From an uncultured Coriobacteriaceae bacterium (GTDB lineage: Bacteria; Actinomycetota; Coriobacteriia; Coriobacteriales; Coriobacteriaceae): 64,000 nucleotides of DNA. The notes beneath the pieces were generated by a model. The model searched no databases and had not been told where the DNA came from. It saw nothing but the letters and a program-made list of their open reading frames with translations. Location: contig CASEER010000001.1 of NCBI GenBank assembly GCA_949287085.1, positions 1 through 64,000 on the forward strand, written 5' to 3'. Below are positions 1 to 64,000 of the stretch, piece by piece (the first letter of the stretch is position 1; each line of letters begins with the position of its first letter). Position numbers and translations under genes: made by a program.

Positions 1-154
1 GCCGGGGGGCCGCATGCACGGGGACGGCACGCCCCCCCTATATAGGAGCGCCCTTATACAAGAGCCGTGCAGGGAGCGCCATGCCTCTTCCTCCTATATA
101 TGTTCCTGAGTTCCTTGCCCCATATATGCTCCACCTGTCAGATTTAACAACGAA

Positions 155-188
155 GCCCCGTGCAGCGGTCGATGTCGCTGCACGGGGC
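155..188 (-). terminator. Terminator downstream of the MFS gene
   Basis: A perfect 12-bp stem (155-166 pairing with 177-188) with a 10-base loop sits about 60 bases past the stop of the minus-strand transporter gene and is followed on that strand by TTCGTTGTT. I read it as a Rho-independent terminator. I see no gene between base 1 and this hairpin; that stretch holds only short repeats around TATATATG. Confidence 0.7.
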
Positions 189-246
189 CTATCAAGAGCA
201 CTATGGCTCCGCTCCCTATTAACCTGCCGTTATAGCTACGTTCCTG

Positions 247-1599
247 CTATGCGGCGGATTCGAGCTTCTGCGCTTCACGCCGGACCTTCTCGACCAGAGC
301 ACGGGCGGCCGGGGCGGCGGCGAGCAAGAGCACCAGCATGAGGGCGCTGCCGACGATATTGATAATCCACATGGGCACAAACGACCGGAACGCGTCAAAC
401 ACGCTGCCCGAAAGCATGGTTCCAAAGGCGTAGCCCAGCATTTCCAGACTCGTCAGCCACCCGGTGATGCGCCCGACGTCCTTTGCTCCGTAGCAGCGCA
501 CCGCCACAAGCGAAGGAGCCACGGTGCCCATGCAGGTGCCAAAGCCAAAGAAGATCGCACTCACCACGGGGCCCCACATCGTAGCGGCAAAGCACAGGCC
601 CACTGAGCCGATCAGGCACGCGGCGCTCCCGACGATGATGCCGGTACGCACGCCAAAGCGGTCATACATCCAGCCCGTCACGATCTTGGACACCAGCACC
701 ACGATCATATTGAACGAGTAGATGGAGCTCGCATACACCATGTCGTGGCCGCCGGTCACGATCTCGTGCCCCTCAACCGTTACCGATGTCATATTAGTAA
801 TGGAATTGGGAATCGCGGCGCCGTTAATAACGCCCATCACCATGAAGCCGGCAACCATGAGCCAGAACGACGGGTGCCGCCAGACGTGTCCCCACGACAC
901 CTCGACATCGACCGGCGCATCGCCCGAGCGCTTCTTGGTTGCGGCCGTCGCGCCCGACGCCTCGGCCGCACCATACGGCTCGAGCCCCTTGTCGGCTGGC
1001 CGGCTATAGAAGACCGCCACGGTGATGGGGAACGCGATAATGAAGCACACGACGGCGAGCACCATGAACGACATGCGCCAGCCGATGGTGGCGATGAGGT
1101 TGCTCACCACGGGCGAGAAAATCGCCCCGCCGAAGCCCGAGCCGCTGAGCGCCACCGCGACAGCAAGCCCCTGCTTAAGCGTGAACCAATTGGTGAGCAC
1201 GATGGAGATGAGCAGACGCGTCCCCGCCACGATGACCAGGCCGTCGATGGCAAAGAGCAAAAAGAGTTGCCATGCGGCCCCAACATAGGCAAACCCGATG
1301 AGTGCCGCCGCCGTGATGGCGACGGAGAGCCCGCCCAAGATGCGTCCGTCCACGCGGTCGACCACGTTGCCGATCACGAGCGAGCCGATAATCGACACGA
1401 GCGTGGACATGGAATTCGCCATGTTATAGGTACCCACGGTAATACCAAGGTCTTCGACGATATGCGGCTGGAAGAGCGACATGCCGCTCACCATGGTGGT
1501 ATAGCAGGTACCCATGATGAGAAATCCGGATACCACGAGCCACCAGCCAAAGTAGGGCCGCCGGGTACTGCGTGATAGGTTGCTTGTCGAGGGTGCCAT
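247..1599 (-). CDS. MFS transporter, OFA-like
   Basis: A 450-residue membrane protein with about 12 hydrophobic segments in two halves, separated by a hydrophilic loop near residues 200-240. The opening FGWWLVVSGF segment and the loop pattern NVVDRVDGR fit the major facilitator superfamily, probably the oxalate/formate antiporter-like branch. The start was chosen at 1599 because AAGGAGAGG lies six bases upstream; an open frame extends further but without a better ribosome site. It follows the M20 hydrolase gene by 105 bases on the same strand, so the two are probably co-transcribed, and the substrate may be an amide or acylated compound that the hydrolase cleaves. The substrate cannot be read from the sequence. 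Confidence 0.85.
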   Translation of the reverse strand: MAPSTSNLSRSTRRPYFGWWLVVSGFLIMGTCYTTMVSGMSLFQPHIVEDLGITVGTYNMANSMSTLVSIIGSLVIGNVVDRVDGRILGGLSVAITAAALIGFAYVGAAWQLFLLFAIDGLVIVAGTRLLISIVLTNWFTLKQGLAVAVALSGSGFGGAIFSPVVSNLIATIGWRMSFMVLAVVCFIIAFPITVAVFYSRPADKGLEPYGAAEASGATAATKKRSGDAPVDVEVSWGHVWRHPSFWLMVAGFMVMGVINGAAIPNSITNMTSVTVEGHEIVTGGHDMVYASSIYSFNMIVVLVSKIVTGWMYDRFGVRTGIIVGSAACLIGSVGLCFAATMWGPVVSAIFFGFGTCMGTVAPSLVAVRCYGAKDVGRITGWLTSLEMLGYAFGTMLSGSVFDAFRSFVPMWIINIVGSALMLVLLLAAAPAARALVEKVRREAQKLESAA

Positions 1600-1704
1600 A
1601 ATGGCCTCTCCTTCTTCTTGCCAGTCGCTCGTGTTAGTCGCGCCGCCCGTCACTCCTGTGCGTGCTCGAAGCGAAGGCGCTCGCTCGGTACGTTCTTATG
1701 CTTG

Positions 1705-2955
1705 CTACCGCTTAGATGCGGCGGGCGCATGGCGCTCGAGCCACGTTGCCGCCACGGCCACATGCAGGGCCGCTCCCATCCAAAAGACCCGTTCATCGAG
1801 TTGCATATGCGGGTTATGGTGCGGTGCGGCACCGACGCTCCCCGCCCCCAGAACCGCAAAGACGCTCGGCACCGCCGCCGACACGTAGCTGAAATCCTCC
1901 GTCGCCGCCATGGGCTCGGCCTCGCGCACGCGCGCCGAACCGGCTACCTCGGTAAACGCTGGCAGCAGCTCCGCAGCCAGGAGCGGATCGGTCACCACGC
2001 TCGGGCAGTTGAACATCGCGAGCTCGTAGCTCGCCCGCCACGCCTTCACGTACCCTTCTACGAGCTCGGGGATGCGCAGGAGCACGTGCTCGCGCGCCGC
2101 GACGTTGAGGCTCCTGAGGCCAAACTTGAGGTCCGCCGTATCGGGCAGGGTGTTGGGCACGGTGCCCGCCTGGAGCGCGCCGCACGAGAGGGTAATGGCC
2201 GCCGCCGGCTCGACCTCGCGCGTCATCATGAGGTTGAGCGCCTGGTACACCTGGTTGGCAACCATGAGCGGGTCGATGCACTGCTGTGGGGCCGAGGTAT
2301 GGCCGCCGCGCCCCTGGATCTTGACGACGAAGGTGTCGAGCGAGGTGCTCGACACGCCGGGAGCGAAGGACACGTCGCCGGCGGGTTCGTTCGACATGAC
2401 ATGCAGCCCAAAGGCGGCATCGACGTGCGGGTCCTCGAGCGCGCCGTCATCGACCATCGTCTTGGAGCCGGCGCCAAGCTCCTCGCCCGGCTGGAACATG
2501 AGCTTGACGGTGCCGGGAAGCTCCGCTTCGTGCCGCTTGAGCACCGCAGCCGCCGCGAGCAGCATCGCCGTGTGCGCGTCATGCCCGCACATGTGGCTGC
2601 ACGCGCGCGTGGATTTAAACGGCAGGTCGTTTTCTTCGGTAATGGGCAGGGCGTCCATGTCGGCGCGGAGCAGAATGCAGGGGGCCGCCCCCGAGCCGAT
2701 GGTCGCCACGATGCCCGTCGAGCGATCGATGCCCGGGTACCCGAGGCTCTCATACGAGCGCGTGAGCTCCGGGGCAACCGCGCCGCACGGCTTCCAGGCA
2801 ACGCCCAAACGGTCGAGCCGCTCCGACACGAATGCGACCGTCTCAGGCAGGGCCATGCCCACCTCGGGAATTTGATGAAGGGCGCGCCGGTCCGCGACGA
2901 TCTCGTCCTGCAGGGCCCGCGCTTCGGAAATCATGGTTGAACGCAGCGTTGTCAT
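1705..2955 (-). CDS. M20 family metallo-amidohydrolase
   Basis: A 416-residue cytoplasmic enzyme of the M20/M40 amidohydrolase family (hippurate or N-acyl-amino-acid hydrolase type), which uses a metal centre to split an amide bond. Visible signatures are the metal-binding segments LLRADMDALPI and MCGHDAHTAMLL, the FQPGEE segment with the catalytic Glu pair, the dimerisation-domain GRGGHTSAPQ, and a C-terminal HHNPHMQLDE. The start at 2955 has AAGGAGG eight bases upstream; the longer open frame upstream runs over a divergent gene. It is first in a likely two-gene unit with the MFS transporter and divergent from the YtcJ-like amidohydrolase. Exact substrate unknown. Confidence 0.9.
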   Translation of the reverse strand: MTTLRSTMISEARALQDEIVADRRALHQIPEVGMALPETVAFVSERLDRLGVAWKPCGAVAPELTRSYESLGYPGIDRSTGIVATIGSGAAPCILLRADMDALPITEENDLPFKSTRACSHMCGHDAHTAMLLAAAAVLKRHEAELPGTVKLMFQPGEELGAGSKTMVDDGALEDPHVDAAFGLHVMSNEPAGDVSFAPGVSSTSLDTFVVKIQGRGGHTSAPQQCIDPLMVANQVYQALNLMMTREVEPAAAITLSCGALQAGTVPNTLPDTADLKFGLRSLNVAAREHVLLRIPELVEGYVKAWRASYELAMFNCPSVVTDPLLAAELLPAFTEVAGSARVREAEPMAATEDFSYVSAAVPSVFAVLGAGSVGAAPHHNPHMQLDERVFWMGAALHVAVAATWLERHAPAASKR

Positions 2956-3136
2956 GCGGTGTCCTCCTTGTATCGTCAGAACACAGTAACCGCTTTCGCG
3001 CTCGCATGGCTCCATGATTGCGCCCAGAAAGCCAAATGGCAACCTCCTCGAAACATCCCCATCGCGCTGCGTGCCTGCGCTATGCTGGAGAAAGCACAAC
3101 GTGCACCGATTGCAACGAATGAGGAAAGGATTGCGC

Positions 3137-4798
3137 ATGTTATCTGAGCCGCAACCATCCCAAGCAGCCGCCGTGCCCACGCGCTTCATAGGCGGACGCA
3201 TCACGACGGAGGACCCCGCGCAACCCGAGGCCGACACCCTGGTAACCGATGCCGCCGGGCGCATCGCCTGGGTCGGCAAGGCAAGTGAGCTGCCCGCCGC
3301 CTTTGCTGGCGATGCCTTCGAAGAAGTCAATCTGGGCGGCGCGCGCGTTATCCCCGGTTTTGTGGATGCGCACATGCATGCCGTGATGCTTGCGAACTTC
3401 GCTCCGCAGATCTCGGTCCTGCCGCCCACTATCAGCTCGATTGCAGAGCTCACCGAGGCGGTGCGCGCCCGCCGCGCCGCGCAGGGTCCTGACGCCTGGG
3501 TCGAAGGCTGGGGGTATGACGAGGCCCTCCTTGCCGAACATCGCTCGCCCACCCGCTGGGACCTCGATGCCGGCAGCCCCGATGCGCCGGTATGCATCAT
3601 GCGCACCTGCGGGCACATCCGCTGCGTCAACAGCCGCGCGCTCGAAATCGCCGGCATCACGCGCGACACGCCCGACCCCATAGGCGGCGAGATCGAGCGC
3701 GACGCCACCGGCGAGCCCACCGGCGTCCTCAAAGAGACGGCGCGCGACCTTGTCACGCCGTTCATTCCCAAGCCGAGCGAGCACGATGCCGTGCAGCATA
3801 TCGTGGACCTTGGCCGGTTGCTTGCCTCGCAGGGTATCGTCGCCGCGACCGACATGTGCAGCGTCGACGGCACGGACACCCATCCCCTGCTCTTGGCCGC
3901 CGCCCGCGCGGGCTTCAAGCAAGATATGGCCACGTACATGCTCTGGGACTACATCAAGGGAAACCCGGACGCCTACGAGCTTGGCCCCGCGCAGATGGAC
4001 CGCAGCCAGCAGGTCTTTGCCGCGGGCATCAAGGTCTTGACCGACGGCAGCGTGTCGGGCCGCACGGCATGGTTCTACGATTCCTTCCTGCCCTCTGGCA
4101 GCAGCCCGGACGCAACCACCTGCGGCATGCCCACGTGCACGGACGAGGACATCGACCACGCTATCGCCTTCTGCCAGAGCCATGGCTGCCAGCTCTCGCT
4201 TCACGCCATGGGGACCCGCGCCATCGATCGCGTCGTCGACCGCACCGTGGCGGCCGGGCTCTGGGACGCTGGCAGCGTGCCTCCCGTACGCGTCGAACAC
4301 GTGACCGCGCCATCGAGGCACGCGATCGAGACCATGGCGGCACGCGGCATCGCCGTGGTCACGCAGCCGATCTTTCCCTACGCCGAGATTGGCACCTACC
4401 TCACCAACCTGGGCGAGGAGCGCACGCGCCGCTGCTACCCCCTGCGCACCCTCGTTGATGCCGGCGTGGACGTCTGCATCTCGACCGACGCGCCAGCGAC
4501 GTCGTGGGCCGTGCCCTCAGACCCCTTCCCCAACATTAAAAGCGCGGTGACCCGCCGGGCATACAACGGCTTCGACTTCGATGCCACCGAGGCGCTCAGC
4601 GTGGATGAAGTCATCGCCCGCTATACGCGTGAGCCCGCGCGCGTCCTCGGCTTCGAAGGGCTTGGCATGCTCAAAGCCGGTTATAAGGCGAGTTTTGCGG
4701 TGCTCGACCGGGACATCCTCGCCGTCCCCGCCGACGAGATCGACCAGGTGCAGGTTGCCGCCACCTACATTCGGGGCCAAAAGGTCTTCGAGCGCTAA
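3137..4798 (+). CDS. Amidohydrolase family 3 (YtcJ-like)
   Basis: A 553-residue metal-dependent hydrolase of the amidohydrolase superfamily, YtcJ-like (Pfam Amidohydro_3). Visible features are the N-terminal small beta domain, the metal ligands in PGFVDAHMHAVM, LSLHAMG and RVEHVTAPS, and a late STDAPATSW segment with the usual Asp. The start at 3137 follows GAGGAAAGGA by six bases; an upstream in-frame ATG at 3014 lacks a ribosome site and lies in the divergent promoter region. It faces away from the M20 hydrolase and transporter, and the 181 bases between them must carry both promoters. The set looks like a small catabolic locus for an amide or N-acyl compound, which is inference. Confidence 0.88.
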   Translation: MLSEPQPSQAAAVPTRFIGGRITTEDPAQPEADTLVTDAAGRIAWVGKASELPAAFAGDAFEEVNLGGARVIPGFVDAHMHAVMLANFAPQISVLPPTISSIAELTEAVRARRAAQGPDAWVEGWGYDEALLAEHRSPTRWDLDAGSPDAPVCIMRTCGHIRCVNSRALEIAGITRDTPDPIGGEIERDATGEPTGVLKETARDLVTPFIPKPSEHDAVQHIVDLGRLLASQGIVAATDMCSVDGTDTHPLLLAAARAGFKQDMATYMLWDYIKGNPDAYELGPAQMDRSQQVFAAGIKVLTDGSVSGRTAWFYDSFLPSGSSPDATTCGMPTCTDEDIDHAIAFCQSHGCQLSLHAMGTRAIDRVVDRTVAAGLWDAGSVPPVRVEHVTAPSRHAIETMAARGIAVVTQPIFPYAEIGTYLTNLGEERTRRCYPLRTLVDAGVDVCISTDAPATSWAVPSDPFPNIKSAVTRRAYNGFDFDATEALSVDEVIARYTREPARVLGFEGLGMLKAGYKASFAVLDRDILAVPADEIDQVQVAATYIRGQKVFER

Positions 4799-4804
4799 CC
4801 GATA

Positions 4805-4859
4805 TAAAAAAGCAGCCGGGCTCGTCGGCATCACACGATGCCCTCGAGCCCGGCTGCTT
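4805..4859 (-). terminator. Terminator of the infC-rpmI-rplT operon
   Basis: A 14-bp perfect stem (4811-4824 with 4845-4858) lies just past the rplT stop. On the minus strand it ends in GCTTTTTTAT, a strong Rho-independent terminator. It may also stop the convergent amidohydrolase transcript, although the plus-strand tail is only TTATC. Confidence 0.85.
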
Positions 4860-4887
4860 ATCATGCGAGCCAGTGCTGTGGCGATGC

Positions 4888-5247
4888 TTAGGCCTCGAGC
4901 GCCTTCTTGGCGATGGCGGCCAGCTCGTTGAAGCTCTCGATGTCCTCGTAGGCCATCTGGGCGAGCACCTTGCGGTCGAGCTCGATACCGGCGACCTTGA
5001 GGCCGTGCATGAACTGGGAGTACGAAATGTCGTTCATGCGGGCGGCAGCATTGATGCGGGTGATCCAGAGGCTGCGGATCTCGCGCTTCTTGTTGCGGCG
5101 ATCGCGGTACTGGTACTGCAGAGAGTGCTGCACCTGCTCCTTGGCGTGCTTGTACGTACGGGAAGCGGCACCGTAGTACCCCTTCGCCTGCTTCATGATG
5201 GTGCGGTGGTGCTTACGGGCGTTGAGAGCGCGCTTCACACGTGCCAT
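4888..5247 (-). CDS. rplT: 50S ribosomal protein L20
   Basis: A 119-residue protein of standard L20 length, beginning [14 protein letters not shown] and carrying the conserved [11 protein letters not shown] and LWITRINAA segments. L20 binds 23S rRNA early in large-subunit assembly. It is last in infC-rpmI-rplT, in the usual order. In Firmicutes L20 represses this operon through the infC leader; the attenuator-like hairpin ahead of infC here makes a similar circuit possible but does not prove it. Confidence 0.99.
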
Positions 5248-5295
5248 AGATGATCAACTCCTACTAACTCAGAACAGAACGGGAACGAAGCTGCA

Positions 5296-5487
5296 TTAAG
5301 CGAGACGCGAAACGACGGTCTTGCGATCGGCACTGGAGACCTCGGTCTCCTGACGGAAGCCGCGCTTGCGCTTCGTCGTCTTCTTGGTGAGGATGTGGCT
5401 CTTGTAGGCCTTGGCGCGCATGAGCTTGCCGGAGCCGGTGACGCGGAAACGCTTCTTGGTACCGCTGTGAGACTTCATCTTAGGCAT
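5296..5487 (-). CDS. rpmI: 50S ribosomal protein L35
   Basis: A 63-residue basic protein beginning [14 protein letters not shown], the standard L35 opening, and of normal length. It is the middle gene of infC-rpmI-rplT, with 30 bases to infC and 48 to rplT. A ribosome site, AAGGAGAAT, precedes the ATG. Component of the large ribosomal subunit. Confidence 0.99.
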
Positions 5488-5517
5488 GGAATTCTCCTTT
5501 ATCGCTGACAGAACTAA

Positions 5518-6078
5518 CTACTTCTTATCGCTTTCGCTCTTCTCGGGCTTCTCGTCAAAGGCACCCTTGATCGGAGCGAGGAGCATGAGCATGTTACGGC
5601 CTTCGAGCTTAGGCTGCGACTCGACCGTGGCGTAGGGCTTGAGGTCCTCCGCCAGACGCTCCAGAACGTTGAGACCCTGCTCCGGATGCGCCATCTCGCG
5701 ACCACGGAACATGATGGTGATCTTCACGCGCGCGCCCTTTTTGAGGAAACGGAGCACGTGGCCCTTCTTGGTCTCGTAGTCGCCCACGTCGATCTTGGGA
5801 CGGAACTTCATCTCCTTGACCTCGACGCGCGACTGGTTCTTGCGAGCCGCCTTGGCCTTCATGGCCTGCTGGTACTTGTACTTACCGTAATCCATGACGC
5901 GGCACACGGGCGGATCGGCGTTGGGAGCGATCTCGACCAGATCGAGGTTCTGCTCGTCGGCGATGCGCTGCGCGTCGCGGATGTCGAAGAGACCCAGCTG
6001 GGAACCGTCGACACCGATCAGACGGCACCTCGTCGCGGTGATCTCGTCGTTGATGCGCGTGTCATCGTGCTTAGCTAT
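5518..6078 (-). CDS. infC: Translation initiation factor IF-3 (AUA start)
   Basis: IF-3 of 186 residues, with the N-terminal NDEITATRCRLIG segment, the linker region CRVMDYGKYKY and the C-terminal domain FRPKIDVGDYETKKGHV. It binds the 30S subunit and checks the start codon. No ATG fits: the strong site GGAGGAGG (6087-6094) is exactly eight bases from an ATA at 6076-6078, followed by GCTAAGCACGAT. infC genes commonly use AUU or another rare start so that IF-3 limits its own translation, and AUA fits that rule. An upstream in-frame ATG at 6114 lies inside the leader hairpin without a ribosome site. The C-terminus is Lys/Glu-rich. Confidence 0.93.
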   Translation of the reverse strand: MAKHDDTRINDEITATRCRLIGVDGSQLGLFDIRDAQRIADEQNLDLVEIAPNADPPVCRVMDYGKYKYQQAMKAKAARKNQSRVEVKEMKFRPKIDVGDYETKKGHVLRFLKKGARVKITIMFRGREMAHPEQGLNVLERLAEDLKPYATVESQPKLEGRNMLMLLAPIKGAFDEKPEKSESDKK

Positions 6079-6102
6079 TTTTGGTACCTCCTCCAAAACA
6101 AA

Positions 6103-6131
6103 AGCCCGGTGCATCAAACAGCATCCGGGCT
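6103..6131 (-). promoter_or_regulatory. infC leader attenuator hairpin
   Basis: Immediately upstream of the infC ribosome site, a stem of AGCCCGG with CCGGGCT, extended by GC/GC pairs around one bulge, is followed on the minus strand by TTTTGTTTT. It has the form of a Rho-independent terminator placed between promoter and start, so it probably controls read-through into infC-rpmI-rplT. L20-dependent attenuation is known for this operon in Bacillus. The ligand here is unknown. Confidence 0.7.
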
Positions 6132-6303
6132 CACTCATCTTATCCAGCGGCAACAGCTGCCGCGTTCATAGGTTGTGATGACCAGACAGCTGCCCAAGGC
6201 GCCGAAAGGTGGGGACGTTCGTCCCACTTTGCATGCGCACTGCCAAAGCAATGCGCGGTGAATGATAGCACAGCCCAAAACACTCCATGAGTTCACCATG
6301 AAG

Positions 6304-6390
6304 TGGTGCCGGAGGAGAGACTCGAACTCTCACGCTGTTGCCAACGGCAGATTTTGAGTCTGCTGCGTCTGCCAATTCCGCCACTCCGGC
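6304..6390 (-). tRNA. tRNA-Leu (CAA)
   Basis: A complete class II tRNA with acceptor GCCGGAG pairing with CTCCGGC, the anticodon stem GCAGA/TCTGC holding loop CTCAAAA (anticodon CAA), a long variable arm, a T-arm with GTTCGAGTC and an encoded CCA. It decodes UUG. First of three tRNA-Leu genes within 1.3 kb. Confidence 0.97.
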
Positions 6391-6477
6391 AACTGCGCTA
6401 CCGCCGGTACATAGTACCACAGAACCCAGGCGGGTGGGCAAGATTAAATCCCGCAACCTGAACGTGGGTCGGGCTGT

Positions 6478-6681
6478 CTAGCTCAAGCGGCGGTCGTCTT
6501 TGTCGTCGTCGTGCACGATGCTGATCTTGACCTTGCCGAGCAAAACAGCTACCGCAAGCACAACGAGCACGATGGGAATCAGGCGCAGGGCACCCACGAA
6601 CAGCACCCCGACGAGCGACAGGATGAACGAGATAATCGCCGCGGCAATGAACAGGACGACGAACATATATAAGCAGGTCAT
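6478..6681 (-). CDS. Small two-segment membrane protein
   Basis: A 67-residue protein not recognised as a known family. Two hydrophobic helices span about residues 3-22 and 26-48, followed by an acidic/basic tail HDDDKDDRRLS, so it is probably a small inner-membrane protein with a cytoplasmic C-terminus. It lies between two tRNA-Leu genes on the same strand. The ribosome site is weak (GAGAGAAGA about six bases before the ATG). The coding call rests on the membrane-segment pattern and reading length only. Confidence 0.5.
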   Translation of the reverse strand: MTCLYMFVVLFIAAAIISFILSLVGVLFVGALRLIPIVLVVLAVAVLLGKVKISIVHDDDKDDRRLS

Positions 6682-6715
6682 GGGCGGTCTTCTCTCTGCG
6701 GACAGCGCTCAGTAC

Positions 6716-6742
6716 GAAAAAGGCCCCGGAAACCGGAGCCTC
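6716..6742 (-). terminator. Terminator after tRNA-Leu (CAG)
   Basis: A stem AGGCTCCGG/CCGGGGCCT with a three-base loop, followed on the minus strand by TTTTTC, just after the 3' end of tRNA-Leu (CAG). It would end that transcript before the small membrane protein gene. Confidence 0.75.
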
Positions 6743-6751
6743 TCTATTTCG

Positions 6752-6838
6752 TGGTGCGGGCGAAAGGACTTGAACCTTCACGGGGTTGCCCCCATATGGA
6801 CCTGAACCATACGCGTCTGCCAATTCCGCCACGCCCGC
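6752..6838 (-). tRNA. tRNA-Leu (CAG)
   Basis: A complete class II tRNA: acceptor GCGGGCG pairs with CGCCCGC, the anticodon stem TATGG/CCATA holds TTCAGGT (anticodon CAG), followed by a long variable arm, a T-arm with GTTCAAGTC and an encoded CCA. It decodes CUG, the expected major leucine codon in a high-GC genome. Confidence 0.97.
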
Positions 6839-6954
6839 ATATGTCTTCGGCTCTTGCCGAAAGCGCAGTTCATCTTACCGTAGCGTTCACGAGTTCGCAA
6901 GCCCTATTTTTAAGAAAAGCACGATGCGCGCGAAACACCCGGTAGGCGCCCGTG

Positions 6955-7239
6955 TTAGCCAGCGATGATGTCGAGCACTTCCTTCTCGGCAGCGGCACGG
7001 CCAACGCCCGTGAGGAACGGCACGCCGCTCACGTACGGGCACTCAAGGCCACTCGGTGCAACCGTCGTTGCCACGAGCAGGTCGGCGTCCGCGCAGGCGT
7101 CCTTGGCCTCGGAAATCGCGCACTGGACGATCTCGTACTGCCCCTCGTAACCGTTGTCGTTCAGCAGGGCGGTTACTTTCTGTGCAACGGCCGTCGAAGT
7201 TGCGATTCCAGAACCGCAAGCAAGAACGATCTTCTTCAT
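6955..7239 (-). CDS. PTS sugar IIB component, galactitol family, orphan
   Basis: A 94-residue IIB protein of the galactitol/lactose-like PTS fold. It opens MKKIVLACGSGIATST, where Cys8 is the expected phosphocysteine in the P-loop-like turn, and continues with the VTTVAPSG-type strand. IIB proteins pass phosphate from IIA to the sugar bound by IIC. No IIA or IIC gene lies nearby, so the partners must be elsewhere or the protein is a regulatory remnant. AAAGGAG seven bases upstream supports the start. Confidence 0.85.
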   Translation of the reverse strand: MKKIVLACGSGIATSTAVAQKVTALLNDNGYEGQYEIVQCAISEAKDACADADLLVATTVAPSGLECPYVSGVPFLTGVGRAAAEKEVLDIIAG

Positions 7240-7434
7240 CGAAGGTCTCCTTTCGGGTTAACAACGGCTATAGTGTACCGCCCGATACGGCAAAAACCAA
7301 AACCGTTGGAGAAATTTTTCAACCCTTGCCACATGACTCAGGTGCGGCTGCGGCCGAGCCGGGCAACAGATGCTCCGCGCGGGACGGCATTGCCACATGC
7401 TAGCAAGCGCACGGTCTGCTAGACTGTGTCAGAC

Positions 7435-7519
7435 GGGGGCGTGGCGGAATTGGCATACGCAGGAGACTTAAAATCTTCGGCCTTCGGGATTGTGGGTTCG
7501 AGTCCCACCGCCCCTACCA
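7435..7519 (+). tRNA. tRNA-Leu (UAA)
   Basis: A complete class II tRNA with acceptor GGGGGCG/CGCCCCT (one G-U at the end), an anticodon stem GGAGA/TCTTC around CTTAAAA (anticodon TAA), a variable arm, a T-arm with GTTCGAGTC and an encoded CCA. It decodes UUA and UUG and is on the opposite strand from the two other tRNA-Leu genes. Confidence 0.97.
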
Positions 7520-7527
7520 CGTCATAC

Positions 7528-7555
7528 ACGGCGTCGGCAACGGCGCCGTTTCTTG
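7528..7555 (+). terminator. Terminator after tRNA-Leu (UAA)
   Basis: The stem ACGGCG (7528-7533) with CGCCGT (7544-7549) is followed by TTCTTGTTT, a few bases after the tRNA CCA. It is a plausible Rho-independent terminator for this tRNA. Confidence 0.65.
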
Positions 7556-7617
7556 TTTGAACCCCTTGTGCGGACCCAAGCCCGCGCGGGCGCGGAACGG
7601 AGGCGCGCTCCCCACTC

Positions 7618-8625
7618 CTACGCCCGGTACGAGAGGCGCGGGGTCCATCCCACTACGGGCTTCTCGCCCTGAAGCACCTCGTCGATCGTAGCCGCCATAC
7701 CGGCAAGCAGGCTGCTCTCGCTCACGGTGAGCGTCTGATACCCACCAGCCCGCATGAGCTCGCGCATGATGATAGATCCAGCAAGCATCATGGGCGCGCG
7801 CTGCGGCTGGATGCCCTTAAGATGGCGAATCTCCTCCACCGTCAGCGTGCTCATGCGCTGCAGCTGCTCCTCGATCTCGGTCAAGCTCAGATCGTGCAAA
7901 TGCACGAACGACGAGTCATACGGTTCAAGCTCGTAGACGAGCGACACGAGCGTGGTGACCGTTCCCCCTACCGAGATGAACCGGCTCGGGCGGTCGGCGA
8001 ACGTATCCCAATACAAGGCAAACTGCTCATGCGACCACGCCGCAGCGGCATCGATCTCGTCCCGTGCGGGCGGGTCAGCGGTAAAGAAGCGATCGGTAAG
8101 GCGCCGGCAGCCAATGTTGAGCGACTGCACGTGCTCAACGTCAATGGACGAAACCGCGGGATCATAGGTTCCCACCACGATCTCGGTCGAGCCGCCGCCA
8201 GGATCTGCCACCGCAATGCGCTCGCCCGGAAAGTCGTGCGCCACGCCGTAGAACGTAAGCCGGCCCTCCACCTCGCCGGGAATAACCTGGGGCTCCAAGC
8301 CGAGCGCGCGCAAGCGGCAGAGCAGGTCCTCGGAATTCTTGGCATCGCGCGCCGCGCTCGTAAGCGTAACGCACGTAGCAACCGCCCCAAACGCCTCGGC
8401 TTCCTGCACAAACGTGCGGCACGCGTCCTCCACCCGATCAATCGCGTCTGCGCGGAACCGGCCCGTCGCATCCACGTCTTTGCCCATATCGGTGATGACC
8501 GAGTGCTTGCGCGCATCGACGATCACGCCATCCCGCAGGCGCGCGAGCGACAGGCGCGACGACACCGTGCCCAGGTCAATGGCTGCAATGCGCACGCAGC
8601 CGTCCGAATCGTGTTCAAGCGTCAT
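7618..8625 (-). CDS. Ppx/GppA-family phosphatase
   Basis: A 335-residue member of the exopolyphosphatase/guanosine pentaphosphatase family, which belongs to the actin-like ATPase superfamily. The two phosphate-binding motifs are visible as AAIDLGTVSSRL near residue 12 and DPGGGSTEI near residue 145. It hydrolyses polyphosphate or pppGpp; which one cannot be told. The length fits the short two-domain form without an HD domain. The start at 8625 was chosen for GGAGG five bases upstream; an in-frame ATG 15 bases earlier is possible. It follows the FtsB/DivIC-like gene, a common actinobacterial arrangement. Confidence 0.9.
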   Translation of the reverse strand: MTLEHDSDGCVRIAAIDLGTVSSRLSLARLRDGVIVDARKHSVITDMGKDVDATGRFRADAIDRVEDACRTFVQEAEAFGAVATCVTLTSAARDAKNSEDLLCRLRALGLEPQVIPGEVEGRLTFYGVAHDFPGERIAVADPGGGSTEIVVGTYDPAVSSIDVEHVQSLNIGCRRLTDRFFTADPPARDEIDAAAAWSHEQFALYWDTFADRPSRFISVGGTVTTLVSLVYELEPYDSSFVHLHDLSLTEIEEQLQRMSTLTVEEIRHLKGIQPQRAPMMLAGSIIMRELMRAGGYQTLTVSESSLLAGMAATIDEVLQGEKPVVGWTPRLSYRA

Positions 8626-8703
8626 AAAGGCCTCCGTCATACAACGCGCCCGCGGGGCACCGGCCACCGCGGGCTGCACTCACGCCTGCAGTTTACGCCC
8701 GAG

Positions 8704-9666
8704 CTACTCGCCCGTCGAGGACACCGTTTGCCCCTCGACGCCTTGGTAGAAAAAGAGCGCATCGAGCACATGAATGTACCAGGGGGCATCTTCGGCAACG
8801 GCGCGCTCGGCAGCCTCGACTTCCGCGGAGGTAGACGGCGCGCTCTGGGCATCGTCTGACGCAGCGTCACCGGTCTTGCCCTTCGAGGCGTCCGCCTGGT
8901 CCGCGGTGCTGCCCGCAGCATCTGCCGTCCCGGCGTCGGCGGCGCTGTTCGCCTGGTCCTTGGCATCCGCACTTGCGCCCTGGTTGCCCTGCGCGTCGGC
9001 GGCGCGAGCGGCACCGTTGGCACCATCAGTACCGTTGGTCTTCTTTGCCGAGGACGCCGCCTTGCTACTCGCTGCGGCATCATCTGCATCGTTCGCCGGA
9101 GAATTCCCTGAAGACTGACCGGAATCGCTTGACGATGTGTCGTCATCAATGCCAATGACCTCAACCGCGTGCTCGCCCGGCATCACGAGCCCCAGCTTTT
9201 TGCGCGCCGTCTCCTTGATGCCCTCCGTCGAGAGCAGTTTGTCAACCTTTGCCTCGAGCTCTTTGTTGTACGCCTCGCGCACTTCGAGCTGGCGCGAAAG
9301 GATGTCGCCCGTACGGTAGGCCGCGTAATAATCGCGCGCCGGGAAGTAGATGCTCACCGCTACCGCAAGCGCCACCGCGCCGTAAAAGGCAAAGCGCCAC
9401 GGGCCGGTGGTAATGGCGTAGAGCGTCTGCACCACGCGGTTGTCGGTGGCGTAGCGCATAAAGTTAGACCGACGCGTGCGCGCCCGTGCGCGGCGCTCCG
9501 CACCAACCGAGGCGTGCCCGGTACCTGTCGCACTCCTCCGCGTACCGCGCGACGCCGGCGCCGCCCACAGCCGATCGGCCGCCGAAGCCTGCGCACCTGC
9601 CATGCGCACCGACGCTGCCGGCCGCTGAGCGTATGACGAGGTCGAATTGTAACGATAGGTATCCAT
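8704..9666 (-). CDS. FtsB/DivIC-like septum protein with long Ala/Asp-rich tail
   Basis: A 320-residue single-pass protein. After a basic N-terminus of about 90 residues, a membrane segment near residues 95-115 is followed by a coiled coil (SRQLEVREAYNKELEAKV) and KLGLVMPGEHAV, the pattern of the septum formation initiator (FtsB/DivIC) domain. The next 110 residues are a low-complexity Ala/Ser/Asp tail, ending in WYIHVLDALFFYQG. Its position between enolase and a Ppx/GppA phosphatase matches the eno-ftsB-ppx neighbourhood of actinobacteria. It probably scaffolds the divisome outside the membrane. The start at 9666 has only a weak AAGG site. Confidence 0.82.
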   Translation of the reverse strand: MDTYRYNSTSSYAQRPAASVRMAGAQASAADRLWAAPASRGTRRSATGTGHASVGAERRARARTRRSNFMRYATDNRVVQTLYAITTGPWRFAFYGAVALAVAVSIYFPARDYYAAYRTGDILSRQLEVREAYNKELEAKVDKLLSTEGIKETARKKLGLVMPGEHAVEVIGIDDDTSSSDSGQSSGNSPANDADDAAASSKAASSAKKTNGTDGANGAARAADAQGNQGASADAKDQANSAADAGTADAAGSTADQADASKGKTGDAASDDAQSAPSTSAEVEAAERAVAEDAPWYIHVLDALFFYQGVEGQTVSSTGE

Positions 9667-9884
9667 GGAGCGCCTTGTTTGGTTGAGGTGTGTTTGCGCG
9701 TTGTCCCCATTATGACACGCGCCGCGCGCCGTGATGCCGAAACTTTCTTCGCGTCGCCCAAAAGCGCAGGGCTGGGCTCCACCCCACACACCATCTCAAC
9801 CAAAGCCCCACACATGGGCAGCAAGGCTTGGCCGCGCCTGAGGCCTTCCCAAGCGCAATGGCGCGCAGCGCCGGGAGCGAACGC

Positions 9885-11255
<1,371 letters not shown>

Positions 11256-11427
11256 TTATGCGAGGCATTCCGGGAACGTGCTTCTTGAGGCGATAGGAGC
11301 ACGAGGATTACTGCGTCTTGATTATTAGACCTGCGGAGGCATCGCTACTGCGGTTTTCGCACACTGCATTATGGATTCCCCGAATAGTTCGTTATGGGTT
11401 TTTCGCCCATTGCGTAAAACGCCGAAT

Positions 11428-11458
11428 GGGTTGAAAGGAACACGTCCCCAACCAACCC
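11428..11458 (+). repeat. Dispersed 31-bp intergenic repeat, copy 1
   Basis: This copy reads GGGTTGAAAGGAACACG then TCCCCAACCAACCC. It differs at two positions from the arms at 20787-20890 and at three from the copy at 33440-33470. It lies just past the mazG stop, in the gap before enolase. It looks like a REP-like or MITE-like element. Confidence 0.75.
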
Positions 11459-11467
11459 CCAACCAAC

Positions 11468-12400
11468 CTATTTGGCTTTGTTCCAGAGGTCGTTGAGTTC
11501 AGAGGTAGAGAGGCTCTCCAGCGCGATGCCGCGTGAGCGTGCCGCCGCCTCCATGGCGTGCCAACGCGCGCGGAACTTCCGCGTGCTTGCGCGCAGGGCT
11601 TCCTCGGCGTCGATGCCCTCTTTGCGCGCCACGTTTACCAGCGCAAACAGCATGTCGCCAAACTCCAACTCGCGCGCCGCGCTGCCCGGTTCCTCCGCTT
11701 CGAACTCGGCGCGCTCCTCGGCCACCTTATCCCACACGTCGGCCACGGTATCCCAATCAAAGCCCACCTTGGCCGCGCGCTTGGATACCTTCTGCGCCTG
11801 CATAAGCGCCGGAAAGGCCTTGGGCACGCTGTCGAGCAGTCCTTCGGGTGCAGGCTGCGCGGCGGGCTCCCCGGCCGTAGCGGCGCCAGCCCCTACGCCC
11901 TCGCCGGCCGCGGCGTTGCGCTCGGCGCGCTCTTCTTGCTTTACGCGGTCCCATATGTCGAGCACCGCGCTGGCATCCTGCGCCGCGCCGCCCCCGCCAA
12001 ACACGTGCGGGTGGCGGCGGATGAGCTTCTCGTTGAGCTCACGCACCACATCTTCAATGGTGTACGCACCCGCGTCCGCCGCAATCTGTGCATGAAGCAT
12101 CACCTGCATCAGCACGTCGCCGAGCTCCTCGCGCAGATGCTGCTCGTCACCCCGCTCGATACAGTCAACCGCCTCGTATGCCTCCTCGATCATGTTCTTG
12201 GCAATCGAGGCATGCGTCTGCTCGCGGTCCCACGGGCAGCCGTCGGGCTGGCGCAAGCGCCAGATGGTCTCGGTCAGCGCGTCAAAGGCATCGCGCGCGT
12301 CGACGCGTGTCGAGCGGTCGCGGACGGCTGCTGTGGGCTCGGCGTCGCAGGCCGCCTCTTCGTCCTGTGCCGCGCGCACCGCCTGGTCGCTTTGAGCCAT
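11468..12400 (-). CDS. mazG: MazG nucleotide pyrophosphohydrolase
   Basis: A 310-residue protein with two MazG-type helical units. The first (about residues 40-150) carries CPWDREQTHASIAKN and the Mg-binding EEAYEAVD...EELGDVLMQVMLH pattern. The second (about 210-300) carries the EERAEFEAEE...ELEFGDMLFALVN version. It hydrolyses nucleoside triphosphates to monophosphates and is linked to clearing aberrant nucleotides and to stress signalling. A Gly/Ala-rich spacer of about 40 residues separates the units. It starts three bases past the phosphodiesterase stop, so both are one transcript. Confidence 0.93.
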   Translation of the reverse strand: MAQSDQAVRAAQDEEAACDAEPTAAVRDRSTRVDARDAFDALTETIWRLRQPDGCPWDREQTHASIAKNMIEEAYEAVDCIERGDEQHLREELGDVLMQVMLHAQIAADAGAYTIEDVVRELNEKLIRRHPHVFGGGGAAQDASAVLDIWDRVKQEERAERNAAAGEGVGAGAATAGEPAAQPAPEGLLDSVPKAFPALMQAQKVSKRAAKVGFDWDTVADVWDKVAEERAEFEAEEPGSAARELEFGDMLFALVNVARKEGIDAEEALRASTRKFRARWHAMEAAARSRGIALESLSTSELNDLWNKAK

Positions 12401-12403
12401 GCT

Positions 12404-12973
12404 CTACGCCTCCTCGAGCACCACGTGGCGGAACGCCTGCTCAAGGGGCTTCCCGCTCTCATAGATGCCATAGCTGTGCGAGCCGTCCTTAGGGATGGAC
12501 ACGCTGCCCGGGTTGAACGCCCACACGCCCGGGTGCGCCGGAGCCGCCTCGTTCACCTTCACGTGCGTATGACCGTATACGACCACCGCACCGGCAGGCA
12601 GTGCCGGCAGATGGTCAACGCTGTTGTGGAAGCCCGCGCCAAACACGTGGCCGTGGGTCAAGAACAGCACGCGGCCGTCTTCGTCTACAAGTTGCGCATA
12701 GTCCGCCATGCAGGGGAAGTCGAGCACCATCTGGTCGACCTCTGCATCGCAGTTGCCGCGCACCGCGACGAGCTTTCCCGTGGCGGCAAGCTCGTTGAGG
12801 AGCGGCGCCACGCGCTTGGGGCCGTATTCGCGCGGCAGGTCATTGCGCGGACCGTGGTAAAGCAGGTCGCCCAGCAGCACCATGCGGTCGGGCTGCTCCC
12901 GCTCAATAGCTCGGACTAAGCGCTCCATCCAGTATGCGGAGCCGTGAATATCGGATGCTATAAGAACCTTCAT
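12404..12973 (-). CDS. YfcE/MJ0936-family phosphodiesterase
   Basis: A 189-residue calcineurin-like metallophosphoesterase with all the metal motifs in order: IASDIHGS, GDLLYHGPRND, VRGNCDAE, THGHVFG and YGHTHVKVNE. Family members hydrolyse simple phosphodiesters in the cytoplasm; the physiological substrate is not known. The start at 12973 follows AAAGGA by six bases. It is directly upstream of mazG with a three-base gap. Confidence 0.92.
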   Translation of the reverse strand: MKVLIASDIHGSAYWMERLVRAIEREQPDRMVLLGDLLYHGPRNDLPREYGPKRVAPLLNELAATGKLVAVRGNCDAEVDQMVLDFPCMADYAQLVDEDGRVLFLTHGHVFGAGFHNSVDHLPALPAGAVVVYGHTHVKVNEAAPAHPGVWAFNPGSVSIPKDGSHSYGIYESGKPLEQAFRHVVLEEA

Positions 12974-13050
12974 GAGTTGTCCTTTCGCTCGCTCGTATAA
13001 ACAGGGTAGCAAAACCGCCGCGCGCAGCTGAGCCGGCTGATGCCGCGTAA

Positions 13051-13088
13051 CGAAAACGGCTGAATGGCAACGGGGCCATCCAGCCGTA
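13051..13088 (-). terminator. Terminator of the small membrane protein gene
   Basis: The stem ACGGCTG-ATGGC with GCCAT-CAGCCGT (13056-13068 with 13075-13087) is followed on the minus strand by TTTTCGTT, between the membrane protein stop and the phosphodiesterase gene. Confidence 0.75.
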
Positions 13089-13163
13089 TTCTTGGGCGCC
13101 AGAGCGCAACATGGATCGTGACAACGTGCCGAGAATCGCAGCAGTGAAACGCACGACGCGGTA

Positions 13164-13541
13164 CTAGTTGAGCGCCTCGATGCGCACCGCGCGCGAGAAG
13201 TAGTAGTAGACCGCCACGATTACCAAGTTTATAATCGCCGGCCACACGAATCCGTTGAGGAGCACGTAAACCACCACGGCAACCGCGTTGAGCACGAGCG
13301 TGAGCAGCGTGAGCCCCACGTAGGGCGTTGCGTACGCGCGAGCAGGCCGGTTGGCGGCGCCAATACCCCACACGCCCAAGAACAGGTCGAGCACGCAGGG
13401 AATCACCGAGCAAAGGGCGAGCAGCAACGCCGGCGAGCTATTGGCAAATCCAATGGCCACCGACGACCACCACGCCATGCCCAGGGTCGCAATCACCGAC
13501 ACGAAACTCATGATCTTGAGCATCTTTTGATTCTGAGACAT
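13164..13541 (-). CDS. Four-segment membrane protein of unknown function
   Basis: A 125-residue protein with four hydrophobic segments (about residues 10-30, 38-57, 70-90 and 95-115) and short loops. I do not recognise its family. The start at MSQNQKML (13541) is preceded by GGAAGGGGAA, which is better than the upstream in-frame ATG codons in a basic low-complexity stretch. It is followed by its own terminator and appears to be a single-gene unit. Confidence 0.7.
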   Translation of the reverse strand: MSQNQKMLKIMSFVSVIATLGMAWWSSVAIGFANSSPALLLALCSVIPCVLDLFLGVWGIGAANRPARAYATPYVGLTLLTLVLNAVAVVVYVLLNGFVWPAIINLVIVAVYYYFSRAVRIEALN

Positions 13542-13669
13542 ATCGTTTCCCCTTCCGCGCGGCGCGTGCCCGCGCTGGCCACGTTGGTCACCTTCCCCCA
13601 TGATACCCATCCGCGCGGCACTCGACCATGGCGGCGCGAGCGCCGGGGTGCTGCCGGCAAAACAAATTG

Positions 13670-14817
13670 CTAACGTGTGCTCTCAGCACGCGGAACCGTA
13701 TCGCAGGTTTCCATGTAGCGCTTGAGCAAACGCATGCGGAGCGCTTGCAGCGCCTCGCTATACCGCTCGCAGTGAACGAGGTTCACCGTCTCCAGGGGAT
13801 CTTGCGCCAGATCATACAGCTCATCATCCTCATACAGGCGCATAGTGTATTTGAGATTACCCATGCGAATCATGCAGGCCTTGGTGTGCTCGGGCCCTTC
13901 GCTCTCCTGCGTAGACAACCGGGGCCAGTGCCGCTTGTCCGGCGTGCACCCACGCTCCATGGCCTGCACCTCACCATGAAGTCGACCTCCCTCGCAGATG
14001 ACGCAGTCGCGGTGTGGCACCTCGCGCGCAAGCAACGGAACCAACGACACGCCCAATTGATCCCACGAAAGATGCACCCCCGCAAGTTCTGCGATGGTGG
14101 GAACGATATCCGTCAATTCGCAGAGTTCTGACGAGACACGCGGGGTAACCTCAACACCTTGATGCGGCTTGACAATCAAGGGCACCCGGCACACCGGATC
14201 CTCAAAACAGTTTTGAACCTTTTCGGCAATCGAGTAATCCCCCGTGTAATCACCGTGGTCGCTCCACACCAAAACATCCGTGTCACGCGCCAGGCCCGAA
14301 GCTTCGAGCACGGCCGACAGGCGCCCATAGTAGCTATCAAATTGGCTCACCATGGCAAGGTAGGTGGCGTGCAACTCGTTGAAGCGTTCCTCACCCCAGT
14401 GGCCCAAACGCTGCTTTGAGCGAATAGCCTGCAGCATACTTGCCCGGTTTGCGCATGTTGCAACATCGGGACGACGCGGGGGCAACGCATCCCGATCGAT
14501 GGACGAATACCACGGATCCGCGCACGCATACGGCGGGTGGGGCAAGGCGAGCGTGCAATAGATGAAAAAGGGCTTGCTCTGGTTTGAAGCTGCATACGTT
14601 TTGAGATAGTTGCATACCGCGTCAACGCAGCCCTCATCAACCTGTCGATAAGGGCTGTCCTGTGGAATCTTTCCCACGTAGAAGGAATAGTACGTATCGT
14701 CTTCGTCGTGAATGCGGTCCTCTGGCCCCACCATCTCAGATTCTGGAGAAAAGGGTGCTGGGACGTCCTTGGTATCAAAAGGGCGCACGCCGTCATAATA
14801 GATGTCGCAATAGCGCG
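13670..14817 (-). pseudogene. Sulfatase, N-terminal part missing
   Basis: About 380 codons match the middle and C-terminal parts of an arylsulfatase-type enzyme: CDIYYDGVRPFDTKD, IYCTLALPHPPYACAD, VWSDHGDYTGDYS, VPLIVKP and LYDLAQDPLETVNL. The N-terminal region with the CxPxR or SxPxR formylglycine site is absent, and the frame closes upstream at a TAG beside base 14818. There the sequence switches to an unrelated reading frame, so a deletion has joined two genes. Without the catalytic residue it cannot act as a sulfatase. It probably came from a glycosaminoglycan or mucin-glycan operon, given the PTS remnants beside it. Confidence 0.8.
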
Positions 14818-15012
14818 CCTTTCGCTATTGGCAAACGTATTAAACCAGTGAGCCCCCAAGCCACGAACTGCATCGAGAATCTCACGCAATGCATCGGCTG
14901 AGAAATACTTGAGCTCGTCAGCCTCAAGATGCTCGTCGATGTAGCGCTGCTCTTTATAGCGCTTTGGCGCTACATGAACAGAAACGTCAAACATACGCCC
15001 CATGCGTCTCAC
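14818..15012 (-). pseudogene. 5' fragment of an unidentified gene fused to the sulfatase remnant
   Basis: From an ATG at 15012, four bases past the end of the PTS IIB gene, about 65 codons read MRRMGRMFDVSVHVAP... to GAHWFNTFANSE, then run out of frame into sulfatase sequence. The segment with its alternating strand and helix (REILDAVRGLGAHWFNTF) resembles the start of a TIM-barrel glycosidase, but I cannot name a family. A short inverted repeat, AATAGCG/CGCTATT, sits exactly at the join. It is a decayed remnant. Confidence 0.6.
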
Positions 15013-15015
15013 CCC

Positions 15016-15495
15016 CTACTTCAAATAGTCCTTGAGCATATAGCCTGAATCTTCCGGCACCATGTTGCAGGTAAGCTCAACACCAGCATCCATAAGCCGC
15101 TTAAAGGAAGCCGCTTCCTCGTCAGTCACGCTAATCGACTGCTTGATCTGCGTCGTTCCCGGGCGCTTGGCCAGATTGCCCACGTTCACCGACGTGATGT
15201 CGAGGCCAAGGTCGCGCAAGCGCCCAATGACGAGCGGCGAATTAACCAGGAGGAACACACGCTGACCGCGATACTTTCCCGCCTTAATATTTGTCGCCGC
15301 CTTCTCGACCGAAATGAGCGACGTTGCAACGCCGGCAGAAGCGGCCATGCGGAGCACCTGTTTGCGCATATCGTCGACAGCTACGTCATCATCGGCGACC
15401 ATAATGCGCGTTGCCTGCAGGCGACGCGTCCACATCGCGGCAACCTGTCCGTGAATCAACCGGTCATCAATGCGCACATGAACAATGCCTTCCAT
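15016..15495 (-). CDS. PTS IIB component, mannose/fructose/sorbose family
   Basis: A full-length 159-residue IIB domain with the hallmark VRIDDRLIHGQVAAMW, where His15 is the phosphorylated residue, and later LLVNSPLVIGRLRDLG and VNVGNLAKRPG. It would pass phosphate to a sugar imported by IIC/IID. TAGGAG six bases upstream supports the start. It is the only intact-looking gene in the locus: IIC and IID are fused remnants just upstream, and no IIA is present. It is therefore probably non-functional for transport unless it pairs with components elsewhere. Confidence 0.9.
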   Translation of the reverse strand: MEGIVHVRIDDRLIHGQVAAMWTRRLQATRIMVADDDVAVDDMRKQVLRMAASAGVATSLISVEKAATNIKAGKYRGQRVFLLVNSPLVIGRLRDLGLDITSVNVGNLAKRPGTTQIKQSISVTDEEAASFKRLMDAGVELTCNMVPEDSGYMLKDYLK

Positions 15496-15504
15496 GGCAA
15501 ACTC

Positions 15505-15930
15505 CTAACCGAGCAGGTGCAGGTTGTACAGGACAATGGCGAGCACGACTACCAAGATGATGAGACGCGTGGAGTTCATGTTCTTGCGGCCCAGCATCCA
15601 ATAGGAGAACGCTACGAGCAGCACCGGAATAAGGCCCGGCATAATCTGGTTCAAGAAGTCCTGAACCACAATGTCAACGTCGCCCGTCGTCCACGTGAGC
15701 GGAACCGTCGCGGTAATCGTCGACGGAATGAGGGCACCAATGACCGTCATGCCCATCATGACCGTAGCGTCGGTGATGAGCTTGAGCTTGTTGCCCAGCT
15801 TGCCCACAATCTGCTGGCCAAATTCGTAGCCCAGGAACATGAATAGGCCCGTCGTCATGTCACCCATAACAATGCCGGCAAGCAAACCCGTCACCACGGG
15901 CTTGTTCAAATTGAAATAGGTAAACGTCTG
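15505..15930 (-). pseudogene. Fused remnants of PTS IIC and IID
   Basis: About 25 codons of a mannose-family IIC (NLNKPVVTGLLAGIVMGDM, the usual first-helix motif) continue in frame, near base 15846, into the C-terminal quarter of a IID protein. The IID part has a KLITDATVMMGMTVIGAL helix, a QDFLNQIMPGLIPVLL helix and a final ILVVVLAIVLYNLHLLG helix. Most of IIC and the first two thirds of IID are missing. Its upstream end is joined, out of frame, to the RpiR remnant near 15917-15930, so it has no convincing start. It is a deletion product. Confidence 0.8.
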
Positions 15931-16465
15931 CAGAACGGGCAACCCGTGCGCCAAGCTCCATGGTTTCAAGGTCTTCGATGCAAATCACGGTGAGACCGAA
16001 TTTCATGAGCTTGCTTGCCAAGTCCTGTGCCGGGAAAAACGATGCGCCTTTGCCGCAGATAAAAATGCGCTCAGCGTGCTCGAGTAGATCGATAGCCTGA
16101 AGAACAGCGTTTTGATCGAGGTTTTCGTATGTTTGACGAAGTGACGCAATGGTTTCCTGATAGATGGCGCCAATCACATCGTTGATGGGACTCGCAAGCG
16201 TTACGTCCCCGCCCGGGCTTTTAACCTGCCGGTTCAAACGCATGCGCTCCTCGTACAGCTTCATTTTGAACTCAACGAAGCCGCAGGAAGCAACCTTTTG
16301 AACAAACTTGATGACGGTCGATTGGCTTACCCCTATATGTCGAGCGGCCTCGGCAGAGCTCATCTGACCAAGCTCGTCCCCACAATTCAGAAAAAACGAG
16401 GCAATCTTGCGCTCCGTCTCGGTGAACGTGGCGTCGCGCTTTGAAATCTCCGCTCGAATGCCCAT
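15860..16465 (-). pseudogene. RpiR-family regulator, truncated in its SIS domain
   Basis: The N-terminal RpiR helix-turn-helix (ARHIGVSQSTVIKFVQKV) and the first part of the SIS sugar-binding domain (RIFICGKGASFFPAQDLASKLMKFG) are intact. After about residue 185 the reading frame enters PTS IIC DNA in another frame and stops at 15860. RpiR proteins bind phosphosugars and control linked PTS operons; the missing SIS half should abolish ligand sensing. The start at 16465 is set by GGGGAGG five bases upstream. A cre-like site lies about 100 bases upstream. Confidence 0.8.
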
Positions 16466-16565
16466 AGAGCCTCCCCATGTATAACTCACAGAAGTGCACA
16501 GCTTCCGCGCGCATAGGAATTTTTAATTCCTTCAAGGCGATTACCCCAGACGTTACAAAAATGGG

Positions 16566-16579
16566 CGTAAGCGGTTACA
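16566..16579 (-). promoter_or_regulatory. Candidate cre (catabolite) site
   Basis: On the minus strand the sequence TGTAACCGCTTACG matches the CcpA/cre consensus TGNAANCGNTNNCA at all but the last base. It lies about 100 bases ahead of the RpiR start, in the 324-base gap before larC, where carbon-catabolite control of a PTS operon would be expected. No CcpA gene is in this window, so the call is tentative. Confidence 0.4.
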
Positions 16580-16673
16580 GAGCGAGAACGACGGCTTTAC
16601 ATTCCCCATACATTGAGCAACGGCATCACATGGCTCGCCTTGCTGCCCAACCAGCCCAGAGAGCAACCTCATG

Positions 16674-16703
16674 AAAAAAAGCCCCAGCTCGCAAGCCAGG
16701 GCT
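16674..16703 (-). terminator. Terminator of the larBC unit
   Basis: On the minus strand a stem GCCCUGGC/GCUGGGGC (with two G-U pairs) is followed by seven T's, about 85 bases after the larC stop. It is a good Rho-independent terminator. The rest of the gap up to 16466 holds only the RpiR upstream region. Confidence 0.75.
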
Positions 16704-16789
16704 TCGATGGCAGAGAGCAAGGGCGCCGGAACGCAGCGACGAGCAGGGGCACCGAGACGCGGCGAGCAAGAGAGCAGACGCCCCGCGAG

Positions 16790-18238
16790 CTAGATCGCAG
16801 CCATCACGGTTTGGAGCGGGACGTGAGCACGGCGGGCGAGAGTGGCGGCATCCTCGTATTCGGGAGTGGTGCGCGTGGAGCCGTCGGGAAGGGTGACGGT
16901 CTTGGTGCGCACGGGGCCCCAGGGAGTCTGCACCGTTCCCGTCGTGCGGGCAAGCACCGTGCGCTCGCAGGTCCAGCGTCGTATGCCGATGGTCGTGGTC
17001 TCGGCAAAGATAACGGCCTCCAGACGCTCAACGTCTTCGGGGAGTGCGATGACCTGGAGCTGCCAAGCCGGACGGCCCTTTTTGGAAAAAATCGGCGTCC
17101 AGTGGACCTCGCGCGCGCCCGCCGCGCGCAGCTGCTCGGCAGCGTAGGCAAGCACCTCGCCCGACGCGTCATCGATGTCGCATTCAAGCCGCACGATGGG
17201 ACCGGGATGAGCGTCATCGATGGTGGGAGCGGGGACGTTGGCAGCCGGCGCGACGGCACCGGCAATCTGAGCGGGGACGTTGTCGGCAGGCGTGGATGCG
17301 ACGGCCGGGGCGGCAGCACCAGGCAGCGGGGTTCCCGAGGGCGCCGCGTTCTGCTGCATGGTCTCCGCTAGCGCTTGAGGGGCGCGCGCGTCCTGCGCGG
17401 GCAGCTCCTCGATGATGAGCGCCCGCACTATGCTCGGCCGATCGTACGTGCGCTTACCGGCACCCAGGCCGCAGCGCAGCACGCGAAAACGATCCGGCAA
17501 CTCAAACTCAGCATGGAGCGCTGCAACGACAGCGGCCCCGGTGGGCGTCACGAGCTCGCCCTCGGTGTCGCACACGGAGAGCGGCAGGCCGTGTTGCTCG
17601 ACGATGTTCATAGTGGCCGGCACCGGCACAGGGATGACGCCATGCTGGCAGCGGATGGTGCCGTGGCCGTCAACGAGGCGCGGCACGATCACGCGGTCGA
17701 CGCCCAGATCGTCCACGAGCACGGCGACCGACACGATATCCACGATGGAATCGACCGCGCCCACCTCATGAAAACGCACCGCGTCGAGCGGCACGCCATG
17801 GGCCTTGGCCTCGGCGTGGGCGAGCACGTCAACCATGCGATGGGCGAGCGCGCGGGCACCGGGCGCAAGGCTACCGGCGTCGATGATGGCATCGAGGTCC
17901 GCCGGGGCGCGATGCTCGTGATGATGGCAGGCGTGATCATGATGGTGAGCGCGATGATGGCCCGGCTCGTGCGCGTGCGCGTCCGTCGCATCGTGCCCAT
18001 GGAGATAGGCCATGTCGTGGTCGTGGTTCTCGTGCGCCGCATCGAGCACCACGTCAAAGTCGCAGCAATCGAGCCCCGCTTTGCGCACCCGACCAATGCG
18101 CAGCTCGTAGCCTGCAACCGGCAGGCTTGCAAGCGCCGCGCGCAGCCGCTCCTCGCTCGCGCCCGCGTCAAGCAGCGCCGCGGCCGTCATATCTCCGCTG
18201 ATACCGCACGTGCAGTCGAGGTACAGCGCTGTTCCCAT
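16790..18238 (-). CDS. larC: LarC, nickel insertion for the nickel-pincer cofactor
   Basis: A 482-residue LarC protein, the CTP-dependent cyclometallase that puts nickel into the pincer nucleotide of lactate racemase-type enzymes. It opens LYLDCTCGISGDM and has the FHEVGAVDSIVDI and PTGAAVVAAL segments and a C-terminal domain with RLECDIDDASGEVLAYA. In Lactobacillus the two halves are joined by a programmed frameshift; here a single frame covers both, with an Ala/Pro-rich linker near residues 285-345. Residues 69-109 hold 17 histidines, a likely nickel-holding loop. AAGGAGGATC precedes the start. It lies 68 bases downstream of larB. Confidence 0.93.
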   Translation of the reverse strand: MGTALYLDCTCGISGDMTAAALLDAGASEERLRAALASLPVAGYELRIGRVRKAGLDCCDFDVVLDAAHENHDHDMAYLHGHDATDAHAHEPGHHRAHHHDHACHHHEHRAPADLDAIIDAGSLAPGARALAHRMVDVLAHAEAKAHGVPLDAVRFHEVGAVDSIVDIVSVAVLVDDLGVDRVIVPRLVDGHGTIRCQHGVIPVPVPATMNIVEQHGLPLSVCDTEGELVTPTGAAVVAALHAEFELPDRFRVLRCGLGAGKRTYDRPSIVRALIIEELPAQDARAPQALAETMQQNAAPSGTPLPGAAAPAVASTPADNVPAQIAGAVAPAANVPAPTIDDAHPGPIVRLECDIDDASGEVLAYAAEQLRAAGAREVHWTPIFSKKGRPAWQLQVIALPEDVERLEAVIFAETTTIGIRRWTCERTVLARTTGTVQTPWGPVRTKTVTLPDGSTRTTPEYEDAATLARRAHVPLQTVMAAI

Positions 18239-18306
18239 GCGATCCTCCTTGGCATCAAGTAAAACGCGCTCGTTGTCACACCTGGAGCGCGCCCCAAATC
18301 AAGCGG

Positions 18307-19071
18307 CTAGCGCGCGCGACCCGGCAGATGGTTGATGAGCGAGGCCTGGTACGCCGCGCCGAACCCGTTGTCGATGTTCACGACCGACACACCGCTCGCG
18401 CAGCTGTTGACCATGGCCAGCAACGTGGTGAGCCCGCCGAGATTTGCGCCGTAGCCCACGCTGGTGGGCACGGCGATCACCGGACACGCCGCCAGGCCGC
18501 CCACCACGCTGGGAAGCGCGCCCTCCATGCCGGCGATCGCGATGATGACCTGCGCGCGGGCGATCTTCTCGCTCTGGCGCAGCAACCGATGGATGCCCGC
18601 CACGCCCGCATCGCTCACACGCGTTACCCGGTTGCCCAGAAACCGCGCCGTGAGCGCAGCCTCCTCTGCCACCGCCATGTCGCTGGTGCCCGCCGTGACC
18701 ACGAGGATCTGGCCGTTGCCGTCCGGCTCGGGGAGCTCGCCTACCACACCGGCGCGCGCAGCGTCATGATACGTGAACACGCAGCCTCGCTGCTGGAGCT
18801 CTTCCGCCTTGGAGGGATCGAGCCGCGTGATGAGGATGCGCCGCTGCCCCGCCTGCTGCATGGCTCCCACGACGCCCGCAATCTGCTCGGCCGTTTTGCC
18901 CGCACCATAAATGACCTCGGACACGCCGGTGCGTACACCGCGTTCGGTATCGACCTGCGCGTATCCAAGGTCGGCAACGGCATCCACGCGCATGCGCTCC
19001 ACGAGCTCGTGCGGCGAGAGCTCGCCCGCCGCCACCGCCTGCGCCAGCGCCTCCAAATCCGATGCGTCCAT
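18307..19071 (-). CDS. larB: LarB, carboxylase of the nickel-pincer cofactor pathway
   Basis: A 254-residue protein with the PurE-like fold that carboxylates and hydrolyses nicotinic acid adenine dinucleotide in pincer cofactor synthesis. Visible are the N-terminal YAQVDTERGVRTGVSEVIYG segment, the LVVTAGTSDMAVAEEA segment, GMEGALPSVVGG and the C-terminal PTSVGYGANLGGLTTLLAML-like stretch. GAGGAGGAACG precedes the start. The pathway also needs LarE, which is not in the window, and a client such as LarA, also not seen. Confidence 0.93.
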   Translation of the reverse strand: MDASDLEALAQAVAAGELSPHELVERMRVDAVADLGYAQVDTERGVRTGVSEVIYGAGKTAEQIAGVVGAMQQAGQRRILITRLDPSKAEELQQRGCVFTYHDAARAGVVGELPEPDGNGQILVVTAGTSDMAVAEEAALTARFLGNRVTRVSDAGVAGIHRLLRQSEKIARAQVIIAIAGMEGALPSVVGGLAACPVIAVPTSVGYGANLGGLTTLLAMVNSCASGVSVVNIDNGFGAAYQASLINHLPGRAR

Positions 19072-19167
19072 TGCGTTCCTCCTCTGTAGCCGTTATTGCT
19101 ATGGTAGCAGCTGCCCTATAATGGGGTACCAATTGCCAGACGGCCATCGCAACCAGAAGGGAGCCGT

Positions 19168-19497
19168 ATGAGCGACAACGCGAACAAGCAGGCTATTGAC
19201 GAGGCCTCGGACGATCAAGATACCTACCACGCGCCGAGCCCCGCGCTTTCGATATACGCGCTGGTGGCAAGCATTGCCGGCGGCGTGATTGGCTATTTTG
19301 CGAATTGGCCCGTTGGCGTGGTGCTGGTGGTTTCGAGCATCATCACGGGTGTGCTGGCGCGCAAGCGGCATGCCCCCTACCGCTGGGCGGCGACGCTTGG
19401 TATTGCAATCAGCACGGTATGCCTTGCGATCTGCGTGTTCGTGGTGAGCATCGTCTTGTACCAGGCGCAGCAAATGACCAGCTTGCTGACGAAGTAG
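19168..19497 (+). CDS. DUF4190-like small membrane protein
   Basis: A 109-residue protein with a polar N-terminus of about 28 residues and three hydrophobic segments (about 28-46, 47-63 and 75-98). The pattern ALSIYALVASIAGGVIG...RKRHAPYRWAATLGIAIS resembles DUF4190-type proteins. Function unknown; probably in the cytoplasmic membrane. AGAAGGGAG six bases upstream fixes the start. It is a single-gene unit on the plus strand, divergent from larB, with its own terminator. Confidence 0.75.
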   Translation: MSDNANKQAIDEASDDQDTYHAPSPALSIYALVASIAGGVIGYFANWPVGVVLVVSSIITGVLARKRHAPYRWAATLGIAISTVCLAICVFVVSIVLYQAQQMTSLLTK

Positions 19498-19538
19498 CTG
19501 CCCTTGTAGCTCCTACAGCACGCGACGCCAGTGGACGA

Positions 19539-19574
19539 GCGGCCGGGCGGGCACCTGCCTACCCGGCCGCTTTT
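19539..19574 (+). terminator. Terminator after the DUF4190-like gene
   Basis: A 9-bp stem GCGGCCGGG (19539-19547) with CCCGGCCGC (19562-19570), followed by TTTT. It lies about 40 bases past the plus-strand stop and faces the convergent his operon tail. Confidence 0.8.
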
Positions 19575-19654
19575 GCATGGCCCAAGCAGGCTTACGCATG
19601 GCACATATGGCGCGCAAGCTGCCAGGGCCGCGCAAGTTGCCGGAGCCGCTCGAG

Positions 19655-20029
19655 CTACGGGAGGAGCGCCTCTTCCCACGCCGCCGCGCGGAAGCCCACC
19701 AGCACCGTGTTGTCTGCGACCACGATGGGGCGCTTGACCAGCATGCCATCGGTCGCAAGCAGCGCACGGGCATCCTCGTCGCACATGCCGGCGTCGAGCT
19801 GTGCTTTGACGCCGAGCTCACGGTACTTCATGCCACTCGTATTAAAGAAGCGGCGCACGGGCAGACCCGAGCGCTGCTGCCAATCGGCGATCTCGTCTGC
19901 GCGCGGATTGTCTTCCACAATGTGGCGGTCGGTATACGAAATACCGTGCTCGTCGAGCCACGTTTTGGCTCTTTTGCAGGTCGAGCACTTGGGATATTCA
20001 ATAAAGAGCACATCGGTTGCCGTCGGCAT
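19655..20029 (-). CDS. Spx/ArsC (YffB-like) thioredoxin-fold protein
   Basis: A 124-residue ArsC-like protein with the redox motif in YPKCSTCKRAKTWL (CxxC near residues 15-18), the DRHIVEDNPRADEI segment and LVKRPIVVADN near the C-terminus, where the cis-Pro loop lies. Relatives include arsenate reductases, YffB and Spx; which role applies here is unclear. AAGGAGAACC precedes the start. It starts 22 bases after hisE on the same strand and is probably the last gene of the his transcript, though it has no known part in histidine synthesis. Confidence 0.88.
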   Translation of the reverse strand: MPTATDVLFIEYPKCSTCKRAKTWLDEHGISYTDRHIVEDNPRADEIADWQQRSGLPVRRFFNTSGMKYRELGVKAQLDAGMCDEDARALLATDGMLVKRPIVVADNTVLVGFRAAAWEEALLP

Positions 20030-20051
20030 GGGTTCTCCTTAGGTCGTTGGC

Positions 20052-20369
20052 CTATCGATGGCGCGCATCAAGCTCGCCGGCGAGCTCGTCAATCGAGACG
20101 CCGTAGCGCTCGAGGGTCACCAGCAAGTGGTACACAAGGTCCGCCGCCTCGTAGCGAATGTGGTCGTGGTCGTTGTCCTTGCAGGCCATAATGACCTCGC
20201 TCGCCTCTTCCGCCAACTTCTTAAGCAAGCTGTCCTCCTTGCCCTGGAGGAGCTTGGCGGTGTAGCTCTCCTCGGGCGAGGCCTCGCGGCGGCCGTGAAT
20301 GACGCCGGCCAGCCCCTTCATCGTGACGCCGATGTCTCCCGGCATGACGTTTGCCGTTCGCTCTCCCAT
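20052..20369 (-). CDS. hisE: Phosphoribosyl-ATP pyrophosphatase
   Basis: A 105-residue HisE of the MazG-like all-alpha fold, catalysing step 2 of histidine synthesis (PR-ATP to PR-AMP). The motifs EESYTAKLLQGKEDSLLKK, EEASEVIMACK and YEAADLVYHLLV hold the acidic Mg ligands. The start at 20369 is supported by AAGGAAGGGG; a start 30 bases further upstream is possible. The partner HisI is a separate gene 72 bases upstream rather than a fused hisIE. Confidence 0.95.
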   Translation of the reverse strand: MGERTANVMPGDIGVTMKGLAGVIHGRREASPEESYTAKLLQGKEDSLLKKLAEEASEVIMACKDNDHDHIRYEAADLVYHLLVTLERYGVSIDELAGELDARHR

Positions 20370-20441
20370 GCTTCCCCTTCCTTGCTTGCGCTCTGCCACG
20401 CGCTCCGGTTCATAGACGCTCTAGACACTCGGCCCGCGGGA

Positions 20442-20762
20442 TCAATTTGATAGCGTGCGAAAAAAGCAGCTGCGCGCACCCGTATGGCAGGCGGGGCCGG
20501 GTGAGTCGACCTTGACGAGCAGGGTGTCCGCGTCGCAGTCGGCGTAGATTTCCTTTACCTGCTGCATGTTGCCGCTCGTCGCGCCCTTGTTCCAGAGCTC
20601 CTGGCGGCTGCGGCTCCAAAACCAGGTGGTCCCCGTCTTTTGCGTAAGGCGCAGCGACTCGGCGTTCATCCACGCCACCATGAGCACCTCGCCCGTGTCG
20701 TACTGCTGCACCACCGCGGGGATGAGCCCCCGTTCGTCAAACTTGAGGTCGTCAACCTGCAT
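20442..20762 (-). CDS. hisI: Phosphoribosyl-AMP cyclohydrolase
   Basis: A 106-residue HisI, step 3 of histidine synthesis. The zinc and catalytic signatures are visible: [41 protein letters not shown] and [22 protein letters not shown] precedes the start at 20762; the open frame upstream runs into the palindromic repeat and is not coding. It lies between hisF and hisE. Confidence 0.97.
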
Positions 20763-20786
20763 GCTTTTCTTCCCTTTCTTCAAGAC

Positions 20787-20890
20787 GGGTTGGTTGGGGA
20801 CGTGCTCCTTCCAACCCATTCCATGATGTGGCGATACCTATGGTCGGCTAACCGCGAAGGGGTTGGAAGGAGCACGTCCCCAACCAACCC
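20787..20890. repeat. Perfect 30-bp palindromic repeat inside the his operon
   Basis: Two copies of the dispersed repeat face each other: 20787-20816 is the exact reverse complement of 20861-20890, with 44 bases between. The left arm reads GGGTTGGTTGGGGACG then TGCTCCTTCCAACC. The element fills the gap between the hisF stop and the hisI ribosome site, and as RNA it would fold into a very stable stem. It may act as an RNA-stability or polarity element, or be a MITE-like insertion. Confidence 0.85.
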
Positions 20891-20891
20891 A

Positions 20892-21674
20892 TTAAAAGTC
20901 GAGACGGACGGGGATGCCCTGCGCGGCCATGTATTCCTTCACCTGTCGGATGCTGAACGTCCCAAAATGGAACACGCTTGCCGCGAGCACCGCATCGGCT
21001 TCGCCCTCGATGATGCCCTCGGCAAAGTGCTCGAGCGTGCCCACGCCACCGGACGCGATGACGGGAATGCTCACCGCACGGGCCACCGCTCGGGTAAGCG
21101 CCAGGTCAAAGCCCGCTTTGGTGCCGTCGCGGTCCATGCTTGTCAGCAGGATCTCGCCGGCGCCGCGGCGCGCAGCCTCCTCGGCCCACGCCACCGCATC
21201 GAGGCCCGTTGGGTTGCGACCGCCCGCGGTATAGACCTCCCAGCGGTCGGCCCCCGGCTTGCCCGGTTCGCCCACGCGCTTCGCGTCGATGGCGCAGATC
21301 ACCGCCTGCGTGCCAAACGCCGCCGCCGCTCGAGTAATGAGCGAAGGGTCCTTGACGGCAGCGGAGTTGAGCGACACCTTGTCGGCGCCGGCCGCCACCA
21401 TCTGCCGCATGCCTGCCAGGTCACGGAAGCCGCCGCCCACCGTATAGGGAATCGAGAGCTCCTCGGCCGCGTGCGCCGCCATGTCGATGGTCGTCGCACG
21501 GTTATCACTCGTCGCGGTGATGTCGAGAAACACCACCTCATCAGCGCCTTCGCGGTCATAGGCCGCCGCAAGCTCCACCGGGTCGCCGGCATCGCGCAAG
21601 GACACAAAGTTCACGCCCTTGACCACGCGGCCGTTCTTCACATCCAAACAGGGAATCACGCGCTTGGTGAGCAT
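20892..21674 (-). CDS. hisF: Imidazole glycerol phosphate synthase, cyclase subunit
   Basis: A 260-residue TIM-barrel HisF. The catalytic Asp residues lie in [16 protein letters not shown] and in [11 protein letters not shown], and the phosphate loops in [15 protein letters not shown] and GGGFRDL. With HisH it makes IGP and AICAR. Its start overlaps the hisA stop (TGATG), so translation is coupled. Confidence 0.98.
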
Positions 21675-22420
21675 CAGGCCTCCCCTCCCCGCGCCGCAGC
21701 GAGCGCGTCGGTCAAGCTAAATACGCCCTCGTAGATGGCACGACCGGTGATCGCGCCCTCAATGACGTCCTCGCCCGCCGCGGCGAGCGCGCGAATGTCA
21801 TCGAGCGACGAGATACCACCCGACGCCACCACGGGAAAGCCCGCGATGCTCGCCACGCGCCGGTAAGCCTCGACATCGATGCCCGTCTGCATGCCGTCGC
21901 GCGCGATGTCGGTAAAGACCAGGTGCTTGAAGCCCAGGCTCGAAAGCTCGCCCACCACATCCTCTACGCTTCGCGACACGCCCTCGCGCCAGCCGTTCAC
22001 CTTAATCTCGCCGTCGCGCGCGGCAACGTCGGCCACGAGCAGCTCGCCGAACCCGCGGGCAGCCACCTCAGCAAACCCCGGCTCCCGCACCAGCACGGTG
22101 CCCAGCGCGATGCGCTTGCAGCCCAGCGCCGCAAGCTCGTCGATCCGCGCGAGCGAGCGCACGCCACCGCCTATGTCCACCGACAGCCCCTCGACCGCGC
22201 AGATCGCCTTGATGGCCGCCGTGTTTGCAGCGCGTGCGTCCTCATCCTCTTCGAGCGCAGCGGAAAGATCGACCACGTGCACCCACGAGGCACCCTGCTC
22301 CGCAAACGAGCGCGCCATGGAGGCCGGGTCGTCCGAGTACACCTTCATATGGGCCCGATCGCCGCGCTCCAGGCGCACCACCTTGCCCGCAATAAGGTCG
22401 ATAGCGGGGAAAAGAATCAT
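21674..22420 (-). CDS. hisA: ProFAR isomerase
   Basis: A 248-residue TIM-barrel isomerase, step 4 of histidine synthesis. The catalytic Asp8 is in [14 protein letters not shown] and the second in [21 protein letters not shown] and [12 protein letters not shown] are the phosphate loops. GGAGGTGAAT precedes the start. The gene could in principle also serve tryptophan synthesis (PriA) as in some actinobacteria, but nothing here tests that. Confidence 0.97.
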
Positions 22421-22453
22421 ATTCACCTCCACGGGTGATAAACGATTGACCAA

Positions 22454-23191
22454 TTACGCCAGCGCCTGGGCCAGCGAGACGAAGTTTGCCAAGATCTGAT
22501 GGCCGTGCGCCGACGATTTCTCGGGGTGAAACTGGCAACCAAAGATGTTGCCCTGCTGCACCACCGACGGGAAGTTCCGCGCATAGTGCGTGACCGCAGC
22601 GATGGTCGCGGCTTCGGCGTCGGTATCCACGGCATACGAATGGGTGAAGTAAACGTTGGTGCCCTCGGCAACGCCGGCAAGCAGCAGGCACGCCCGGCCC
22701 GCCGGTGTAAGGTGCACCTGATCCCAGCCCACATGGGGCACCTTGAGCCGGCGCGCCGGCAGCACGGTGCACGAGCCATGCAGCACGCCGAGGCCCCGCA
22801 CCCAGCGCTTGCCCTCGGCGCAAAACACCGTACCGGGCGCTAGGCCCGCGCCATAGGGATCGCTCGCCTCCACGGCCGGCGCGTCTTGGGGCACACCCTC
22901 GTCGCCGCGCTCAAACAGCAGCTGCAGCCCCAGGCAGATGCCCAGAAACGGCACGCCGTCGCCACCGCGCACCGCATCAAGCACAGCCGCGTCCTGCCCC
23001 GTTTCGTGCATGAACGCAATGGCATCGTAAAACGACCCCACCCCCGGCAGCACCAAGCCGTCGGCGGCGCGCATCTGCGCGGGGTCGTCCGTCACGAGCG
23101 CCGTGGCGCCGGCGCGCGCGAGCCCGCGGGCAACGCTCGACAGGTTGCCCTTGTGGTAGTCGATGACGGCTATGGTCGGAGCGTTCGCCAT
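22454..23191 (-). CDS. hisH: Imidazole glycerol phosphate synthase, glutaminase subunit
   Basis: A 245-residue class I glutamine amidotransferase that feeds ammonia to HisF. The nucleophile Cys is in PFLGICLGLQLLFERGDE, and the His and Glu are in GCQFHPEKSSAHG; the N-terminal VIDYHKGNLSSVARGL and the VLPGVGSF oxyanion strand are clear. It is about 40 residues longer than typical HisH, mostly around residues 100-130. AAGGAGAAG precedes the start. Confidence 0.97.
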   Translation of the reverse strand: MANAPTIAVIDYHKGNLSSVARGLARAGATALVTDDPAQMRAADGLVLPGVGSFYDAIAFMHETGQDAAVLDAVRGGDGVPFLGICLGLQLLFERGDEGVPQDAPAVEASDPYGAGLAPGTVFCAEGKRWVRGLGVLHGSCTVLPARRLKVPHVGWDQVHLTPAGRACLLLAGVAEGTNVYFTHSYAVDTDAEAATIAAVTHYARNFPSVVQQGNIFGCQFHPEKSSAHGHQILANFVSLAQALA

Positions 23192-23265
23192 GTCTTCTCC
23201 TTCAAAGTGATAAAGCGCGGGGCAAGCAAACCGGGTGCCGTTGCCCCGCAAACAGCACGCAGGCC

Positions 23266-23961
23266 CTACAACGAGCCCTTGGTGGAAGGGATGCCGCGCA
23301 CGCGTGCGTCGTACTCGCAGGCAAAGCGCATCGCGCGGCCCACGGCCTTGAATGCGGCCTCGATGATGTGGTGCGAATTGGCCCCAGCGAGCTCGCGCAC
23401 GTGGAGCGTCACGCCCGCGTCGCGCGCGAAGGCGTAGAAGAACTCGACGGCGAGCTCGGTGTCAAACGCACCCACGCGCTCCGTGGGCAGGGGTAGGTCG
23501 CAATATGCCTGGCCGCGGCCCGAAATATCGACCGCCGCCATCACCAGCGTCTCGTCCATGGGAATCGCCACGTCGGCAAACCGCGTGATGCGCGCCTTGT
23601 CGCCGAGCGCCTGGGCAAACGCCTGACCGAGCACGATGCCCGTGTCCTCCACCGTGTGGTGCGCGTCGACCTCGGTGTCTCCGAGCGCCTCGACCTTTAA
23701 ATCAAAGAGGCCGTGGCGCCCAAAGGCGTTGAGCATGTGGTCGAAGAACGGCACGCCCGTGTTGATGTCGCACGCGCCCGTACCGTCGAGCGTGAGGGTG
23801 AGCGTGATGTCGGTCTCGCCCGTCACGCGCTGGACGGTGGCCGTGCGGGCGCTGGCCGAGAACAGGTCGTCGAGCCCCGCGCTCGTGCGGGCGGCGCTTT
23901 CGGCGGCCGTTGCCGAAGAGGTGGCCTGCAGGTCACGGTGTTGCTTCTTGTAGATCGTCAT
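23266..23961 (-). CDS. hisB: Imidazoleglycerol-phosphate dehydratase
   Basis: A 231-residue dehydratase, step 6. Duplicated metal motifs are visible as FFDHMLNAFGRHG, VDAHHTVEDTGIVLG, MDETLVMAAVD and NSHHIIEAAFKA. About 35 residues at the N-terminus (Ala/Ser-rich) precede the normal RTATVQRVTGETDI opening. Its ATG overlaps the hisC TGA by four bases. There is no N-terminal phosphatase domain, so histidinol-phosphate phosphatase must be encoded elsewhere. Confidence 0.97.
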   Translation of the reverse strand: MTIYKKQHRDLQATSSATAAESAARTSAGLDDLFSASARTATVQRVTGETDITLTLTLDGTGACDINTGVPFFDHMLNAFGRHGLFDLKVEALGDTEVDAHHTVEDTGIVLGQAFAQALGDKARITRFADVAIPMDETLVMAAVDISGRGQAYCDLPLPTERVGAFDTELAVEFFYAFARDAGVTLHVRELAGANSHHIIEAAFKAVGRAMRFACEYDARVRGIPSTKGSL

Positions 23962-25067
23962 GAGGCTTGCTCCTTCACCAGCTCCGTGAGGGCGGCAATG
24001 ACCGCGTCGTTCTCTGTGGGCGTGCCCACGGTAATGCGCAGACAGTCGGCGAGCCCCGGCGCATAGCTAAAATCGCGGACGAGAATAGAATACTCGTCGC
24101 GCAAGCGCTCGCGCACGCGGCTTGCCTGCGGAATGCGCGCGAGCAGGAAATTCCCCTGGCTGGGCCAAACCCGCCCCGGCTGCGGCAAGCCGACAAGGAG
24201 CTCGGAGAGCGCCGCATGCAACCGTTCGCGCTCGGAGCAGATCTGCTCGACCACCGGCTTGTATGCCGCGCGCGCCCGCACCGCCGCCAAGGCGGCCGCC
24301 TGGGTGAGCACGTTGACCGAATAAATCTGGCGCACGGCCGAGAACACCTCGATGACCTCGGGCGCAGCAACCACATAGCCGCAGCGGATGCCCGCCGAGC
24401 CAAACGCCTTGGAGAGCGTCTTCAAGATGACGAGGTTGCTATGGCGCGCAAGCAGCGGCAACGCCGAGGACCCCTCGCGGGCAAACTCACCGTACGCCTC
24501 GTCCACGAGCACGATGCCCGGGCACGCGGCGCACAGGCGCTCGACCGCATCGAGCGGGAAGAGGTCACCCGTGGGGTTGTTGGGCGAGGTCACGATGACG
24601 AGGTTCGCCGTGGCGGCCGCTTGGACCAGCTCGTCAACCTGCGGAGCAAACGTTACCGGGTCGCGCGGCACCGACGTGGCGCCGGTCTCGACCAGCGAGG
24701 CAAAAAAGGCATACTCGCTAAAATCCGGCGGGCAGGTGAGCAGTGTGCGCCCCCGTCCACCAAAGGCGAGCATGATGTTGAAGAGCAGCTCATCGCCACC
24801 GTTTCCCACGCAGACCTGCGCGCGCTCGACGCCGAGCCATGAGGCGAGCTCGTCGCGCAGCTCGTTAGAAAGCGGATCGGGATAGCGGTTGAGCGGCGTT
24901 GCCGCAAGCGCGGCATCGATGGCCGCACGCACGCCATCCGGCAAGGGGTAGGTGTTCTCGTTGGCCGAGAGGTTGATGCGCGTAGGCGTGAAGTTGGGGT
25001 CATAGGGCTCGATGTCCACGAGGTGCGGCTGCACGAGCGCACGCATGGTCGGGGAAAGCTGCGCCAT
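23958..25067 (-). CDS. hisC: Histidinol-phosphate aminotransferase
   Basis: A 369-residue fold-type I aminotransferase. The PLP lysine is in ILKTLSKAFGSAGIRCGY; INLSANENTYPLPDGV, SPNNPTGDLFPLD and VDEAYGEF are the standard substrate and cofactor segments. It converts imidazole-acetol phosphate to histidinol phosphate. It starts two bases after hisD and overlaps hisB. Confidence 0.97.
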   Translation of the reverse strand: MAQLSPTMRALVQPHLVDIEPYDPNFTPTRINLSANENTYPLPDGVRAAIDAALAATPLNRYPDPLSNELRDELASWLGVERAQVCVGNGGDELLFNIMLAFGGRGRTLLTCPPDFSEYAFFASLVETGATSVPRDPVTFAPQVDELVQAAATANLVIVTSPNNPTGDLFPLDAVERLCAACPGIVLVDEAYGEFAREGSSALPLLARHSNLVILKTLSKAFGSAGIRCGYVVAAPEVIEVFSAVRQIYSVNVLTQAAALAAVRARAAYKPVVEQICSERERLHAALSELLVGLPQPGRVWPSQGNFLLARIPQASRVRERLRDEYSILVRDFSYAPGLADCLRITVGTPTENDAVIAALTELVKEQAS

Positions 25068-25069
25068 GG

Positions 25070-26587
25070 CTACTCCCCCTTCTGCGGAGCGGGCGCGGCA
25101 GGCGCGGTAGACGCAGCCGTTGACGCGGCGGACATCACGGCGGATGCCATAGCCCCAGCAGAGAGCGCGCTCGATGCACGCGGCGCAAGGCCCGCGCTCA
25201 CCGTCTGCGCATCGTCCTCAGGCCAGGCTACCTGGGTCAGGTCCGCGGAAGCCAGCTGGTCGAGTGCCACGGCCTCGTCGCCAAACTCGAGCTTGCGGCG
25301 TCGCAGGCCCACCGAGAGCGCATGCGCCCAAAGACCCTCACCTTGGGCGAGCGTCTGCGTGGCCGGCGCATCGTCCAAGAGGCCCGCCGGCGTATAGCAC
25401 ACCACCGAGGAGCGCTTCACGAAGTCGTCGACAGAAAGCGGGCTCGAGAACAGCGCCGTGCCGCCCGTGGGCAGCGTGTGGTTGGGACCTGCCACGTAGT
25501 CGCCCAGAGGCTCGGAACTCCACGCACCCACAAAGATGGCGCCCGCGTTGCGGATGGAGCCCAAGAGCCCCAGCGCATCCGCGCAGTGAAGCTCCAGATG
25601 CTCGGGCGCCACGGTGTTGACCGCGTCGACCGCCGTCGCGATGTCGGGCGCCACCACGATGGTGCCCTCGTTATCAAACGACGCGCGCGTGATCTGGGCG
25701 CGCGGGCTCTGTGCCAAAAAGGCGTCGATAGCCTGCTCCACCGCAGCGGCAAAGCTGGCGTCGCAAGTGATGAGGTAGCAGGCGGCGAGCGGGTCGTGCT
25801 CGGCCTGGGCCATGAGGTCGGCCGCTACAATCGTCGGCTCGGCCGTGGCATCGGCGAGCACGCAGACCTCGGAGGGGCCCGCGACCATGTCGATGCCCAC
25901 ATCGCCCGAGACGAGCTGCTTGGCCGCCGCCACGTACGCGTTGCCCGGACCGGTAATCACATCGACCTTAGCGATGCTCTCGGTGCCATAGGCGAGCGCC
26001 GCGATTGCCTGCGCGCCGCCGACCGTATAGATCTCGTCCACGCCGGCCACGCGCGCGGCCGCAAGCGTCTGCGGCGAGATGCCGCCGGTGACGCTCCCCT
26101 GCGCATCGCGCTGCGGCGGCGTGACCATAACGATGCGCTCCACGCCCGCGACCTTGGCCGGAATGACGTTCATGAGCACGGTCGAGGGGTACTGCGCGCG
26201 GCCGCCCGGCACATAGACGCCCGCCGCGGCCATAGGGGTAACCTTGACGCCGAGCATCGTGCCGTCGGGCCGGGTGGTAAACCACGACTGCTGAAGCTCG
26301 CGCTCGTGAAAGGCGCGGATCTGGGCCGCCGCCTTCTCAAGCGCAGCGCGGAAGCTCGGGCTCACCAGTTCGAGCGCCCGGTCGAGCGCCTCCTGCGGCA
26401 GGCGCAGGCTCTCGAGCTCCACACCGTCAAACTCCTTGCAGTACGCATGGAGCGCCTCGTCACCGCGTGTGCGCACGTCGTCCACGATAGCGCGGGCCGA
26501 AGCCACCACGGTGTCGGGCAGCACGCCCTTGCGAATGAGCTGCCCGGTGCGCAGGCGCTCGCCCGGTGCCAGGGTAATCGTCTTCAT
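25070..26587 (-). CDS. hisD: Histidinol dehydrogenase with Ala-rich tail
   Basis: A 505-residue HisD, the last two oxidation steps. Conserved segments are YVPGGRAQYPST, ITGPGNAYVAAAKQLVSGDVG, LMAQAEHDPLAACY and PTGGTALFSSPLSVDDF. Normal HisD is about 430 residues; here the last 60 or so are a low-complexity Ala/Ser/Pro tail with no clear function. The start at 26587 follows AGGGAG; 52 further open codons upstream are not supported. It is the first gene of hisDCBHAFIE, with the promoter in the 212-base gap shared with the plus-strand nucleoside hydrolase. Confidence 0.97.
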   Translation of the reverse strand: MKTITLAPGERLRTGQLIRKGVLPDTVVASARAIVDDVRTRGDEALHAYCKEFDGVELESLRLPQEALDRALELVSPSFRAALEKAAAQIRAFHERELQQSWFTTRPDGTMLGVKVTPMAAAGVYVPGGRAQYPSTVLMNVIPAKVAGVERIVMVTPPQRDAQGSVTGGISPQTLAAARVAGVDEIYTVGGAQAIAALAYGTESIAKVDVITGPGNAYVAAAKQLVSGDVGIDMVAGPSEVCVLADATAEPTIVAADLMAQAEHDPLAACYLITCDASFAAAVEQAIDAFLAQSPRAQITRASFDNEGTIVVAPDIATAVDAVNTVAPEHLELHCADALGLLGSIRNAGAIFVGAWSSEPLGDYVAGPNHTLPTGGTALFSSPLSVDDFVKRSSVVCYTPAGLLDDAPATQTLAQGEGLWAHALSVGLRRRKLEFGDEAVALDQLASADLTQVAWPEDDAQTVSAGLAPRASSALSAGAMASAVMSAASTAASTAPAAPAPQKGE

Positions 26588-26730
26588 AAAACTCCCTATC
26601 AGCGCAAAATGGCACCCGCCGTTGCGCGCGCCATTCATAATCCTCGTACACTTTATCATGCTAAAGTTTCCCACACAAAACCCGGAGCGCCCGCGCGCCG
26701 AATGGAAACAATCTGTACACCCGCGCGCCG

Positions 26731-26736
26731 TATAAT
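26731..26736 (+). promoter_or_regulatory. Candidate -10 box for the nucleoside hydrolase gene
   Basis: A perfect TATAAT lies 64 bases ahead of the nucleoside hydrolase start in the divergent hisD gap. No convincing -35 hexamer stands 17 bases upstream, so this is only a candidate. Confidence 0.35.
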
Positions 26737-26799
26737 GAGCCAAAATGCGCGAGGCGCGACCGGGGCATCGGGCGCATCGATCAACGAAACGGAGGGCCC

Positions 26800-27762
26800 A
26801 TGACCAAGCTTATCCTCGACCTCGACACGGGCATCGACGACACCCTTGCGCTCATGTACGCGCTCGGCTCGCCCGAGGCGCAGCTGCTGGGCATCACGGG
26901 CACCTTTGGCAACGTGACGGTGGCGCAGGGCGTGACGAACGACCTGGCGCTCTTGGCGCTCTTTGGCCGAGAGGACGTGCCCGTGTACGCGGGAATCGAC
27001 CACCCGAGCACGGCGGAACGGTATACGCCGGCGCCCGGATCGCTCCGCTTCCACGGCACCAACGGCCTCGGCGGGGCGCAGGTGCCGGCCGTGCCCACGC
27101 AGACTGTGCAGGCAATGAGCGCCGTCGACGTTATTATCGACGCCGTTGAGACGTATGGGCCGGACGAGCTCACCATCGTGCCCACGGGCGCGCTTACCAC
27201 AATTGACGCCGTGCTTGCCCGGCGGCCGGACCTCGCGTCGCGCATGCGGCTGGTGCTGATGGGCGGCGCGCTCACCGTGCCGGGCAACGTCTCGCCCTTT
27301 GCCGAAGCCAACATTCATAAGGACCCCGAGGCCGCCGACCGCGTGTTCAAAAGCGGTGCGGACCTTACCATGATCGGCCTTGACGTGACCATGCGGGCCC
27401 GGCTGCCACGCGCCGACGCGGAGCGCCTCTTTCCCGCCGACACGGCGGGTGGGGCGTTTTTGGCCGAGATGCTCGGCTTCTACCTTGACGCGACCGCCAA
27501 GACAGCGCCTGCCGGCGAGGCGGGCTGCTGCCTGCACGACCCGCTTGCCGTGGCGGTAGCGCTTGATCCCACGCTCGTGACGACACTCGAGCTCGACCTG
27601 CGCGTAGATTGCGCCGAGCCGGGGCGCGGGCGCACCATTGGCGACCCGGAGCGCCTGCTTGCGCCGTCGGGGCGCACGCATGTTGCGCTCGATGTTGACG
27701 CGGACCGGTTTTACGAGCGCTTTTGCAAGCGCGTGAGCATGGTGGCGCGGAGCCGCTGCTAG
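26800..27762 (+). CDS. Nucleoside hydrolase (inosine-uridine preferring type)
   Basis: A 320-residue enzyme that cuts the N-glycosidic bond of ribonucleosides, giving ribose and a base. The calcium-binding signature is clear as LILDLDTGIDDTLAL at residues 4-18, with VLMGGAL in the middle and HDPLAVAVALDP near residue 247. GGAGGGCCC precedes the ATG. The ribokinase gene follows 78 bases downstream, so released ribose would be phosphorylated at once, a coherent nucleoside-salvage pair. It interrupts the his genes, on the opposite strand. Confidence 0.93.
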   Translation: MTKLILDLDTGIDDTLALMYALGSPEAQLLGITGTFGNVTVAQGVTNDLALLALFGREDVPVYAGIDHPSTAERYTPAPGSLRFHGTNGLGGAQVPAVPTQTVQAMSAVDVIIDAVETYGPDELTIVPTGALTTIDAVLARRPDLASRMRLVLMGGALTVPGNVSPFAEANIHKDPEAADRVFKSGADLTMIGLDVTMRARLPRADAERLFPADTAGGAFLAEMLGFYLDATAKTAPAGEAGCCLHDPLAVAVALDPTLVTTLELDLRVDCAEPGRGRTIGDPERLLAPSGRTHVALDVDADRFYERFCKRVSMVARSRC

Positions 27763-27840
27763 GCCGCCTCCCCGCGTCATCCGCCTGCGCCGCGTCGGCC
27801 CACTCGTGCCCTACACAACCCACCCGAAAGGAGCCCGCCC

Positions 27841-28716
27841 ATGAGCCGCGTGTTCGTATTTGGAAGCCTCAACATGGACCTCTCCATCGCCTGCGACCGC
27901 ATGCCCCGGGCAGGAGAAACGATCGCTGGACACGATCTGCTCGTGAACCCGGGTGGCAAGGGGGCCAATCAGGCCGTGGCTGCCGCGCGCATGGGCGCCG
28001 CCACCTGCATGGTGGGCGCGGTGGGCACCGACGCTTTTGGCGAGCAGCTCGCGCAGGCGCTCACCGCGGCGGGCGTTGACACGCAACACCTCGCACGCAC
28101 CGCCGACGCGCCCACCGGGACGGCTCTGATCATGCGCACCGACGGCGACAATCGCATTATTCTGGACGCCGGCGCCAACCATGCGCTGCGCGCCGACGCG
28201 GTCATGGCGGCGCTTGACCAGGCAGCTGAACCGGGCGACCTGCTCATCACGCAGCTTGAATGCGATATTCCCACGACGTTCGACGTGCTTGCACGCGCAC
28301 ACGCGGCGGGGCTCGTTACCGTGTTTAACCCGGCGCCCGCCTGTGCCGCGCCGCGCGAGCTGTGGCCCTCCGTCGATTTGGTGTGTCTCAACGAAACCGA
28401 ATGCGGCACCGTGTGCGGCATCGAGCCCCACACCGACGACGACGCACGCCGCGCAGCCAAGACGCTCTGCGCCCGGGGTGCGGGCGCCGTTGCCATTACG
28501 TTGGGATCGCACGGCTCAGCCCTCTATGACGGCCGCACGTTCACGCGCATCGCCCCCGTACCGGTACAAGCGGTCGACTCCACCGCCGCGGGAGACACCT
28601 ACCTGGGCGCCCTCGCCGCCGAGCACCGATGCGGCGCGGTTTGCCTCATGCGCGTCCGCCCTCACCGTGACCCGCGTTGGCGCCCAGCAAGCCATTCCCA
28701 CCCGCGCCGAGGTTAG
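27841..28716 (+). pseudogene. rbsK: Ribokinase with C-terminal frameshift
   Basis: The first 260 codons are a good PfkB-family ribokinase: VFGSLNMDLSIACD, VNPGGKGANQAVAAARMG, ECDIPTTF, LNETEC and the catalytic DSTAAGDTYLGALAAE. After base 28625 the frame turns into an unrelated Arg/His/Pro tail, while the neighbouring frame reads CASALTVTRVGAQQAIPTRAEV, the normal ribokinase C-terminus. A small deletion or a sequencing error near 28626-28640 explains this. The catalytic Asp is kept but the last helices, which close the nucleotide site, are lost. I call it a probable pseudogene. Confidence 0.7.
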
Positions 28717-28734
28717 CAGGGCGCAGGAGGGCGG

Positions 28735-30684
28735 CTACTCCTGCGATGCCGCGTAGGCGGCGAGGCGATCGGCGAGCACGCGCACGCGACGGTCAAGGCG
28801 GGCGCGGCCGGGATTCACAAAGAACCGCGCCGTGCACTCCATGAGCTCGCCCGTGATAACGAGGTTGTTCTCGCGGAGCGTGGTGCCCGTGGCCGTAATG
28901 TCCACGATGCGGTCAGTCATGCCCACGATGGGGCCCAGCTCAATATTGCCGTGGAGCGAAACGATATCCGCCGCTATGCCCCGGCTCTCGTACCAGGCGC
29001 TGGCGATGCGCGGGTACTTGGTGGCCACACGCAGGCAGCCGCGGCGCGCGTAGGCCCGTTCGGCTGCACCCGCACGGTCCGCCGGCTCGGCCTCGATAAA
29101 GCGGCAGGCACCGTAATGCATGTCGATGAGCTCGAGCAGGTTCAGATCGGCCTCGATGAGCGAATCGCGCCCGCAGAAGCCGCAATCGGCGCCGCCGCCC
29201 GCAACAAACGCCGGTGCATCGGTCGCGCGCACGATGATGAACTCCACGTCACCGATTGGTTCGTCAACCGAGCATACCGACCCGCCCGCCTGCGTGCCTG
29301 AGGCCGGCTGGCCCGCCTGTGCATCCGTGGCTGGCTCGCCCGCTTGCGCGGTACCCGGCTGACTTGGTGCGACGGCATTCTTCCCCCGCATATCGTGGGA
29401 GCGAACGATCAGGTGCCGGCCCGGATTGCGCAAGCCGGACACATCGAGTCCCACGGCCTCAAGCGCTGCAATCGTACCTTCGTTCAGCGAGCCCTTGGGC
29501 ACCGCGATGCGCAGCGGCTCCTCGGTCGCACGCGCCACGGCATGGTCGGCATTCGCGTCGTGGGCGTCTTCGCTCGCCGCGCAGGCGCTTTCCAAACGCT
29601 CGAGCGAAAACGCAAAGCCCGCCGCCGGCACGCGGGCGCGCCCGGGGAACACGCCGTCAAACGCCGCGTCGTAGCGGCCGCCCGTTCCCACCGGGTCGGG
29701 CAGGTTGCCCGCATAGACCTTGCATACAAGGCCCGTGTAGTAATCGAACGAGTTCATGATGGAGAAATCAAAGGAGAGCACGTCGGCGAGCGAGCGCGCC
29801 GGCGAGCCCCCGTCCGTCGCGGCCGAGTCCTCGGTCACGGCAGCCGAGCACCCGCTCGCAGCGACCGAGCCCCCAGCCATGGCAGCCGAGTCCCCGCCTG
29901 TCACGGCCGAGCCGGACTCCTCGTCTGCTGCAAACCGCTCGCCCAAACGCGCCACGAGCGTGCGGAGCTCCGTGGTAAGCGGCTCCGCAATGCCCGCCGC
30001 CGCAGTGAGCTCGTCCACGCGGTCGAGCACCTCGATGCCGCCGTGCAGACGCGGGAGCTCGGAAATAGCACGGCGCAGCGGCTCGTCAAGTGTGCTTTTG
30101 GCGACGCGCGCGTCGAGGTCGACAAAGTTATTCGCGTGCACCAGGGCAAGCGCTTCCTGCGCCAGCTGCTCGTCTGCGCATTGTGCCAAAAGCCCCATGA
30201 ACGGCCGCACGCTTCCGCACACCAGCTGCCAAGAAGGCAGCTCGAGCGCACGCAACGACTCGATGACCAGCGACACCATCTCAGCATCGCCTGCATCGCC
30301 ACCGGTGCCAATGAGCTCAAAGCCAAGCTGCGTAAACTGGCGCGCGGCACCGGCGTTGCGCGGCTGCGAACGCACGAGCGGCGCTTCGTAGCGCAGGCGG
30401 AGCGGCAACGCAGCGTTGCGCAGACGCGTTGACACCAGGCGCACGATGGGAAGCGTGTTGTCGGGACGGACGACGAGCAGACGGCCATCGTCGTCAAACA
30501 GCTTGAAGGGCGTATCGGTAATGCGCCCGCCGCGGTCGAGCGAGCCCTTGTCCTCGAGCAGGGGTGTCTCGACCGGCAGATAGCCGTGGACCCTAAAGCA
30601 CCTCGTCACCGTCTGCGCGATTTCCTCACGCGCCAGCGCCTCCTCGGGAAGAATGTCCCTAAAACCCCACGGTGTTGCGTTCAT
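28735..30684 (-). CDS. hisZG: HisZ-HisG fusion, ATP phosphoribosyltransferase
   Basis: A 649-residue protein in one frame. Residues 1-370 are HisZ, the HisRS-like regulatory subunit (TPWGFRDILPEEA, LLVVRPDNTLPIVR, DFSIMNSFDYYTGLVCKVY, GTGGRYDAAF). Residues 388-649 are short-form HisG (IAVPKGSLNEGT, DCGFCGRDSLIE, DITATGTTLRENNL). Low-complexity Ala/Gly/Ser inserts interrupt both parts, near 254-296 and 435-475. Together they catalyse and regulate the first step, ATP plus PRPP. HisZ and short HisG are normally separate chains. It is upstream of hisD but separated from it by two plus-strand genes. Confidence 0.9.
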   Translation of the reverse strand: MNATPWGFRDILPEEALAREEIAQTVTRCFRVHGYLPVETPLLEDKGSLDRGGRITDTPFKLFDDDGRLLVVRPDNTLPIVRLVSTRLRNAALPLRLRYEAPLVRSQPRNAGAARQFTQLGFELIGTGGDAGDAEMVSLVIESLRALELPSWQLVCGSVRPFMGLLAQCADEQLAQEALALVHANNFVDLDARVAKSTLDEPLRRAISELPRLHGGIEVLDRVDELTAAAGIAEPLTTELRTLVARLGERFAADEESGSAVTGGDSAAMAGGSVAASGCSAAVTEDSAATDGGSPARSLADVLSFDFSIMNSFDYYTGLVCKVYAGNLPDPVGTGGRYDAAFDGVFPGRARVPAAGFAFSLERLESACAASEDAHDANADHAVARATEEPLRIAVPKGSLNEGTIAALEAVGLDVSGLRNPGRHLIVRSHDMRGKNAVAPSQPGTAQAGEPATDAQAGQPASGTQAGGSVCSVDEPIGDVEFIIVRATDAPAFVAGGGADCGFCGRDSLIEADLNLLELIDMHYGACRFIEAEPADRAGAAERAYARRGCLRVATKYPRIASAWYESRGIAADIVSLHGNIELGPIVGMTDRIVDITATGTTLRENNLVITGELMECTARFFVNPGRARLDRRVRVLADRLAAYAASQE

Positions 30685-30847
30685 AGCCGAATACCTCTCT
30701 GCCCTACCATCCTGACGCACGCCCCACGCGCCGTCAGTCGCAGTACTTTACCACACTAGAGTGCGTTCTGGGGAAAAGAGCGTATAAGCGATTTGCCCGC
30801 TGTTTCGTATGCTCGTGCCACCGCGCAAAAGCTTGCGAGGCGCGCGC

Positions 30848-30933
30848 GGGTCGGGCGCGCCGTCTCGCACAAGCTTGGTGAACCGTACTCGGGTCGGTCG
30901 CGCCGTCTCGCAAAAGCTTGGTGAACCGTACTC
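30848..30933. repeat. Two tandem 43-bp repeats
   Basis: Two adjacent 43-bp units (30848-30890 and 30891-30933) differ at only two bases; each contains CGCCGTCTCGCA and AAGCTTGGTGAACCGTACTC. A partial third copy around CGCAAAAGCTTG lies at about 30825. They sit in the 409-base gap between the hisZG start and the fba stop. No gene is convincing in the gap. Confidence 0.8.
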
Positions 30934-30978
30934 GGGGCATCCGCGCCCCCTGCCACGCGCTGCGGACGAGTAAACGCA

Positions 30979-31068
30979 GGAAGCCCCCGCCTTCCTTCCG
31001 AGCGCTTCCGCGCGAGCCCAGCGGTACTGAGCTGCGCGGTCAAACGAAGAAGAAAGACGGGGGCTTCC
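30979..31068 (-). other. Long hairpin downstream of the aldolase gene
   Basis: The sequence 30979-30998 pairs with 31049-31068 (GGAAGCCCCCG core, about 20 bp with two mismatches) across about 50 bases. It starts 26 bases past the aldolase stop and could end that transcript or stabilise its 3' end, but no T-run follows on the minus strand (TGCGTTTACTC). It might also belong to the hisZG leader. Confidence 0.5.
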
Positions 31069-31093
31069 GATGGGGGTATCCTCGCTACAAAGC

Positions 31094-31960
31094 CTACGCC
31101 TTGTTGACGGAGCCAAACTCCTCCATGAGCTCCTTAGTGCGCGCCACGATGGCCTCGCGACCGGGCTTGAGCACCTTGCGCGGGTCGAAGCCCTTGCCCT
31201 CGAGGTCCTTGCCGGCCTCGATGTACTTACGGGTGGCAGCGGTGAAGACGAGCTGCAGGTCGGTGTTCACGTTGATCTTGGAAACGCCGAGCGAGATGGC
31301 CTTCTTGATCTGGTCCTCGGGGATGCCGGTGCCGCCATGGAGCACGAGCGGCAGGTCGCCGACCTCGGCCTTGATCTCGCCGAGGCGCTCGAAGGACAGG
31401 CCCTTCCAATCCGCGGGGTACACGCCGTGGATGTTGCCGATGCCGCAAGCCAGGAAGTCGACGCCCAGGTCGGCGATCTGCTTGCACTCGGCCGGATCAG
31501 CGAGCTCGCCCGCGGAGGTCACGCCGTCCTCGGTGCCGCCGATGCCGCCCACCTCGGCCTCGATGGAAAGGCCCTTGGAGTGCGCGAGGTCCACGAGCTC
31601 CTTGGTGCGGTCGAGGTTGAGCTGGAAGGTCTCCTCGTGGGAGCCGTCATACATGATGGAGGTAAAGCCGGCGTCGATGGCCTTGAAGCAGTCCTCGTAC
31701 GAACCATGATCGAGGTGGAGCGCCACCGGCACGGTCACGTCGAGCGCCTCAACGCAGGCCTTCACCATGTCGGCGCAGACCTTGAAGCTGCCCATCCACT
31801 TGGCGGCACCGGCGGTGCACTGGATGATGAGCGGGCTCTTGGCCTCCTCAGCAGCCTGGAGAATGGCGAGCGTCCACTCCAGGTTGTTGGTGTTGAAGGC
31901 GCCTAGGCCATAATGACCGGCCTCGGCCTTCTTGAGCATGTCAGCTGCATTGACGAGCAT
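31094..31960 (-). CDS. fba: Class II fructose-bisphosphate aldolase
   Basis: A 288-residue zinc aldolase of glycolysis. Signatures are GAFNTNNLEWTLAILQ, the zinc ligands in VALHLDHGSYEDCFKAI, TSIMYDGSHE, VLHGGTGIPEDQIKKAI and INVNTDLQ. GGAGG with five bases of spacing sets the start at 31960. It could act on tagatose-bisphosphate instead, since the two subfamilies look alike, but no tagatose genes are near. Confidence 0.95.
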   Translation of the reverse strand: MLVNAADMLKKAEAGHYGLGAFNTNNLEWTLAILQAAEEAKSPLIIQCTAGAAKWMGSFKVCADMVKACVEALDVTVPVALHLDHGSYEDCFKAIDAGFTSIMYDGSHEETFQLNLDRTKELVDLAHSKGLSIEAEVGGIGGTEDGVTSAGELADPAECKQIADLGVDFLACGIGNIHGVYPADWKGLSFERLGEIKAEVGDLPLVLHGGTGIPEDQIKKAISLGVSKINVNTDLQLVFTAATRKYIEAGKDLEGKGFDPRKVLKPGREAIVARTKELMEEFGSVNKA

Positions 31961-32062
31961 ATGAACCTCCAAAAATGGAATGGTCGGGTACACACATAGA
32001 ATACCACTCAGCGACACCCTCGGCGCAATCACTCCGTGAAATTAGGATAGAGGAAATTTGAC

Positions 32063-32815
32063 CTATCGCATAAACGGATTGGTGGCGAGCTCCTGGGCGA
32101 TGGTCGTGGCGGGGCCGTGGCCAATATAGCACCGCGTCGCGGGCGAGAGCATGCGGCCGAGCTTGGCGAGCGACGCTAGAATGGCCTGTTCATCGCCGCC
32201 GGCAAGGTCCGTGCGACCATGGCTGCCCGGAAAGAGGGTGTCGCCCACAAAGGCAACGGGCGCCGCATCATCGGCCCCACGGGGAGCCGGTGCGCCGGGT
32301 TGGTCGCCTGCTGTGGACGATGCCTGCCCCGGCTGGCCCTCAGCTGCAGACGATGCTCGCTCCGGCCGCTCGTCCGCGTTGGGATGCTCTGCATAAAACA
32401 CCACGCCGCCTGGCGTATGGCCTGGCGTCGCAATAACGGTAAAGGTCACATCGCCCACGCCCACCGTGTCGCCATCGCGCAGCAAACGCGTGGGCGTGCC
32501 CGGATGCTCCGTTGCGATGCCCCACTGACGCTGCTGCTCGATGTTGGCCTCGACCGTGTCCTGATCCGCCGCGGGCAACATGAACGGGCAATCCTCCCCC
32601 AGCACGCGGCGCATGCCCGCAACGCCGCCCACATGGTCGGCGTGCCCGTGCGTGCAGGCAATGCCAACGATGCGCACGTCCGGATGACGCTCGGCAAAAT
32701 CGCGCGCGAGCTTCTCGCCCTCCCACGCCGGATCGATCACCAGGGCCTCGTTGCCCGCAATCACAAAGTACGTATTGGTCTCGATGGGTCCGTTAACCAC
32801 GCATTCGAGCTTCAT
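32063..32815 (-). CDS. MBL-fold hydrolase (glyoxalase II-like)
   Basis: A 250-residue metallo-beta-lactamase-fold hydrolase. Metal ligands are in CTHGHADHVGG (residues 54-64), TPGHTPGGVVFY and VGDTLFPGSHGRTDL, with a final CYIGHGPATT. Such proteins hydrolyse thioesters such as S-lactoylglutathione analogues. An insert of about 40 residues (145-186) made of repeated Ser/Ala/Gly/Pro units interrupts the fold just after a core strand. The start at 32815 follows AAAGGGA with good spacing; an ATG six bases earlier is too close to that site. Confidence 0.9.
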   Translation of the reverse strand: MKLECVVNGPIETNTYFVIAGNEALVIDPAWEGEKLARDFAERHPDVRIVGIACTHGHADHVGGVAGMRRVLGEDCPFMLPAADQDTVEANIEQQRQWGIATEHPGTPTRLLRDGDTVGVGDVTFTVIATPGHTPGGVVFYAEHPNADERPERASSAAEGQPGQASSTAGDQPGAPAPRGADDAAPVAFVGDTLFPGSHGRTDLAGGDEQAILASLAKLGRMLSPATRCYIGHGPATTIAQELATNPFMR

Positions 32816-33004
32816 ATCCATTCCCTTTCTCATAATCCAATGTGGGGACACCCCAATAGGGGGACATTCCAATGTGAGGACGCGTAGGTGAAGCGCTGCC
32901 ACAAGAGGCATAGCGCCGCTACAAGCGCTGTCACAAGAGACGTGGCGCTGGGAACCCAACGCGTCTCGCCAGGACTCTTTACGGGAGGATATGATTTTAC
33001 AACG

Positions 33005-33379
33005 CTATACGCGGCGGACGGCAATGCACACAAACACGCACAGCAGCGTTATTACGAGATAAGCCACCGCATTGAACAGAAGAGAGACCAAGAAGGCAGC
33101 TATCTCAGGGATGCCGATCAATACGCCGACTATGCACACAACCGCATACAGGATGATGAGCGCAAGCAGCACCATCCTTGGTGCGGTAGGCGTCTTTTTC
33201 TGAGATGTATTGCGTGGGAGCATGCCGCCGATGCCCGCTCCAAGCAATAAGGGGCACAGGGCGATGAAGAGGAAGAGGAGCCGTTCGACGAGCGATGCAC
33301 CTCCGGAGGCAATGTGCACCAGGACATAGCCGACTCCGTTGTTCAGGTATGGCGGAGCCACAGCGGGAACCAGCTGCAC
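33005..33379 (-). CDS. Hypothetical three-segment membrane protein
   Basis: About 124 residues with hydrophobic segments near 32-52, 64-86 and 92-118, of no family I recognise. The open frame continues upstream into the dispersed repeat, giving a misleading N-terminus, so I set a GTG start at 33379; no ribosome site is convincing. The call rests on the membrane-segment pattern. The 189 bases on to the MBL-fold gene hold only short repeats around GGGGACA. Confidence 0.4.
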   Translation of the reverse strand: MQLVPAVAPPYLNNGVGYVLVHIASGGASLVERLLFLFIALCPLLLGAGIGGMLPRNTSQKKTPTAPRMVLLALIILYAVVCIVGVLIGIPEIAAFLVSLLFNAVAYLVITLLCVFVCIAVRRV

Positions 33380-33390
33380 AGCAGCGCCGT

Positions 33391-33470
33391 GGGGGTTGGT
33401 TGAGGAGGGGTTGGTTCCAACCCCCTTTTGCTCTGCAATGGGTTGGAACGAACACGTCCCCAACCAACCC
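33391..33470. repeat. Dispersed repeat, copies 4 and 5
   Basis: A clear copy lies at 33440-33470 (GGGTTGGAACGAACACG then TCCCCAACCAACCC). A diverged inverted copy at 33391-33424 contains its own small palindrome GGGGTTGGTTCCAACCCC. Together they form an imperfect palindrome a few bases downstream of the rel stop, much like the element in the his operon. Confidence 0.75.
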
Positions 33471-33481
33471 CTCATTTCACG

Positions 33482-35842
33482 CTAACTGCGGCGCTTGAGG
33501 GTTTTGGAGCCCTCGCCGGGCATGAGGCGACGCGCGTCGTAGACGCTTTCCACCTGGCTGATGGCCGCAAGCAGCGGGTCGAGCCCGCTCGCATCAGAAA
33601 TCTCGACCAAAAAGCGCAGCGTGGCCACCCCGTCGCGCGAGGTGGACGTTGAAGCCGACAAGATGTTGGCCCCCGCCTCGCCAATGGCGATGGTCACGTC
33701 CTTGAGCAGGCCCATGCGGTCGAGGCACTCGACCACGATCTCAACCTGGAAGAGCGCGTCGGCGGCAGTGTCCCAACTAACCTCGATCATGCGCTCGGGG
33801 TGCTCCATGAGGCCCTTCACGTTGGGGCAATTGGCCCGGTGGACCGACACGCCGCGGCCGCGCGTGATAAAGCCCACGATGTCGTCGCCCGCCACGGGGT
33901 TGCAGCAATGCGCCAGGCGCACGAGCAGCCCATCGCTCGATGCCCCCTTCACGATGACGCCCGAATTGTCGCGCCGGCTGGAGCGCGGGCGGCGGTTGGA
34001 GCCGCGCGCAGGTTGCGCCGCAACCTGCTTCTCGGCCTCCGCCTTGGCCTTGGCCGGAACCTCGGGCTTGGGGTCCAAGATCTGCTCCACGCGGTTGCCC
34101 ACCATACGGCACGCCACTTTACCTGCGCCAATGGCAGCAAACAGGTCCTCGAGCTGCTTGTAGTTGAGCTGCTCGCACACCGTGTTGAGCGCGCGCGTGG
34201 ACCGCGGCGTCGAGATGCCGTACCCGCGCTTGCGCAGATCCTTGGCCAGCAGGTCGCGCCCGGCCGCCGCGTCCTCGTCCTTGGTAGCCGCGGCAAAGTA
34301 GCGGCGGATCTTTGATTTGGCCGAGGGCGTCTTCACGATGTTCAGCCAGTCGCGCGAGGGGTGTGCGCTCTTGTTGGTGAGAATCTCCACCTGGTCGCCC
34401 GTGAGCAGCACGTGCGTGAGCGGCGCCACTGCACCGTTGACCTTGGCGCCCACGCAGTGGTTGCCCACCTCGGTGTGCACCGCGTAGGCAAAGTCGAGCG
34501 GCGTTGCCCCCGCCCGCAGGTTCATGACCTCGCCCTTGGGCGTAAAGACAAAGATCTCCTGGTCGTAGAGGTCGACCTTGAGCGAGCGCAAAAACTCCTT
34601 GGGATCGTCGATCTCGTCCGACGCCACCCAGTCGAGCGAGTGCTTGAGCATGTTGATCTGGTCGTCCAGGCGCTGTGCGTCGGCCGACTTGGACGCGCTC
34701 GAGCCGCCTGACTTCTTATAGAGCCAGTGCGCGGCGATGCCGTATTCGGCTTGCTCGTGCATCTCGTACGTGCGAATCTGAATCTCGAGCGGACGCGCCG
34801 TGGGACCGATGACCGTCGTGTGCAGGCTCTGGTAGTTGTTGAGCTTGGGCATGGCGATGTAATCCTTGAAGCGGCCCGGCATGGGGTGCCACAGCGAGTG
34901 CACCGCGCCGAGCGCCGAGTAGCAATCCCCCACGCTCTGGCAGATCACGCGCAGCGCCACGAGGTCGTAGATCTCGCTGAATTCCTTGCCCTTGCGCTTC
35001 ATCTTCTGGTAGATGGACCAGTAGTGCTTGGAGCGCCCGTTGATCTGGAACCCCTGGAGCCCCACGCGCTTGAGCTCGTCGGTGAGCGTCTTGATGGTCT
35101 CGGCCAGGTACCGTTCACGCACCTCGCGGCTCTCGGCCACCATGCGCGCGATGCGCTGGTAAGCCTCGGGCTCCAGGTAGAAGAACGACAGGTCCTCGAG
35201 CTCCCACTTGATGGAGCTCATGCCCAGGCGGTCGGCGAGCGGCGCGTACACGTCCATGGTCTCGCGCGCCTTAAAGAGCCGCCGGTCCTCGCGCAGGGCA
35301 GCGAGCGTACGCATGTTATGCAGGCGGTCGGCGAGCTTGACGATGATGACGCGAATGTCCTTGGACATGGCGAGGAACATCTTGCGGAGATTGAGCGCTT
35401 GCTTCTCGTCCATGTTGTCGACTTCGATGTTGGTCAGCTTGGTAACGCCGTCCACCAGGCCGGCCACCGTCTCGCCAAAGAGGTTCGTCACGTCGGCGAG
35501 CGAAACCTCGGTGTCCTCTACCGTGTCGTGCAAGAGCGCGGCGCACACCACGTCGCAGTCCATGTTGAGCTCGGCCAAGATGATGGCCACCTCGACGGGG
35601 TGGTTGATGTAGAGCTCGCCGGAGCGGCGCTTTTGCGCCGAATGCTTCTCGGCTGCGAAGCAATAAGCATGCTCCACCGTGGCGCAGTCCTCGGGGCTCA
35701 TGTATTTGCTGCAGAGCTGCGCCAGGCGGTCGTAGTTGTCGGCGCAGATTTCCGGCGGGAGGTCATCGGCCTTGGTATAGTGCATCATCTGCGAAAACGA
35801 TGTAAGCGTCGCATCATGAGCGGCGCGCGTGGCGGCATCCAT
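33482..35842 (-). CDS. rel: Bifunctional (p)ppGpp synthetase/hydrolase
   Basis: A 786-residue Rel/SpoT protein. An HD hydrolase domain (HPVEVAIILAEL, LLHDTVEDTEVSLADV, KLADRLHNMRT) is followed by the synthetase domain (EIYDLVALRVI, RFKDYIAMPKLNNYQSLHTTV), a TGS domain (FVFTPKGEVMNLRAGATPLDFAYAVHTEVG) and a C-terminal ACT domain. Both active sites look intact, so it should make and degrade the stringent-response alarmone. About 40 residues near 590-630 are Ala/Lys/Arg-rich. AGGGGG precedes the ATG. It follows the RecJ-helicase gene by 27 bases. Confidence 0.96.
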   Translation of the reverse strand: MDAATRAAHDATLTSFSQMMHYTKADDLPPEICADNYDRLAQLCSKYMSPEDCATVEHAYCFAAEKHSAQKRRSGELYINHPVEVAIILAELNMDCDVVCAALLHDTVEDTEVSLADVTNLFGETVAGLVDGVTKLTNIEVDNMDEKQALNLRKMFLAMSKDIRVIIVKLADRLHNMRTLAALREDRRLFKARETMDVYAPLADRLGMSSIKWELEDLSFFYLEPEAYQRIARMVAESREVRERYLAETIKTLTDELKRVGLQGFQINGRSKHYWSIYQKMKRKGKEFSEIYDLVALRVICQSVGDCYSALGAVHSLWHPMPGRFKDYIAMPKLNNYQSLHTTVIGPTARPLEIQIRTYEMHEQAEYGIAAHWLYKKSGGSSASKSADAQRLDDQINMLKHSLDWVASDEIDDPKEFLRSLKVDLYDQEIFVFTPKGEVMNLRAGATPLDFAYAVHTEVGNHCVGAKVNGAVAPLTHVLLTGDQVEILTNKSAHPSRDWLNIVKTPSAKSKIRRYFAAATKDEDAAAGRDLLAKDLRKRGYGISTPRSTRALNTVCEQLNYKQLEDLFAAIGAGKVACRMVGNRVEQILDPKPEVPAKAKAEAEKQVAAQPARGSNRRPRSSRRDNSGVIVKGASSDGLLVRLAHCCNPVAGDDIVGFITRGRGVSVHRANCPNVKGLMEHPERMIEVSWDTAADALFQVEIVVECLDRMGLLKDVTIAIGEAGANILSASTSTSRDGVATLRFLVEISDASGLDPLLAAISQVESVYDARRLMPGEGSKTLKRRS

Positions 35843-35869
35843 CTCGACCCCCTAACCTCTGCCCCGCGC

Positions 35870-38800
35870 CTACGGCGTAATGGGGCGGTTCACTCGTGCA
35901 AGCATATCACGAGCCGGCGCGTCGAGCGCCCAGCTGCGGAAGGTTGTAAACGCCAGGCGCGTGCGGAGCCCCTCGAGGTAGCGCGTGGAACTCGTGAGCG
36001 CCATGTGCCCGGGGCTCTCACACATCTCGATACGCCGGGCGCTGTCAAAGCCCCTGACCTTGGCAAATCCCAACTCCTCAAAGATGGCGATGCCGCTCTC
36101 GACCATGTGCTCGTCCACCGGCGTGCGCGCATCGATAGCAAGACACATGCTGGAAATATCGAGGTCCGTTGCCGAGAAGCTCGCCTCGCCCGTCTTGCCG
36201 CGGTGCGAGCGCCACATGGTCTGGAGCGCGCGGTAGATGGTGACGAGCTCCTCGCGCTCGGGCGCCGCCGCATCGAGCATGCGCTCGTTGATGCGGGCGT
36301 CGCGCGTGGAATAGAGCAGGTGGATGACGGCCGGCGCCCCATCGCGTCCCGCGCGACCGCTCATCTGGTTGAACTCCGTGGCCGAGAACGGCATATGGTA
36401 GAGCACCACGTGACGAATGTCGGGCAGGTTGACCCCCTCGCCAAAGGCCGAGGTCGAGACAATGCATTCGAGCGCGCCGGCGCGAAACGCCTCCTCGATG
36501 CGCGTGCGGTCGTCGCGCGCAAGGCCCGCATGGTAAAACGCGATGGCATGGGCGAGCTCGGGCACGCGCTTGCGCAGGGTGCGCGCGAGCGCGGCGGCTT
36601 GGTCGCGCGAGTTGACGTACACCACGGTCTTCTCGCCCGTCGCCACAATGGATACCAAGCGGTTTTCGCGCGTGGAAAGGTCGCGGTCGTCTTCGAGTTC
36701 CAGGTTCTCGCGGATGGTACCGTCCACAATGGTGCGACTGATGTCCAGCAGGCGGCTGATCTCGGCTGCTGCGGCGGCGTCGGCCGTGGCGGTGACCGCG
36801 AGCACCACCGGGTGGCCCAGCGCATCGAGCACGCGCGGGAGCTCCAGGTAGGCGCTCCGCTCGCCAGCCTTGGCACGGGCGGCATGGTGCGCCTCGTCCA
36901 CCACCACGAAGCCCACGCGGCCGGCGCGTGCGAAGCGGTCGGTATGGATGGCAAGAAACTCGGGTGTGGTCAGCACGATGTCGAGCGTGCCAGCTGCTAG
37001 CGCGGCAAACGCGCGAACGCGCGCCGGGTCGGGTGTGGCACCCGTGAGTACCGCCGCGCGCACGCCCAGCGCGGCGCACGCGGTAATAAGATGAAACGCC
37101 TGGTCGGCCACGAGGGCGCGAAGCGGATACACGAGCACGCTGGCGCGATGGTTGAGCACCGCCTCGCGGATGGCGTGCACCTGGAAGATGAGTGACTTGC
37201 CCCGGCCCGTGCCCATAACGGCCAGGGTGTTCTCACCATAGCCCAGGGCGTCGAGGGCCTCGCGCTGAGCTCGATGGGGCGCCGCAGCGCCGATAAGCGT
37301 GTGGAGGAGCGAGCGCGTGAGCTCGTCATAGGGAAGCTGGGCGAGCAGGGCGCGCCGCTCGACCGCCGCAGAAGATGCCGCTGCCTGCGCCGCCGCGCTC
37401 ACGCTATCAGAAGCATCAGCTCCGCTGGCAGCGGTCGCCGCGCCGGAAGCGCGCGCTCGGTCGGCGGTATCCGCCACGCCTGTAGGAGCCGCCCCGTCGG
37501 CCCTGCCAATAGCATCTGCCACGCCGGAAGCGCCCGCCGCACCGGCCTCTTGCGCTGTACCAAGGGCACCCGCGGCATCGGCTGCATCTGCACCAAGACC
37601 GGCACCGCCGGCCGCGGGCAGCACGTCCTCGCTCGAGTGGCACAGGATGTCCTTCACCATGAGCTTGGGCTTGACGCGGCCCTGCCAATGTTCGGCCACC
37701 GCCTCAAACACCAGGTCAACGACCGAATCGCAGTTGCACACGGTGTCGATGTCCGGCACGCGGAACATAATCGCCGCCACACTCGAGGCGCCGTCGGTGG
37801 CGGTAAAGCGCATGTGGTCGCCCGTTTTGCCCACGCAGAACCGGTCGGCCATGGTCACCCCCGTTGCCGCCAAGAGCGGCACCTTGTTGCCCTGGCCAAA
37901 GGGCTCAAGGAGCGAGACCTGCTCGATGGTATCGATATCGAGCTCTGAAAGGCACACCGTCGTTGCCACCTCGCCCTTGTCTTCAAAAGCCTCGGCCGGC
38001 AGCTCCGAAAGCACGGCATCAAGCCGTTTGCACAGGTCATCAAGGCGATCGGCGGGAAGCGTCACACCCACCGCGCCCGCGTGGCCGCCAAAGCGCGTCA
38101 GCAGGTCGGAGCAGCGCTCCACCGCTTCGAACAGGTTGACCGTGCCCACTGAGCGGCCCGACCCGCGCGCCACGCCGTCCTCGATAGAAAAGAGCAGCGC
38201 CGGCACATGGTAGCGATTGACGATGCGGCTCGCCACGATGCCCTTCACGCCCTCGTGCCAGCCTTCACCGCCCACCACGATCACACGACCGCCCGTATAG
38301 GTTTCTTCCACGCGCTCGAACGCCTCGTCGGCAAGCTCGGCCTCAATGGAACGACGCTCCTGGTTGATCTCCTCGAGCCGCGCGGCCAAACGGCCCGCCT
38401 CAATGGGATCGCGCGCAAGCAGCAGGTCAAGCGCGAGCGTGGGGTCGGCCATGCGCCCCGCCGCGTTGAGCCGCGGAATGAGCGAGAACGAGAGCGAATC
38501 GGCCGTAACCGTTGACAGGTCTGTTTTGCTCATGCTCGCGAGCGCCACGAAACCAGGACGGGTGGTGTTGCGCATCTGCTCGGTGCCCGCCGCCGCCAGC
38601 GCGCGGTTTTCGGGCGTCAGCGTCATCATGTCCGACACGGTGCCCAGCGCCGCAACCTCAAGAAGGCTGCGCCATAAGTTAGGCTGGCCCAGGCGGCCGC
38701 CCAGCACCTGCACGAGCTTGAGCGCCACGCCGGCGCCGGCGAGCTCGTGCGACGGACCGGCGGCAACAAGCTTGGGGTCGGTGAGCGGCACCCCCTGAGG

Positions 38801-39340
38801 CACCATATCCGAGGGTTCGTGATGGTCGGTTACCACTAGGTCAATGCCGCGATCGGTTAGATAGGTAACCTCGTTGCGCGCGGCGATGCCGTTGTCCACC
38901 GTTACCACGAGTGACGGGCTGCACATGCGCACCACGCGGTCGAGCGCCACCTCGCTGAGGCCATACCCCTCGTCAAAACGATGCGGGATAAACGGGTACA
39001 CCGTGGCCCCCAGCGCACGGAGCGCCTCGGTAAGCAGGCAGGTTGAGGTGATGCCATCAACGTCAAAATCGCCAAAGACCGCAATGGTTTCGCCGGCGCG
39101 CACTGCCTGCTCGATGCGGCTGGCTACGTCGTCCATGCCCGGGATGATGAGTGGGTCCGCCCAGTCGCGCTCGAGCGACGGGGTCAAAAAGCGCCGCCCC
39201 TCCGCAACCGAGGTAATGCCATGGGCAACCATGATGCGCGCGACGAGCGGCGCCACGCCGAGCCCGCAGGCAAGCTCATTTGCAAGCGCCGGGTCTTGAT
39301 GGGCCACCGCCCAGCGGTGCGTTGTCTTAAGCGATGCCAT
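35870..39340 (-). CDS. recJ: RecJ exonuclease fused to a RecQ-like helicase
   Basis: A 1156-residue protein in one frame. Residues 1-570 are RecJ: VFGDFDVDGITST (89-101), VTDHHEPSD (171-179), the DHHA1 part with RFGGHAGAVGVTL, and an OB-like domain. An Ala-rich linker of about 85 residues follows (575-660). Residues 690-1010 are a superfamily 2 helicase with Walker A GTGRGKS (710-716), DEAHH (815-819), TATADA and a late MSGRAGRDG. A C-terminal winged-helix-like end finishes it. It should couple unwinding to 5'-3' single-strand digestion. The start at 39340 has a weak GGGTGG site. Confidence 0.9.
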   Translation of the reverse strand: MASLKTTHRWAVAHQDPALANELACGLGVAPLVARIMVAHGITSVAEGRRFLTPSLERDWADPLIIPGMDDVASRIEQAVRAGETIAVFGDFDVDGITSTCLLTEALRALGATVYPFIPHRFDEGYGLSEVALDRVVRMCSPSLVVTVDNGIAARNEVTYLTDRGIDLVVTDHHEPSDMVPQGVPLTDPKLVAAGPSHELAGAGVALKLVQVLGGRLGQPNLWRSLLEVAALGTVSDMMTLTPENRALAAAGTEQMRNTTRPGFVALASMSKTDLSTVTADSLSFSLIPRLNAAGRMADPTLALDLLLARDPIEAGRLAARLEEINQERRSIEAELADEAFERVEETYTGGRVIVVGGEGWHEGVKGIVASRIVNRYHVPALLFSIEDGVARGSGRSVGTVNLFEAVERCSDLLTRFGGHAGAVGVTLPADRLDDLCKRLDAVLSELPAEAFEDKGEVATTVCLSELDIDTIEQVSLLEPFGQGNKVPLLAATGVTMADRFCVGKTGDHMRFTATDGASSVAAIMFRVPDIDTVCNCDSVVDLVFEAVAEHWQGRVKPKLMVKDILCHSSEDVLPAAGGAGLGADAADAAGALGTAQEAGAAGASGVADAIGRADGAAPTGVADTADRARASGAATAASGADASDSVSAAAQAAASSAAVERRALLAQLPYDELTRSLLHTLIGAAAPHRAQREALDALGYGENTLAVMGTGRGKSLIFQVHAIREAVLNHRASVLVYPLRALVADQAFHLITACAALGVRAAVLTGATPDPARVRAFAALAAGTLDIVLTTPEFLAIHTDRFARAGRVGFVVVDEAHHAARAKAGERSAYLELPRVLDALGHPVVLAVTATADAAAAAEISRLLDISRTIVDGTIRENLELEDDRDLSTRENRLVSIVATGEKTVVYVNSRDQAAALARTLRKRVPELAHAIAFYHAGLARDDRTRIEEAFRAGALECIVSTSAFGEGVNLPDIRHVVLYHMPFSATEFNQMSGRAGRDGAPAVIHLLYSTRDARINERMLDAAAPEREELVTIYRALQTMWRSHRGKTGEASFSATDLDISSMCLAIDARTPVDEHMVESGIAIFEELGFAKVRGFDSARRIEMCESPGHMALTSSTRYLEGLRTRLAFTTFRSWALDAPARDMLARVNRPITP

Positions 39341-39630
39341 GGTGCGCCACCCCGCTTTCCGGCTGGCATGGGCACGCAAATGCAAGGCAGGCGGCACGCA
39401 CGGTATGGGCGCCGGCAGCAGCTGCCATGGTCATCGCGCACACGGAGACAGATGGCGGATACGGGCTAAGGGTGCGGCGACCGCGACCGAAGCGGCCCCG
39501 CGCCGAGGAGATGCAGTTCATGGCGAACGTCCTTATGAGTGTGGCCCGCTGCGGCGGGCCGAGCTGTTGTTCGCCTTCATTATACGCGCCGTGCAGACAC
39601 GAATGCGCGAGAGACTCCGGACCGCCCCCG

Positions 39631-41031
39631 TTAGCACGCCAGCAGGTACCGCGTCTCGTACGGAGCAAGCTCAAGGGCACCGGAAAGCGCTATCGGCTCG
39701 GTGCTCTCCCCTGCCAACAGATCCAAGAAGGCTCCGTTGAGCTCGCCCGCCTGCACAGCTGCCGGCTGGTCCGCCGCGTTCACCGCAACCAGCACGCGCT
39801 CTGCCGGCTGACCATCTGCCGCATCAACGGCGCGCTCGAACAGCAGCTGCTCGCTCGCAATCTGCACGTTGCGGTACGACCCGTAGCAGAGCGCCCGCGC
39901 ACCCGGCACGAGCGCGCCGTCCTTGGCGTGTCCCGTGCGGGCCGCCACAAGCTCGGCAATCCATGTTGTGAGCTCGTTGGGTGCGGGCTCGGCAAACGCC
40001 GGGCGCAGCGCCCAATCGTCGCTGCCGCCCTTTTGGCCCGTCGCGCCCCATTCGCTTCCGTAATACACACAAGGGATGCCCGGCATGCCAAAGAGCAGCC
40101 CGTATGCCGGGCGCACGCAGGCCGGGTCGTTCAAGATGCTCGCCAGGCGCGTCACGTCGTGGTTGTCGGCAAACGAAAGCAGGTGCAGCCCGCGGTAGAT
40201 GCACCACGGATCGCCGCCAAACTGCCGGTGCAGCGAGTGCGCGATCTCGAACATGTTGTGCGAATTGAAGCTTGAATACAGCCCCTTGTAGCACTCGTAA
40301 TTGGTGCAGGAGTGCAGCATGTTCTCGTTTACGATCTGGCTGTAATCTCCGTGGAGGGTTTCGCCGATCAGCACAAACGAGGCATCGCCCGGCACACCGT
40401 CAGCAACCGGCTCGTGCGAAAGCTCGTTTGCCAGGCCGCGCAGGCGGCGCAGGAACTCGTGGTCGAGCGAATAGGCAACATCGAGCCGCAGGCCATCGAT
40501 GCCAAACTCAGCGCGCCACGTGCGCACGCAATCGAGCAGGTAGTCGACCACCTGGGGATTTTTGAGGTTGAGCTTCACGAGCTCAAAGTGGCCTTCCCAG
40601 CCCTCGTACCAAAAACCGTCACCAAAGGCCGAATCGCCGTCAAAGTTGGTCATAAACCAGTCGCGGTATGCGGAGTCCCAGCCGTGCTCGCGCAGGTCGT
40701 GGAACGCCCAGAACTCACGGCCCACATGGTTGAACACCGCGTCGAGCACCACGCGCATCCCATGCTCATGGAGCGTGCGCACGACCTGCGCCAGATCGCT
40801 GTTGGTGCCCAGGCGGCAATCGACTTTGGTAAGATCGCGCGTATCGTAGCCATGGGTCGAAGACTCAAATACCGGGTTGAGCAGCACGGCACCCACGCCT
40901 AGCTCTTCAAGATAGGCGGCCCAGTCCGCCACCCGCGTGATGCGCGGCACGCACACGCCATCGTTTTCGTGCGGCGCATCGCACAAACCCAGTGGATACA
41001 CCTGGTAAAACGTGCTCTCAAATGCCCACAT
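39631..41031 (-). CDS. GH13 alpha-amylase family enzyme
   Basis: A 466-residue glycoside hydrolase of family 13. The barrel motifs appear in order: DAVFNHVG, GLRLDVAYSLD (nucleophile Asp), FVLIGETLHGD (acid/base Glu) and LSFADNHDVTR (third Asp), followed by a short C-terminal beta domain. There is no signal peptide, so it acts in the cytoplasm on maltodextrin or a similar alpha-glucan. GAGAGGTGTG precedes the start at 41031. It is a single-gene unit; the 290 bases downstream to recJ show no gene. Confidence 0.93.
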   Translation of the reverse strand: MWAFESTFYQVYPLGLCDAPHENDGVCVPRITRVADWAAYLEELGVGAVLLNPVFESSTHGYDTRDLTKVDCRLGTNSDLAQVVRTLHEHGMRVVLDAVFNHVGREFWAFHDLREHGWDSAYRDWFMTNFDGDSAFGDGFWYEGWEGHFELVKLNLKNPQVVDYLLDCVRTWRAEFGIDGLRLDVAYSLDHEFLRRLRGLANELSHEPVADGVPGDASFVLIGETLHGDYSQIVNENMLHSCTNYECYKGLYSSFNSHNMFEIAHSLHRQFGGDPWCIYRGLHLLSFADNHDVTRLASILNDPACVRPAYGLLFGMPGIPCVYYGSEWGATGQKGGSDDWALRPAFAEPAPNELTTWIAELVAARTGHAKDGALVPGARALCYGSYRNVQIASEQLLFERAVDAADGQPAERVLVAVNAADQPAAVQAGELNGAFLDLLAGESTEPIALSGALELAPYETRYLLAC

Positions 41032-41196
41032 AGCCACACCTCTCGCAATCGCAGCCACGCAGGACGATGATGCCAGGCCAACGCCACCCGCGCCAGGGGC
41101 ACACAAGCCTGACACCGCTGTCCCACCTCGCATGTTTTGACAACATGTCAATTATGCACAATTGCCGGCGCCTTCGCCAGCATAACCCTTGCAACG

Positions 41197-41228
41197 CAAA
41201 AGAGGCCGGGACAACGCCCGGCCTCTCA
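41197..41228 (-). terminator. Terminator of the rubredoxin gene
   Basis: The stem AGAGGCCGGGC/GTCCCGGCCTCT on the minus strand is followed by TTTTG, about 25 bases past the rubredoxin stop. Confidence 0.8.
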
Positions 41229-41254
41229 TGTGCCAACAATCTGTTGTGGAGCAG

Positions 41255-41398
41255 TTACTCCTCGACCAGCTCAAACTGATCCGGACCCACGCCGCACACG
41301 GGGCAAACGTAGTCCTCGGGGAGCTCGGGGGTGTCGACCTCGACCTCATAGCCGCACACAACACACACGAACTTGTAGGTCTTCTTCTCGTCGCTCAT
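41255..41398 (-). CDS. Rubredoxin
   Basis: A 47-residue iron protein. Two cysteine pairs are present: [11 protein letters not shown] near residues 11-20 and [15 protein letters not shown] near 29-43, which is the rubredoxin C-x2-C-G...C-P-x-C-G pattern. It carries single electrons in the cytoplasm, often to detoxify oxygen or peroxide in anaerobes. AAAGGATGG lies about nine bases before the ATG. It is slightly shorter than classic rubredoxin (52-54) because the loop between the pairs is short. The flavin reductase-like gene lies upstream on the same strand and is a likely electron donor. Confidence 0.93.
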
Positions 41399-41623
41399 GT
41401 GAATCCATCCTTTCGTCGGTGCCGGTGTACTTCAGCCGGCTTCACGAGCAGTATAACCCGATGCGCTCGCTCGCATACCCGTTTTTGGGAAGTCATCCGA
41501 ATACCAAAATGTTAGACATCTCGTAGCAATATTCGATGTGGGTGCGGAGCAGTCGGATGCCCATCTCACAGCAATCTGCAGCGCGGGTGTGGTGGTGCCG
41601 AATGCCCATCTATTCCGCGCCCA

Positions 41624-42127
41624 TCACCCCTGGTAAGACGCGGCCTTGGGCGGTGTCTTGCCCTTCAGCACGGCATGGTAAAAGTCATAGGTGAGCGGCT
41701 CCTCATCCGAAAGCCGCTCTGCCTCCACCACCTCACCAATGAACAGCAGGTGCGTGCCTACATCGACCGTGTTGACGAGCTTGCACGCAAAGAGCGCGCA
41801 GGCGTGCTCGGGTGAATAGGGACTTCCCGTAGCGGCCGTCTTGCAACCGTACTTCTCGAACTTGTCGTAGGTATCGCTCGAACGGAAGCCAAAGTTGCCG
41901 ATGTAGGGCATGTCGGCCGTCTTGTCGATTGCCGTCAGGGCAAATGCCCTCGCCTGCGCAATTACGCCCGCGGTGACGTTCTCTTTGTTGACCGCAACCG
42001 AAATACGCGGCGGCACGGCCGTTACCTGCACCGCCGTGTTAATCACGCACCCCGCCTTGCGGCCATCGGCCTCAGCCGAAACCACATACAGGCCCGAAGC
42101 CATCTTAAAAAACGCTGTCATGTCCAT
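41624..42127 (-). CDS. Flavin reductase-like FMN protein (flavoredoxin type)
   Basis: A 167-residue protein of the flavin reductase-like domain family, which binds FMN. Features are ASGLYVVSAEADGRKAGCVINT, the conserved VAVNKENVTAGVI and the ALFACKLVNTVDVGTHLLFIGEV strand pair. GAGAGGTGATTC precedes ATG at 42127; a GTG nine bases earlier overlaps that site. The usual partner of such proteins in strict anaerobes is rubredoxin, sometimes fused to them; here the rubredoxin gene lies 225 bases downstream. It probably reduces rubredoxin in oxygen-stress chemistry. Confidence 0.88.
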   Translation of the reverse strand: MDMTAFFKMASGLYVVSAEADGRKAGCVINTAVQVTAVPPRISVAVNKENVTAGVIAQARAFALTAIDKTADMPYIGNFGFRSSDTYDKFEKYGCKTAATGSPYSPEHACALFACKLVNTVDVGTHLLFIGEVVEAERLSDEEPLTYDFYHAVLKGKTPPKAASYQG

Positions 42128-42244
42128 GCGAATCACCTCTCTCTGCGCGCGTCGCGCACCCCATAAGCATAGTCTGGGCGAGAAGAGCCCAAAGGGACGA
42201 TTCGGCTAACGGCACAAGCAGCAAACAGATAGCCGTGCGCGGCC

Positions 42245-42721
42245 TTAGCGGCTCCGCTCCTTGAGCGCGCGCTCGATCTCGCGCTGCATGTCGCGCTTGG
42301 CCATGTCCTCGCGCTTGTCGTAGAGCTTCTTGCCGCGCCCCAGGCCCAACGTGAGCTTGACGCGCCCCTGGTCGTTAAAATACAGCTCCAGCGGCACCAG
42401 TGCGTAGCCGCGGGTACGGAGTTTTTGGTCCAGATGGTCGATTTCCTTGCGGTGCAGCAGCAGCTTGCGACGCCGGTCCGGATCGCGGTTAAAAATCGAG
42501 CCGTGGCTGTACGGATGAATGTGCACGCCCATGAGCCAGCACTCGCCGCCGCGGATGAGCGCGAACGTGTCGCTGATCTGGCAACCGCGTTCACGCAGGC
42601 TCTTGACCTCGGTGCCGGCCAGCTCCACGCCGCACTCGTAGGTCTCTTCGATAAAGTACTCGTGGTGCGCCGAGCGGTTCTTGGCGATGGTCTTGCGCTC
42701 CTTACGACTAGGCACGGGCAT
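42245..42721 (-). CDS. smpB: SsrA-binding protein SmpB
   Basis: A 158-residue SmpB with the conserved KNRSAHHEYFIEETYECGVELAGTEVKS-type opening, PYSHGSIFNRDPDRRRKLLLH and a basic C-terminal tail. It carries tmRNA to stalled ribosomes. The tmRNA gene itself was not found in the window. Its start overlaps the TPR gene's end by 14 bases, so translation is coupled. Confidence 0.98.
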   Translation of the reverse strand: MPVPSRKERKTIAKNRSAHHEYFIEETYECGVELAGTEVKSLRERGCQISDTFALIRGGECWLMGVHIHPYSHGSIFNRDPDRRRKLLLHRKEIDHLDQKLRTRGYALVPLELYFNDQGRVKLTLGLGRGKKLYDKREDMAKRDMQREIERALKERSR

Positions 42722-43721
42722 CTCCCTCCGGCGCCGTCACGGACGGGGCAGCTCCGCTGGCACCATCCGCATCGGGCGCAGCCGCAGACGCCTCCCCTGC
42801 CTGGGTCTGGGCCTCGGCCTCGGCTGCAGCCATCACGGCATCAACGCGCTCTCCATCGGCCGCCGCGCCCTGGGCACGCTCGGCTGCCAGCTCGGCATCG
42901 GACTCGTGAATCAACTTGATGAGCGCCTTGGCCGCATCCTCGCCCACCAAATCGCGGGCCCGCAGCGTGTAATTGGTGGCCTCGTTGCGCTCGCCCGCCT
43001 GCGCGGCGTCCGTCGCGCACATGAGCAGGCAAATGGCGATCTCCGCATTAGGATCAGCCTCAAAGCCCTGGTCCGCCAGCGCCTTGACGGCTTCCTCTTC
43101 CGGCGCATTGGCCTCCTCGGGCGCCTCGGCCATCAGGCGCTGCAGCAGCTGGCGCGTCTGGCGCGCGCTCGGTGCATAGCTCGCCGCCCGGCGCGCAAAA
43201 CCCGAGGCAAGCATCTTTTCGTGCTGATCCAAGAAAAAGAGGCCGAGCCCCGCGCACGCACGGCCAAAGCACACCGCATCGGCTGCACGCGCAAGCACCG
43301 AGTAGTTGAGCGCCGCGCCCTCTTTGGGGTCGCCGAGCACGCGGTACAGCTCCGCCAGATCAAGCCGGTAGGCGCAGTTCATGGGGTCCCAGCGCACCGC
43401 CTGCTTAAGCGCATCGCGCGCGAGCGCGTACTCCTGCTGCTGCAAATAGGCAAACGCCAGGTCGGAGTACACGCGGTCAAACGGCACGGGCACCTGCTTG
43501 AGCGAGCGCGGGTCCTTTTCTACCCGGCGATACGCTAGCAGCTCAAACGAGTCGGCAAAGCTAAAGTACTGGACGTGGTCGGTTGCGCGACACGCCTGCT
43601 CGGCATATTCCTCAATCTCGTCGCGCATCTCCAGCAGCGCCGGCAGGGCGTTATCGATGTCGCCCTGGCCCAAAAAGTTCTCAACGTGCTGAATATCTTC
43701 CATGCTCACGGATAGGTTCAT
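42708..43721 (-). CDS. TPR-containing protein
   Basis: A 337-residue protein whose middle (about 75-250) shows helix-pair repeats of tetratricopeptide type, for example RVYSDLAFAYLQQQEYALARDALKQ and CAYRLDLAELYRVLGDPKEG. The last 50 residues are Ala-rich and low in complexity. No signal peptide or enzyme motif was found; it is probably a protein-interaction scaffold. GGAAGGATG precedes the start at 43721. It lies between rnr and smpB. Confidence 0.82.
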   Translation of the reverse strand: MNLSVSMEDIQHVENFLGQGDIDNALPALLEMRDEIEEYAEQACRATDHVQYFSFADSFELLAYRRVEKDPRSLKQVPVPFDRVYSDLAFAYLQQQEYALARDALKQAVRWDPMNCAYRLDLAELYRVLGDPKEGAALNYSVLARAADAVCFGRACAGLGLFFLDQHEKMLASGFARRAASYAPSARQTRQLLQRLMAEAPEEANAPEEEAVKALADQGFEADPNAEIAICLLMCATDAAQAGERNEATNYTLRARDLVGEDAAKALIKLIHESDAELAAERAQGAAADGERVDAVMAAAEAEAQTQAGEASAAAPDADGASGAAPSVTAPEGDARA

Positions 43722-43815
43722 GAGGCATCCTTCCCGGTATGGGTTCCTAGGCACATGCGGGTCGCGGGTCCGGTAGCCGAGCGCCGCGCTCCGCTGGTAT
43801 CTGCGTGTTGGGCTA

Positions 43816-45891
43816 TCAGTGTAGCGCACGCGCAGAGGTCACGAGCGCCAAATCGAGGTAGCCCCGCGCGACGTTCACGGATCGCACCTCCACGACCACG
43901 CGATGGCCCGGCCGCACGACGCGCCCGCTTACCGAGCCGGTGAGCGTAAGCGCCCGGTCGTCGAACTCAAACCACTCGTCGCCCAGATCGCGCAGGTGAA
44001 TAAGCCCCTCGGCCTGGGTGTCGGCAATGCGGGCAAAGGCTCCGGCATCGCTTACCCAGGTAATGACCGCATGGAACTGCTCGCCCAGACGCTCGCCATA
44101 ATAGCGCGCGACCTCGACCTTCTGCGATGCCCGGGCCGCTGCATCGGCAATGCGCTCGCGCTCGCTGCACGAACGGCACAATTGCGGCACGATCGCATCC
44201 AGCGCTTCGCGCCCGATTCCCACCAAATGCGGCGCGCGCTCCCGGGCCACGCGGGCACCCAGCCGCTCGCGCGCCAGAGCCAGCTTGAGCGTGCGGTGCA
44301 CGATGAGGTCCGGATAGCGGCGGATGGGGCTCGTAAAGTGGCAGTATGCCTCTGCCCCCAACGCATAGTGGCCCTCGTTGTGCGGGACATACGTAGCCCG
44401 CTGCATGGCCCGAAGGAGCAGTGCGTTTACCAGCTCAGAAGCCGGTGTGCCCTCCGTCGCGTCAATCGCGCGGCGCATGGCGTCCTGGCTACCCGCAGCA
44501 ATGGCAAGCCCCAGTGTGCGGTCGACAACACCAAGCTCGACCAGCGTTCCCGCAGCAGCCTGAAGATGGTCGGGCGTGGGAGCTCCATGCGCGCGGTAGG
44601 CGCTGGGCAGGTTGCGGCGGGCGAGCCATCCGGCCACGCACTCGTTGGCCAAGAGCATGGCCTCTTCCACCAAGCTGGTGGCCCGCGTGCGCTGGCGGCA
44701 GGTGAGCTTCACGGGCGTGCCTGCGCTATCGAGCAGCGCATGGATCTCTACCGTGTCAAAGTCCACGGCCCCGCGCCGCTCGCGCACCGCCCGCCGCAGC
44801 TGCGCAAGCTCGTCCGCCAAGCGCAGCGTGGCCGCAAGGTCGCAACCCTCGGCCTCCGCTAGCGCACAGAGCCGGGCAAGCTCGGACGAAGGCTCGGAGT
44901 CGCCCGAAAGCAGCGCATCGGCTTCGTCGTACGTAAGGCGAGCCCGCGAGCGCATCACGCTCGGGTACAGGCGCGCGCCCTGCACGCGGCCGCGCGCGTC
45001 GAGCTCAATGTCCACCGTCATGGCCAGCCGGTCCTCGTGCGGACGCAGCGAGCACAAATCGTTGCAGAGGCGCTCGGGCAGCATGGGCAGCACGCGGTCT
45101 GCCAGGTACGCCGAGGTGCCGCGGCGCCGGGCCTCCAGGTCTACCGAGCTCTCCCAAGCAACGTAGTGCGAAACGTCGGCAATGTAGACGCCAAGTGCAA
45201 AGCCGCCCGCAGGCGTGCGCTCAATCGACAGGGCATCGTCAAAATCGCGCGCATCCACGGGGTCGATGGTAAAGGCAAAGCGGTCGCGCACGTCGCGCCG
45301 GAGCGGGTCGCTGAGCGCCTTATCGATGTCGAGCGTAAGGGCGGCGGCCTCTTGTTCGGACAGAGCGGGATAGCCGTCGGCAAGGTCGTAGCGCGCCATC
45401 ACGCACTGGATGCCCAGGTCAGCCGCATCGGGTCCGCCAAGACGCTGCTCGATGGTCACCACGCCCGACTCGGCACGCGAAGGATAGGCGACGATGCGGG
45501 CACGCACCACATCGCCCGGCTCCACGCCCGCTGCTCGCGCAGAGGTATCTTGTGGCGGGATAAAGAAATCGACCTTCAGACGCGTATCGAGCGGATGGAT
45601 GGTGCCCAAGGGGCCTGCCACGGCATATGTGCCCACCACGGACGACACCGCGCGTTCCACAACGCTCTCCACCATGGCGCGCTTTGAGCCCGAGCCGCCG
45701 CGCCGGAAGCTCACCGCTACGACGTCGCCGTCCATGACCTCACGCAGGCATGCGCTTGCCAGCCGGAACGTGCCCTCGGCCGTCTCAACAAACCCATGAT
45801 GTTCGGTAAGCCGCACCGTGCCCGTGATGCTCGGTCGCCGCTCCCGACGCACCGGCGACCGATGCCCCCGCGAGCTCCGCTTTCTCCCCAT
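43816..45891 (-). CDS. rnr: Ribonuclease R
   Basis: A 691-residue exoribonuclease of the RNB family. The catalytic centre is clear as TIDPVDARDFDDALS (near residue 210), with YIADVSHYV, YCHFTSPIRRYPDLIVHR and a C-terminal S1 RNA-binding domain (YGERLGEQFHAVITWVSDAG...GLIHLRDL). It degrades structured RNA 3'-5', and with SmpB/tmRNA removes defective messages, which fits its place near smpB. The N-terminus is a short basic tail and an OB-like domain. The ribosome site before the ATG at 45891 is moderate (GGTGAGAG). Confidence 0.96.
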   Translation of the reverse strand: MGRKRSSRGHRSPVRRERRPSITGTVRLTEHHGFVETAEGTFRLASACLREVMDGDVVAVSFRRGGSGSKRAMVESVVERAVSSVVGTYAVAGPLGTIHPLDTRLKVDFFIPPQDTSARAAGVEPGDVVRARIVAYPSRAESGVVTIEQRLGGPDAADLGIQCVMARYDLADGYPALSEQEAAALTLDIDKALSDPLRRDVRDRFAFTIDPVDARDFDDALSIERTPAGGFALGVYIADVSHYVAWESSVDLEARRRGTSAYLADRVLPMLPERLCNDLCSLRPHEDRLAMTVDIELDARGRVQGARLYPSVMRSRARLTYDEADALLSGDSEPSSELARLCALAEAEGCDLAATLRLADELAQLRRAVRERRGAVDFDTVEIHALLDSAGTPVKLTCRQRTRATSLVEEAMLLANECVAGWLARRNLPSAYRAHGAPTPDHLQAAAGTLVELGVVDRTLGLAIAAGSQDAMRRAIDATEGTPASELVNALLLRAMQRATYVPHNEGHYALGAEAYCHFTSPIRRYPDLIVHRTLKLALARERLGARVARERAPHLVGIGREALDAIVPQLCRSCSERERIADAAARASQKVEVARYYGERLGEQFHAVITWVSDAGAFARIADTQAEGLIHLRDLGDEWFEFDDRALTLTGSVSGRVVRPGHRVVVEVRSVNVARGYLDLALVTSARALH

Positions 45892-46035
45892 ATGCTCTCA
45901 CCGCTCCAATGTCTTAGCCAAACCACTTGGCATTGTGGCTCGCCACAACCTGGCTCCGCGCGTCATATGGCCACCAAAACCGAGCCCCTGCGCGCCACGC
46001 CCGAGGTTGCACGGTACAACAAGGCCACAAACAAG

Positions 46036-46120
46036 AAAAGCCGGCCTTTCCTCGTGCGCGATTCCACGGGAGCCGGCTCCGCCGAACTCCAGGGACCAGC
46101 GCGAGAGGAAAGACCGGCCT
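46036..46120 (-). terminator. Long terminator hairpin after ftsX
   Basis: Two arms (46040-46060 and 46100-46117), sharing GCCGG and CTTTCCTC blocks with minor mismatches, fold over about 40 bases. On the minus strand the last arm is followed by TTTTCTTG. It separates ftsX from rnr. Confidence 0.65.
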
Positions 46121-46142
46121 TCCACCCGTTACCCGTGCAATG

Positions 46143-47060
46143 CTACACCTTGAGATACCGCCGCATGGCAATGGCCGAGCCAAACAGTCCGATCACCATG
46201 CCCACCACAATGAGCGCCACATACGTCATGAGGTACACCTCGATGGGGATCGAGAACTGCCACCAGCTCACCATGTGCATGATGCGCGGCATGAGCAGGT
46301 TGCGCACCAGCTCGAGCACACCGATGGAGAGCAGCGCGCCCAGCAGGGCCTGCAGCACGCCCTCGGTGACAAACGGCCCGCGAATAAAGCCGTTGGAAGC
46401 ACCCACCAGGCGCATGATGGCGATCTCGCGACGACGTGCCGTAATGGACAGGCGGATGGTGTTGTTGATGAAGATGAACGCGATGAAGGTCAGCAGCGCC
46501 ACGAGCACGATGCAGGCAATGCGGATGTAGCCGGTCACCTGGAACAGGCGGCCCACCATCTCCTGGCTGTACTGCACGCTCTCGTTAACATCGCCTTTGT
46601 CGGCAATGGCCTGGAAGTCCGGGTCCTCCTTGATGCGGTTGGCGGTATCCTCGACCTGCGAGGAATCGTTCATGACCACCTCGTAGGAGCGCGGCAGCGG
46701 ATTCTTGCCATCGAGCGCCGCAATGGTGGAGTCCGCGCTCTTGGACATGTTGCGGTACTCCTCGAGCGCGTCTTCCTTTGACTTGAACTTCACGCTGGCC
46801 ACGTTGTCCCAGCCCTCGAGCTTCTGCTGGAAGGCCTGAACGTCCTCGTCAGAAGCCTTGTCCGAGATAAACACGTTGATGGTCACCGTGTCTTCGATGG
46901 TGCCAATGGCCGAGGTAACAAGCGCCGAGCCCACAATAAAGAGGCCGATGATAAAGAGCGACAAGAAAATCGTAATAACCGCGCCGAACGACGTGGTCCA
47001 GTTGCGGAAGAAGTGGCTGAACGCCTCGCGGAGCGAGTAGCCAATGTTAGAGGGCGCCAT
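46143..47060 (-). CDS. ftsX: FtsX, divisome permease-like protein
   Basis: A 305-residue FtsX. The first membrane segment (about 23-45) is followed by the large extracellular domain, then three segments (about 185-205, 235-258 and 270-295) with the conserved RREIAIMRLVGASNGFIRGPF loop between them. FtsX works with FtsE to switch on cell-wall hydrolases outside the cell. Its start overlaps the end of ftsE by 14 bases; the ribosome site GGGAGG is rather far (11 bases). Confidence 0.96.
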   Translation of the reverse strand: MAPSNIGYSLREAFSHFFRNWTTSFGAVITIFLSLFIIGLFIVGSALVTSAIGTIEDTVTINVFISDKASDEDVQAFQQKLEGWDNVASVKFKSKEDALEEYRNMSKSADSTIAALDGKNPLPRSYEVVMNDSSQVEDTANRIKEDPDFQAIADKGDVNESVQYSQEMVGRLFQVTGYIRIACIVLVALLTFIAFIFINNTIRLSITARRREIAIMRLVGASNGFIRGPFVTEGVLQALLGALLSIGVLELVRNLLMPRIMHMVSWWQFSIPIEVYLMTYVALIVVGMVIGLFGSAIAMRRYLKV

Positions 47061-48258
47061 AGTTGCCGTAGCCTCCCCTCTCCTGGTCGCGCACAACATG
47101 GCCGGCCTCGAGCGCAATAACGCGCCGATGCATGGAGTCGACCATCTCGCGGTCGTGCGTCGCAACGATTACCGTGGTCCCCGTGCGATTGATGCGCTCG
47201 AGGAGCTTCATGATGCCCAGCGAAATGGCCGGGTCGAGGTTACCCGTGGGCTCGTCGCAAATAAGCAGCGGCGGACGGTTAACCATGGCACGCGCCACGT
47301 TGACGCGCTGCTGCTCGCCGCCCGAAAGCTGGTCGGGCAGGGAGTTCATCTGCTCTGCCAGGCCCACCAAGCGCAGCACCTCGGGCACCTGGGCGCGAAT
47401 CACGCCGCGCGGCTTGCCAATGCACTCCAACGCAAAGGCCACGTTTTCATACGCGGTCTTGTTGGGCAGCAGGCGGAAGTCCTGGAACACGATGCCCATC
47501 TGGCGACGCAGGTAGGGCACCTTGCGGTTGCGAATGCGGGTGAGGTCCTGGCCTGCCACCATCACGCGGCCGGAGGTCGGCTTGACTTCGCGCATGATCG
47601 TGCGCAGGAACGTGGACTTGCCGGAACCGGAATGGCCCACCAAGAACACAAACTCGCCGGGATAGATCTCGATGTTGACGTCCTCGAGCGCAGGCTTGTT
47701 GGGCTGCGCCGGGTACACCTTGGTCACGTGTTCCATGACGATGACCGGATCCACGCCGGCCTCGCGCGCCTTTTCTTTGCGCGACTGCACGGGAGCAAAG
47801 ACCTGCGTGAAGTCCGAGCTCTGCAGCGCGCTGTCGAGCGTTGCCACCTCGTGGGCCTGGTCGGCATCAACCTGGGGCGCCGGCACGGGCGCAGGCGGAG
47901 CCATGGGGTCCGGAATCGAGGGAATCTGCGCGTCGAGCGTACCCGATGCCTGCGCAGGCCGGTTGAGCGGCGACGGCGCCGACGGAGCGGCATTCACCTG
48001 CGGTGCGTTCGGAACGGTCTGCGGCATAGCGTCGCTGTTTGCCGGCTGATAGGCAAATGGGTCGGCCACGGCATCCGAGCTCGCTGCGGGTGCCGTGTAG
48101 GTCGTGCTCGCGAGCGAATCGGGCATGGCATTCGTTGTTGATGGGGTGGTTGCTGGTTCCTCGTTGGGCGAGGAATACGCGAAGTGGGAGGCCGCCTGCG
48201 GCTCGCTCTGGCGCGGAGCGTCCTGCCCATCTCCGGGTTTACGGAAGTGGTTGCCCAC
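47047..48258 (-). CDS. ftsE: FtsE ATPase with long disordered N-terminus
   Basis: A 403-residue protein. Residues 172-400 are a normal FtsE ABC ATPase: GHSGSGKST (208-216), FQDFRLLPNKTAYENV, LSGGEQQRVNVARA, LLICDEPTGNLD and VATHD. The first 170 residues are Pro/Ala/Ser-rich and look disordered; FtsE is normally about 225 residues. The opening MGNHFRKPGDG is the best available start, and no ribosome site was found nearer the ABC domain. It is cytoplasmic, bound to FtsX. Confidence 0.93.
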   Translation of the reverse strand: MGNHFRKPGDGQDAPRQSEPQAASHFAYSSPNEEPATTPSTTNAMPDSLASTTYTAPAASSDAVADPFAYQPANSDAMPQTVPNAPQVNAAPSAPSPLNRPAQASGTLDAQIPSIPDPMAPPAPVPAPQVDADQAHEVATLDSALQSSDFTQVFAPVQSRKEKAREAGVDPVIVMEHVTKVYPAQPNKPALEDVNIEIYPGEFVFLVGHSGSGKSTFLRTIMREVKPTSGRVMVAGQDLTRIRNRKVPYLRRQMGIVFQDFRLLPNKTAYENVAFALECIGKPRGVIRAQVPEVLRLVGLAEQMNSLPDQLSGGEQQRVNVARAMVNRPPLLICDEPTGNLDPAISLGIMKLLERINRTGTTVIVATHDREMVDSMHRRVIALEAGHVVRDQERGGYGNYGAL

Positions 48259-48436
48259 TGCAGCTCCTTAAGTCGTGCGTTTCATCTACATACGTGTTCA
48301 TTGTAGCAGCATGGCCCGCCATACACAGAAAAGGCGTAGAGGAGCATGCAGCAAGATCGAAGCAAGGGGCACAAGGAGCAAAGTCCTCAAAGCGAAGTAC
48401 GCAAACGCAAAGCACAGCGCGCCGCACGGACCGCGC

Positions 48437-48474
48437 AAAAAGCCGGGGCGTACGGCAATCCGCACGCCCCGGCC
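48437..48474 (-). terminator. Terminator of the transketolase genes
   Basis: The stem GGCCGGGGCGT/ACGCCCCGGC on the minus strand is followed by TTTTTG, about 80 bases past the C-terminal transketolase gene stop. The rest of the 294-base gap to ftsE holds no gene that I can see. Confidence 0.85.
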
Positions 48475-48552
48475 TCATCAACCGTCTATGATGCTCAACC
48501 GCTGCAACAGCGCTGCGCGCAAACCCAAGTGCGCAGGCCCCGCGGTCCTTGG

Positions 48553-49479
48553 CTACCTACCCAGCAGCTCGCGCACGCGGGCAGCAATACCGGCGGCATC
48601 AAGGCCGTAGTAAGCAAGCAGCTCAGAAGCGCTGCCGGACTGGCCGAACGTCGTCATGCCCAAGCGCGTCACCGGCACAGGGTGCTTCTCGCTCAGCAAC
48701 TCGGCCACCGCCGAGCCCATGCCACCGTAGATGCTGTGCTCCTCGACGGTGAGCACGCGTCCGGTCTTGGCTGCCGAGGCGATGATCGTCTCCTCATCGA
48801 GCGGCTTCACGCTCATCACGTCTACGACCTCGGCATCAATGCCCTCGGCAGCAAGCTCGTCGGCCGCGGCCAGCGCATGCGCCACTTCAACGCCGCAAGC
48901 CATGATGGAGATGTCCGTGCCTGTGCGCGGCACGCCCGCAAAGGCAACGTCGCAGGTAAAGTCCTCACCATACACCTCGGGCAGCGGCTCGCGGCCCAAG
49001 CGCACATAAAATGGCCCCGGCGTCTCGGCAGCAAGGCGAATGGCAGCTGCGGCGCTTGCGTAGTCCGCCGGCACAAGTACGCGCATGCCCGGCAGCACGC
49101 GCATGAGGGCGATGTCCTCGAGCGCCTGGTGCGTGGCGCCGTCCGCACCCACGGTAATGCCCGCATGCGTGGGGCAAATCTTTACGTTAAGGCCCGAATC
49201 GCACACGGTGTTGCGAATCTGCTCCCAGCAGCGCCCGGTACCAAACACGGCAAACGAGCCGGTAAACACCGTGCGACCGGTAAGCGCTAAACCGGAGGCC
49301 ACGCCGATCATGTTCTGCTCGGCAATGCCCACGTCAAACAGACGGTCCGGATAGGCCGCACCGAACTTGCCCGTGGTAGTGGAGCCGCAGAGATCCGCAT
49401 CCACGGCCATGATATCCATGCCCTCGTCAACAAGCTTGATGAGCGTCTCGCCATATGCGGCGCGCGTAGCTTTTGCCAT
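48553..49479 (-). CDS. Transketolase, C-terminal subunit
   Basis: A 308-residue protein equal to the pyrimidine-binding and C-terminal domains of transketolase (VDADLCGSTTTGKFG, RLFDVGIAEQNMIGVASGLALTG, GITVGADGATHQALEDIALMR, FYVRLGREPLP). With the N-terminal subunit it forms the TPP enzyme of the pentose phosphate pathway. It starts five bases after the N-terminal gene, so they are translated together. Split transketolases are common in anaerobes and archaea. Confidence 0.95.
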   Translation of the reverse strand: MAKATRAAYGETLIKLVDEGMDIMAVDADLCGSTTTGKFGAAYPDRLFDVGIAEQNMIGVASGLALTGRTVFTGSFAVFGTGRCWEQIRNTVCDSGLNVKICPTHAGITVGADGATHQALEDIALMRVLPGMRVLVPADYASAAAAIRLAAETPGPFYVRLGREPLPEVYGEDFTCDVAFAGVPRTGTDISIMACGVEVAHALAAADELAAEGIDAEVVDVMSVKPLDEETIIASAAKTGRVLTVEEHSIYGGMGSAVAELLSEKHPVPVTRLGMTTFGQSGSASELLAYYGLDAAGIAARVRELLGR

Positions 49480-49484
49480 GGCGC

Positions 49485-50384
49485 TTACGCCTCCTTCTGC
49501 GCGGCGAGGAGCTCCTCGTATGCCGCATCGATCTCTGCGATGGCCCGGACGGCTTCCTCGTGCGTGGGTGCCACGCCGTGCCAGGTAACCTGGTCTTCCA
49601 TAAAGGAGACGCCCTTGCCCTTAACGGTCGAGGCGACAATGATGGCCGGCTTGCCCGTCACCGCCACGGCCTCGTTGAGCGCGCGGCGCATGCTGGGGAT
49701 GCTGTGGCCGTCGGCCGCAATGACCTCCCAACCAAAGGCGGCAAACTTGTCGGCAATGGGCTCAATAGCGTTTACGTCGCTCACATGGCCATCGATCTGC
49801 AGGTTGTTGCTGTCAAGAATGGCAACCAGGTTGTCGATGTGCTGGTGCGCGGCAAACATGGCCGCCTCCCAGTTCTCGCCCTCCTGGAGCTCTCCGTCGC
49901 CCGTAAGCACAAAGACGCGCTTGAGGTCGCCACCATCGCGCGCGGCGTCGGCACGGAAGCCGAGTGCGATGCCGCTCGCGATAGAAAGACCCTGGCCCAG
50001 GGAGCCGGTGCACACTTCTACACCCGGGCAGGCATGGCAATCCGGATGGCCCTGCAGGCGCGACCCCAGGTGGCGGAGCGTCTTGAGCTCATCGTGCTCC
50101 AGATACCCAATCTGGGCAAGTGTGGCATACAAAATAGGAGCAGCATGACCTTTGGAAAGTACGAACCGGTCACGCGCGGGATTCTTGGCATCCTGCACAT
50201 CGTAGCCCATGACACCGGAGAAATAGAGCGTCGCCACGATATCCGCGGCCGAAAGCGAACCGCCTGGATGGCCTGAGCCTGCAGCCTCGAGCATCTCGAC
50301 GACATCGCGCCGCATGCGATTCGCGATGAGGGCGATCTGCGCATCGTCGTGCGCGCACGCGGTCCTCAACTGTTCTGTTGCCAT
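49485..50384 (-). CDS. Transketolase, N-terminal subunit
   Basis: A 299-residue protein equal to the TPP-pyrophosphate-binding half of transketolase: MLEAAGSGHPGGSLSAADI, FVLSKGHAAPILYATLA, GSLGQGLSIASGIALG and the metal/TPP motif VLTGDGELQEGENWEA...LDSNNLQ. It is upstream of its C-terminal partner. The pair lies between ftsE and an accessory segment. A ribosome site AGGGACGG precedes the start. Confidence 0.95.
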   Translation of the reverse strand: MATEQLRTACAHDDAQIALIANRMRRDVVEMLEAAGSGHPGGSLSAADIVATLYFSGVMGYDVQDAKNPARDRFVLSKGHAAPILYATLAQIGYLEHDELKTLRHLGSRLQGHPDCHACPGVEVCTGSLGQGLSIASGIALGFRADAARDGGDLKRVFVLTGDGELQEGENWEAAMFAAHQHIDNLVAILDSNNLQIDGHVSDVNAIEPIADKFAAFGWEVIAADGHSIPSMRRALNEAVAVTGKPAIIVASTVKGKGVSFMEDQVTWHGVAPTHEEAVRAIAEIDAAYEELLAAQKEA

Positions 50385-50551
50385 GTCCGTCCCTTCAGAT
50401 GAAGCGCCCCTTGTAGTGACGCGTTCATCATAACAGGAAGTGCCCGCTCAGGTACTTAAGCTGTAGCTTAAAATCGGATACCCCTTAGACGTCCCGTCTT
50501 TATGCAAGAAATATTCACCGGAGAAATGCCTAGCCGCTCGACAAGCCTTAC

Positions 50552-50845
50552 CTAGTCTTTTTTATTACTCGGAAACTGCGGGTTCTTCGCGCCATCGTTT
50601 TTGATAAAAATATCGTGTGCAACCAAGCAGCCATAAACGAGGATGCAAACAACCAAGACGGCCTTAATGAATCCCTCGACAACAGAAACTATTGCGGCAA
50701 TGGGATATACAGCGATTACCTCGTCTGAAACAATAAGCGCGTTGAGGCTATCACAAATTCCAGAGTCAATCTCATAGAGAAAACCTAAACGCATAAGCAG
50801 GTACGCCCCGATGAAAAACAATAGCTTTTGACACCGCTTGCTCAT
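50552..50845 (-). CDS. Small membrane protein of unknown function
   Basis: A 97-residue protein with two or three hydrophobic stretches (about 8-24, 45-62 and 62-80), opening MSKRCQKLLFFIGAYL. No family is recognised. Base composition is lower in GC than the core genes, as in the rest of this segment. TAGGAGC lies about 11 bases ahead of the ATG. It follows a frameshifted secreted-protein gene by 14 bases and probably belongs with it. Confidence 0.55.
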   Translation of the reverse strand: MSKRCQKLLFFIGAYLLMRLGFLYEIDSGICDSLNALIVSDEVIAVYPIAAIVSVVEGFIKAVLVVCILVYGCLVAHDIFIKNDGAKNPQFPSNKKD

Positions 50846-50859
50846 AATACACCCAGCTC

Positions 50860-51110
50860 CTAACGCAAATTGATGGTTACTGACCCGCTGTAGCATTTAC
50901 GCGCATACCATGTCGTTGAAGACGATCCACTCATCGAAAAACCAGCAGCACTCAACACAGGATACGAGAACCCGAGCGTGCTGGTCTTTGCTATACGCAG
51001 TGTGCCCTGATAGCTACAGCGTTCTTGGAGGTTGTCTCTGCAAATACCGGTGTCGCAATAATCAGTCCGCCGCAAATCAATGACAACAATGCAGCAAATA
51101 ACCTTTTCAT
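50860..51110 (-). pseudogene. Small secreted protein, frameshifted
   Basis: From ATG at 51110 (AAAGGA upstream) the frame encodes a clear signal peptide, MKRLFAALLSLICGGLIIAT with PVFAE cleavage, then stops at 50991. The neighbouring frame continues to a stop at 50860 with a plausible exported tail: RCSYQGTLRIAKTS, GFSYPVLSAAGFSM, TTWYARKCYSGSVTINLR. Joined, they would make a secreted protein of about 82 residues with two or three cysteines. A one-base change near 50995-51035 explains the break; it may be decay or sequencing error. Function unknown. Confidence 0.6.
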
Positions 51111-51267
51111 AGCCGCTCGTCCTTTCAATCGGCATATAAAGTGGGCTCGATAAACAACCTCCTTCCTAAACAAAAGATCTATATTCATATTTTTTATTAA
51201 GTTCTATTTATTTCAAGAAATCTTTTAATTGTATGTGATATATTTCGGAAATTCGTTAATTTGCTAT

Positions 51268-51478
51268 CTTAGTGAAACGCCCCCGGACCCATCGAAGCGC
51301 GTATTGCAGAGCCAGAAGGGGCCCCGCGGAGGGCTGGCCACGCATGGCTCCCGAAGTCAGCACGATACCCTCGCTCCAAGCCTATATATGTGGAGATGGG
51401 AGGCGAGGGGACTTGCGCCCCCTACGCACGTTCGGTTAGATGCGGGAACTCCGTCCCAGATTAAAGTGTTTCGCTAAG
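51268..51478. other. 211-bp non-coding element bounded by inverted repeats
   Basis: CTTAGTGAAAC (51268-51278) and GTTTCGCTAAG (51468-51478) are inverted copies with one mismatch, enclosing GC-rich, structured DNA in an otherwise AT-rich gap (51111-51569). The interior has further short palindromes (GGGGCCCC; GGGGACTTGCGCCCCC). I see no gene in it. It could be a MITE-like element or a structured RNA gene. A short motif GGGGACGTGCTC just outside (51500-51511) resembles the dispersed repeat. Confidence 0.45.
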
Positions 51479-51569
51479 GTAGAGAATCCACCCCAATTTG
51501 GGGACGTGCTCGATTTGACTGGAAACGGTCTAAGCGACTACATCCCCATATTGGAAAAATGAGAGTGCC

Positions 51570-52481
51570 CTATGTTGAGAAATCCTTGAAGCCGTAGCCT
51601 ATGGCCTCGCTCACGTCGGTGATCATGATGATGGCGTTGGGATCGTACTCGTGCACGATGGTCTTGATGATGGGAATCTCGCTCTTGCTCATGATGAGCA
51701 GGATGACCGGTCGCTCGGTGCCGGTGTAGCCTCCGCGTGCCATAAGCTCGGTGCAGCCACGGTCCATCTCGGTAAAAATAGCCTGCTTGATGCCCTCCCA
51801 CTCATCCGAAATAACGAACGCCGCGCGTTGGCGGTTGCCGCCGTCCACCACCGCGTCGATCACATATCCGGAGAGCACCATCGAAAGCGCGGCGTAGAGC
51901 GCCTGCATGAGCGAGAACACCGGAGCGGAGGCGGCGCACACCGCAACATCGAGCACCATGACCGTCGCACCCACCGGCAGCGACGTCTTGCGCGAGATGA
52001 TCTGGGCGATGGTATCCGATCCGCCCGTGTTGGTGCCGGCGCGAAACACGAGGCCGTAGCCCAGGCCCGAGATGATCCCGCCCCAGAGCGCCGAGAGCAT
52101 CAGGTCGTTCGCCGCATCGGCAAAGGTCGTGGCCAAGGGTACGAAGAGGTCGGTGAAAAAGCCAAAGAGCACAAAGCCCGTGATGGTGCGCACCACGTAC
52201 CGCACACCGCCCGTGCGCATCACGAATAACAGCAGAACCGCGTTGAAGACGATGGTCTGCAGACCCACCGGAAGGTACAGGCCGTTGCGGCGGGCAAGCT
52301 CGGCAAAGATGGTGGCAAGGCCCGTGAGCCCGCCCGCCGCGAGCCCGTTGGGCACCATGAAAACGTCTACCGCGAGCGCCGCGATGGCGCACCCCGCCAC
52401 CACGAGCGGCAGGTCGCGCACAAAGCGCGAGCGGATGAGTTTGGTGAGGTTAATGTGCGGCATGGTTACCCGAGAGGCCAT
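51570..52481 (-). CDS. YitT family membrane protein
   Basis: A 303-residue protein with five or six hydrophobic segments in the first 200 residues (YitT/DUF161 part, with PNGLAAGGLTGLATIF and FRAGTNTGGSDTIAQII) and a soluble C-terminal DUF2179-like domain (RQRAAFVISDEWEGI...IMITDVSEAIGYGF). Transport activity has been proposed for the family but its substrate is unknown. AAAGGACGG precedes the start. Single-gene unit. Confidence 0.88.
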   Translation of the reverse strand: MASRVTMPHINLTKLIRSRFVRDLPLVVAGCAIAALAVDVFMVPNGLAAGGLTGLATIFAELARRNGLYLPVGLQTIVFNAVLLLFVMRTGGVRYVVRTITGFVLFGFFTDLFVPLATTFADAANDLMLSALWGGIISGLGYGLVFRAGTNTGGSDTIAQIISRKTSLPVGATVMVLDVAVCAASAPVFSLMQALYAALSMVLSGYVIDAVVDGGNRQRAAFVISDEWEGIKQAIFTEMDRGCTELMARGGYTGTERPVILLIMSKSEIPIIKTIVHEYDPNAIIMITDVSEAIGYGFKDFST

Positions 52482-52650
52482 GAGCCCGTCCTTTCTGCGC
52501 ACGGCGCGGGTCTCGCAATGGGACCATCTCGCACCGCCGTACCCTAACAGGCGCATGACGTTGATTTTCCGCAGGCTATGGTAACACGTCAGCCGTTCGT
52601 TCGCACGGGACGCACGTTGTTACGGTTCCAGAGGGGCTGGCATCGGCGTG

Positions 52651-52899
52651 TTAGCTGCGTTTTGGCAATTCGCCAAACGCGGCAACGTACTCGTCGTCAT
52701 CCATCCAGTCGATGATGTCGCCGGGCTTGCAGCGAAGCGCTTTGCACATGGCCTCGAGCGTTGAGAAACGGATGCCCTTAAGGCGACCGGTCTTGATGCG
52801 CGAGATGTTCACTGGGGAGATACCGACCTTCTCAGCTAGCTCGTTGGAGGACATCTTGCGGTCCGCCATCACGCGATCAAGCCTCATAACAATGGGCAC
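52651..52899 (-). CDS. XRE-family regulator (YozG-like), GTG start
   Basis: An 82-residue DNA-binding protein: MSSNELAEKVGISPVNISRIKTG is a standard Cro/CI helix-turn-helix and RFSTLEAMCKALRCKPGDII the following helices of the YozG type. The start is a GTG at 52899, five bases after AGGAGG. It follows a DUF2975-like membrane protein gene by 34 bases; the two are commonly paired, though what the pair controls is not known. Confidence 0.85.
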   Translation of the reverse strand: MPIVMRLDRVMADRKMSSNELAEKVGISPVNISRIKTGRLKGIRFSTLEAMCKALRCKPGDIIDWMDDDEYVAAFGELPKRS

Positions 52900-52933
52900 T
52901 ATGCCCTCCTCTCCCCTACCGAGTGGCTATTAA

Positions 52934-53414
52934 TTATATGATGTTATCCGAATCTTCCTGCAATATTCTGCCGTATTCAAAAACTGCTCCCAGGGCAAAG
53001 AAAAGAACTGTCAGCGACAACATGGACAGGTCCACGGTTGGGCCCGAACTGAGCACATGCCCTAACGCCTTAGCGGGCCCTCGAACCCCAATAGTCGGAA
53101 GAAAGAAACCCATGATAAATCGAAGGAAGAAAATAGCCGCAATCACGAAAAACTTGTAAGACTGACGCCTAGAAAAAACCTCCGACCGAACTCGCACCAG
53201 ATGAACAAACCTAGCAACTATTGCCCAAATAGCTCCATTAAAAAATCGAGTTGGCACAATTAATCGTTAGAAACAGTCGACTTGATTCGGTTGCATCGCC
53301 ATCGAATATGCCAAATAAAAAGCGGAATCCCAAAATAATGGAAAGACACGACATCAGACAAAAGAATACCGTAATGAAGAGTAAAGAACCCTTCAAGGCC
53401 TTTTGTTTCTCCAT
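52934..53414 (-). pseudogene. DUF2975-like membrane protein, frameshift at a T run
   Basis: ATG at 53414 (GGAGG upstream) opens MEKQKALKGSLLFITVF and runs through two membrane segments to ANSIF, where a stop is met beside six T's. Shifting by one base at that run restores NGAIWAIVARFV and the remaining 100 residues with two more membrane segments. The joined protein of about 159 residues has the four-segment DUF2975-like pattern and the XRE gene next to it. The break sits in a homopolymer, so it could be a mutation, reversible slippage or a sequencing error. Confidence 0.65.
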
Positions 53415-53530
53415 GTTCCTCCAATACGACATGCGTATTTGCTGCGCTATACACCGATTCTAATACCACCGAAATCCAAGCAAGCGCCAACTTGTTCGCT
53501 AGAAATGATGAACAGCATACGAGACCCCAA

Positions 53531-54235
53531 TCAATTCGTCATGGTAATCAAAGTTTTAATTCTCTGATGTATCGCTTCCCTGTTGTACGCACAGTATGGG
53601 TCGCGACAATCTGCGCGGCCGTATTCTAAATACGCTCGTGCCCTGCAACCACCTCCACATAGATAGCGTTTGCCACAGTCCTTGCAGCCGTAAATATCGT
53701 CAACAGTAGGCAAAGCAAAGCGAAAGAGCGCATCACGCAGCACGTCGGCCGAATCCTCAAAGGCATTACCCAAACAGAACTGCGAATAATGCAGCATATG
53801 GCAGGCGTACGCCGCGCCATCGGCAGCGATGCTCACGCCCACACGCCCCGCACCGCAACAGGCGCACGCACGGAGCGTTGCGCGCGCACCATCAGGGAAG
53901 ACATTATCGATGCCTGCTGTTGTCCCCGCTGCCTGCATGACCTCGGCAAGATGAATAAGGTCGTCATCATGGAGATAGGCAGAGTGGAGCCGCACCCGAT
54001 TGGGGAACGCAGCGCCCTCGCCTGTCTCATCTTCAATAAAGCCATGCCGCTTCATGTAAGCAACAAGCTCAAAACAGTCCGCAGGCACGTCTACCTCGGG
54101 AACGTCGTGCTCCGCCATAGCATCACACAGCGCCGCCCCACTGATAGTCAGCCCGATGATGGTGCCTGTTTCAACGTTCCCGATCGCAGGCACCTTGCCA
54201 AGCTCAACCCTTACGCTACTTTTTGCCAGTCTCAT
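53531..54235 (-). pseudogene. Radical SAM/SPASM protein lacking its SAM core
   Basis: Of 234 residues, 1-70 resemble the N-terminal peptide-binding part of radical-SAM peptide maturases (GTIIGLTISGAALCDAMAE). Residues 80-234 are the end of the barrel and a SPASM domain with its cysteines: ACACCGAGRVGVSIAADGAAYACHML, GCKDCGKRYLCGGGCRARAY, CAYNREAI. The CxxxCxxC segment that binds the SAM iron-sulfur cluster is missing: the two parts meet in frame near base 54020. It is therefore probably a deletion product. No strong ribosome site was found at 54235. Confidence 0.65.
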
Positions 54236-54354
54236 AATTAAGACTTTCTATTCAGCAACTATATAATATATTTTATTATTAATATTATAGAATCGCAACG
54301 ATACGGACACGACCAATATTTGTCCTCCTTGACCATGGAAAGGACACCGTAACC

Positions 54355-54595
54355 TTGAAGTATTTAAAACGTCATAAAAAACCACTTGTTATTCTGTGCG
54401 TCCTCGCACTATGCGCAGCGGGCATCGCCGTTTTTTGTTGGAATTCTATGCGGCAGGCTAACCTATGCGGCAGGCTAACCTATGCGGCAGGCTAACGACC
54501 TCGTGGGAACAACAGTAGGGGGCTGGGAAGATGCCATGCACTATTCCAGTGGATGCAGATTCAATTGCCTATTCAGAGCAGTAAGACCTGCCTAG
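54355..54595 (+). pseudogene. Small membrane-anchored peptide gene interrupted by tandem repeats
   Basis: A TTG at 54355, ten bases after AAGGA, opens KYLKRHKKPLVILCVLALC, a positively charged start and membrane helix. Three perfect 17-bp units (54446-54496) follow and cause a stop at 54495 after 46 residues. With one unit instead of three the frame would continue to 54595, giving about 68 residues ending in GWEDAMHYSSGCRF and FRAVRPA. Because 17 is not a multiple of three, changes in unit number switch the frame. Function unknown; divergent from the SPASM protein. Confidence 0.5.
54446..54496 (+). repeat. Three perfect 17-bp tandem repeats
   Basis: Units 54446-54462, 54463-54479 and 54480-54496 are each CTATGCGGCAGGCTAAC, without mismatches. 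They lie inside the small peptide reading frame just after its membrane helix. Perfect identity points to recent duplication by strand slippage. Confidence 0.95.
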
Positions 54596-54615
54596 GCGCT
54601 CAAAAGCCTAGGCAG
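54588..54615 (-). terminator. Hairpin after prfB
   Basis: A perfect 10-bp stem, CTGCCTAGGC (54588-54597) with GCCTAGGCAG (54606-54615), lies 26 bases past the prfB stop. No T-run follows on either strand, so it is a weak terminator candidate or a 3' stabiliser. It overlaps the tail of the small peptide frame. Confidence 0.45.
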
Positions 54616-54640
54616 CGTTACTATTGTCCCACCTGGTGGA

Positions 54641-55767
54641 TTACTCAGCGCTCGTGGCCCAGCGGTGGTAGCCAATGATAAACGGGTCGAGGTTACCCTC
54701 TTCCAGCACATCGTCCACGTTGCTGGTCTCCACCCCCGTGCGCAGGTCCTTGACCATCTGGTACGGATAGAGCACGTAGCTGCGAATCTGGTTGCCAAAG
54801 CCAATCTCGGTCTTGGGGCCGCGGATCTCGTCGAGCTTGTCCTCGCGCTTTTGCAGTTCCAGCTCATACAGGCGCGCTTTTAAGATCTGCATGCACGCGG
54901 CCTTGTTCTGGATCTGGCTGCGCTCGTTTTGGCAGGTGACCACAATGCCCGTCGGCAGGTGCGTTACGCGCACGGCCGAATCGGTGGTGTTGACGCCCTG
55001 GCCGCCGGGGCCGCTTGCGTGGTACACGTCCACGCGAATGTCGTCGGGCGCGATCTCGATGTCAATGTCATGAGGCAGCACGGGGATAACCTCGACGCCA
55101 GCGAATGTGGTCTGGCGGCGCTTCTTGGCATCCGTGGGGCTAATGCGCACCAATCGGTGCACGCCGGCCTCGGCGCGCAGCATGCCAAACGCGTCCTTGC
55201 CCTCCACCGTAAAGGTCGCGCGATCGATGCCGATCACCTCGGCCGCGGGGCAATCGTTGACGGTGACCTTCCAGCCACGGCGCGCACAGTACTTCATGTA
55301 CATTTTGAAGAGCATGAAGGTCCAGTCCTGAGCCTCCAAACCGCCCTGGCCAGGCTTGATAGTCACAATGGCATCGCCATGGTCAAACTCGCCGGTAAAC
55401 CAGCTTGTCAGCTCGAGCTCGTCAATGGCGCTGCTCAGGGCCGTCGCCGCGTGAGCAGCCTCGGCAATCAGCTCCGCACCCTCGGGGTCCTCCCCCATCT
55501 CGGCCGCAAGTTCAAGTGCCGCGCGCGCATCTGCGAGCTGCGAACGCGCGCCCTCGACCGCCTTTACATCGCTCTGCACCGTCGAGAGCTCGGCCATGGT
55601 GGCGCGGGCGTGCTCGGCATTGTCCCAAAAGCCAGGTTGAGCGCTCTGACGCTCAAGCTCTGCCACGCGCTCGCGCTTCTCGTCCACATGCAGGTACGCC
55701 TCGACCTCGTCCAGCCGCTTGGCCAGCGCGTCAAGCTCCTCTACCGAGATTGTTGCCTCCTCCGCCA

Positions 55768-55768
<1 letters not shown>
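54641..55768 (-). CDS. prfB: Peptide chain release factor 2 (no frameshift)
   Basis: A 375-residue RF2. GPGGQGVNTTDSAVRVTH carries the GGQ catalytic loop; the stop-codon recognition tripeptide reads Ser-Pro-Thr in VRISPTDAKKRR rather than the usual Ser-Pro-Phe. The gene is one open frame from ATG at 55768, so it lacks the internal UGA frameshift seen in many bacteria. The ATG overlaps the secA stop (TAATG). Confidence 0.95.
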
Positions 55769-58677
<2,909 letters not shown>

Positions 58678-58995
58678 ATGGTTTCCTTTTCACAGGAGAC
58701 AGCTCATGCCGAGCGTTCCGGGCAGATGCCGTCCGGCGCCCATGTGCCGCCCCCGATGGACAGACTCAGACTGCTTAACTCTATCCCTTTGGCGGGCGCG
58801 TCATACACGCGGAGGATGCATCCCACGGAGAAACCACGGTGCACGGGCTTTTTGTCCGGGCCTTGGCAAGTCACCGCGGGGTCATGCAAAAAGCGAAGCG
58901 GGTCGAAGCGGGTACTATGTAGGCAACTCAACGGACGCAGCAGCCCCATAGCAGGCAGCGCCCGCAAGCGCCGGCAAAGAGATAAGGAGTGGGCA
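58678..58995. promoter_or_regulatory. Divergent upstream region of secA and the NimA-like gene
   Basis: A 318-base gap between two diverging genes must hold both promoters. TACTATGT at about 58913 is a possible -10 for the plus-strand gene. I see direct repeats AAGCGAAGCGGG/TCGAAGCGGG beside it and no convincing small gene. Confidence 0.35.
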
Positions 58996-59511
58996 ATGGC
59001 TCAGATGAGATTGGCAAAACGTGAGGTCACCGGGGCCGAAGAGCTGCGGAGCATCGTCGAGGCGTGCCGGACGGTCCGGATTGGCGCCGCAGACAGCGAG
59101 GGCATGTTCATTGTGCCCATGAGCTTTGGCTACGACTGGGAACAGGACGAGGCGGGCGCCCCACACCTTACCCTATGGCTGCACTCAGCCGGCGAGGGAC
59201 GCAAGGCGGCCGCGTTTTCTGCCAACGGCAGCGCCGGCGTGGACGTTGCGATCGAGATGGACTGCGAGGACGGCGTGATCACCGGCAACTACGCGTGCTC
59301 GTACTCCTTTGCGTACCGGAGCATCATGGGCACCGGCCGCATCTACCCGGTCACGAGCGGCGAGGACAAGGTCTACGGCCTCACCCGTATTATGGAGCAC
59401 CTGGCGCCCGGCGCGCCGCAAGCGTTTGGCCCCGGCGTTCTTGACCGCACGGCCATGTGGCGCGTGGATGTTGCCGCCTTTACCGGCAAGCAGCGCGAGT
59501 CCCAGCACTAG
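58996..59511 (+). CDS. NimA-like FMN-binding protein
   Basis: A 171-residue protein of the pyridoxamine 5'-phosphate oxidase-like split-barrel fold, nearest in form to NimA (5-nitroimidazole reductase-like). Features are the MRLAKREVTGAEELRSIVEA opening, RIGAADSEGMFIVPMSFGYDW and the AYRSIMGTGRIY strand. These proteins bind FMN or heme; nitroimidazole resistance is known only for some, so the role here is open. AAGGAG six bases ahead supports ATG at 58996. Confidence 0.88.
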   Translation: MAQMRLAKREVTGAEELRSIVEACRTVRIGAADSEGMFIVPMSFGYDWEQDEAGAPHLTLWLHSAGEGRKAAAFSANGSAGVDVAIEMDCEDGVITGNYACSYSFAYRSIMGTGRIYPVTSGEDKVYGLTRIMEHLAPGAPQAFGPGVLDRTAMWRVDVAAFTGKQRESQH

Positions 59512-59581
59512 CAGCGCACAAAGCCCGAGCCCCTGCGTGCCATCTGGCTCGCCGAAGCCCGAGCCCCTACGCGTCATGTAC

Positions 59582-59621
59582 AAAAAACGGCTCGCACCGG
59601 ATATCCGATGCGAGCCGTTTT
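59582..59621. terminator. Bidirectional terminator between the NimA-like gene and rpmE
   Basis: The stem ACGGCTCGCA (59587-59596) with TGCGAGCCGT (59609-59618) is flanked by six A's on the left and TTTT on the right, so it can end both convergent transcripts. Confidence 0.85.
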
Positions 59622-59646
59622 GCGTCTATGCAATGAAGCAGACGAG

Positions 59647-60096
59647 CTACTCGGCAGCGGCCTCGGTGGCCTCGGCCTCAGCAGCGGGCGCCTCCTCAGC
59701 GGGAGCAGCCTCAGCCTCGGGAGCCTTGGCGGCCTCCTGCTCGGCCTTCTTGGCAGCCTCAGCCTCAAACTTGGCGGCACGCTTGGCCTTCTCGGCAGCC
59801 TTGGCCTCGCGCTCGGCGGCCTTCTTGGCAGCAGCCTCCTCGGCAGCCTTCTGACGCTCGGCCTTCTTGGCAGCCTCGCGCTCGAGGGCGGCCTGCGCAG
59901 CGCCACCGAACTTGTCGGCGAAGCGCTGGACGCGTCCACCGGTATCAACGAACTTTTGCTGGCCCGTGTAGAACGGGTGGCACTCGTTGCAGAGCTCGAC
60001 GCGGATCTCGGGGACGGTGGCGCGGGTCACGAAGGTGTTGCCGCAAGAGCAACGGACCGTGCACTCCATGTACTCGGGATGAATTCCAGGTTTCAT
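59647..60096 (-). CDS. rpmE: 50S ribosomal protein L31 with 80-residue charged extension
   Basis: Residues 1-66 are a normal zinc-type L31: [20 protein letters not shown], with Cys16, Cys18, Cys36 and Cys39 and [19 protein letters not shown]. Residues 67-149 are a Lys/Ala/Glu repeat ([12 protein letters not shown] and similar) likely to form one long helix, then an Ala/Pro/Glu tail. L31 bridges the ribosomal subunits; the extension's role is unknown. AAGGAGTCCC precedes the start. Confidence 0.96.
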
Positions 60097-60372
60097 GCAG
60101 GGACTCCTTACGATCTTGCCCTGGTTACCGACCAGGACATAAGGCGTCTTGGTTTCCGACCAAGACAGAACAACTGGGTTAGGATAGCACACCCATTGCC
60201 CGTGCTGCCAACGTCATAAAAGCATCACGCTCTGGGCACGACGGCTGCGTGGTCAGGCGATTCTCCAAGCAGCCATGTGGCCCGGCAATCTCCCGGTCGG
60301 GCAGCTTGCGCATCGGCGAACGTGCCTATGCAACGGGCCGCCCCAATGCAGCATGCTGCCCGATCGGGTTCG

Positions 60373-61227
60373 CTACTCCTGGTCGATAAGTCCCAGGTGA
60401 ACAAAGGCGTTCCACATGCCGTCGTCATCAACGTCGGTGGTTACCCAATCGGCCGCGGCCTTGGCCTCCGCACCGCCTGAGCCCATGCATACGCTCTGCG
60501 CGCATATCTCAAACATAGGAATATCCACCTTGGCGTCGCCCACGGCAATGGTGTCGGCCATGCTCGCGCCCAGATGCTCCACGAGCACCCACACCGCATG
60601 GGCCTTGTCTACGTCCCGCACACCGAGGTCGCCAAAGAGCGCATGCTCGCCCTTGCCGCCCCAGGTGCCGGCCTTGAGGTCGGGGAACTCGGCAACGGCG
60701 TCAAGATGGTCCTGGTAGCTCGACAGAATGTAGCTCACCTTGTTGAGGTCGTCGCGATAGAGCTCACCGCCGTACACGAGTCCGTGGATCACGTCGTTGG
60801 TATCGAGTTCCTCGGCCTCCTTTGCCGCTACGCCCTTGCCCAGCGCGTACTGGCGCAGCACCGGGCGCGCCGCCTCGCGAAAATGCTCGCTCGCAAACAG
60901 GCCGTTGTTGCTTTCGAGATAGAACTCGAGCCCGCGCCCGTGCAGCCAGTCAACAATGTGGCGGCACTGCTCAAGTGTGATGAGCTGGTGCATCACGACC
61001 GCGCCCGCGTCCTCCACGTACGAGCCGTTGCCACCGATCATGCCATCGAACCCAATTTCCCAGATCTCGGGCGCGTTTTCGGCCTTGCTGCGGCCGGTGC
61101 ACATGTACACGCGGTGGCCGGCAGCGCGCGCGGCCTTGATTGCCGCCTTTGCGGAGGCGGGCACGCTGCCGTGGTAGTTGGTGACGGTGCCGTCTACGTC
61201 AAGGAAGACGATCTTGCGGTTTGGCAT
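60373..61227 (-). CDS. HAD-family (Cof-type) phosphatase
   Basis: A 284-residue HAD IIB phosphatase. Motif I is FLDVDGTVTNY (residues 8-18), motif II MCTGRS, and motif III/IV the late VGDAKVDIPMFE with a Lys before it. A cap domain lies near 85-190. It probably dephosphorylates a sugar phosphate or a cofactor precursor in the cytoplasm. AAAGGACGG precedes the start. The 276-base gap down to rpmE holds the rpmE promoter region and an imperfect palindrome (60292-60369). Confidence 0.92.
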   Translation of the reverse strand: MPNRKIVFLDVDGTVTNYHGSVPASAKAAIKAARAAGHRVYMCTGRSKAENAPEIWEIGFDGMIGGNGSYVEDAGAVVMHQLITLEQCRHIVDWLHGRGLEFYLESNNGLFASEHFREAARPVLRQYALGKGVAAKEAEELDTNDVIHGLVYGGELYRDDLNKVSYILSSYQDHLDAVAEFPDLKAGTWGGKGEHALFGDLGVRDVDKAHAVWVLVEHLGASMADTIAVGDAKVDIPMFEICAQSVCMGSGGAEAKAAADWVTTDVDDDGMWNAFVHLGLIDQE

Positions 61228-61278
61228 GGCCCGTCCTTTCCCGGGGTCGTTATCCCTAGCGGGGTCATTATTAATAGC

Positions 61279-61410
61279 CTAGTCTAACCCATCGGCGCCG
61301 TTGCTCTTGATAATCTTCTGATACGCAAAGAAGCTGTCTTTGCGCCGACGCTCGTAGGCGCCCGTGCCGTCGTCGTGCTTGTCCACATAACTGCTCCGCC
61401 ATGCGAACAT
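61279..61410 (-). pseudogene. C-terminal remnant of a GH1 (6-phospho-beta-glucosidase) gene
   Basis: A 43-codon frame ends in YVDKHDDGTGAYERRRKDSF and FAYQKIIKSNG. This matches the end of GH1 6-phospho-beta-glucosidases (typically a YVD-DDGTG-ERRKKSFYWYKKVI-SNG pattern). The other 430 or so residues are absent, and an in-frame stop lies 12 bases ahead of its ATG. No ribosome site is present. It is a deletion scar of a sugar-hydrolase gene. Confidence 0.65.
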
Positions 61411-61640
61411 CCTTGTCTATTTGCCGGCCACAGCGTTTTGTCCGCCTGCCAACCACAGTGCTGTGCATCACGCGCGCGACGCGCAGAGCCCGCCGCTCCC
61501 TGCGAGGTTTCTCGTGTGTTACCAAGCTGTGGGCATCCCGTGCGTGGTGCACCGGGCACCGGTAGACTGGGTATAACGATGTGCATGTGTTTGCACGCAC
61601 CGGCATTTGCGCCGGGGAGCCCCGAAGAGAAAGGCGCCTC

Positions 61641-61928
61641 ATGGCAGAAACCGCCTCGAACCGCATTGTTATCACCGTGCTGGGCAAGAACCGCCCGGGC
61701 ATTGTGGCCAGCATCTCCCACGTGCTTGGCGACGAAAACGTCGACATTCGCGACATTACCCAGAGCATCATCGAAGACATCTTTACCATGACGATGATCG
61801 CCGACATCTCCGCTGCCGCTGCCGACTTTACCACTCTGCAGGAGCGCCTTGCTGCTGCCGGTGAAAAAATCGGCGTGAACGTGCAGATCCAGCGCGAAGA
61901 CGTTTTCAACTACATGTATCGCCTGTAG
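61641..61928 (+). CDS. ACT-domain protein (UPF0237 family)
   Basis: A 95-residue protein of the UPF0237 family, with two ACT units (VITVLGKNRPGIVASISHVLGDENVDIRDI; then the strand NVQIQREDVFNYMYRL). ACT domains bind small ligands such as amino acids; this family has been linked to regulation of amino-acid metabolism. The usual neighbour (UPF0210) is not next to it. AGAAAGG precedes the ATG at 61641. Confidence 0.9.
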   Translation: MAETASNRIVITVLGKNRPGIVASISHVLGDENVDIRDITQSIIEDIFTMTMIADISAAAADFTTLQERLAAAGEKIGVNVQIQREDVFNYMYRL

Positions 61929-61934
61929 CGCCCC

Positions 61935-61967
61935 GCGCCGGTAGCCCCTGGGTGCCGGCGCTTTTTT
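61935..61967 (+). terminator. Terminator after the ACT-domain gene
   Basis: The stem GCGCCGG (61935-61941) with CCGGCGC (61955-61961) is followed by six T's, right after the stop. Confidence 0.9.
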
Positions 61968-62139
61968 GCTTGCACGTGCGACGCGGTCCCAGGCCATATC
62001 GTTCGCACCGCGCCGCACGGGCACCCCGATGCGTATATTCCCCCAGCTTCGTGGCACAACCGCAGCGCGGTTTTGAGGCACGGCCACGTAGCCCCGTGCA
62101 TCGCCCCAACTGCCTCTCGTCCCAAAGGAGGCCTTGCCC

Positions 62140-63564
62140 ATGTCTAAGAACATGACCGAGATTGACCTGCGCCACCCGTTTGCCGCCGAGCGCGCCACCA
62201 TTGATTATGCCGAGACGCGCGAGACGTCGGACGCTACCAAGCGCTTGTACGACGGTGCCATCATGGTGCCCTACGACGAGGAGCTGTTCCGCGCGCACGA
62301 CGTTAAGCGCGGCTTGCGCAACGCCGACGGCTCGGGCGTCGTGGCGGGCCTCACCCGCATTTCGGACGTGCACGGCTACCGTAAAGAGGACGGCAAGCTC
62401 ATCCCCGACGAGGGCAAGCTCACCATTTTTGGCTACAACATCGAGGAGCTCATTGGCAACGCGCAGGCCGAGAACCGCTTTGGCTACGAGGAGCTCGTCT
62501 TTTTGCTGCTTACCGGCGAGCTGCCGCGCCAGGACGAGCTCGACGCCATCAAGCGGCGCATTGGCAGCCAGCGCCTGCTGCCCACCGACTACATTCGCGA
62601 GTTCCCCCTTACCACCAAGTCCAAGAGCATCATGAACGTGCTCGCGCGCGCCGTGCTCATGCTCTACGCATTTGACGAGACTCCGGACGACATCTCGGCC
62701 CCGCACGAAATCGACGTGGCGCTTTCGCTCTTGGGCCGCCTGCCGCGCATCGCTGCCATCGCGCACACCATGCACAACGCCGAGTCGGAGGGCCGCCGCG
62801 CGCACATTCCGCTGCCCAACCCTTCCTACTCCATGGCCGAGACCATCCTGCAGGTGCTGCGCGAGGGCGACAACTTCACCCACGACGAGGCCATGCTGCT
62901 CGACGTCATGCTCATGCTTCATGCCGAGCACGGTGGCGGCAACAACTCCACGTTTGCGTGCCGCGTGCTGTCGAGCTCGGCGACCGACGCGTATTCCGCC
63001 TATGCCGCGGCCATCGGCTCGCTCAAGGGCCCGCGCCACGGCGGCGCCAACTCCAAGGTCATGGCCATGCATGCCGATATTCGCGAGCACGTGCGCCGCT
63101 GGGACGACGACGGCGAGGTGGCCGGCTACCTGATGAAGATCCTCAACCGCGAGGCCTTTGACGGGTCGGGCCTGATCTATGGCATGGGCCACGCGGTCTA
63201 CACGCTTTCGGACCCGCGTGCCAAGATCTGCCGCACCTATGCGCGCAAGCTGGCCGAGCAGAAGGGTCTGGGCGAGGAGTTTGCGCTCATCGAGCGCATC
63301 GAGCGCCTGGCGCCGCAGGTCATGCGCGACGTGCGCGGCACCACCAAACCCATCTGCGCGAACATCGACCTTTACACGGGCTTTATCTACAACATGCTCG
63401 GCGTGCCCGAGGACCTCTATACGCCCATCTTTGCCGTGGCGCGCGCCGCCGGCTGGGCGGCGCATCGCATGGAAGAGATCTATGGTGCCAACCGCATCAT
63501 CCGGCCCGCCTATAATTCGGTGATGGAGCAGGCAACGTATGTGCCGCTCGCCGAGCGCGGGTAA
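62140..63564 (+). CDS. gltA: Citrate (Si)-synthase or methylcitrate synthase
   Basis: A 474-residue citrate synthase-family protein. The active-site segments are HAEHGGGNNSTFACRVL (His), GSLKGPRHGGANSKV and GMGHAVYTLSDPRAKI (His), with a late NIDLYTGFIYNMLG and Asp-containing catalytic loop. It joins acetyl-CoA or propionyl-CoA to oxaloacetate. AAAGGAGG seven bases upstream fixes ATG at 62140. The long N-terminal part (70 residues) is typical of the type found in anaerobes. It follows the ACT gene's terminator and has its own promoter. Confidence 0.93.
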   Translation: MSKNMTEIDLRHPFAAERATIDYAETRETSDATKRLYDGAIMVPYDEELFRAHDVKRGLRNADGSGVVAGLTRISDVHGYRKEDGKLIPDEGKLTIFGYNIEELIGNAQAENRFGYEELVFLLLTGELPRQDELDAIKRRIGSQRLLPTDYIREFPLTTKSKSIMNVLARAVLMLYAFDETPDDISAPHEIDVALSLLGRLPRIAAIAHTMHNAESEGRRAHIPLPNPSYSMAETILQVLREGDNFTHDEAMLLDVMLMLHAEHGGGNNSTFACRVLSSSATDAYSAYAAAIGSLKGPRHGGANSKVMAMHADIREHVRRWDDDGEVAGYLMKILNREAFDGSGLIYGMGHAVYTLSDPRAKICRTYARKLAEQKGLGEEFALIERIERLAPQVMRDVRGTTKPICANIDLYTGFIYNMLGVPEDLYTPIFAVARAAGWAAHRMEEIYGANRIIRPAYNSVMEQATYVPLAERG

Positions 63565-63746
63565 CGCGGGGGCGGTCCCCAGATTGCTGGAGACGGTCCC
63601 CAGCTTGCAATTCCCAGCATGCCCGCCCTTCGCCTAATAATAAGGCCGCTCGCCTAGCTCTCCCCCGAAGGATGCGCCAGCCCGCCATAAGCTAATTGCT
63701 TAAGTGCGAACGCATGGCTTGCACCGTGAAGAAAGAGGGGACCTCT

Positions 63747-64000
63747 ATGCTGTTTGAGAACGACAGCTCCTACGGCGCGTTGGGCGAGATGTGCTCCAAC
63801 ACGAGCCGCCGGCTGGGAGCAAACGCCCGCGGCACCTGCCCCGTCGATATGACGCGCGCGCTCGTGGGCGTGGCGCACGCGCAGAGCTGCGGCAAGTGCA
63901 CACCGTGCCGCGTGGGCCTGGGCGCCATGACCGACATGCTCGAGCAGATCATCGGCGGCATCGCCGCGCCCGGCACCATCGAGCGCCTTGAAGACCTTGC
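63747..64000 (+). CDS. NuoF-like iron-sulfur protein, partial (runs off the window)
   Basis: Only the first 84 codons are present. After an N-terminal stretch ending RGTCPVDMTRALVG, the motif SCGKCTPCRVG gives three cysteines of the NuoF/HydB 4Fe-4S cluster. The family members oxidise NADH or feed hydrogenases. Here the motif comes very early in the chain, so the protein may be a module of a larger oxidoreductase, not a full NuoF. AGAGGGGA precedes ATG at 63747. Confidence 0.75.
   Translation, partial: MLFENDSSYGALGEMCSNTSRRLGANARGTCPVDMTRALVGVAHAQSCGKCTPCRVGLGAMTDMLEQIIGGIAAPGTIERLEDL

Follow-up and report, generated by a model that had tools for sequence, protein, structure and literature searches.

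The 64-kb window analysed here, a stretch of 64,000 nucleotides from the genome of an uncultured Coriobacteriaceae bacterium (a gut-type actinobacterium), contains a pseudogene cluster that is very probably a horizontally acquired PTS-sulfatase operon decaying by deletion. The cluster is on the minus strand (13670–16489) and comprises the start of an RpiR-family regulator gene, a 154-aa ORF, a complete IIB gene, a short ORF (gene X), and a sulfatase ORF. With the exception of IIB, every recognised gene is partial by Pfam comparison, and NCBIfam concurs. The frames in the remnant are all open and contain no stop codons, so the decay would be young.

Gene pieces of the remnant

The regulator remnant (15921–16489, minus strand, as are all of the pieces) belongs to the RpiR/MurR family and has an HTH and the start of an SIS domain, with its C-terminal third missing. 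The ORF that contains it (15860–16489) matches the RpiR HTH (HTH_6) and only positions 2–34 of the 131 in the Pfam SIS profile; no complete SIS domain lies beside the HTH, and the regulator is without most of its sugar-sensing domain. The 154-aa ORF (15505–15969) matches two PTS membrane subunits in a single frame, EII-Sor positions 20–47 followed by EIID-AGA positions 149–265 (Pfam). The first of these is a IIC fragment of about 28 residues (15838–15927; the profile has 233 positions) from which about 20 residues on the N-terminal side and some 200 on the C-terminal side are gone, and the second is the C-terminal 115 residues of IID (15505–15846; the profile ends at 265), which has lost roughly its first 150–170 residues. 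Neither membrane subunit of a mannose/sorbose-family transporter is therefore full length. The sorbose/mannose-family IIB (15016–15495) is complete, matching PTSIIB_sorb positions 1–147 of 148 and carrying the phosphorylatable His in the motif RIDDRLIHGQV.

The start of gene X (14825–15003, about 59 residues) has no match in Pfam or NCBIfam, and no relatives among 67 genomes of the family, 398 genomes of the class, and 44 sulfatase-carrying genomes. The sulfatase remnant (13670–14824) is without its N-terminal ~110–130 residues and the CVPSR motif, and its ORF (13670–14788) begins at position 139 of the Pfam Sulfatase profile. Its relatives have 109–134 extra residues ahead of this point, PVCVPSR included, and this extra segment matches profile positions 1–122. 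The C/S-x-P-S-R catalytic motif that Sulfatase (PF00884) proteins have in their N-terminal part is thus absent, as the remnant begins downstream of it. Judging from their families, the regulator, IIC, IID and sulfatase remnants are predicted to be non-functional in their usual roles, and with these losses in IIC and IID, the catalytic cysteine motif and the sensor domain, the locus can no longer serve its earlier function.

The three joins

The original prediction described three half-gene junctions, a retained glycan-PTS gene order and a whole IIB gene between junctions. All of this holds; alignment to relatives, by which we located the joins, and Pfam matches place them within a few bases of the predicted coordinates. 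At join 1 (RpiR to IIC), RpiR relatives align through ...ARSADVYLF and IIC relatives from about Q-T-F-T-Y-F, and the sequence CAGACGTTTACCTATTT is common to both reading frames and fits both families, which places the join within 15908–15934. At join 2, which fuses IIC to IID in frame, similarity to IIC relatives extends as far as T-G-L-F-M/I and similarity to IID relatives starts at about (L)-F-M-F-x-G-Y; these limits place the join within 15829–15846, where the LFM codons (about 6–9 nt) fit both parents. Sulfatase relatives align from about K-A-x-Y-C-D-x-Y-Y-D-G, which places join 3 (X to sulfatase) within 14807–14832. The AATAGCG/CGCTATT repeat originally noted at 14818 is real and is part of a perfect 8-bp inverted repeat that straddles join 3, CAATAGCG (14808–14815) and CGCTATTG (14823–14830), with a 7-nt spacer and one arm from each side; about a dozen comparable inverted repeats (8-bp arms, loop of 3–10) are present in the 64 kb. 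A 12-bp direct repeat, GCTATTGGCAAA (at 13437 and 14824), was considered and set aside, since roughly estimated it is about as frequent as expected by chance in 3.8 kb.

The zones at joins 1 and 2 that fit both parent families are 6–17 nt long, and are derived from protein alignments rather than from parental DNA. They are compatible with deletion at short homologies, which falls short of proof. The proposal of recombination at short repeats is supported to the extent that the joins could accommodate such homology.

The three joins fall within 1.2 kb, with only about 80 bp between joins 1 and 2. We infer that the three deletions were separate events, with the proviso that joins 1 and 2 could be products of one complex event. 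The closeness of these two joins would also suit a single complex rearrangement in place of three deletions, but this seems unlikely, since the pieces have the order and orientation expected of a normal operon and simple deletions suffice.

Genomic setting and intact relatives

Alignment to a congener (G004) and the G+C content define an accessory insert at 13610–16790, with 55% G+C compared to 64% elsewhere in the window. G004 is collinear over all 64 kb and has an empty site, window coordinates 13609 and 16801 corresponding to G004 coordinates 13285 and 13298; it thus offers no intact orthologue at this position. The flanks of the insert are larC and a conserved small gene (13164–13541) that are almost adjacent in G004, and the segment, being also low in G+C, is therefore acquired cargo inserted at this point. 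In relatives within the family, larC and a YfcE-like phosphodiesterase gene adjoin each other.

The cargo of the larC–yfcE interval differs by genome: the interval is almost empty in G002 and G004, has the PTS-sulfatase remnant in G000, and in the congener G003 (L104, G003:C25:12000-25500) is filled by 8.5 kb that include a beta-glucosidase-like gene and a LacI-like one. This syntenic G003 site was considered as an intact version of the operon and rejected, its 8.5 kb being other cargo with no match to the pieces in the window. We also note that larC and larB are adjacent in the window and in G004 are parted by a ~14-kb cluster (L160/L159, G004:C2, about 639000–653000) containing a LacI-type regulator and transporter-like genes.

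The closest IIB genes found (58–60% identical) are in two genomes of another family of the order (G157 and G193), and the closest sulfatases (~50–55% identical) are from Coriobacteriia and Firmicutes, some of them adjoining an RpiR gene and a PTS permease. In G157 and G193, the sorbose/mannose-family PTS operons share the IIC, IID, IIB order, although their subunits are all full length, unlike those of the window; no relative of X or the sulfatase was found in the 18-kb stretches examined in these two genomes. The RpiR-PTS-sulfatase operons of Coriobacteriia and Firmicutes (such as L074 and L048) similarly combine an RpiR gene and a PTS permease with a sulfatase about 50% identical to that of the window, but their sulfatases are full length. 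Moreover, the permease beside the sulfatase in L074, L075 and L048 looks by eye, from its N-terminus, to be of another PTS type, whereas that of the window is of the mannose/sorbose family and is broken. An intact copy of the operon was not found by a DNA search of 60 relatives or by a sulfatase search of genome contigs, the best IIB being 60% identical.

Elsewhere in the genome to which the window belongs there are six further genes for IIC and six for IID, all of them full length and separate, and this is also true of IIC and IID in the relatives with the nearest IIB; the 154-aa ORF is therefore no normal fusion. None of these IIC and IID genes in the genome is an orphan carrying the missing pieces, and no orphan sulfatase N-terminus is present among its seven sulfatase-family matches. 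The remnant thus consists of truncated genes whose relatives elsewhere are intact, and it lies between intact conserved genes. When the genes of the window were compared one by one with those of G004, virtually all the conserved ones that the two share (~50) proved full length, the few flagged rows being attributable to stretch ends, paralogous matches, a divergent stretch, and masked bases in G004 itself.

Probable erosion of accessory loci

The exception among the genes shared with G004 is a second low-G+C accessory locus (52900–54640). It contains a decayed radical-SAM/SPASM gene (53531–54247, minus strand) with a 181-codon in-frame internal deletion near 53963–53969: the protein is about 417 aa long in G004 and 234 aa in the window, where residue 91 is joined in frame to residue 273 and 543 bp are gone. 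The deletion removes the whole radical-SAM domain (92–246) and spares only SPASM. Strictly, the comparison shows a difference between the two genomes; that the loss is on the side of the window follows from the radical-SAM core being an ancient domain that is complete in the G004 gene. The frame of a neighbouring membrane-protein gene (DUF2975-like) is interrupted, and two further genes of the G004 cluster gave no match at this locus. A short tandem repeat, ATGCGGCAGGCTAACCT, is present in about three copies at 54445–54500 within the eroded locus. The damaged places in the window are these two low-G+C accessory loci, and the deletions hit dispensable genes only.

Assembly collapse had been regarded as the simpler explanation of the joins. 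What counts against decay is that the losses are deduced from gene families and that the genome is a fragmented and incomplete draft (35 contigs, 76% complete) in which the joins are known from assembled sequence alone; three joins in 1.2 kb is also a dense arrangement. However, that they are assembly or chimeric-read artefacts in an organism with an intact operon is quite improbable. Assemblers need overlaps of k-mer length, and matches shorter than about 17 nt are too small for them to bridge without reads; the joins spare ~59 kb of conserved DNA, and the chance that random placement would put all three into this 3.2 kb is about 1e-4 (calculated post hoc as (3.18/64)^3); no other part of the genome contains the segments lost from IIC, IID and the sulfatase; and a similar loss is seen at the second accessory locus.

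The original prediction also held that repeated loss of inner gene segments is not ordinary decay, a view that is not supported by what is known of bacterial pseudogenes, in which deletion is the dominant mutation and deletional bias erodes superfluous genes (PMC2916853). Among Salmonella pseudogenes, short deletions are the commonest single inactivating mutation and larger deletions are likely the main route of pseudogene removal (PMC2916853), and growing Salmonella acquires spontaneous small deletions with junction microhomologies of 8 bp or more (PMC3411829). The window resembles such erosion in that dispensable genes lose inner segments as conserved neighbours stay whole, with a similar internal deletion at the second locus, but differs in that several joins are crowded into a single operon and most of the losses take more than 20% of a gene, a larger share than in the young pseudogenes of Salmonella (PMC2916853). 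The inverted repeat at join 3, and the fact that the joins of IIC/IID and of the radical-SAM gene are in frame, would also match a hairpin-guided or active deletion process in this lineage that favours the gene interiors of acquired loci, which we consider very doubtful. A working, streamlined system built from the fused proteins (a regulator fragment, a mini membrane protein and IIB, for example) is scarcely credible in spite of the open frames, the in-frame IIC/IID join and the intact IIB, since IIC is without its transport core, the sulfatase is without its catalytic motif, and IIC and IID are separate and full length in the places examined.

On the most probable reading, a mannose/sorbose-family PTS operon that included a sulfatase and was controlled by RpiR, and that probably served a sulfated host glycan, arrived by horizontal transfer and came to lie between larC and the conserved gene next to it. 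Having lost its function, it has been shrinking through at least three deletions, which at joins 1, 2 and 3 fused the inside of one gene to that of another, likely by slippage or illegitimate recombination at short repeats and possibly aided by a hairpin at join 3; IIB is whole merely because deletion has not yet reached it. The locus is a further example of known deletional erosion and gives no indication of a new system, although it is somewhat striking for the density of its joins. It provides a clear and well-bounded case of an acquired glycan-use operon eroding by deletion in Coriobacteriia, and a caution that in-frame joins of half-genes can mimic new fusion proteins in draft genomes.
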